Shown: positions 1-25,972 of the stretch, piece after piece | Numbering within the stretch: position 1 is the first letter of the stretch | Layout of the letters: each line of letters starts with the position of its first letter | Position numbers and translations under genes: made by a program | From: a virus | Reading direction: 5' to 3' (one strand) | DNA: 25,972 bases | Virus record (IMG/VR): IMGVR_UViG_3300017776_000159 | Span: 1-25,972 of that record | Notes under the pieces: generated by a model | What the model was told of the DNA's origin: nothing | Seen by the model: only the letters and a program-made list of their open reading frames with translations | Database searches by the model: none

Positions 1-1
1 C

Positions 2-370
2 GGAGCAGTAAGTGATTTAAATGAATGTCAGAGAAGGGCAGAAAACCCACCCCTATTTAAGAAAATTGTTGCATCACAATCTGTTGAGCAGGAAGCAATG
101 CAGATATATGCTCACCAAAAAAAAATTCAGGCCCAAGAAAAAGAGCTCCGCACTTTGCTTATGTACCAGTACGGACCAGAGGGCTATAACGAGCTCACGG
201 CTCTCAGGCGAAGTATCAGAGAGAAGCGAGAGAAAACTATTTACGCGCAAGAGAGAAAGCGCAAAGCATTGTTTTGGAATAGCGTGCAAGTAGGTGGAAT
301 TATTGTATTGGCTTACACAAGCTATCAAATTTTTGCGACACTGCTAGGAGCGATCAATGGCAACAGTTAA
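2..370 (+). CDS. Small coiled-coil membrane protein, 5' end uncertain
   Basis: Hypothetical phage protein. The frame is open from the left window edge, so the gene may begin outside it. An internal ATG at 98 has a close AGGA ribosome site and would give 90 residues. Most of the protein is charged, Lys/Glu/Gln-rich helix likely to form a coiled coil. A hydrophobic segment near the C-terminus (VQVGGIIVLAYTSYQIFATLL) looks like one transmembrane helix. It overlaps the next gene by 14 bases and leads a run of three small membrane proteins, so a role in lysis or as a virion-associated membrane protein is plausible. I do not recognise the family with certainty. I prefer the open start because the helical, charged composition continues unbroken upstream of residue 98. 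Confidence 0.6.
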   Translation, partial: GAVSDLNECQRRAENPPLFKKIVASQSVEQEAMQIYAHQKKIQAQEKELRTLLMYQYGPEGYNELTALRRSIREKREKTIYAQERKRKALFWNSVQVGGIIVLAYTSYQIFATLLGAINGNS

Positions 371-563
371 GGAGGCAATATTGAGGTTGGAGGCGCATGA
401 ACGGGAGTGCTCTGTACGCATGGAGATGATCAGTGAGCGGTGCCAAGGCATAGAAAAAAGACTGGATCAAGGCAGTGAGCGGTTTAAAAAAACTGAGGTT
501 ATGCTCTGGGGTATTTACCCTTTAATTATTGGATTATTTTTAATTGAGAAAGGCGTGCTGTGA
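357..563 (+). CDS. Small coiled-coil protein with C-terminal membrane anchor
   Basis: A 68-residue protein. Residues 1-48 are a charged helix (EAILRLEAHERECSVRMEMI and onward), followed by a single transmembrane helix (VMLWGIYPLIIGLFLIEKGVL). This layout resembles XhlA-like accessory lysis proteins, which have an N-terminal coiled coil and a C-terminal anchor, but similarity of layout is all that can be seen. The start is supported by TAGGAG ahead of the ATG. Its end overlaps the start of the holin candidate, so the two are probably translationally coupled. Likely an inner-membrane lysis accessory; the function is inference. Confidence 0.65.
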   Translation: MATVKEAILRLEAHERECSVRMEMISERCQGIEKRLDQGSERFKKTEVMLWGIYPLIIGLFLIEKGVL

Positions 564-934
564 TGTTGAAATTATTAATCGGCCCTATTGCAGATTTGGC
601 AGGCGGCTTTTTAAAAAATAAAGCAGAGCAGGCTAAGGCAAAGCATGAAGCTAAAATGCATGTGATTCAGAATGATGCTGACTGGGAAGCAAAGATGGCA
701 GACGCTTCAGCATCAAGTTGGAAAGACGAATTTTTTTCCATTATTCTAAGCTTGCCCCTGTTTTTTATTGGCTATGCAATAGTGGTAGATGATATGACGA
801 TAATACATAGAGTTGAGCAGGCATTTGCCGCATTAAATAATCTGCCAGATTGGTATCAATATTTATTGTTTATCGCAGTGTCTGCCAGTTTTGGCATTAA
901 AGGCGCTGACAAGATAATGAACATGAGGAAGTGA
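560..934 (+). CDS. Putative holin (3TM / GTA-holin-like)
   Basis: A 124-residue membrane protein that probably forms the inner-membrane lesion releasing the endolysin. The N-terminal segment is hydrophobic (LKLLIGPIADLAGGF). It is followed by a charged helix containing a QNDADWEAKMADASASSWKD stretch, then two clear membrane helices at about residues 56-76 and 98-118. The pattern, including the SSWKDEFF junction before the first strong helix, matches the family of three-TM holins found beside tail genes in many proteobacterial phages and gene transfer agents. The start is GTG 560 or ATG 563; AAAGG upstream suits either. The matching endolysin candidate lies far downstream at 13304, so the lysis genes are split across the late region. 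Confidence 0.7.
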   Translation: MMLKLLIGPIADLAGGFLKNKAEQAKAKHEAKMHVIQNDADWEAKMADASASSWKDEFFSIILSLPLFFIGYAIVVDDMTIIHRVEQAFAALNNLPDWYQYLLFIAVSASFGIKGADKIMNMRK

Positions 935-935
935 A

Positions 936-2441
936 ATGCCCTTAATTAGCTTAACGATTCCTGCGGGGGTTTACAGGCACGGTACTGATCTAGAGTCAGC
1001 TAATCGATGGCGAGATGCCAACTTTATACGTTGGGAGAATAATGCCGTGCGCCCTATTGGTGGGTGGCAAAAGCGTCAGGATATTACTGACAGCGCAAAT
1101 CCAGTTGATATTAACATAGCGGCTCCGGCCAGAGGGGCTGTTAGTTGGATAGACAATAGCTCTAATCCCCACATTGCCGCAGGCACATATAACAAGTTGT
1201 GGCACATTTCCGGTGTGGGCGTAAAAACCGATATTACCCCTGCCGGCTATACTGTTGGCACAATCGACTCTGAACCTAACATTGGTTTTGGCGGTTATTA
1301 TTTTGGGTTAGGTTTGTTTGGTGTTGAGCGCCCTAGCAACAATATTGGCGTAGAGGCTACAACATGGGCGGTAGATACTTGGGGCGAGTACTTAGTGGCG
1401 TGCGCTAATAGTGACGGCAAGTTATACGAGTGGACCCTAAACACAGCCAACCCTGCCGCAGTCATTGCAAATGCTCCAACCAACAACAGCGCTTTAGTGG
1501 TTACTGAAGAACGGTTTTTGTTTGCTCTAGGTGCAGGGGGTAATCCTCGAAAGGTGCAGTGGTGTGACCGTGAAGATAATACTGACTGGGCTCCAACGGC
1601 ACTAAACCAAGCAGGCGACATTGAGCTACAGTCAAACGGTGAAATACAGTTAGGTATAAACACCAGAGGTAGGACACTAATCCTGACCACCACAGACGCT
1701 CATGCGGCTACGTACAGCGGTCCTCCCGTGGTTTACGGATTTGAGAGGGTAGGCACAGCCTGTGGAGCGATAAGCCGGCACTGCGCAATAGCTATCGATG
1801 AGGGCGCATTCTGGATGGGCTATAACGGGTTTTTCGCATACAACGGTTCAGCCGTAGTGGAGATGCCCTGCGATGTACATGATTATATTTTTAAGGACAT
1901 AAACAAGGCAGAGCAGTCTAAGGTGACCTGCGTTGATAACAGCCAGTTTAATGAGCTGTGGTGGTTCTACCCAAGCGGGTCGAGTAATGAGAATGATCGA
2001 TACGTTGTTTACGACTACAAAGAACGGCACTGGAATATCGGTACGTTATCCCGTACATCTGCAATAGATTTGGGCGTGTTTACAAACCCAATATGGTTTG
2101 CGCCAAATGGCGATGTATATAATCACGAGTTAAATTACGCGCATGATGGCGAGCTTCCCTTTGTAGAGAGCGGTCCTGTATCGATAGGGAATGGCAACGA
2201 AATAATGAAGGTCAACGAGATTATTCCTGACGAAAGCAACTTGGGAGATATCATGTTAACTTTTAAAACGCGATTTTATCCTACATCTGAAGAATACTCT
2301 TACGGTCCATTTACCATGCTAAACCCAACTGGCGTTAGATTCCAAGGCAGGCAAGTGCGAATGCGTATTACTGGTGTTGAGCTCAATGATTGGAAGGCAG
2401 GAACCATGCGCATCAATGCGACAGCAGGAGGCGAGCGATGA
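936..2441 (+). CDS. Putative tail hub/nozzle structural protein
   Basis: A 501-residue virion protein. The opening (MPLISLTIPAGVYRHGTD, then RWRDANFIRWENNAVRPIGGW) is characteristic of a widespread phage structural family encoded next to ejection proteins. The rest is beta-rich with repeated aromatic/Gly blades (ARGAVSWIDN, AAGTYNKLWHI, GEYLVACANSDGKLYEW, AFWMGYNGFFAYNG). This suggests a beta-propeller like that of the short-tail nozzle proteins P22 gp10 and T7 gp12. Assignment to nozzle or hub is inference from the fold pattern and position; it could be another tail protein. The ribosome site GAGGAAG precedes ATG 936. It overlaps the next gene by ATGA, indicating translational coupling. Confidence 0.6.
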   Translation: MPLISLTIPAGVYRHGTDLESANRWRDANFIRWENNAVRPIGGWQKRQDITDSANPVDINIAAPARGAVSWIDNSSNPHIAAGTYNKLWHISGVGVKTDITPAGYTVGTIDSEPNIGFGGYYFGLGLFGVERPSNNIGVEATTWAVDTWGEYLVACANSDGKLYEWTLNTANPAAVIANAPTNNSALVVTEERFLFALGAGGNPRKVQWCDREDNTDWAPTALNQAGDIELQSNGEIQLGINTRGRTLILTTTDAHAATYSGPPVVYGFERVGTACGAISRHCAIAIDEGAFWMGYNGFFAYNGSAVVEMPCDVHDYIFKDINKAEQSKVTCVDNSQFNELWWFYPSGSSNENDRYVVYDYKERHWNIGTLSRTSAIDLGVFTNPIWFAPNGDVYNHELNYAHDGELPFVESGPVSIGNGNEIMKVNEIIPDESNLGDIMLTFKTRFYPTSEEYSYGPFTMLNPTGVRFQGRQVRMRITGVELNDWKAGTMRINATAGGER

Positions 2442-3100
2442 GTTTGGCAGAAAGACCACCTTCAGCCGGTAGAACTGAGTATCGCAGATGGGCTGAGAGA
2501 CTTAATGATTTTTTGACTCGCACAAAAAGCAAACTGGCTACCTTGGTCTCTGGCGACAATGCTAGTGAAAACGGAACGCTTTTATGGGACCGCGATGGCT
2601 ATCCTGTGGTAGCAAAAGAAGGAGAGTGGCGGCAGGTTGTGCTAAGTAATGGTTTTGGTAGCTTTACAGCAGGGCCAACTATCAATGTTAATTTTCCAAA
2701 CACGGAATTAGCGGTGCCGTGGTCAAGGGCTGTCTCGACTCGCGGTGGCATTTCACTAGACCCAACAGATAACACAAAAATTAAAATTTCAGAGGCAGGA
2801 GTTTACAATTTTGCAGGTCACGCGCAAATAACCTCAAACAGCACTACCGATAAAACAGTGTGGTTGTGGTATCAGGTAAATAACACCGATGATAAGTATG
2901 CTAGGCAGTATACTATTCACGACAACAATCGCCCCAAGATAATACCTTTGAACGAGCAAATTGAACTGCCATCAGATTGCTATGTGCAATTACGATTTGC
3001 CGCAAGCGCCACGAATGTGTATCTGGATTTAAGTCCTTCCGGCACGTTCCATCCTGTATCGGAGGCGGTGTACATAACAGTAACTCGCGTACTCCAATAA
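2438..3100 (+). CDS. Virion protein with C1q/TNF-like C-terminal domain
   Basis: A 220-residue protein. The start at 2438 is chosen because ATG overlaps the upstream stop (ATGA) and follows AGGAGG; an in-frame start at 2390 would run deep into the previous gene. The N-terminal 45 residues are basic helix. From about residue 75 the sequence alternates beta strands (ISLDPTDNTKIKISEAGVYN, FAGHAQI, KTVWLWYQVNN, QLRFAAS, VYITVTRVLQ). The 'I.I.EAGVYNFAGHAQI' pattern and the C-terminal strand are typical of C1q/TNF-like jelly rolls used as trimeric tips in phage fibres. Probably a short fibre, tail tip or decoration protein. No other fibre gene is visible in the window, so it is a receptor-binding candidate. 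Confidence 0.6.
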   Translation: MSLAERPPSAGRTEYRRWAERLNDFLTRTKSKLATLVSGDNASENGTLLWDRDGYPVVAKEGEWRQVVLSNGFGSFTAGPTINVNFPNTELAVPWSRAVSTRGGISLDPTDNTKIKISEAGVYNFAGHAQITSNSTTDKTVWLWYQVNNTDDKYARQYTIHDNNRPKIIPLNEQIELPSDCYVQLRFAASATNVYLDLSPSGTFHPVSEAVYITVTRVLQ

Positions 3101-3109
3101 TGGTATAAT
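3101..3109 (+). promoter_or_regulatory. Extended -10 promoter candidate TGGTATAATC
   Basis: TGGTATAAT starts at the base after the stop codon of the upstream gene. The expected transcription start is near 3116, giving a short leader that contains AAGGAG before ATG 3138. There is no good -35 hexamer. The same string occurs at three other gene borders in the window. Confidence 0.55.
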
Positions 3110-3137
3110 CAGCGCTTCTAAGGAGCAGGTTTAACAA

Positions 3138-3509
3138 ATGGCCGCAACTATCAATGATGAGCTAGAACGCTGTAAGGATTGGATTGAGAGCGCCCTAGAA
3201 TACTCTGGGGGCACGCACAACTGGAACGATATTGTTGAGGGAATACACAACCTCAGATATCAATTTTGGCCTGCCGAAAAAGGCTGTGCGGTTACAGAGA
3301 TAATTGTTTTTCCGCAGAAAAAGATATTTCATGTTTTTTTAGCGGGTGGAGAGATGGAGCAGATTGTCGATATGAACGACTCTGCAGTGCAGTTTGCAAA
3401 GTCTCAGGGTTGCTCAGGAATGAGTATAGCGGGCCGCAAAGGGTGGTCTAGAGTTTTAAAAGATAAAGGGTGGAAGGAGTCTTTCACTACATTAGCGCAG
3501 GAGATTTAG
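3138..3509 (+). CDS. Conserved phage protein, T7 gp13-like internal virion candidate
   Basis: A 123-residue protein with an alpha/beta layout. An N-terminal helix (INDELERCKDWIESALEYSG) is followed by strands (VTEIIVFPQKKIFHVFLAGG) and helices ending in GCSGMSIAGRKGWSRVLKDK. The pattern is reminiscent of a degenerate GNAT fold. It matches a short protein commonly encoded just before internal virion proteins in podoviruses, of which T7 gp13 is the known example. The role is not proven; an acyltransferase is an alternative but no clear acetyl-CoA loop is visible. It has its own promoter candidate (TGGTATAAT at 3101) and ribosome site (AAGGAG). Confidence 0.55.
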   Translation: MAATINDELERCKDWIESALEYSGGTHNWNDIVEGIHNLRYQFWPAEKGCAVTEIIVFPQKKIFHVFLAGGEMEQIVDMNDSAVQFAKSQGCSGMSIAGRKGWSRVLKDKGWKESFTTLAQEI

Positions 3510-3510
3510 A

Positions 3511-3948
3511 ATGAGTGGCGGCAAAGGCGGTAGCCAAACAACGGAAGCAAGCATTCCAGACTGGGCAAAAGAGCCCACAATCAGAAATTTAGCACGGGCA
3601 GAAGAAGCTCAGCAGATAGGCTATATGCCTTACATGGGCCCTGACCTAGCGGCATTTAATCCTACGCAAACGCAAGCCATGCAACAAAACATTAATGCGG
3701 CCCAAGCGTTTGGTTTGGCGGCACCATCCTCGCTTCTAGAGGGTATGCCTGAAGCACAACAGTTTGCAGGCGGCATGATGGGCTACTCTGCGTTTCCAAT
3801 TTTTGAGCAGGCTCAGCAAGAGCTCGCGGCACGAAACCCACAACAGCAGGCGGCATACGATGCATTGTTTGGCGGTGGGGCTCAATCAACGAGCTCGCCT
3901 AATATGCCATATGGCCGGCCACCACTTAATCTTGGGAGGTTTAGCTAA
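3511..3948 (+). CDS. Internal virion / ejection-associated protein
   Basis: A 145-residue, Gln/Ala/Met/Gly-rich soluble protein opening with MSGGKGGSQTTEASIPDWAK, followed by a motif around YMPYMGPDLAAFNPTQTQAM. This opening is typical of proteins encoded between tail and portal genes in many marine and freshwater podovirus-like genomes, where they are virion components. It starts one base after the upstream stop with GGAG in the preceding codons. Its stop overlaps the next ATG by one base (TAATG). Probably ejected with, or lining, the portal/tail channel; that role is inference. Confidence 0.55.
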   Translation: MSGGKGGSQTTEASIPDWAKEPTIRNLARAEEAQQIGYMPYMGPDLAAFNPTQTQAMQQNINAAQAFGLAAPSSLLEGMPEAQQFAGGMMGYSAFPIFEQAQQELAARNPQQQAAYDALFGGGAQSTSSPNMPYGRPPLNLGRFS

Positions 3949-4754
3949 TGGGTATGGCACAAGCACAAGGTCCAAACACGATGGCTCAGGCTCAAGGGCC
4001 TAATACTATGACCGCGCCCGCACCGGCAGGCCCTAACGTCAATCAACTGGCAATGCAGGGTATTCAGGGCGGTATGCAGGGTACGATGGCGGCAGGGGCG
4101 TATCAGCCTATGCAAGTGCAGGCAGGACAATTAGCCGGCACAGACTTAGCGTCATATGAGAACCCCTATACTCAGTCTGTAGTAGACGCTCAGGCGGCAG
4201 ACGTTATGCGCAATGCTCAGATCGGGTTAAACCAGTTAGGCGCTCAGATGGGCTCAGCAGGAGCATTTGGCGGCTCTCGACATGGCGTTGCTATGGGCGA
4301 GCTTGGCCGTGGTGCACTAAGCACGATTGGTCAGCAGTCAGCGTCTTTGCGTCAGGCCGGATTCAACCAAGCACAGCAGGCGGCTCAGGCAGATATCGCT
4401 AGGACCATGCAGGCAGACTTGGCTAATCAGGCGGCAGGTCAGCAACAGGCCAACAGAATGCTTGGAGCGTCACAGCAACTAGCCAACATTGGCAACTTAG
4501 GATTTGGCATGGGTCAGACCATACAGCAGAACCTGATGAACCAAGGCAATATGCAACAGCTCGCACAACAGCAGTTGATCGATGCGGCTAAACAACAATT
4601 TGCCGGCTACACTGGAGCACCCGCAGAGACTATCAATTATGTGTCTCAGGCACTTGGCGCGTCACCGATTCCGCAGTCCCAAACCACTAGCAAAAATCCT
4701 GGCCTCTTTGACTATTTATCGCTTGGAGCTAGTGCGGCAGGAGCGTTCATGTGA
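3948..4754 (+). CDS. Internal virion protein, Ala/Gln/Gly-rich
   Basis: A 268-residue protein of strongly biased composition (Ala, Gln, Gly, Met). The first 15 residues contain a duplicated MAQAQGPNT unit, a short tandem repeat. The centre is a long predicted amphipathic helix (around SLRQAGFNQAQQAAQADIAR), preceded by a Gly-rich turn (GSAGAFGGSRHGVA). The C-terminus ends in a hydrophobic Gly/Ala tail (FDYLSLGASAAGAFM). Such proteins behave as membrane-active ejection proteins in short-tailed phages. Together with the 3511 gene it may represent one ancestral protein split in two, because they overlap by one base and share composition. Confidence 0.5.
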   Translation: MGMAQAQGPNTMAQAQGPNTMTAPAPAGPNVNQLAMQGIQGGMQGTMAAGAYQPMQVQAGQLAGTDLASYENPYTQSVVDAQAADVMRNAQIGLNQLGAQMGSAGAFGGSRHGVAMGELGRGALSTIGQQSASLRQAGFNQAQQAAQADIARTMQADLANQAAGQQQANRMLGASQQLANIGNLGFGMGQTIQQNLMNQGNMQQLAQQQLIDAAKQQFAGYTGAPAETINYVSQALGASPIPQSQTTSKNPGLFDYLSLGASAAGAFM

Positions 4755-5188
4755 TGGATATGACTAGAGAGGATATGCTCCGCAAAATCATGCAGAGCGC
4801 CAAGATGGTAAAGCCAGAGGATATGGCAGGAATGACCGCGACAGCAGGACCAATTGAAAACCTGCAGATCACAGCAAAAATGTCAGGGGTAACTCCAGAC
4901 GGAGGCATTGATAATGTAGCGCAGGCTATTGCTGACGCAGGTACATCTCCAGAAGGTCTTGCTATGGTTCAAGAGGGCATGAGCGGAGATGGTATGTCGT
5001 TTGACCCTGCTAAGTTTGCTGAGATGTATGCGGCAATGCCATCAGCCGGTCCGGTGGCCCCAGAGATGCTTGGATTAATTCAGGGCGCAGGATTTTCCCC
5101 AATGCAGGCGGCACCAGCAAATTATTTAACGCCTGTTAACTCAGGGCTTATGGATTTATTGAGAGCTCAGCAACAAGGCAGAATGTGA
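4751..5188 (+). CDS. Small virion-associated protein, unknown
   Basis: A 145-residue, Met/Ala/Pro-rich acidic protein (MDMTREDMLRKIMQSAKMVK, then repeated Gly/Ala turns). It has no recognisable catalytic motif. Start GTG 4751 is spaced seven bases from AGGAG; ATG 4754, overlapping the upstream TGA, is an equally possible start and costs one residue. It sits inside the internal virion protein block and shares that block's Met/Ala/Gln bias, so a minor structural or ejection role is likely. Confidence 0.5.
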   Translation: MMDMTREDMLRKIMQSAKMVKPEDMAGMTATAGPIENLQITAKMSGVTPDGGIDNVAQAIADAGTSPEGLAMVQEGMSGDGMSFDPAKFAEMYAAMPSAGPVAPEMLGLIQGAGFSPMQAAPANYLTPVNSGLMDLLRAQQQGRM

Positions 5189-5195
5189 GGATATA

Positions 5196-6434
5196 ATGGC
5201 TAACGGTATTTTGAGTGTAGACGCTCTAATCGAGCAGGAAAGGTTAAAGCGTGCAAACCAAGCGCTGTTAACAAACCCCAACCAATCAGTTAACCCGATT
5301 ACTGCGGGAGATATCCCTGCGCTAATACAGCAGGGCCAAAACTCTGTGCAACCACAGCCAATGATGTCACCTGCAATTCCAAGTGCGCCTTTTAATCCTC
5401 CGCAGGCACAGAAAAAGCCAAACTTTTTACAGCGCATCGGTCAGGGGCTAAAAGACCCTACTACGCTAACAGCATTAGGCGCGGCATTTAATCAGATGAC
5501 GCTCAACCCAAATGCACAGCTACAACAGCGTGCTAGTGATATGCTTGCAGTCAGAGCGTTAAAGGATCAGTCCAATCAAACAATTAAAATGTTAATGGAA
5601 AGCGGTGATCCACAGGCTATGGAAGTAGCCAAGCTAATCGAAGCCGATCCTACAAATGCAAAATCATATGTGCAGGCATATATGACCTCTAGGCTAAGAG
5701 CGCCAAAAGAGACTTACACGCAAATGACTGGCGCACAAATCAACAAGATGACGGGCGTGGAGGCTTACGAGCCAAATGCAGTCTTTAATGTAGCGTCAGA
5801 CTCAGGCAAGGTGTCTCAGGTTGGTGGTGGCGGTGTTGCGATTGATCTAGGTGGCGATGAGCCGCAAGGTCTGGTGGCACTAGATAAGGCCTACGCAAAA
5901 GATCATCTGGATTGGACTAGAGGCGGTGGCTCAGATATGGGAGCTCAAGTAGCGCAAATTAATACCGTGCTACAGCAACTGGAGAAAGGCGCAGAGCTAA
6001 CAGGCCCTACCATTGGCTTGATCAATAATGTTGGACTGCTTGGTCTGGTTAATCCAGACGCTCAGGATGCCAAAGAGCAAGTTGAAGAAGTGGTGCAGAG
6101 AAACTTGAGGCTAGTGCTTGGCGCACAGTTTACAGAGAAGGAAGGCGAGCGTTTGATTTCCCGCGCTTACAACCCAATGTTATCTCCAGAGAAAAATATT
6201 GCACGCTTGAGAAAGCTGTATCTTCAAATGGAGGTTTCGCGCAAACAGCGTGAGGCGATGGCCGACTACTTTGGCACAAACTATACTCTCCGTGGCTATG
6301 AAGGCCCACAGCCAAATATTGCTGACTTCTACACCGCGCTGTCTGGTTTGAGTGTAGGTCAGGTCGTTAATGGGTACGAGTACCTTGGGGGTGACCGCAT
6401 GATTGAAAGCAACTGGAAAAAAGTAGGCCCATAA
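5196..6434 (+). CDS. Internal virion / DNA ejection protein
   Basis: A 412-residue protein. The N-terminal 75 residues are Pro/Gln-rich and probably disordered. The middle is helical (LKDQSNQTIKMLMESGDPQA and following). A C-terminal helical module contains FTEKEGERLISRAYNP, then LSPEKNIARLRKLYLQMEVS. I recognise this motif from ejection or tail-lumen proteins of many short-tailed phages. It has no transmembrane helix. GAGG precedes ATG 5196, and only seven bases separate it from the upstream gene. It probably leaves the virion with the DNA. Confidence 0.6.
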   Translation: MANGILSVDALIEQERLKRANQALLTNPNQSVNPITAGDIPALIQQGQNSVQPQPMMSPAIPSAPFNPPQAQKKPNFLQRIGQGLKDPTTLTALGAAFNQMTLNPNAQLQQRASDMLAVRALKDQSNQTIKMLMESGDPQAMEVAKLIEADPTNAKSYVQAYMTSRLRAPKETYTQMTGAQINKMTGVEAYEPNAVFNVASDSGKVSQVGGGGVAIDLGGDEPQGLVALDKAYAKDHLDWTRGGGSDMGAQVAQINTVLQQLEKGAELTGPTIGLINNVGLLGLVNPDAQDAKEQVEEVVQRNLRLVLGAQFTEKEGERLISRAYNPMLSPEKNIARLRKLYLQMEVSRKQREAMADYFGTNYTLRGYEGPQPNIADFYTALSGLSVGQVVNGYEYLGGDRMIESNWKKVGP

Positions 6435-6435
6435 T

Positions 6436-8595
6436 ATGACTGATCAAAAACCGTGGACAATCCAGAATCCGGATGAGAGGTTGCCTTGGACCATTCCTGA
6501 AGATGAAGCGGACACCTCTGTTGATCTGTCAGCATTTACCAATACAATCATGGAGCTACCAGACGGAACGCGATTCCTGCAAGATATAAAGGGCAAGAGA
6601 GTTGCGGTTGTCGATCCTGCAGGCAATGTCAATGTCGATCAACAACAAGCTCGATCATTACTTGCACAGCAGTTTCAAAAAAGTGCAGACATACAGCGTG
6701 TAACACAAAGTCCAGTAACAGCAGGCGCTGTAAAGTCTTTGATGAGCATTCCCTATGCAGGCGAAGGGCTTGATGAGTTGGTGGGGCTCGCAGGAGGTGA
6801 TCCAGAAGCCATTAGGTCTTTAAAGCGTGGTGTAGAGGAGGGTTACCCCATTCCATCTGCGCTTGGCAAAACAGCGGGCATTATGACTGGTATTGCGGGC
6901 GCATCTAGATTGCCTGTTATGAACACAACTAGCAAAACAGAGGCGGCTGTTAAATATGGCGGCACTGGCTTGCTGTTTGGCGCATCAGAAGGCGGGTCGT
7001 CTGGCTACTTGTCCGGAACGGGTGGCCCCGCTGATCCAAGTAGAATACAGGGATTACAGTCAGGAGCAACATGGGGCGCGGGACTGGGCTTGCCTCTGGG
7101 TATGTTGGGCGGGACTGTACAGCAGGCGGTATCAGAGAAAGGTCTACGGGCGTTTGGCAATGACGTAGCGCAAAAACTAGGAGTTAGTCCAGACGCAGGC
7201 GTAATTATTGCGCAAAGCTTAAACCTTGGCGTTACTCTGGAGGAGGCAATTGCTAACATTAGGCGGGCGGGCGATCAGGGCATGATTGCAGACGCAGATA
7301 TTGCCGTACAGCGACTGTTAGGTGCCGCTAGCAATCTGGGGTCACCGCAGGCCGCAAGAAATGTACAGGTTGTTCCAGAGCGCGTTGTAGAGCGTCAGAA
7401 GGGACTTGCAACATATATGGATGAGGCGCTAGGGCCACCCCCAGTAGGTCAGCAGACAGCAATGGAGGCCGCTAGACGAAGGACCGCGCAACCAAGACAG
7501 CAGGCATATGATGAGGCCTTTAATACGCCTATTGATTACGCCTCGCCTTCCGGAATAAAACTTGAAACCGTGCTCAGCCGTGTATCAAGCATTGAGCCTA
7601 AAGTGATGAGTGAGGCGATAGAGCAAGCCAATAAGAATATGCTGACAGAAGGAGTATCTAATCAGCAGATCATGGCAGACATTGCAGAAGATGGAACCGT
7701 GACATTTAGAGAAATGCCCAACTTAATACAGGTTGATGCGATTAAAAAGGCACTGCAGGCCATTGCCAATCAATCAGTAGATAATATTGGACAAGTTACA
7801 CAGCAGGGAAGGCGCACTGCACTGTTAGCGACTGAATTAAGGGATGCGGCTGTAGAGGCGGTGCCAACATATGCCAGAGCTCTGGAGCTGGGTCAGTCCA
7901 CCATTAGAGAGCAGGGTGCATTAGCAACTAGCGGAGCATTGCTCAGACCAAGAACCAGTGTCGAAGATGTGATACAGTTGGTTCGCGGAGCGGATCTAGA
8001 AACTCGCACAGCTTTGCAAACTAGCCTGCGCATGGAAATTGACAACTTGATTGGCGAAATTAGAACAAGCTTTTTACAGGGTGGCGATACACAGATTAAG
8101 CAGGCCAACAAATTATTAACTGAATTATTTGTGCCCAATAACATTAAAAAGATAAAACTTATTTTGGGCGATGAGGGCTACAATGCATTGAGGCCTAAGC
8201 TAGATGAGGTTGCCTCCGCTTTAAAACTGCAAGGGCAAATTAAAGAGGGCTCACCGACAGCGCCAAGAATAGAGCTTGCCAAAAAAGTGGAAACTGCTGT
8301 GCGTGATGGCGTTGTTGAATCCATGAAGCGAGCTGAGGTGCCTGCTACGCTAAAAGGCATAATACAAAACGTCACAGGCGCAACAGAGGAAGCATATCAA
8401 GCAAGGCAAAACGAGCTGTTAGGTGAGATTGTTCAAGGCCTCACACAAAAGCGTGGTGCTGACGCAGAAGCCGCATTAAGATATATACAGGAAGCGCTAA
8501 CCGGTCAACAGCTAAGCGAGGCCAAGGTTGCATTCATTGCTAACACTGCAAGGCGAGCACTGGTTGGCACGGGCAGAGAATTAGAGTCAGAGTAA
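6436..8595 (+). CDS. Large internal virion / ejection protein
   Basis: A 719-residue protein. The first 100 residues include a small beta region (TRFLQDIKGKRVAVVDPAGN). Residues about 130-230 are Gly/Ala-rich and moderately hydrophobic (GKTAGIMTGIAGASRLP, then KYGGTGLLFGASEGGSSG, then GAGLGLPLGMLGG). This is the kind of segment that can insert in a membrane. The remaining 490 residues are predominantly helical and charged. Size, composition and position directly before the portal match the large pore-forming ejection proteins of P22-like and related phages. No lysozyme or transglycosylase motif is visible. The ribosome site is weak, so translational coupling to the gene ending two bases earlier is likely. 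Confidence 0.6.
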   Translation: MTDQKPWTIQNPDERLPWTIPEDEADTSVDLSAFTNTIMELPDGTRFLQDIKGKRVAVVDPAGNVNVDQQQARSLLAQQFQKSADIQRVTQSPVTAGAVKSLMSIPYAGEGLDELVGLAGGDPEAIRSLKRGVEEGYPIPSALGKTAGIMTGIAGASRLPVMNTTSKTEAAVKYGGTGLLFGASEGGSSGYLSGTGGPADPSRIQGLQSGATWGAGLGLPLGMLGGTVQQAVSEKGLRAFGNDVAQKLGVSPDAGVIIAQSLNLGVTLEEAIANIRRAGDQGMIADADIAVQRLLGAASNLGSPQAARNVQVVPERVVERQKGLATYMDEALGPPPVGQQTAMEAARRRTAQPRQQAYDEAFNTPIDYASPSGIKLETVLSRVSSIEPKVMSEAIEQANKNMLTEGVSNQQIMADIAEDGTVTFREMPNLIQVDAIKKALQAIANQSVDNIGQVTQQGRRTALLATELRDAAVEAVPTYARALELGQSTIREQGALATSGALLRPRTSVEDVIQLVRGADLETRTALQTSLRMEIDNLIGEIRTSFLQGGDTQIKQANKLLTELFVPNNIKKIKLILGDEGYNALRPKLDEVASALKLQGQIKEGSPTAPRIELAKKVETAVRDGVVESMKRAEVPATLKGIIQNVTGATEEAYQARQNELLGEIVQGLTQKRGADAEAALRYIQEALTGQQLSEAKVAFIANTARRALVGTGRELESE

Positions 8596-8607
8596 AAATA
8601 GGTATAT

Positions 8608-10707
8608 ATGATGGAATTAAAACCATTAGAGCAAGATGAAATTCAAAACATTGCCAGAACAGCCGTTGAGGACTGCGTTGACTTTGTTGAGTCTGAGATT
8701 GCATTTGATCGATTAAAGGCACAGCGTTATTACGAAGGCGCTGTTGATATCGGTGAAGAAGAAGGCCGCTCGACTGTCGTATCTACCAAGGTGCGTGACG
8801 TTATACGGGCAATCAAACCTAGTCTAATGCGCGTGTTTTTGCAGACTGATAATGCGGTTGAGTACATACCCCGCAAGCCGCAAGATGTTAAATTTGCAGA
8901 GCAGGCTACCAAATATGTAAACCATAAATTCAACGAGCTAAAAGGCTATCAGGTGCTATACGATGCATTCCATGATGCCCTGCTCAAGAAGAACGGAATT
9001 GTCAAAGGATACTGGGATACCAGTTATGACGCTGAGACTTACAAATTTGATAACCTGAACGACATGGAGTTTACTGCCATTGTCAATGATGAGGGCGTAG
9101 AGGTATTAGAGCATACGACTCGCATCGAGATGGAAGTTGATCAGATGGGCATGGAGATAGAAGCGCCTCGCCATGACCTAAAGATTATGCGCACCAAGCA
9201 AATGGGAAATCTCAAAATAGAGAGCGTACCCCCAGAGGAGTTTTTTGTAGACTCTAACGCCAGAAGCTTGGAGGATGCATACGCTGTTTGTCACCGCACG
9301 GATATCCGTGTTGGCGATCTTGTAGAGATGGGCTTTGACTTTGATGATGTAATCGACTTGGCAGACACAAGCAATGATTCGTTTACAGATTTAGAGGATT
9401 TTGAGCGCACCGGCTACATGGATGATTACGATGACGATGAGGGCATGGACCCGTCTATGCGCAAAGTAATGATCACTGAGCTTTACATGAAGATCGATGT
9501 CGATGGCACCGGTATCCCGCAGATGCATAAATTAACTCTTGCGGGTGACAACTACAAGCTACTCGACAAAGAGCTCTGGGGTCATTTGCCGTTTGCCGTG
9601 TTTGAGATTGATCCTGAGCCGCATACGTTTTATGGGACCTCTATTGCCGACTTAATTGTTAACGATCAGGACAGCGCCACAGCGTTGCTGAGAGGCGTGC
9701 TTGACAATATTGCCCTGACTAACAATCCTCGCACTGAGATTGTTGATGGCATGGTTAACATCGATGACCTACTGAACAACGAGATTGGCGGCATTATCAG
9801 AACCAAGCAGGCAGGAGCGGTTACTCCGCAGGCTATCCCGTTTGTTGCCGGCCAGACGTTATCTGCTATCCAGTATTACGATCAAGAGATCGAGAATAAG
9901 ACTGGCATCTCCAAGGCGAGCTTAGGCCTAAACCCTGACGCACTGCAGGCTAAAACAGCTACAGCGGTGGCGGCTACGGTCCAAGGCGCGGCTATGCAGA
10001 CAGAGATCATGGCACGCAATCTTGCAGAGGGCGGCATGACCCAACTGTTTAAGTTGATGCTCAAGCTGATCATTGAGAATTGCGATGAGGCCACCATGAT
10101 GCGAGTCACTGGCGGCAACTATGAGCCCATTGATCCAAGGTCATGGGACAAGTCTATGGATATCTCAGTCAATGTGGGACTGGGCACAAATCACGAAGAT
10201 CAAAAGCAGGCGGCACTACAGCAGACCCTGCAGATACAAATGCAGATCTTCCAAGCATACGGTATGGGTAACGGCATGGTAGGCATGACGCAGATCAGAA
10301 ATACCCTAGCCGATATGTTGTCGATGAACGGAATGCCAAATGCAGAGCGCTACTTCTTGCCTATGGATATGCAACAAGAGCAAATGATTATGCAACAGCA
10401 ACAACAGCAGGCCGCACAACAGCAACAGGCTCTTACACAGCCAGAGGCATACGTGCAGGCAGAGCAGATCAAGGCTCAGGCCAAGGCACAGTCTGATATG
10501 GCTAAGTTGCAGATCGATGCGCAAAAGGCAATTGCCGCAGATGACCGTGACCGTGATCAAATGGATCAGGACCTACTGGTCGATGCCGCAGAGATTTTGG
10601 GTAAGTATGGCACAGCCGTAGATGTTGCGCAGATTAAGGCAGACCAAGCGGCACCTCGCTACCCAGATAGCACCCCCGTGCAAGCTGTTACAGGCGGTAG
10701 ATTTTGA
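8608..10707 (+). CDS. Portal protein (P22/SU10-like)
   Basis: A 699-residue portal, the dodecameric ring through which DNA enters and leaves the head. The N-terminus carries STVVSTKVRDVIRAIKPSLM and VFLQTDNAVEYIPRKP. This is followed by the characteristic linker-to-core pattern with PPEEFFVDSNARSLEDAYAV, then FYGTSIADLIVNDQDSATAL, and GQTLSAIQYYDQEIENKTGI preceding a SLGLNPDAL loop. The C-terminal 130 residues are a Gln-rich coiled barrel extension (runs of Q around residues 592-607). Length and layout fit the large portals that pair with SU10-type capsids. ATG 8608 is followed by a second ATG at 8611, which could also serve. Confidence 0.88.
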   Translation: MMELKPLEQDEIQNIARTAVEDCVDFVESEIAFDRLKAQRYYEGAVDIGEEEGRSTVVSTKVRDVIRAIKPSLMRVFLQTDNAVEYIPRKPQDVKFAEQATKYVNHKFNELKGYQVLYDAFHDALLKKNGIVKGYWDTSYDAETYKFDNLNDMEFTAIVNDEGVEVLEHTTRIEMEVDQMGMEIEAPRHDLKIMRTKQMGNLKIESVPPEEFFVDSNARSLEDAYAVCHRTDIRVGDLVEMGFDFDDVIDLADTSNDSFTDLEDFERTGYMDDYDDDEGMDPSMRKVMITELYMKIDVDGTGIPQMHKLTLAGDNYKLLDKELWGHLPFAVFEIDPEPHTFYGTSIADLIVNDQDSATALLRGVLDNIALTNNPRTEIVDGMVNIDDLLNNEIGGIIRTKQAGAVTPQAIPFVAGQTLSAIQYYDQEIENKTGISKASLGLNPDALQAKTATAVAATVQGAAMQTEIMARNLAEGGMTQLFKLMLKLIIENCDEATMMRVTGGNYEPIDPRSWDKSMDISVNVGLGTNHEDQKQAALQQTLQIQMQIFQAYGMGNGMVGMTQIRNTLADMLSMNGMPNAERYFLPMDMQQEQMIMQQQQQQAAQQQQALTQPEAYVQAEQIKAQAKAQSDMAKLQIDAQKAIAADDRDRDQMDQDLLVDAAEILGKYGTAVDVAQIKADQAAPRYPDSTPVQAVTGGRF

Positions 10708-10937
10708 ACATTAAAGACAAGGCCGCACTAGCAAAAAATTTATGGCGAGATGACACCTTTCAGGAAATCTTGCAAAGCATTCGGGATACGCAAACAAGCG
10801 TATTCCTGAACAGCCAGTCTCAACTAGAGACTATTAAAGACGCGCATGATATAATCAAGGCGCTTAACTTGATCGAAGGTCAATTCAACACTGTATTTGC
10901 AGACGAGGCGATCTACGACAAAAAGCAGAAGGATTAG
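10704..10937 (+). CDS. Small helical protein between portal and scaffold
   Basis: A 77-residue soluble helical protein (KDKAALAKNLWRDDTFQEIL, then ETIKDAHDIIKALNLIEG). It starts at TTG 10704, overlapping the portal stop codon; no better start gives a full-length product. Short proteins with a 'LW.DD.FQ.IL' opening are common between the portal and scaffold genes of short-tailed phages and probably have a head-morphogenesis role, but none is established. A promoter-like TGATATAAT lies inside the gene at 10847. Confidence 0.6.
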   Translation: MNIKDKAALAKNLWRDDTFQEILQSIRDTQTSVFLNSQSQLETIKDAHDIIKALNLIEGQFNTVFADEAIYDKKQKD

Positions 10938-10941
10938 TACC

Positions 10942-11985
10942 GTGGAAACGACTGAAACTTTAGGTAGTACAGACGGCTCTATTGAGGGAGCCATTGGATC
11001 ATTAATACAGCCAGAAGGAGAACCAACAACTGAAGCGGAGGCCCCACAAGACGAGACAGCAGTTGAGTCAGAGCTTGAGGAGGCTACACCAGACGAGGTT
11101 GAAGGCGAACCAGAGGATGTGGAAGATGAGCAACCAGAGCCCGCAGGTGAAGAACCAGTAGAGGGTGATGATGAGGAGGCAGGAGACTCCGATGAGGATG
11201 AGCAAGACACTGAAGAAGCAGAAACCGAACAAGAACAGCAACTGTTCACCGTCAAAGTTGATGGCAAGAACGAGGCTGTAACCCTTGACGATTTGAAGCG
11301 AGGATACAGTGGTCAGAAGTACATCCAAAAGGGTATGCAGGAAGTCTCTGAGGCTAGAAAGGCCACAGAGGATGTCTATAATGCCCTATTGCATGAGCGT
11401 AAGCAGATTGCAGAGGTTTATGAGCAGGCCAAAACAGGTCAGCTATTAACGCCCCCAGTAGAGCCTACAAGGGAGCTATTTGAAACCGATCCTATTGGTT
11501 ACATGGATGCAAAGCTCAAGTATGACGAGCAGGTTGTTGCATACAATGACCAGATGCAAAAAATGGAAGCGGTAACAGAACAGCAAACTCAGGCGACTCA
11601 GGCGGCACAGCAGGCGTATATACAGCATGAACTGGCTACCTTGCAAAAGGTAATCCCAGACTTTGCTGATGCCAAAAAAGCCGGTGCCATCAGGGAGCAG
11701 TTAATGACAGTAGGTTCATCCGTTTACGGCTATGAGCCTGCAGAGATAGGGCAAGTTATGGACCACCGTGCTATACGGGTGTTGCATGACGCTATGCGCT
11801 ATCAAGAGCTGATGAACGGCAAGAAGGCCGCAGAGGTAAAGGCTGATCCGGCAAACCGCAGAAAGCGGCCCGTGAAGTCTGGAGCCAAGAAATCTGATAG
11901 CAACAAAACCTTACGCAAAAAGCAACGACAAACTTTATCCAGAACCGGCTCCGTAGAGGATGCTATAGCTTTATTAATTGATTAA
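10942..11985 (+). CDS. Capsid scaffold protein
   Basis: A 347-residue scaffold that templates procapsid assembly and leaves before DNA filling. Residues 1-105 are extremely acidic and disordered (Glu/Asp/Pro repeats). They are followed by a short folded segment (LFTVKVDGKNEAVTLDDLKR, then GYSGQKYIQKGMQE), a long coiled coil and a Lys/Arg-rich C-terminus (RRKRPVKSGAKK and onward). The acid-to-basic polarity is the standard scaffold design, with the basic end contacting the capsid protein. Start GTG 10942 follows AAGGA; the frame is open further upstream but would overlap the previous gene. It lies directly before the capsid gene. Confidence 0.8.
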   Translation: METTETLGSTDGSIEGAIGSLIQPEGEPTTEAEAPQDETAVESELEEATPDEVEGEPEDVEDEQPEPAGEEPVEGDDEEAGDSDEDEQDTEEAETEQEQQLFTVKVDGKNEAVTLDDLKRGYSGQKYIQKGMQEVSEARKATEDVYNALLHERKQIAEVYEQAKTGQLLTPPVEPTRELFETDPIGYMDAKLKYDEQVVAYNDQMQKMEAVTEQQTQATQAAQQAYIQHELATLQKVIPDFADAKKAGAIREQLMTVGSSVYGYEPAEIGQVMDHRAIRVLHDAMRYQELMNGKKAAEVKADPANRRKRPVKSGAKKSDSNKTLRKKQRQTLSRTGSVEDAIALLID

Positions 11986-11996
11986 GGAATTTTATC

Positions 11997-12944
11997 ATGG
12001 CACAACCAACTAATACTTTCGATACTTACGATGCAGTGGGCTTGCGTGAAGACCTCGCTGACGTGATCTACTCCGTGACTCCCAGTGATACGCCCCTGTA
12101 CACTGCTTGTAAGAAAACCAAAGCAACCAACACTTTGCATGAATGGCAGACAGACACCCTGCGTGGCTCAGAAGTAAATGCGCACGTTGAAGGTGGTGAT
12201 ACTACTGCAGATGCAATCACTCCAACTACTCGCTTGGGTAACTACACTCAGATCTTCAAAAACGCTGTTGTTATTGCAGACACTGAGGAAGGCGTAGACA
12301 AGGCAGGGCGCAAGCAGGAAATGGCATACCAAATGCTAAAAGAAGCTCGTCAGCAGAAGCTCGATATTGAAAAAGCTCTGTTTGCTAACCAAGAGCGAGT
12401 TGCAGGCAACAGCACTACTGCTCGTAAGCTTGCAGGTCTGGGCGCTTGGATTGCAACTAACCAACACGTTGGCACAGGCGGTGCGGCACCTACTGGTGAC
12501 GGCACTGATGCTCGTACCGATGGTACTCAGGAAAACTTCACTCAGACTCGTTTTGATGATGTGATGGAGGATATCTGGACCAATGGTGGCGATCCTGACC
12601 GTGTTTATCTTTCACCCTTCCAGATGAACAAAGCTCTTGGCTTTACTGGTAACAACAATCAGCGTTCGACTGTTCAGGCAGGAGATCAGAAGGTTGTTAA
12701 GTCTCTTGACGTTTACGTTACCCCTTGGGGCACTGTTGAGTTTGTTCCTAGCCGTGAGAACCGTTCACGCGATGTTTACATCCTGCAGAACGATATGTTT
12801 GATGTTGCGGTATTGCGCCCAACTAAGAGCGTTGCATTGGCAAAAACTGGTGACTCTACTATGCGCCAAATTCTTACTGAGCTGACTCTTTGCTCTAAGA
12901 ATGAAAAAGCAAGCGGTATCGTTGCCGATAACTCTACTAGCTAA
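11997..12944 (+). CDS. Major capsid protein (SU10-type, DUF5309)
   Basis: A 315-residue HK97-fold capsid protein. The opening (TFDTYDAVGLREDLADVIYS, then TPSDTPLYTACKKTKATNTL) and the tail (VAVLRPTKSVALAKTGDSTM) match the SU10-like major capsid family. Between them lie a spine-helix region (AYQMLKEARQQKLDIEKALF) and a PDRVYLSPFQMNKALGF segment. Codons are dominated by common, GCT/ACT-ending forms, as expected for the most strongly expressed gene, and differ from the GCA/GCG bias of the neighbours. AAGGA lies upstream of the ATG. A strong terminator follows immediately, so capsid mRNA ends here or is partly read through into the lysis genes. Confidence 0.9.
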   Translation: MAQPTNTFDTYDAVGLREDLADVIYSVTPSDTPLYTACKKTKATNTLHEWQTDTLRGSEVNAHVEGGDTTADAITPTTRLGNYTQIFKNAVVIADTEEGVDKAGRKQEMAYQMLKEARQQKLDIEKALFANQERVAGNSTTARKLAGLGAWIATNQHVGTGGAAPTGDGTDARTDGTQENFTQTRFDDVMEDIWTNGGDPDRVYLSPFQMNKALGFTGNNNQRSTVQAGDQKVVKSLDVYVTPWGTVEFVPSRENRSRDVYILQNDMFDVAVLRPTKSVALAKTGDSTMRQILTELTLCSKNEKASGIVADNSTS

Positions 12945-12966
12945 ACCGGTAGAGTTAGTTAAAATT

Positions 12967-12993
12967 AAGGGGGGCTACGGCCTCCCTTTTTTT
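12967..12993 (+). terminator. Rho-independent terminator after capsid gene
   Basis: A nine-base stem (12967-12975 with 12980-12988, one G-T pair), loop TACG and a following run of seven Ts. It ends the head-gene transcript. Confidence 0.9.
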
Positions 12994-13007
12994 GTTTGGA
13001 GATAATG

Positions 13008-13304
13008 ATGGAAGATAAGTTTAAAGAAACGGTGCACTATGACTCAGATGGCCGCACGTTTACCGTACAGCGCCAATACGATGTGAACCCTACATTGGAG
13101 CAGGCTAAAATTATCAGAGACTCAGGAGCCGGTGTGACAGGCGAGAATCGATTGGTTGGCCGCATACCTATGTTCATGGTTGATCAGTGGATGAAAGAGG
13201 CAGGCGTGGCGCATAATGATAACGAAGCCAGAAAAGAGATAATACGCAAAAAAATGCTGTCTGGTGACTTTGATAAATTCAGAGTCTGGGGAGGCACGTT
13301 CTAG
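13008..13304 (+). CDS. Hypothetical phage protein
   Basis: A 98-residue protein opening MEDKFKETVHYDSDGRTFTV. The N-terminus looks like beta hairpins (DSDGRTFTVQRQYDV) and the rest is helical, with a PMFMVDQWMKEAG segment. I do not recognise a function. The start at 13008 is chosen because it is six bases from GGAG; ATG 13005 and TTG 12996 are in-frame alternatives. It lies between the capsid terminator and the endolysin, and its stop overlaps the endolysin GTG by one base. Translation is therefore coupled, which suggests an accessory role in late gene expression or lysis. Confidence 0.65.
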   Translation: MEDKFKETVHYDSDGRTFTVQRQYDVNPTLEQAKIIRDSGAGVTGENRLVGRIPMFMVDQWMKEAGVAHNDNEARKEIIRKKMLSGDFDKFRVWGGTF

Positions 13305-13654
13305 TGGACCTTAAATACTTTACGGTTGAGGAGTTTGCTTGTCAGGAGACTGGCGAGAATGAAATGCAGGAGGCCTTCCTGTTAAAGCTAGATCACCTGC
13401 GAGAGGTGTGCGGGTTCCCGTTTACAATTACTAGCGGATACAGGTCACCTAGTCACTCACTGGAGCGGAAGAAGCCAAATGGTGGTGGAACGCATACTCG
13501 CGGGATTGCCGCAGACATAGCCGTATCTGGTGGAGCTCAGCGCTATCAAATACAAAAGCACGCATATGCTCTAGGGTTTACTGGAATAGGTGTACATCGT
13601 AAATTTGTGCACGTTGATATACGGGATGACAAACCAGTGGCTTGGCCGTATTAG
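13304..13654 (+). CDS. Endolysin: zinc M15 peptidase (D-Ala-D-Ala carboxypeptidase-like)
   Basis: A 116-residue peptidase of the M15A family. It cuts peptide cross-links or stems of peptidoglycan at the end of infection. The zinc site is visible: TSGYRSPSHS at residues 43-52, then H64 in GGTHTRGIAADI with D71, and H103 in FVHVDI. It has no signal peptide, so export depends on a holin such as the candidate at 560. The start is GTG 13304 after GGGGAGG. Its last four bases overlap the end of the leftward gene that follows, making a convergent overlap with no spacer terminator. Confidence 0.88.
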   Translation: MDLKYFTVEEFACQETGENEMQEAFLLKLDHLREVCGFPFTITSGYRSPSHSLERKKPNGGGTHTRGIAADIAVSGGAQRYQIQKHAYALGFTGIGVHRKFVHVDIRDDKPVAWPY

Positions 13655-13908
13655 CGCTTGCGTGATCTCTTGGTTATCTTGGCGGCACGTTTAGGTTGTT
13701 TAGAAAACTGTTTGCCGGCCTTGAGGTCTTTGCGCTTTTTGCGGGTAGTGGCGGCATACTCAGACTTTGACATTGCCTTTCTGGCTTTTTTAGGTAGGTA
13801 GCGCTCTCCAGTAGCTTTCTTGCCCTGCGTACTGGGTTTACCTGATTTGGTGCCCCATTCTTCTTTGGTCCATTTTTTTAATGAACGCTGTGATTTTTTA
13901 AGAGCCAT
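13651..13908 (-). CDS. Small very basic protein 1 (conserved phage family)
   Basis: An 85-residue protein with about a third Lys/Arg (MALKKSQRSLKKWTKEEWGT, then SGKPSTQGKKATGERYLP). It has a Trp pair near the N-terminus and a Tyr/Ala segment SEYAATTRKKRK. I recognise the opening and the ATGERYLP block from short basic proteins common in aquatic phages, without known function. It is likely nucleic-acid binding. Last gene of the leftward basic cluster; its ATG overlaps the stop of the gene before it. It runs against the late region and meets the endolysin gene tail to tail. Confidence 0.75.
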   Translation of the reverse strand: MALKKSQRSLKKWTKEEWGTKSGKPSTQGKKATGERYLPKKARKAMSKSEYAATTRKKRKDLKAGKQFSKQPKRAAKITKRSRKR

Positions 13909-14093
13909 TAATCTCGATACCCCCCACCTGCGGCTTTATATTGCTTAGCTAACATCTGAGCTTTCCTAGCAGACCATTGGCCTGCCTTGCCGCCCTTACT
14001 TCCTGCTTTGATGTTACTGTAAAGGCGTTTGCGCATTGCGGGCTTGGTGTAGTTGCCGGCTTTGTTGACTGTGGATTTTTTGCGTGCAGGCAT
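13908..14093 (-). CDS. Small very basic protein 2 (conserved phage family)
   Basis: A 61-residue basic protein. It contains NKAGNYTKPAMRKRLYSNIK, then GSKGGKAGQWSARKAQMLAK and a C-terminal AGGGY. The 'YTKP..RKRL...IKAG.KGG..GQWSARKAQ.LA..YKA.GGGY' signature is shared by many small phage proteins of unknown role. The sequence suggests a compact helical nucleic-acid-binding protein. The gene starts one base after the 37-residue gene and overlaps the next, so all are read from one message. Confidence 0.75.
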   Translation of the reverse strand: MPARKKSTVNKAGNYTKPAMRKRLYSNIKAGSKGGKAGQWSARKAQMLAKQYKAAGGGYRD

Positions 14094-14094
14094 C

Positions 14095-14208
14095 TCAGTA
14101 ACGCTTCTTTTTCCGCACTACTTTTTTGCCTTTTTTCTTGGCGGCTTTTTTAGCTTCTTCCATTCCCTTCTTGGTGTATGGGTAATGCTTTTTACCTACT
14201 CTTGGCAT
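14095..14208 (-). CDS. Tiny basic protein, 37 residues
   Basis: A tiny basic protein. It reads MPRVGKKHYPYTKKGMEEAK, then a Lys-rich tail ending KKKRY. Short proteins opening 'MPRVGKK.YPYT..G...A' recur in phage genomes, which supports a real gene. A good ribosome site (GGAGG) lies seven bases before the ATG. More than 40 percent of residues are Lys/Arg, suggesting nucleic-acid binding or DNA condensation. The function is not known to me. Confidence 0.75.
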   Translation of the reverse strand: MPRVGKKHYPYTKKGMEEAKKAAKKKGKKVVRKKKRY

Positions 14209-14239
14209 AATAGCCTCCAAAGTGCTTATTAATGTTTAC

Positions 14240-14261
14240 AATGTACATTTAAACGTACATT
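14240..14261. repeat. 22-bp near-perfect palindrome
   Basis: The left arm is AATGTACA and the right arm is its complement with one mismatch, around TTTAAA. It lies in the 63-bp gap between two leftward basic genes. It may be an operator or an RNA hairpin; no T-run follows in the leftward direction. Confidence 0.5.
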
Positions 14262-14271
14262 AAAATGCATA

Positions 14272-14556
14272 CTACCATTTTGTGCGGTCTGCCCAATATG
14301 CCGCAGACATTTTGCCCTTAGCAATATTCTTAGCGTGACGGGCCTTAAAGGATTTGCGTCTAGCGGCAGATGACTTTGATTCGCCCTTTTTCTTAGGCGA
14401 GCCGCTGACCCCTTGCTGTCCAAATCTAATCGTTTTGGTTTGGCCGCCTTCTTTGGCTACAACCACATGGCTCTTAGTTGGATGATTGGGGGTGCGCTTG
14501 GGCTTGTTGTACCCAGACACGCCTGCTCTCGATAATTTTCCGTCTGTCTTTTTCAT
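14272..14556 (-). CDS. Basic phage protein, probably leaderless mRNA
   Basis: A 94-residue basic protein. Key blocks are KSHVVVAKEGGQTKTIRFGQ, GVSGSPKKKGESKSS, and a C-terminal helix ending AKGKMSAAYWADRTKW. I know this layout from many phage genomes, with no assigned function. The frame continues upstream to 14784, but that stretch contains a terminator and then TGGTATAAT ending six bases before this ATG, so the ATG at 14556 is the sensible start. With that promoter the transcript would begin at or next to the ATG, without a ribosome site. First gene of the leftward basic cluster. Confidence 0.8.
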   Translation of the reverse strand: MKKTDGKLSRAGVSGYNKPKRTPNHPTKSHVVVAKEGGQTKTIRFGQQGVSGSPKKKGESKSSAARRKSFKARHAKNIAKGKMSAAYWADRTKW

Positions 14557-14562
14557 GGTCCG

Positions 14563-14571
14563 ATTATACCA
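14563..14571 (-). promoter_or_regulatory. Extended -10 promoter TGGTATAATCGG (leftward)
   Basis: TGGTATAAT is followed by CGGACC and then the ATG of the basic-protein gene, placing the A of the ATG at the expected +1. It lies directly after the T-run of the terminator that ends the recombination operon. It shares TGGTATAATCGG exactly with the site at 25897. Confidence 0.65.
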
Positions 14572-14598
14572 AAAAAAGGCCCCTAGAAGGAGCCCTTT
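14571..14598 (-). terminator. Rho-independent terminator of the recombination operon
   Basis: Read leftward: a ten-base stem (14589-14598 with 14574-14583, two G-T pairs), a five-base loop and seven Ts. It ends leftward transcription from 17230 before the basic-protein promoter. Confidence 0.85.
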
Positions 14599-14823
14599 AA
14601 ATCGTCTTTCGCTATTGCCGCCAAACCCGCCAACACCACTATCGTACAAAATACCACAACTACCTCCACTGATTGATTGAGGCGGCATTGTACAGAGGTA
14701 AGAGGGTAGTGGGTAATGATTTAAAAGCATATGCGGTATACAGCCCGTTGTGACCACAGGTGGGCTAAACCTGTCACTAACCAAACCTGAAGGGGAAAAA
14801 GATCTGGCGGTCGAGGGGGAAAA
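14599..14823. other. 225-bp spacer with no convincing gene
   Basis: It contains an inverted repeat (ACAGGT and ACCTGT, 14758-14776). On the + strand it has a copy of the early-gene leader (CACTAACCAAACCTGAAGGGG, about 14775-14795) that is not followed by a start codon. A leftward frame here (MPPQSISGGSCG and onward) has no ribosome site and runs through the terminator. Confidence 0.45.
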
Positions 14824-15327
14824 TTAGTTACAGCGCATTGTGCCTAATGCATCAGTGCGGCAGGTGTTTCCAGTGTTAGATCGCCAAGTGCCAAGCGCGT
14901 CTTTGCGCCAAGTGGTACCGTCTGATCCTCGCACGGTCCCTAGAGCGTCTGTACGCCACGTTGTGCCGTTTGATGACCTAGTGTTACCCAACACATCAGT
15001 GCGATACGTTGTGCCTGTACGAGAGTCTCTGGTGGTCCCTAGAGCGTCTGTTCGATAGGTTCCGCTAATTCCTGCATCACAGCTATATCGAGTATTGCCC
15101 AGTGCGTCAGTGCGATAGGTGCAAGCCGCCTCTGACTTTGAGCTCATAACCAAGATGCCAATGATCAGCAAACAGGCCAGAATAAACTGGCCGTAGCTGA
15201 CTGTTAGCGGTGTATACATAAAGTCTTTTATCGACTTTAAAGAGTCAGGTGTGTTGGCGTTTTGGATGGCTTTATCTGCCATTTTGTTTGCCTCCTTCAC
15301 CTTCTTTTTGCGTTGCTTGCTAGTCAT
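14824..15327 (-). CDS. Membrane-anchored protein with six RTDALG repeats
   Basis: A 167-residue protein. Residues 1-47 are basic and cytoplasmic (MTSKQRKKKVKEANKMADKA). One hydrophobic helix follows (YGQFILACLLIIGILVMSS), then KSEAAC. After that come six tandem units of about 16-17 residues with the core [TY/TW]RTDALGxxRxS (RTDALG, RTDALG, RTDVLG, RTDALG, RKDALG, RTDALG). Cysteines occur only in the first and last repeats (ACTYR, SCD, NTCR, RCN), which suggests disulphide capping in the periplasm. It may be a long signal-anchor or a cleaved signal ending near SEA. Start 15327 is chosen because GGGAG precedes it. Last gene of the recombination operon; candidate roles are envelope binding or superinfection exclusion, both inference. 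Confidence 0.75.
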   Translation of the reverse strand: MTSKQRKKKVKEANKMADKAIQNANTPDSLKSIKDFMYTPLTVSYGQFILACLLIIGILVMSSKSEAACTYRTDALGNTRYSCDAGISGTYRTDALGTTRDSRTGTTYRTDVLGNTRSSNGTTWRTDALGTVRGSDGTTWRKDALGTWRSNTGNTCRTDALGTMRCN

Positions 15328-15337
15328 AGCTATCTCC

Positions 15338-15727
15338 CTAGAACGGTATATCGGATTCATCGAATCCATTGGTTGCAGGTGGAGTCACTGCCTGCTGAGC
15401 AGGTGCCTGACTCTCTTGAGGGCCTGACGAGTGGACCTTGATGTCGTTAATCACCAAGCAGGCCTTTCTATAGTTTTTCCCTTCATGCTCCCAAGTATCA
15501 AGCGAAAACTCGCCCTGCACTGTCACAGGTGCGCCCTTCTTGAGCAGGTTTGCAAGCGATGGTACTCGTTTCTCACCAAACACCTTGCAGGTTACCCAAG
15601 TGGTTTTCTCATTATCGCCCCAACCTGATTTGCACGCAACAGGTACAGACCCAATAACTTTGCCATTAGGCGTGTGACGCACTTCCATATCTGCCCCGCA
15701 GTTACCAGTAAAAATTAAAACATTCAT
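15338..15727 (-). CDS. ssb: Single-stranded DNA-binding protein
   Basis: A 129-residue OB-fold SSB that coats single-stranded DNA during replication and recombination. The OB fold occupies residues 1-100 (MNVLIFTGNCGADMEVRHTP, then TTWVTCKVFGEK, LLKKGAPVTVQGEFSLDTWE). A disordered Pro/Gln/Ala linker leads to the acidic tip ESDIPF, the standard docking peptide for partner proteins. The N-terminal 'GN.GAD.EVR.TPNGK' pattern is typical of bacterial-type SSBs. It follows the exonuclease gene with GGAG overlapping that gene's end. Together with the Rad52-like protein and exonuclease it forms a complete single-strand annealing set. Confidence 0.93.
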   Translation of the reverse strand: MNVLIFTGNCGADMEVRHTPNGKVIGSVPVACKSGWGDNEKTTWVTCKVFGEKRVPSLANLLKKGAPVTVQGEFSLDTWEHEGKNYRKACLVINDIKVHSSGPQESQAPAQQAVTPPATNGFDESDIPF

Positions 15728-15729
15728 AT

Positions 15730-16488
15730 TTATTCTCCAGTTTCAGTAGTGTAGTTTTTCGCAAGTTGCCAGTAAGTCAGCAAGGCCTTAAACATTGCCA
15801 AGTGTCTCTGATGGCTATCACGGTCCCAAACGTGATGCTTAACGATAGTAGGGTCATCCCTATCAATGAAGATAGAGATTCTCTCAGGATTAATGTATCG
15901 CATACCTTCAGCATAGGCGCTTAACTGCATCCCATGCTCATCGTACACAAGCTTGCTGACCTCTTTATCAGCTAAATTATCTTTGGTCTTAAAGTCCACA
16001 AACACGCCACCCAGAGAGCCAAGGTCTATCTTGCCGCCATAACCTAAACGGCTACAAAAGCTAGTTTCTGCGCTCCAAACGGCTAGAGGGTGTAGCTCAT
16101 CAAGTATCTCTCTGACCGCAGTGTAAGCAGGTGTGCTTGAACGCCCCTTAAAGCCGCTCTCAACCATTCCATGTATTTCCGTGCCCCTTTCTGCCGCCTC
16201 ACGCCCAACGCGCTTAGATTCTCTTAGAACGGCCTTTAGGTGGCTTTTATCATCTGCATAGTCAGAGCGCCTGATAGTAAATGTTGCATCAATGGCCTGC
16301 AGTATTTTCCAGTGCGTTAAGGCCGGTTTGTCTGCAATGCCCAGAATGGATGTCACTGAAGGGACCAGATCAAGCTTTCTGGCCTCTCGCAGTGTCGTAT
16401 TTTTGGTTTTGCCGCAACCGGTCTCATAGGTATATGCGGGGGCACCTGATCGCGTGTACCAGTGCCCAGACTCAGCTACATATTTCAT
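15730..16488 (-). CDS. PD-(D/E)XK exonuclease, RecB/Cas4-like
   Basis: A 252-residue nuclease. The PD-(D/E)XK core is visible: GTEIHGMVE in the central helix, then AETSFCSRLGYGGKIDLGSL (catalytic D in GGKIDL), GVFVDFKTKD (the D-x-K element in VDFKT) and the following QLSAYAEG helix. It probably resects double-stranded ends to expose single strands for the annealing protein. The start at 16488 is preferred because ATG overlaps the upstream stop as ATGA; an in-frame ATG at 16503 adds five residues but has no ribosome site. It sits between the annealing protein and SSB. Confidence 0.85.
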   Translation of the reverse strand: MKYVAESGHWYTRSGAPAYTYETGCGKTKNTTLREARKLDLVPSVTSILGIADKPALTHWKILQAIDATFTIRRSDYADDKSHLKAVLRESKRVGREAAERGTEIHGMVESGFKGRSSTPAYTAVREILDELHPLAVWSAETSFCSRLGYGGKIDLGSLGGVFVDFKTKDNLADKEVSKLVYDEHGMQLSAYAEGMRYINPERISIFIDRDDPTIVKHHVWDRDSHQRHLAMFKALLTYWQLAKNYTTETGE

Positions 16489-16877
16489 TTTGGCACCGCC
16501 CATGATGGGATGTTGTTCACGGTAGTGCCGGCAGGCAAGTAGTACAAGTAGCGGCCTACTCCAAACAATACAGCGGCACGCTTCAGAGCGTCAGATATAC
16601 CGCCCTTCTCACCTTCAATCTTGGTGTCACCTGCGCCATCGCACTTGGTGATCCACTCGCCATCTACGCGAATAGACAGCCGGCAGATAACACGGCCACC
16701 CAGATCCTCATAGTGGCACTGCCAGTTTTCCATGCCGACAACATCATCTAGACGCTTCATAACAGCACGGGCATCGATGTAGGCTAACTGCTTGCCGCCA
16801 CCGCCTGCACGGAATTTAAGTACGCTCAGGGCGAAAGGAGCTTTAAGCTCCTCCCTGATTTGATCCCAGTTTTTCAT
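16485..16877 (-). CDS. Rad52/Rad22-like single-strand annealing protein
   Basis: A 130-residue Rad52-family annealing recombinase, which pairs complementary single strands in phage recombination. It shows a basic N-terminal segment, QLAYIDARAVMKRLDDVVGM, then WQCHYEDLGGRVICRLSIRV, and the diagnostic C-terminal helix SDALKRAAVLFGVGRYLYYL (about residues 95-114). It is shorter than eukaryotic Rad52 but typical of phage members, which keep only the annealing core. ATGA overlaps join it to the genes on both sides. Its partners are the exonuclease and SSB downstream. Confidence 0.88.
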   Translation of the reverse strand: MKNWDQIREELKAPFALSVLKFRAGGGGKQLAYIDARAVMKRLDDVVGMENWQCHYEDLGGRVICRLSIRVDGEWITKCDGAGDTKIEGEKGGISDALKRAAVLFGVGRYLYYLPAGTTVNNIPSWAVPK

Positions 16878-17230
16878 AGTAGTCTCCCCAACTCAGATAT
16901 GTGATTGTTGATTTGCTCAGACGCATACTGATTGCCATAGCCGTTGTAATAATCGTCAGACTGATTCTCTAACGCATCATAACCCTGCAGGCAGTCATAC
17001 TCGCCCTTGGCATAGTCGTCAAACTCAACGTGTTCCTCAACCTCGTCTGCCTTGACCCACCAAGCCATCTGCCAACCGATAGCGCCCTTTGGGTTGCGCT
17101 CTGTTCTGCGCACCTTGGTAAGCGACTTAACTTGTATGCAAGTCTCGCCCTTATCGTTAGTGTTAAGCACATCCCAGATCAGCCACAAGTGGCCGTTGAT
17201 TTTTACAGTTTTGCCTTCTTCTAATTTCAT
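16874..17230 (-). CDS. Hypothetical protein leading the recombination operon
   Basis: A 118-residue protein. The N-terminal part is beta-rich (GKTVKINGHLWLIWDVLNTN, then GETCIQVKSLTKVRRTERNP) and includes GAIGWQMAWWVKADEVEEHV. The C-terminal third is acidic and rich in Tyr/Asn/Asp (YNGYGNQYASEQ). No function is recognised. It is the first gene after the leftward promoter, and its leader carries CTAACCAAGGGGAA, the same ribosome-site cassette used by the early genes at 19974-21537. It overlaps the annealing protein gene by ATGA. Confidence 0.75.
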   Translation of the reverse strand: MKLEEGKTVKINGHLWLIWDVLNTNDKGETCIQVKSLTKVRRTERNPKGAIGWQMAWWVKADEVEEHVEFDDYAKGEYDCLQGYDALENQSDDYYNGYGNQYASEQINNHISELGRLL

Positions 17231-17256
17231 AGTGGTTCCCCTTGGTTAGTTTTGCC

Positions 17257-17284
17257 AATATACCACAGTAAACTGCAATTGCAA
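17257..17284 (-). promoter_or_regulatory. Leftward promoter of the recombination operon
   Basis: -35 TTGCAA (17279-17284), a 16-base spacer and -10 TATATT (17257-17262) preceded by TGG, making an extended -10. The -35 overlaps the palindrome TGCAATTGCA at 17274-17283, a likely operator. Confidence 0.7.
17274..17283. promoter_or_regulatory. Operator candidate TGCAATTGCA
   Basis: A perfect 10-bp palindrome over the leftward -35 element. It shares the half-site TTGCAA with the second operator at 17318, so both may bind the regulator encoded at 17377. Confidence 0.5.
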
Positions 17285-17317
17285 CACATTTAGTAAAATT
17301 AATTTTTAAGTGCCACT

Positions 17318-17335
17318 GTTGCAATAGATCGCAAC
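17318..17335. promoter_or_regulatory. Operator candidate, 18-bp dyad
   Basis: GTTGCAATAGATCGCAAC, an inverted repeat with one mismatch between its eight-base arms. It covers the -35 of the rightward promoter, the classic position for autorepression by a Cro/CI-like protein. Confidence 0.55.
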
Positions 17336-17347
17336 AAGTCGTATACT
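17319..17347 (+). promoter_or_regulatory. Rightward promoter of regulator and replication operon
   Basis: -35 TTGCAA (17319-17324), a 17-base spacer and -10 TATACT (17342-17347). It lies 30 bases before the regulator ATG. Confidence 0.72.
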
Positions 17348-17376
17348 TGGCGAAAATTCACTAACTAGGAAAAAAG

Positions 17377-17586
17377 ATGTTTGACATAAAACGAGCGATC
17401 AATATCGGGATGGCGCTGTACAACTTGAGTCATGGTGAGTTGTCAGAACGGTCTGGTATTACCGCAAGCGCATTAAGCAACTTAAAGGGGAAAGGCAATC
17501 CAACTCTGCAGACAATGCAAAAACTGTCAGAGACATTTGGCGTGCCTTTATCAGTATTTATAGGATGGGGGGAGTATGGACAATAA
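17377..17586 (+). CDS. Cro/CI-like (XRE family) transcription regulator
   Basis: A 69-residue single-domain HTH_3 protein. The helix-turn-helix spans about residues 19-40 (SHGELSERSGITASALSNLK), followed by the helix NPTLQTMQKLSETFGVPLSV. There is no dimerisation or peptidase domain, so it resembles Cro more than full-length CI. It lies beside divergent promoters whose -35 elements are covered by palindromes, which suggests it controls both its own operon and the leftward recombination operon. The ribosome site is weak (TAGGAAAAAAG). Its end overlaps the replication initiator by 11 bases. Presence of a Cro-like protein does not prove a temperate lifestyle; no integrase is visible. Confidence 0.87.
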   Translation: MFDIKRAINIGMALYNLSHGELSERSGITASALSNLKGKGNPTLQTMQKLSETFGVPLSVFIGWGEYGQ

Positions 17587-18250
17587 ACCATTATTCGCAG
17601 TCATACCTGCGGCAGTATTCTACGACACAAACCTGAGCGCAAACGCTAGGCTGTTATTTGGCGAGCTATCTGGACTGACGAGCTCTCAAGGTTTTTGTTG
17701 GGCAAGCAACCAGTATTTTCAGAAGCGTCACAATGTAAGCAGGCGCTCAATCACTAAGTGGATTGGCGAGCTAGCAGATGCCGGCTACATCAACGTGCAG
17801 TGCTTTCTGGATGAGAACCAGATTCAGCGCAGACATATCTACATCACTGAAACTGGGTTGGGTATGGAAGATAAGTTCATGGGGGGTGGAAAAAATGTTC
17901 ATGGGGGGGATGAAGAAATGTTCCATACCCCCGTGAAGAAAAGTGCCACATTAATAGAAAAGGGTAATAATAAATCTAATAATAAAACTATTAGAGGCGC
18001 ACGCCCAACTGTTGATGAGGTTCAGGACTATTGTGATCAGAGAGGTAATGGCATAGATGGTCAGTATTTTTGTGATTACTATGGGGCAAGAGGGTGGAAA
18101 ACGAAGGGAGGCACACCGGTACAAGATTGGCAGGCGTGCGTTAGGACTTGGGAGAAGGGTGACCAAAAGCGTAAACAGGCCAAAGGCAAGGATAGTATTA
18201 AGGCATCCTCGATCGAGGATAAAATCACTGATAGATCATGGGCGATGTAA
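17576..18250 (+). CDS. Replication initiation protein, winged-helix type
   Basis: A 224-residue protein. Residues about 1-95 form a winged-helix domain (SANARLLFGELSGLTSSQGF, then NVSRRSITKWIGELADAGYI) like the HTH_36 domain of plasmid and phage initiators. A Gly/Lys/Asn-rich linker is followed by a C-terminal segment (PTVDEVQDYCDQRGNGIDGQ and YYGARGWKTKGGTPVQDWQA ending CVRTWE). That segment matches phage replication O/DnaT-like proteins, which bind the origin and recruit the host helicase. GGGGGAG precedes ATG 17576. The iteron-like array at 19779 is a candidate target. Confidence 0.8.
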   Translation: MDNKPLFAVIPAAVFYDTNLSANARLLFGELSGLTSSQGFCWASNQYFQKRHNVSRRSITKWIGELADAGYINVQCFLDENQIQRRHIYITETGLGMEDKFMGGGKNVHGGDEEMFHTPVKKSATLIEKGNNKSNNKTIRGARPTVDEVQDYCDQRGNGIDGQYFCDYYGARGWKTKGGTPVQDWQACVRTWEKGDQKRKQAKGKDSIKASSIEDKITDRSWAM

Positions 18251-18251
18251 A

Positions 18252-18590
18252 ATGGTAAAAAATAATACAAACAATGAAATGCGTATGGTGGAGTTTAAGG
18301 GTGTACACCCTTACTTCATCGAGGGTGAGTGTTACGGTATTACTGAGTATGCTGAGTGGACTCGTAAGTTTAGTCAGCATGGTCCAGTAGCCAGAGCGTG
18401 CTTAAAGGGCAGGTTAGCCGGCAGGACATATTGCGAGCCGCACTGTCTGCTATCTAAAGAGGAGTACGTTGCGGAGAACCAGAAGCGCAGGGAAAAGGAG
18501 GGGCCAAAGGCAGAGGTGGCGAAACGATTCCTGCGGCTAGAAACTAAAGCCATGCGATTGGCAGATAAATTTTTGAGGGTATCACTATGA
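18252..18590 (+). CDS. Hypothetical protein, possible metal binding
   Basis: A 112-residue protein. The start at 18252 is chosen because it directly follows the upstream stop; the frame is open to 18057 but would overlap the replication gene. The ribosome site is poor, so coupling to upstream translation is likely. Features include EFKGVHPYFIEGECYGITEY, a Cys/His set (C..., ACLKGRLAGRTYCEPHC) that could bind zinc, and a Lys/Arg-rich C-terminal helix. No family is recognised. The position in a replication and recombination operon suggests DNA metabolism. Confidence 0.65.
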   Translation: MVKNNTNNEMRMVEFKGVHPYFIEGECYGITEYAEWTRKFSQHGPVARACLKGRLAGRTYCEPHCLLSKEEYVAENQKRREKEGPKAEVAKRFLRLETKAMRLADKFLRVSL

Positions 18591-19042
18591 AAGATGTAAT
18601 TGTTAGCACTGAGATGGATTTCATTAATGCGTTCAACACGCTCAGCAGTTTGTGGCGAGACAAGAAGTGGCTCAAGATTAACGTGAGCACTAGGCGCACT
18701 CGCAGTGGTCCACAGAATAATGCACTGCATTTATTTTTCCGGAATCTTGCGGAAGATCTAAACAATGCCGGCTACCCGTCACAGATTGGATTCGCAGGCA
18801 GGCCCAACACCATCGAGGTTGACTGGACTGAGCAGAGCGTTAAGGAGCTGTGGAAGGCGATACAAAATGCCATGTTTCCTGAGACTGCAGGCAAGACCAG
18901 TTACCTTGAGCGCGGGCAAATCAACATGGTGTACGATGTGCTGTATGCGCACCTGACCAAAATTACTGATGGCACGGTACGGACAGCATTCCCTAGTTGT
19001 GAGGGACCCATGCTTGCAAACACGGAGAGACGAGGTGGCTAA
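18587..19042 (+). CDS. ninB: NinB recombination mediator
   Basis: A 151-residue protein of the NinB (lambda Orf) family, a recombination mediator that binds SSB and single-stranded DNA. Visible family features are RTRSGPQNNALHLFFRNLAE in the N-terminal half, then VDWTEQSVKELWKAIQNAMF (the 'W....VKE.LW' pattern), ERGQINMVYDVLYAHLTKIT and the closing TAFPSCEGP. It overlaps the previous gene by ATGA and NinG by eight bases. The ninB-ninG order is preserved from lambda, though the genes between them in lambda are missing here. Confidence 0.85.
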   Translation: MKDVIVSTEMDFINAFNTLSSLWRDKKWLKINVSTRRTRSGPQNNALHLFFRNLAEDLNNAGYPSQIGFAGRPNTIEVDWTEQSVKELWKAIQNAMFPETAGKTSYLERGQINMVYDVLYAHLTKITDGTVRTAFPSCEGPMLANTERRGG

Positions 19043-19442
19043 AAAAACATTGCGGGCTCAGTGCTTGGAGAAACTGCAGAAACTGTCCCGCATGAAGTCA
19101 GCAGATGACAATGGGTATTGCCAGTGCGTGAGTTGCGGGAAAAGTGTCCACTGGAAGGAGTGCGATGGTGGGCACTATATCCCCAAGGGTAGCTCTAGCT
19201 ATTGGAGCCTAGAGGAGTGCAACGTCTGGCCGCAGTGCAAAGGGTGCAATGGGTTTGGTATGCGCTACGGTTCTGCAGAGTCAGAGTACACGCTCTGGAT
19301 GATAGATTATTTTGGCAGAGACTTTGTTGATGAGATGCATCGAGATAAGCGCAAAGTCAAAAAAATGTATGCGGCTGACTATCGAGATTTACTGGATAAT
19401 TTTAATGAGCAGATTAAATTCCATGAGGAGAGATTGAAATGA
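19035..19442 (+). CDS. ninG: NinG (Rap-like) recombination endonuclease
   Basis: A 135-residue protein of the NinG/Rap family; lambda Rap resolves Holliday junctions and D-loops. Zinc-finger cysteines are visible as CVSC (31-34) and CKGC (68-71), with an HNH-like segment between them (ECDGGHYIPKGSSSYW, D44 and H47, then ECNVWPQC). The C-terminal helices (VDEMHRDKRKVKKMY) match the family. Start GTG 19035 is supported by GGAGA at good spacing; the frame is open to 18969 but would lie inside ninB. It overlaps ninB by eight bases. Confidence 0.88.
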   Translation: MAKKTLRAQCLEKLQKLSRMKSADDNGYCQCVSCGKSVHWKECDGGHYIPKGSSSYWSLEECNVWPQCKGCNGFGMRYGSAESEYTLWMIDYFGRDFVDEMHRDKRKVKKMYAADYRDLLDNFNEQIKFHEERLK

Positions 19443-19678
19443 AAACTATCACAATTGGCGAGCTAATAGATTTAGCTGATCAGTATGGTTTTGATGATTT
19501 AAAGAAGCGCATCCACACGGTGTGCGATAGTGTCATGGTGGGTGGCGCAAACAGCACTGCCGCATTAGCAGAGATTGAGGAGGTTGCTGACATCATGCAC
19601 GACAAAATATTGGAGGCGCAAATACCTCCAGATGAGGAGCAATTAACCTTGATGAATCCAACCTTTGATGTAGAATAA
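19439..19678 (+). CDS. Hypothetical acidic protein
   Basis: A 79-residue acidic helical protein (TIGELIDLADQYGFDDLKKR, then STAALAEIEEVADIMHDKIL). Its ATG overlaps the NinG stop (ATGA), so it belongs to the same operon, and it is the last gene before a terminator. No function is recognised; an accessory to NinG or a partner for another operon protein is possible. Confidence 0.7.
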   Translation: MKTITIGELIDLADQYGFDDLKKRIHTVCDSVMVGGANSTAALAEIEEVADIMHDKILEAQIPPDEEQLTLMNPTFDVE

Positions 19679-19741
19679 CGGGTGTTGGAATAACCCAACA
19701 AATTAACCCAATCGTTTTTTATTTGTTTATTTCCCCTTTGG

Positions 19742-19767
19742 CCTCGCATTTGCGGGGTCTTTTTTTG
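19742..19767 (+). terminator. Rho-independent terminator of the replication operon
   Basis: Stem CCTCGC/GCGGGG (one T-G pair), loop ATTT, then TCTTTTTTT. A smaller hairpin TGTTGG/CCAACA (around 19683-19700) lies just after the last gene and may add to termination. Confidence 0.85.
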
Positions 19768-19778
19768 CCCTGAAAAAG

Positions 19779-19850
19779 TAGCGGACAAAAACCGTGAAAA
19801 TTTGTCCGGACAGCTAGCGGACAAAAAACATCAAAATTTGTCCGGAAGGT
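19779..19850. repeat. Two tandem 36-bp repeats with inverted CGGACAAA arms (origin candidate)
   Basis: Two direct copies (19779-19814 and 19815-19850), identical at 30 of 36 positions. Each holds CGGACAAA, an 11-base spacer and TTTGTCCG. The arms alternate in direction, so TGTCCGGACA at the inner junction is itself a perfect palindrome. The block lies in the largest non-coding gap (19679-19973), between a terminator and AT-rich DNA, with a replication initiator encoded upstream. Origin iterons or an operator array are both possible. Confidence 0.6.
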
Positions 19851-19898
19851 GTTTCCCTAGTTATTCTAAAAAGTTATAAGCATATGCAAAATGGTTAT

Positions 19899-19926
19899 TA
19901 GACAGTAACTGTTACTAAGGTATAAT
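19899..19926 (+). promoter_or_regulatory. Promoter with embedded operator GTAACTGTTAC
   Basis: -35 TAGACA (19899-19904), a 16-base spacer and -10 TATAAT (19921-19926). The spacer contains the perfect dyad AGTAACTGTTACT (19904-19916). The promoter at 21163 has the same dyad in the same place. Confidence 0.75.
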
Positions 19927-19973
19927 GGGCACATCAAGACAAGAGATACACTAACTTAACCAAGGGGAAATAT

Positions 19974-20312
19974 ATGAAACAAGTCAAATTTGGAATTAGG
20001 TTTACTGTCAACGACTACGCGCTAGGCGAGTTAGGTATGTTCGTTGAGTGTGCTACCAATATTGAAGGGGAGCGTGACCTACAGGATCGCTACATCAAAT
20101 TTCTCAGGGCTGTGAAAGACAAGCAAGTGAAGCCATCTACATTAGTTGACTCTGATGTCTTGGCTGTGTTTGCTGACGATCTTGAGAACCGCGCCAGTAT
20201 TGACTACCTTGAAGGCCACTACGATGACGAGCCTGAGATTATGGCGGGGGGCAAAATGTTCTACGGGCGATACCTCAAGCTTAAAGAAGTCCACTGCGGC
20301 TTAATCAAATAA
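19974..20312 (+). CDS. Hypothetical early protein
   Basis: A 112-residue acidic soluble protein (VKFGIRFTVNDYALGELGMF, then DSDVLAVFADDLENRASIDY, closing GLIK). No function is recognised. It is the first gene behind the promoter at 19899 and carries the leader AACCAAGGGGAA before its ATG. It ends in a 'TTAATCAAATAA' string also found, with one change, at the end of the gene at 21228; a hairpin follows in both cases. Confidence 0.72.
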   Translation: MKQVKFGIRFTVNDYALGELGMFVECATNIEGERDLQDRYIKFLRAVKDKQVKPSTLVDSDVLAVFADDLENRASIDYLEGHYDDEPEIMAGGKMFYGRYLKLKEVHCGLIK

Positions 20313-20319
20313 ACTAACC

Positions 20320-20335
20320 GCCCCCGCAAGGGGGC
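20320..20335 (+). promoter_or_regulatory. Intergenic GC hairpin with GCAA tetraloop
   Basis: GCCCCC, loop GCAA (a GNRA tetraloop) and GGGGGC. No T-run follows, so it is more likely an mRNA stabiliser or processing barrier than a terminator. It is flanked by CTAACC upstream and AACCAAGGGGAA downstream. Confidence 0.65.
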
Positions 20336-20354
20336 ATAACCAAGGGGAAGTAAA

Positions 20355-20717
20355 ATGGAAAAAATATTTATGGGTTATAACCCGAAACTACCAGAGTACT
20401 GCAACATCGCTGACCGGCTTGCCGCGCAATGTTTGATCTCTGAGTTGTTGGCCGCAGAATGCACGGTGACCATCAATGACGGTGAGGATGATTGCCTTGA
20501 GAAGTCTTCAGACTACACTGAGATCCTGCAGGCTATGTCGAGCTCTGGTGAAGATGTTGTGGTGCCATTCGACAAAGACGGTAACAGCATGGGGTGGTTT
20601 TACCTGATCTACGATAACGGTTCAGAGCACAACCCGATGATCCTGATCAGCGACTACACCGCCAATAGTTTTTGCGAGTTGATCTGGAATAAGGTAGACG
20701 AGCAATTAAGTGTTTAA
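20355..20717 (+). CDS. Hypothetical early protein upstream of ribozyme
   Basis: A 120-residue acidic protein with four cysteines (EYCNIADRLAAQCLISELLA, then VVVPFDKDGNSMGWFYLIYD, and FCELIWNKVDEQLSV at the end). No family is recognised. The leader is AACCAAGGGGAAG. Its stop codon lies inside the 5' edge of the hammerhead ribozyme, so ribosomes finishing this gene would cover the ribozyme's first helix. Confidence 0.72.
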   Translation: MEKIFMGYNPKLPEYCNIADRLAAQCLISELLAAECTVTINDGEDDCLEKSSDYTEILQAMSSSGEDVVVPFDKDGNSMGWFYLIYDNGSEHNPMILISDYTANSFCELIWNKVDEQLSV

Positions 20718-20840
20718 CTCAACTGACGAGCTAGGGCGGTTCCCTAGCGAAACCTAGCGTTGACTTAACGATAACGGGTCATGCGGGAATCACGCCCAGA
20801 AGCTACAAGGGTGCCCCATGACCTCTAGGTCTTGAGAAAC
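20712..20840 (+). ncRNA. Hammerhead self-cleaving ribozyme, type I topology
   Basis: All elements of the hammerhead are present. Helix I is CTCAA (20718-20722) with TTGAG (20832-20836), extended by GTTT/AAAC across a two-base bulge. The core is CTGACGA (20723-20729). Helix II is GCTAGGG/CCCTAGC, seven perfect pairs closed by CGGTT. GAA follows at 20749-20751. Helix III is ACCTAG (20752-20757) with CTAGGT (20825-20830), starting with the required A-U pair. The unpaired C at 20831 is the cleavage nucleotide, so the cut falls between 20831 and 20832, 29 bases before ATG 20861. Helix III holds a 67-nt structured insertion. The loop GGTT of helix II could also pair with AACC at 20838-20841, resembling known stabilising contacts. 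No ribozyme protein partner is expected. Confidence 0.93.
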
Positions 20841-20860
20841 CAACTGAAAGGGGAAGTACA

Positions 20861-21142
20861 ATGAAAGCAATAACTTTATGCAAGCATATCAACAAGGCGT
20901 TTCCTAAAGCGAATGCGGTCACCTACAACGAGTGGACCGGTGAGGAGAAGGTTGATAAGTACCGTATCTGGTTCCGTTGCGAGGGCGAGTGCGCCCCTGA
21001 TGGAATGCCGCTACACGACTACTGGCAGGAATGGCACCCTGATGGGTTTCACCCTGACCTAAAGCGCTTGGTTGAGAAGCACGGGTTTTACCTTGAGAAT
21101 CACGATGCCGGCACGATGATGGCCTGCAGTCTAGACTGGTAA
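20861..21142 (+). CDS. Hypothetical early protein downstream of ribozyme
   Basis: A 93-residue protein rich in Trp, His and Cys (LCKHINKAFPKANAVTYNEW, then YRIWFRCEGECAPDGM and HDYWQEWHPDGFHPDLKRLV). No family is recognised; the Cys/His content might bind metal. Its mRNA leader is what remains after ribozyme cleavage: a 29-nt 5'-hydroxyl leader containing AAGGGGAAG before the ATG. Confidence 0.72.
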   Translation: MKAITLCKHINKAFPKANAVTYNEWTGEEKVDKYRIWFRCEGECAPDGMPLHDYWQEWHPDGFHPDLKRLVEKHGFYLENHDAGTMMACSLDW

Positions 21143-21162
21143 AATTATTTTGTTAAAAGGGG

Positions 21163-21191
21163 TTGCACGGTAACCGTTACTCGATTACAAT
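21163..21191 (+). promoter_or_regulatory. Promoter with embedded operator GTAACCGTTAC
   Basis: -35 TTGCAC (21163-21168), a 17-base spacer and -10 TACAAT (21186-21191). The dyad GTAACCGTTAC (21170-21180) fills the spacer, matching the operator at 19905 apart from its central base. Confidence 0.75.
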
Positions 21192-21227
21192 GTAACCTCA
21201 TTAACGAGATATGTAAGGGGAATCAAG

Positions 21228-21494
21228 ATGTTAGGTTCAGGTAGCTTACCAAATACAAGCCGCAAGGCAGTACGTCATGGTCATAAGGGTAACGTCAAAA
21301 AATATCAGGTTTTGAGCAGAGTAAAGTGCGCTGAAGAACGTGCAGAAATGAAAGAGTTTGGCATTACAGATGCCGATGAATGGACTGTGGCTCACGAAGG
21401 CAAGCTGACAGCAAGCAAGGCCGCTGACCTTAGACTGCGACTAGAGCGTATTGGTCACGATACCAAAACCATCAACCTTAACCTAATCAAGTAA
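21228..21494 (+). CDS. Hypothetical early protein
   Basis: An 88-residue basic protein (SLPNTSRKAVRHGHKGNVKK, then KCAEERAEMKEFGITDADEW and a C-terminal LRLRLERIGHDTKTINLNLI). The mixed charge and helix content could suit nucleic-acid binding, but no domain is recognised. It has its own regulated promoter (21163) and the leader TAAGGGGAATC. It ends in LIK like the protein encoded at 19974. Confidence 0.7.
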   Translation: MLGSGSLPNTSRKAVRHGHKGNVKKYQVLSRVKCAEERAEMKEFGITDADEWTVAHEGKLTASKAADLRLRLERIGHDTKTINLNLIK

Positions 21495-21501
21495 TCTAAC
21501 C

Positions 21502-21517
21502 GGCCCCTGCGGGGGCC
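21502..21517 (+). promoter_or_regulatory. Intergenic GC hairpin with TGCG loop
   Basis: GGCCCC, loop TGCG and GGGGCC, flanked by CTAACC and ATCAAGGGGAA. It has the same layout as the hairpin at 20320 with a different stem sequence, so structure appears conserved rather than sequence. Confidence 0.65.
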
Positions 21518-21536
21518 ATCAATCAAGGGGAATAAA

Positions 21537-21779
21537 ATGAAATTAACAATCAAAAAAGTCAACAAGGCCATCCAAGAGATCGAATCTGGATGGGAGCTAG
21601 TTAAAGGTAATGGCTATTTCTACTGGGTCCACCCTACTGATCTGAGCTACACCGATCTGGAGACTGTCGATGCATACCGTCTTAACTTCTTAACTTTAGA
21701 CGAGTGGATAGAGGCCTTTAAAACTCGCAGGCCGTCTTTCGGCACTTGGGCGTGGTATGAACAGGAGGGGTTGGCGTAA
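21537..21779 (+). CDS. Hypothetical early protein
   Basis: An 80-residue protein rich in aromatic residues (KKVNKAIQEIESGWELVKGN, then GYFYWVHPTDLSYTDLETVD, and FGTWAWYEQEGLA). It opens with a short helix and then a 'W.LVKG.GYFYWV' strand pair that looks like a small alpha-beta domain of the kind seen in short phage proteins. The function is unknown. The leader is ATCAAGGGGAAT, and its stop overlaps the next ATG (TAATG). Confidence 0.72.
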   Translation: MKLTIKKVNKAIQEIESGWELVKGNGYFYWVHPTDLSYTDLETVDAYRLNFLTLDEWIEAFKTRRPSFGTWAWYEQEGLA

Positions 21780-22234
21780 TGAAATACAATTTTGAAAATG
21801 TAATTGCACTGGCACCGGCTGATTGGGACAATGACCTGATGAGCCTGTCCGATGATCTAAAAGACTTGGCAGTGTATTCTTGGCTGAGAGCGCACCCATC
21901 ATGGATTGAGGACTACATCCCAGAGGCGTGCTTTGAGTCAGGTGAGCTTTTTATCGAGGTGCTGTACCGCAATGCTAAGAGCTTCCGTGGACTGTTTGAG
22001 TCACTGCAGTTGATATACGCTGATAAAGAAAACATTAGTATGGAGGAGCATGAGGATGTCTTTTATCACTGTGCGGCTTTTGGTGACACTAAACGCCTGC
22101 ATTTTAATGCTGTGGTTGGCAGTGATAGTGACAGTCTGTCTTTTGCAGATTGGTACCGTGACGCTATATACCTTAGCATTGAAGATACGCTCCGCGACAA
22201 GTTACTCAGTGCGCAAGGTTTGTGTGAAGCTTAA
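21779..22234 (+). CDS. Hypothetical early protein
   Basis: A 151-residue acidic, helix-rich protein (DWDNDLMSLSDDLKDLAVYS, then YIPEACFESGELFIEVLYRN, and LSFADWYRDAIYLSIEDTLR). No catalytic motif or domain is recognised. Acidic helical early proteins sometimes act as inhibitors or DNA mimics, but nothing here shows that. It begins in the stop codon of the previous gene and is therefore co-translated with it. Confidence 0.7.
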   Translation: MKYNFENVIALAPADWDNDLMSLSDDLKDLAVYSWLRAHPSWIEDYIPEACFESGELFIEVLYRNAKSFRGLFESLQLIYADKENISMEEHEDVFYHCAAFGDTKRLHFNAVVGSDSDSLSFADWYRDAIYLSIEDTLRDKLLSAQGLCEA

Positions 22235-22257
22235 TCAATTAATCACTAGGAGGATGT

Positions 22258-22485
22258 ATGGAAAATCTAAGTCAAAGTGAGCGAGTAGCTCAATATCTAG
22301 GAGAGGGTGGTAAGCTAACCACCCTTAACGCTTGGCAGGAGCTTGGCATCAGCCGCTTGGCCGCAAGGGTTTATGACCTGAAGTGCATGGGTTATAAAAT
22401 TAAATCAACTCAGGTGCCGGTGTACAATCGATTTGGCGAGAAATGCATGGTGGCTGAATATGAATTGGAGAACGACAATGGGTAA
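22258..22485 (+). CDS. Helix-turn-helix protein (HTH_39-like)
   Basis: A 75-residue small DNA-binding protein. The arrangement SERVAQYLGEGGKLTTLNAW, then QELGISRLAARVYDLKCMGY, then IKSTQVPVYN and a C-terminal strand CMVAEYELEN matches the helix-turn-helix domain common in phage early regions (HTH_39), with the recognition helix in SRLAARVYDL. AGGAGG precedes the ATG. It could regulate the shared operators at 19905 and 21170, but this is only a suggestion. It overlaps the next gene by eight bases. Confidence 0.78.
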   Translation: MENLSQSERVAQYLGEGGKLTTLNAWQELGISRLAARVYDLKCMGYKIKSTQVPVYNRFGEKCMVAEYELENDNG

Positions 22486-22699
22486 GGGTTCAGCTCCGCG
22501 CCCCATTCCTGACCGGACTGGGTTTGACACAAAGTATGATGCAATATTCCGTAAAGAGGTAAAGCCAAAGCCAAAGGCGCAGATCATGCGAGAGATGCGA
22601 GAAAGGCGCAAAGAGGAGGGTTTGGTGGAATTTCATGCGTGGATCAAGCCACAGCAAAAAAAGGCAATAGAGGCGATTCTGGAGGCCGATAGCTACTAA
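22478..22699 (+). CDS. Small conserved phage protein (GKGSAPRP motif)
   Basis: A 73-residue basic protein. The opening MGKGSAPRPIPDRTGFDTKY with a following DAIFRK is a signature I recognise from many short phage proteins of unknown role. The C-terminus is a helix (EFHAWIKPQQKKAIEAILEA). ATG 22478 is chosen because GGAG lies eight bases upstream; the frame is open to 22433 but would extend into the previous gene. Confidence 0.75.
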   Translation: MGKGSAPRPIPDRTGFDTKYDAIFRKEVKPKPKAQIMREMRERRKEEGLVEFHAWIKPQQKKAIEAILEADSY

Positions 22700-22727
22700 T
22701 TGCTCAACCCGCCAAAGGGTGTATACT
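22700..22727 (+). promoter_or_regulatory. Possible promoter before phosphoesterase
   Basis: TTGCTC (22700-22705), a 16-base spacer and TATACT (22722-22727). Two short inverted repeats (ACCC/GGGT and CGCCA/TGGCG) overlap it. This is a weak candidate. Confidence 0.4.
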
Positions 22728-22749
22728 GGCGTTAGGAGGTTTTGGATTT

Positions 22750-23586
22750 ATGTGGCAAGTATTCAAACTTTTTAATCGTCAGGTACGCCCAAGGCATATG
22801 GTGATTCCTGACACGCAGACAAAGCCGAACCAGAATTGGGACCACCTGAGATGGGCAGGCGAATATGCTGTAAAAATCAAACCTGATGTAATCGTACACA
22901 TTGGGGACCATTGGGATTTTCCATCCCTATCTAGCCATGACGCTAAGGGCAGTAAATCTTTTGAAGGCCGCAGGTATGTCGAGGATGTACAAGCCGGCAT
23001 AGAAGCAATGGAAGCGTTCTTAGGCCCAATCAGGGCAGAGCAGGCCAAACTTAAACACGACAAGAAAAAGCAGTGGAATCCCAGACTGGTGTTCACTATC
23101 GGCAACCATGAGTATCGAGTCGAAAGAGCTCTGGAGACTGACGCAAAACTGGATGGCCTAATATCCTACGATGACCTCAAGCTCAAAGAGATGGGGTGGG
23201 AGGTGCACGATTTTCTCAAGCCGGTTGTGATCGATGGTGTTTGCTATGCTCACTATCACTGCAGTGGCGTTATGGGCAGGCCGGTATCGAGCCCAGAGCT
23301 GATGCTTAAAAAACTGCATATGAGCACGGTAATGGGTCACGTTCAGGATAGGGCCATAGCGTTTAACAAGAGGGCCGATGGTAAGCGGCTGACCGGTATA
23401 TTTGCCGGCATATTCTACACGCATGATGAGGACTACCTAAACTACCAGACCAACAATAGTTGGCGCGGCATCTGGGTGCTCAATGAGGTGCAGGATGGCG
23501 AGTTTGATGAGATGCCTATCAGCCTAGACTATCTGTACAGAACCTTTGGAGACAAAGAGGAGGAGTCGCGTGAACCCGTTGGATAA
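22750..23586 (+). CDS. Calcineurin-like metallophosphoesterase
   Basis: A 278-residue protein of the calcineurin-like phosphoesterase superfamily. The metal-binding motifs are visible in order: PDTQ (20-23, in place of the usual D.H), HIGDHWD (50-56, GD motif), GNHE (118-121), a YAHYHCSG segment, and MGHVQD near the C-terminal third (GH motif). The first motif has Gln where His is usual, a variant common in phage members. The substrate could be DNA, RNA or a nucleotide. GGAGG precedes the ATG. In principle, a phosphoesterase able to act on 2',3'-cyclic phosphate ends would suit the ribozyme in this phage, but nothing in the sequence shows it. Confidence 0.85.
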   Translation: MWQVFKLFNRQVRPRHMVIPDTQTKPNQNWDHLRWAGEYAVKIKPDVIVHIGDHWDFPSLSSHDAKGSKSFEGRRYVEDVQAGIEAMEAFLGPIRAEQAKLKHDKKKQWNPRLVFTIGNHEYRVERALETDAKLDGLISYDDLKLKEMGWEVHDFLKPVVIDGVCYAHYHCSGVMGRPVSSPELMLKKLHMSTVMGHVQDRAIAFNKRADGKRLTGIFAGIFYTHDEDYLNYQTNNSWRGIWVLNEVQDGEFDEMPISLDYLYRTFGDKEEESREPVG

Positions 23587-23788
23587 ACAAGAGGGCGGCA
23601 ATCACTACAAGATGGCTATACAGCCCATCGAGTATATTGCGGCAAATGAGTTAGATTACTTTCAGGCCAACATCGTTAAGTATGTTACTCGACACAAGGG
23701 TAAAAACGGTGCTGAGGATATCAAAAAGGCCATGCATTACTGCGAGCTGTTGCTGTACTACCAGTACCCAGAGGAGGCAGTAGACTGA
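23570..23788 (+). CDS. DUF3310 family protein
   Basis: A 72-residue DUF3310 protein. The hallmark is visible: QEGGNHYKMAIQPIEYIAAN, then FQANIVKYVTRHKGKNGAED, and IKKAMHYCELLL. The family is widespread in phages and usually described as nucleotide-kinase associated, without a defined reaction. Start GTG 23570 is chosen because AGGAGG sits immediately upstream; an earlier TTG at 23546 is possible. It overlaps the phosphoesterase by 17 bases. Confidence 0.88.
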   Translation: MNPLDKQEGGNHYKMAIQPIEYIAANELDYFQANIVKYVTRHKGKNGAEDIKKAMHYCELLLYYQYPEEAVD

Positions 23789-24000
23789 TGGCTAAGGTGA
23801 TTACTCTCAACCGGAAGGGTAATGAGTCACCTAAGAGCATGACGCTCACAAAGCTATTCTGTAACGACTGCGGGTTCGAGCTAAAATACTGGCTGAGTGT
23901 TGAGGAGGATGTGGCCTACGGCATTTGCGATCAGTGCCATCTCAATATGCCAAGTGAGGTTGCTTGGAGTGAATCAATACACGACTCTCAATTAGAGTGA
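23788..24000 (+). CDS. Small zinc-ribbon protein
   Basis: A 70-residue protein with CNDC and CDQC pairs spaced for a zinc ribbon (LFCNDCGFELKYWL, then YGICDQCHLNMPSE). It could bind nucleic acid or a partner protein. Its ATG overlaps the DUF3310 stop (TGATG). No specific function is recognised. Confidence 0.75.
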   Translation: MAKVITLNRKGNESPKSMTLTKLFCNDCGFELKYWLSVEEDVAYGICDQCHLNMPSEVAWSESIHDSQLE

Positions 24001-24006
24001 TATAAT
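23998..24006 (+). promoter_or_regulatory. Extended -10 promoter TGATATAATCGG
   Basis: TGATATAAT overlaps the end of the zinc-ribbon gene. CGGGCC follows, then ATG 24013, placing +1 at the ATG. It matches the TGGTATAATCGG sites at 14563 and 25897. Confidence 0.62.
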
Positions 24007-24012
24007 CGGGCC

Positions 24013-24195
24013 ATGATTCGCGTAACGATAGATGATGATATGCATGAGGCAGACGTAGAGTTGGTTAACGACTTTGCTCAGGCCCTTAATGACCGCGATC
24101 CCCTGCTACTAGATGAGGTGATCTACTTAGCGCATCAACGTCTAGAGAAATCATGTCGATGTTATCAAGATCCTTGTATATGTGAAGAACGATGA
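24013..24195 (+). CDS. Small acidic protein, probably leaderless
   Basis: A 60-residue acidic protein (TIDDDMHEADVELVNDFAQA, then DRDPLLLDEVIYLAHQRLEK, ending with CRCYQDPCICEE). Four cysteines in the last 15 residues (C.C....C.C) might bind a metal. No ribosome site is present; the extended -10 at 23998 would start transcription at the ATG. Its stop overlaps the start of the small terminase (ATGA), so translation of TerS may depend on this gene. Confidence 0.65.
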   Translation: MIRVTIDDDMHEADVELVNDFAQALNDRDPLLLDEVIYLAHQRLEKSCRCYQDPCICEER

Positions 24196-24623
24196 GCAGA
24201 CCAACAATATTTAATGATGAACTAGCGAGCACCATCTGCAGGCGATTGGCTCTGGGCGAGAGTGCCCGTCAAATCTGCCGTGATGACTCAATGCCGGCAC
24301 TCAGCACCTTAATGAAGTGGGTAACAGACGCAGACAAGATAGCGTTTTCGGAGCAGTACGCGAGAGCCCGTGATTGTCAGGCTGATTTCTATGCTGACGA
24401 GATTGTAGACATTGCAGATGAGCTTGCTGAGGATGCTGACTCTAATGCAATCCAACGTGCTAGGCTCCGTGTTGATTCCCGCAAGTGGAAGGTAGCGCGA
24501 ATGTCTCCAAGAAAGTATGGCGACAAACAGCAGGTGGACCATGTGAGCAGTGATTTTTCAATGCAACCCACTACGGTGACGTTGATAGCTGAGCCCATGC
24601 CTGATGAAGAAGAAATGCACTAA
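24192..24623 (+). CDS. terS: Terminase small subunit (Sf6-like)
   Basis: A 143-residue TerS that recognises the phage packaging site and hands DNA to TerL. The N-terminal helix-turn-helix (FNDELASTICRRLALGESAR, then QICRDDSMPALSTLMKWVTD) is followed by a helical oligomerisation core (QYARARDCQADFYADEIVDI, then RLRVDSRKWKVARMSPRKYG). This layout and the RKWKVARMSPRKYGDK box match the Sf6-type small terminase family. The last 20 bases overlap the TerL start. Confidence 0.88.
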   Translation: MSRPTIFNDELASTICRRLALGESARQICRDDSMPALSTLMKWVTDADKIAFSEQYARARDCQADFYADEIVDIADELAEDADSNAIQRARLRVDSRKWKVARMSPRKYGDKQQVDHVSSDFSMQPTTVTLIAEPMPDEEEMH

Positions 24624-25893
24624 AGCAGAGATACGACTGCCCCCCAAGATAGTCTCGATATTTGATGGTGAAGCTCGCTATCGAGGTGCCTATGGCGGGC
24701 GAGGGTCAGGCAAGACCAGATCGTTTGCCCTGATGACCGCAGTCAAAGGATATCAGTGGGGGATGAGTGGCGGCACCGGTCAGATACTCTGTGCCCGTGA
24801 GCACTTAAACTCTCTGGATGAGTCTAGTCTAGAAGAAATCAAATCAGCTATCCGTAGCGTTGACTGGCTCAGCTCTTATTACGAGATTGGCGAGAAGTTT
24901 GTCAGGTCCCGTGATGGCAGAATCAACTACGTGTTTTCTGGACTGCGCAGGAACCTCGACAGCATTAAGTCAAAGGCCCGCATTATCCTTGCATGGGTAG
25001 ATGAGGCAGAGGGGGTGTCAGACAGCGCATGGCAGAAGCTAATCCCTACAGTGCGTGAGGAGGGCTCTGAGATATGGGTCACATGGAACCCTGAGACAAA
25101 GCGCTCAGCAACGCACAGACGCTTCAGAATCGATCCTCCGGCAGATAGCAAGATAGCCCAGATAAACTGGCAGGACAATCCGTATTTCCCGACAGTGCTC
25201 AACAACGAGCGTTTAGAGGACAAGGCCAAGCGCCCTGACCTTTATGATCACATCTGGAATGGCGATATGCTGATCCATGCAGACGGTGCTTATTACGCTG
25301 AAGAAATGCGCTCAGCAAACAACGAAGGCCGGCTTACTGCGGTGCCATACGAGCGCTCTGTTGGCGTTGTAACGGCTTGGGATTTGGGGGTAGGTGATAG
25401 CACTGCTATTTGGTTTGCGCAGATGGTAGGGCAAGAGGTGCGCCTGATAGACTACTATGAGTGCAGTGGCGTGGGCCTAGATCATTATGCCAAGGTGCTT
25501 GCAGACAAAGGGTATCATTACGAGAGCCATATCCTGCCGCACGACGTCAGGGTCCGTGAGATGGGCACAGGCAAGTCTAGGCTAGAGACTCTCGATACAC
25601 TCGCAGTAAGGCCGGTTACCATCGCTCCACAGCTAGGCGTTGATGATGGCATACAGGCGGCTAGGACCATGATAGGCCGCTGTTGGTTTGACCTGCAGAA
25701 ATGCGAGCGTGGCGTTGATGCGCTCAGGCAGTACCGCAGAGATTACGATGATAAGAACATGGTCTGGCGCGGCAAGCCATTGCATGATTGGACCTCGCAC
25801 TGTGCAGACGCTTTTAGGTATCTGGCAGTGGGTTATAGGCCAACAAATGACTGGGGAGAACCTATCAGGCGTAACCTTCAGGGCATCGTTTAA
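24604..25893 (+). CDS. terL: Terminase large subunit (ATPase-nuclease)
   Basis: A 429-residue packaging motor. Walker A is GGRGSGKT (31-38) and Walker B is IILAWVDEAE with D133/E134. A coupling region WVTWNPETK follows. The RNase H-like nuclease has the first Asp in AWDLGVGDS (D260), a second element LPHDVRVREMGTG (D314), and the third Asp in CADAFRYLA (D402). The domain order and the NPY/PDLYDHIWNGD box match the PBSX/Terminase_3 group. It overlaps TerS by 20 bases. No gene in this strand follows until 25939. Confidence 0.93.
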   Translation: MKKKCTKAEIRLPPKIVSIFDGEARYRGAYGGRGSGKTRSFALMTAVKGYQWGMSGGTGQILCAREHLNSLDESSLEEIKSAIRSVDWLSSYYEIGEKFVRSRDGRINYVFSGLRRNLDSIKSKARIILAWVDEAEGVSDSAWQKLIPTVREEGSEIWVTWNPETKRSATHRRFRIDPPADSKIAQINWQDNPYFPTVLNNERLEDKAKRPDLYDHIWNGDMLIHADGAYYAEEMRSANNEGRLTAVPYERSVGVVTAWDLGVGDSTAIWFAQMVGQEVRLIDYYECSGVGLDHYAKVLADKGYHYESHILPHDVRVREMGTGKSRLETLDTLAVRPVTIAPQLGVDDGIQAARTMIGRCWFDLQKCERGVDALRQYRRDYDDKNMVWRGKPLHDWTSHCADAFRYLAVGYRPTNDWGEPIRRNLQGIV

Positions 25894-25896
25894 ACG

Positions 25897-25905
25897 TGGT
25901 ATAAT
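25897..25905 (+). promoter_or_regulatory. Extended -10 promoter TGGTATAATCGG
   Basis: TGGTATAAT begins three bases after the terL stop. The expected start lies near 25912, giving a leader of about 27 bases before ATG 25939. The core is identical to the leftward promoter at 14563. Confidence 0.6.
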
Positions 25906-25938
25906 CGGCCCCATTCACGCACAACCTGAGTAGGCACG

Positions 25939-25972
25939 ATGGCAAGAGATAGAATCGATGGCATTCTAAACA
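25939..25972 (+). CDS. Start of next gene, cut by the window edge
   Basis: ATG at 25939 opens a frame (MARDRIDGILN) that runs off the window. It sits behind an extended -10 promoter, with a weak ribosome site (GTAGG). Eleven residues are too few to assign a function. If the reading is correct it is the first gene of the block that connects terminase to the lysis/tail block. Confidence 0.45.
   Translation, partial: MARDRIDGILN

Follow-up and report, generated by a model that had tools for sequence, protein, structure and literature searches.

Hammerhead ribozymes in phage operons are already known, and the closest described systems are the clustered hammerheads of phages and prophages together with the HHphage element of haloviruses HF1 and HF2 (PMC3088659). 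Like the family presented here, these lie in phage operons, cut shortly before start codons and occur several to an operon. According to the main text of that paper, clustered phage hammerheads cleave polycistronic RNA both in vitro and in E. coli, and in a halovirus early transcript a 5′ end has been mapped no more than 3 nt from the cleavage site of a hammerhead lying 13 nt upstream of a start codon; 4 of 18 hammerheads conforming to the consensus were inactive in vitro. These cleavage and transcript-end data directly support the proposal, developed below, of how phage hammerheads act. What role they play has been an open question since their discovery, and the present family makes that role testable, as the distance from cut to start codon is short and mostly fixed, several copies occur per operon and a hairpin occupying the same slot in sister phages provides a natural control.

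The window analysed here is a 25,972-nt stretch of IMG/VR record IMGVR_UViG_3300017776_000159; coordinates given without a contig handle (L followed by a number) refer to it. A complete type I hammerhead can be read directly from the sequence of its plus strand at 20718–20836. Stem I is formed by CTCAA (20718–20722) and TTGAG (UUGAG in the RNA; 20832–20836), with two of the five pairs covarying, and the 5′ strand is followed by the catalytic core CTGACGA (CUGACGA, C3–A9; 20723–20729). Stem II and its CGGUU loop occupy 20730–20748, the seven base pairs (GCUAGGG/CCCUAGC) being contributed by GCTAGGG (20730–20736) and CCCTAGC (20742–20748). The core letters GAA (G12–A14; 20749–20751) come next, and then stem III, whose 5′ strand ACCTAG (ACCUAG; 20752–20757) starts with A15.1 and whose 3′ strand CTAGGT (CUAGGU; 20825–20830) ends with U16.1. 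C17 lies at 20831, and the hammerhead core sets the predicted cut between 20831 and 20832. All of the letters that define a type I hammerhead are present (C3UGANGA9, G12A13A14, A15.1–U16.1 and H17, at 20723–20729, 20749–20752 and 20830–20831), and three helices of 5, 7 and 6 pairs surround the core, with stem I as the open end. The TAA stop codon of the upstream gene (20715–20717) directly abuts the first base of the hammerhead, and the predicted cut falls 29 nt before the downstream ATG (20861–20863), which is preceded by a Shine–Dalgarno-like AAAGGGG at 20847–20853 (all plus strand). In aligned homologues, CUGANGA is invariant except at N7, the other core letters, GAA among them, are invariant except at H17, and compensatory changes are found in all three helices. 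A first-pass annotation of this DNA had reported the full set of conserved hammerhead nucleotides, the three helix lengths and an intergenic site with a cut 29 nt ahead of the next start codon, and each of these is borne out by our reading. Its identification of the element as a hammerhead is further upheld by the compensatory changes and by the kept placement ahead of start codons in many phages. It made no mention of the branched domain in stem III, of the pseudoknot or of the family of related intergenic hammerheads.

The minimum free energy (MFE) fold of 20712–20842 is exactly the hammerhead structure, with the same helices as those read directly (−44.2 kcal/mol, z −2.8 against dinucleotide shuffles), and when natural flanks of as much as 150 nt are added the hammerhead fold remains 0–0.8 kcal/mol from the MFE, the energy of the pseudoknot being uncounted. 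Misfolding with the upstream coding sequence was considered and set aside, an alternative MFE appearing at one flank length and lying within 0.5 kcal/mol of the hammerhead fold. The fold penalties of +4.1 to +8.1 kcal/mol obtained for L082 are an artefact of an alignment gap in stem I. A paired-stem descriptor search of both strands of the window found this single site; in 400 random windows matched in dinucleotide composition, two sites were found with stems of at least 4/4/4 pairs and none at 5/6/6. A terminator scan reported no intrinsic terminator at the hammerhead, which is not followed by a T run, and there is no tRNA or tmRNA in the window.

Covariation was analysed in an alignment of seven distinct copies, representing around three lineages, with 43 predicted pairs. 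Across these, 96% of cells form pairs, and at 15 pairs both partners differ between copies yet still pair, six of the seven pairs of stem II showing such double compensatory changes. When the partner column was slid by 1–3 columns as a control, 35–43% of cells were paired and 0–1 double changes were seen. The RNAalifold consensus is essentially the same structure minus the pseudoknot. The pseudoknot itself is predicted to join GGUU of loop II (20738–20741) to the 3′ tail AACC (20838–20841, plus strand), on the basis of co-changes in relatives: in L007, a loop II of UGGUU is complementary to a tail of AACCA, and elsewhere loop and tail co-vary as UAGUU/AACUA, UGGU/ACCA, UGAU/AUCA, UUGCU/AGCAA and GGGU/ACCC. 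At least four Watson–Crick pairs can be formed in 40 of 42 distinct loop/tail combinations. In a control with swapped loops and tails, 39% reached four pairs, a figure made unclean by overlapping ‘types’, so that the alignment count is the better test; the frequency of the UAGUU type is biased, because one search pattern fixed TAGTT, with the tails unselected. The interaction would tie the stem I region to that of stem II as a tertiary contact, and pseudoknots of this kind have been described for all hammerhead types (PMC3088659, main text).

The first-pass annotation had suggested searching with covariance models, and Rfam cmscan gave no match to the window hammerhead. Two of the models that it had proposed, HH9 and HH10, are the wrong ones here. 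RF00008, run against the complete record, likewise gave no match, in a search that had no working positive control. The type I model RF00163 (Hammerhead_1) reports above its cut-off just one of about 26 clear relatives at eight loci, a plain hammerhead in L219 with 36.7 bits, and its score for the L172 homologue that carries the insert is 20.7 bits (E = 0.006), short of the cut-off of 34. Since this model misses nearly all clear relatives, its silence on the window is weak evidence, and hammerheads in viral sequence are probably undercounted, as the standard Rfam model misses most of the present phage family. Absence of a covariance-model hit and helices broken in homologous phages had been named in advance as signs against a hammerhead; the former is what Rfam returned, and the homologous helices proved mostly compensated, not broken. 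Other Rfam matches (sR32 at 9 bits, and miRNA and snoRNA families) lie far under their cut-offs and are attributed to chance, as are most of the matches in a first pattern scan for relatives, in which true hammerheads were few.

In the window copy, stem III carries a branched domain of 67 nt, which folds in the MFE structure as a three-way junction (20758–20824, plus strand). The first junction arm is the P4 hairpin CGUU-GACUU-AACG (20758–20770), in which the loop letters A, C, Y and U are conserved, and it is followed by a junction linker AUAAC (20771–20775) whose AUAA is invariant. The remaining arm (20776–20824) is made up of three successive helices: P5 (GGGUCAUG/CAUGACCU), which covaries and is followed by a bulged C; P6 (GGG/CCC), with a 5-nt bulge that starts with an invariant AA; and P7 (CGCCC/GGGUG), closed by the 11-nt loop AGAANNUACAN. 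Relatives of the domain were sought in IMG/VR by means of sequence letters and covariance models, and the same domain was found at the same hammerhead position in other phage contigs, namely in the L156/L157/L172 group and the L170 group. The gene surroundings of these copies are of two unrelated kinds at the least, and across them the helices of the domain show compensatory changes and its loops barely vary. The conserved unpaired letters are those of the P4 loop, AUAA, the bulged C, AA and AGAANNUACA; in seven related sequences, 18 of 27 unpaired columns in the domain are invariant as against 4 of 16 in P5. This pattern hints at a binding function but does not establish it, since the seven sequences represent only about three lineages. 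The domain is optional, since a bare loop III of 2–5 nt takes its place in related hammerheads, some of them in the same phage, and only one insert-bearing hammerhead was seen per contig. A covariance-model search of phage contigs found the domain nowhere but in hammerheads. In 84,980 prokaryote genomes, the insert motif gave 17 pattern matches, none of them inside a hammerhead and all in surroundings with no trace of the domain, and three copies of the domain gave no match to Rfam aptamer families at E values up to 10. In the copy in L157 the top pairs of P5 are broken. An insert-bearing copy in L182 (6642–6762, minus strand) has lost stem II altogether and retains an intact stem III domain; either this is a copy that broke in nature or the contig was misassembled. 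Stem III is extended in another way, by a long hairpin containing an internal GGTAATTTTTTTTACC-like segment, at L228 73–188, L227 6295–6410 and L184 6192–6307 (minus strand), in all three cases upstream of one particular gene.

The upstream gene (20355–20717, plus strand) encodes 120 amino acids and matches PHROG 22565, and the downstream gene (20861–21142, plus strand) encodes 93 amino acids with no PHROG or Pfam match; annotation assigned no function to the genes surrounding the hammerhead. Replication-type genes lie nearby (a replication initiation protein at 17576–18250 and NinG at 18969–19442), which suggests that the flanking genes may be early ones. The portal protein has its closest match in a virus of Octadecabacter (marine Rhodobacterales), at 49% identity, and then in a Sinorhizobium phage; a marine alphaproteobacterium is therefore the likely host, judging from these protein matches. 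No nucleotide relatives were found in the collection of named phages. Neighbouring slots of the window operon, after 20312 and after 21494, hold GC hairpins: the previous intergenic slot contains a GC-rich hairpin at 20319–20336 (module 20316–20337, plus strand), and the intergenic modules AACCGCCCCCGCAAGGGGGCA and AACCGGCCCCTGCGGGGGCCA (20316–20337 and approximately 21495–21536, plus strand) stand before AAGGGG ribosome sites. In the sister phages L124, L125, L130 and L153, which have both flanking genes, a plain GC hairpin of this type lies exactly in the hammerhead slot, and in L150–L152 the slot is occupied by a promoter-like stretch and then another gene. The window ribozyme is about 70–76% identical to those of the L156 and L170 groups, with the genes on both sides at the baseline for unrelated sequence. 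The finding of a homologous ribozyme between unrelated genes points to selection on the RNA module itself. In L156, L178 and L172, identical or 98% identical insert hammerheads follow nearly identical upstream genes and precede different downstream genes. Together with the hairpins of the sister phages, this suggests that hammerheads and hairpins are exchangeable modules placed at gene boundaries. A search for further hosts of one downstream gene returned only contigs already known to carry an insert hammerhead, plus one fragment.

Intergenic hammerheads of type I form a family in contigs of marine phages, to which the window copy belongs, and a family covariance model recovers many additional hammerheads in related contigs. 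Plain relatives, with a loop III of 2–5 nt, are common in the same kind of contig and are arranged in series between genes: seven lie within approximately 5 kb in L228, and at least six in L227 and in L184/L220. Series of 4–7 between consecutive small genes were noted in L228 (73–5060, minus strand), L227, L184/L220, L219, L233/L248 and L244. Of 57 cases scored automatically, near-duplicates from related contigs included, 53 have the predicted cut 23–40 nt ahead of a start codon, and the commonest value is 29. This spacing may in part reflect tight packing, being near the minimum required for the stem I strand, the pseudoknot tail and the ribosome site. In most relatives the 5′ end of the hammerhead overlaps the upstream stop codon or falls a few nt from it, and several upstream frames terminate at the UGA within the hammerhead core. 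Two relatives, L156 4664–4744 (plus strand) and L182 7524–7604 (minus strand), have the core UUGAUAA, in which C3–G8 is replaced by U3–A8, a natural swap that has been reported before (PMC3088659, main text). In many relatives the Shine–Dalgarno AGGAGG is part of a small hairpin that covaries and whose loop is GAGG or GAGGA, approximately 10–25 nt after the cut; examples from L156, L172, L170, L228 and others include AACCU-GAGG-AGGUU, AUCCU-GAGG-AGGAU and GACC-GAGGA-GGUC, pairing being kept throughout. The window copy has no such hairpin. A gene of the anti-restriction family PHROG 7245 adjoins the hammerhead series in L228 (3841–4719, minus strand), at L281 (15–551, plus strand) and in L170; hammerheads beside ardA appear in the main text of PMC3088659.

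We interpret the window element as a type I, pseudoknot-stabilised hammerhead that cuts the polycistronic phage mRNA in cis, and we put the probability of this at roughly 0.85. As the transcript emerges, the RNA would fold in the gap that separates the upstream stop codon from the next Shine–Dalgarno sequence and be cut after C17 (20831). The downstream gene would in this way gain an mRNA of its own, with a 5′-hydroxyl, a 29-nt leader and its ribosome site retained, and the upstream mRNA would be left with stems II and III, folded, at its 3′ end and a 2′,3′-cyclic phosphate as its terminus. RNase E is stimulated by a 5′ monophosphate, which a 5′-hydroxyl end does not have, and 3′ exonucleases are hindered by folded 3′ ends. 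Processing of this type would provide each gene with a separate 5′ end and, if it takes place in the cell, might be expected to influence mRNA stability and translation. The branched stem III domain most probably serves to stabilise the fold and the upstream 3′ end, or may be bound by a protein or ligand. Against cis-cleavage we count the silence of Rfam, the sister phages that lack the element, the broken copies in L182 and L157 and the published hammerheads that conform to the consensus and are inactive.

That the element merely resembles a hammerhead by chance, as the lack of an Rfam match to the window might be taken to imply, can be given negligible weight: no site of equal quality occurs in the 400 random windows, relatives are found at matching positions and the 15 doubly compensated pairs, covariation of this order refuting the idea in practice, agree with the first-pass judgement that chance assembly is improbable. 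A more substantial possibility is that the element is mainly a structured 3′ end or RNase site and a module boundary, interchangeable with GC hairpins, with self-cleavage incidental. Sister phages do have plain GC hairpins at the corresponding position, as does the window operon in others of its slots, and identical hammerheads are followed by different genes, so that the edges of the module fall on recombination joints. Yet the catalytic core letters, A15.1–U16.1 and H17 are all kept, though a hairpin would have no need of them, and covariation extends to the pseudoknot, whose sole use would be to align stems I and II; we regard this explanation as improbable.

Less readily dismissed, if still unlikely in our estimation, is the idea that the three-way junction in stem III acts as a natural sensor or aptamer that turns cleavage on or off in response to a metabolite, ion or other small molecule, or to a protein of phage or host origin binding there, which would make the element a naturally evolved allosteric hammerhead. 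Conservation concentrated in unpaired letters while P5 covaries is what is seen in ligand-binding RNAs, and the optional nature of the domain, set against the bare loops of related hammerheads in the same phage, and its restriction to one copy per contig would also suit a sensor. On the other hand, the domain matches no Rfam aptamer family, was never found alone in the phage contigs or the 84,980 prokaryote genomes searched and is known from few independent lineages, and the downstream genes differ between phages and share no common pathway. Cis-cleavage by a pseudoknot-stabilised hammerhead remains our preferred reading, and the conserved domain on stem III offers, within it, a specific candidate for how a hammerhead might be regulated in nature.

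Set beside RF00163 (Hammerhead_1), the window copy has the same core, helix order, predicted cut after H17 and open end at stem I, but adds the conserved branched domain to stem III and scores nothing with the model. With the hammerheads of PMC3088659, as described in its main text, the present family shares pseudoknots, U3–A8 cores and U10.1–U11.1 mismatches; relative to the clusters described there, it has up to seven copies in 5 kb and a cut-to-start distance near 29 nt (23–40). The three-way junction in stem III is not mentioned in that main text, and the domain, which was not found in Rfam or in the main-text literature examined, may be new. The discontinuous rodent hammerhead, cited in PMC3088659, likewise has one arm enlarged by an insertion through which control might be possible; it belongs to a mammalian transcript and its loop is very large, whereas the phage insert is compact, structured and conserved. 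Engineered aptazymes have the same layout, with a separate folded domain mounted on a hammerhead arm; in the window copy the stem III domain, a possible sensor, is placed in just the same way.
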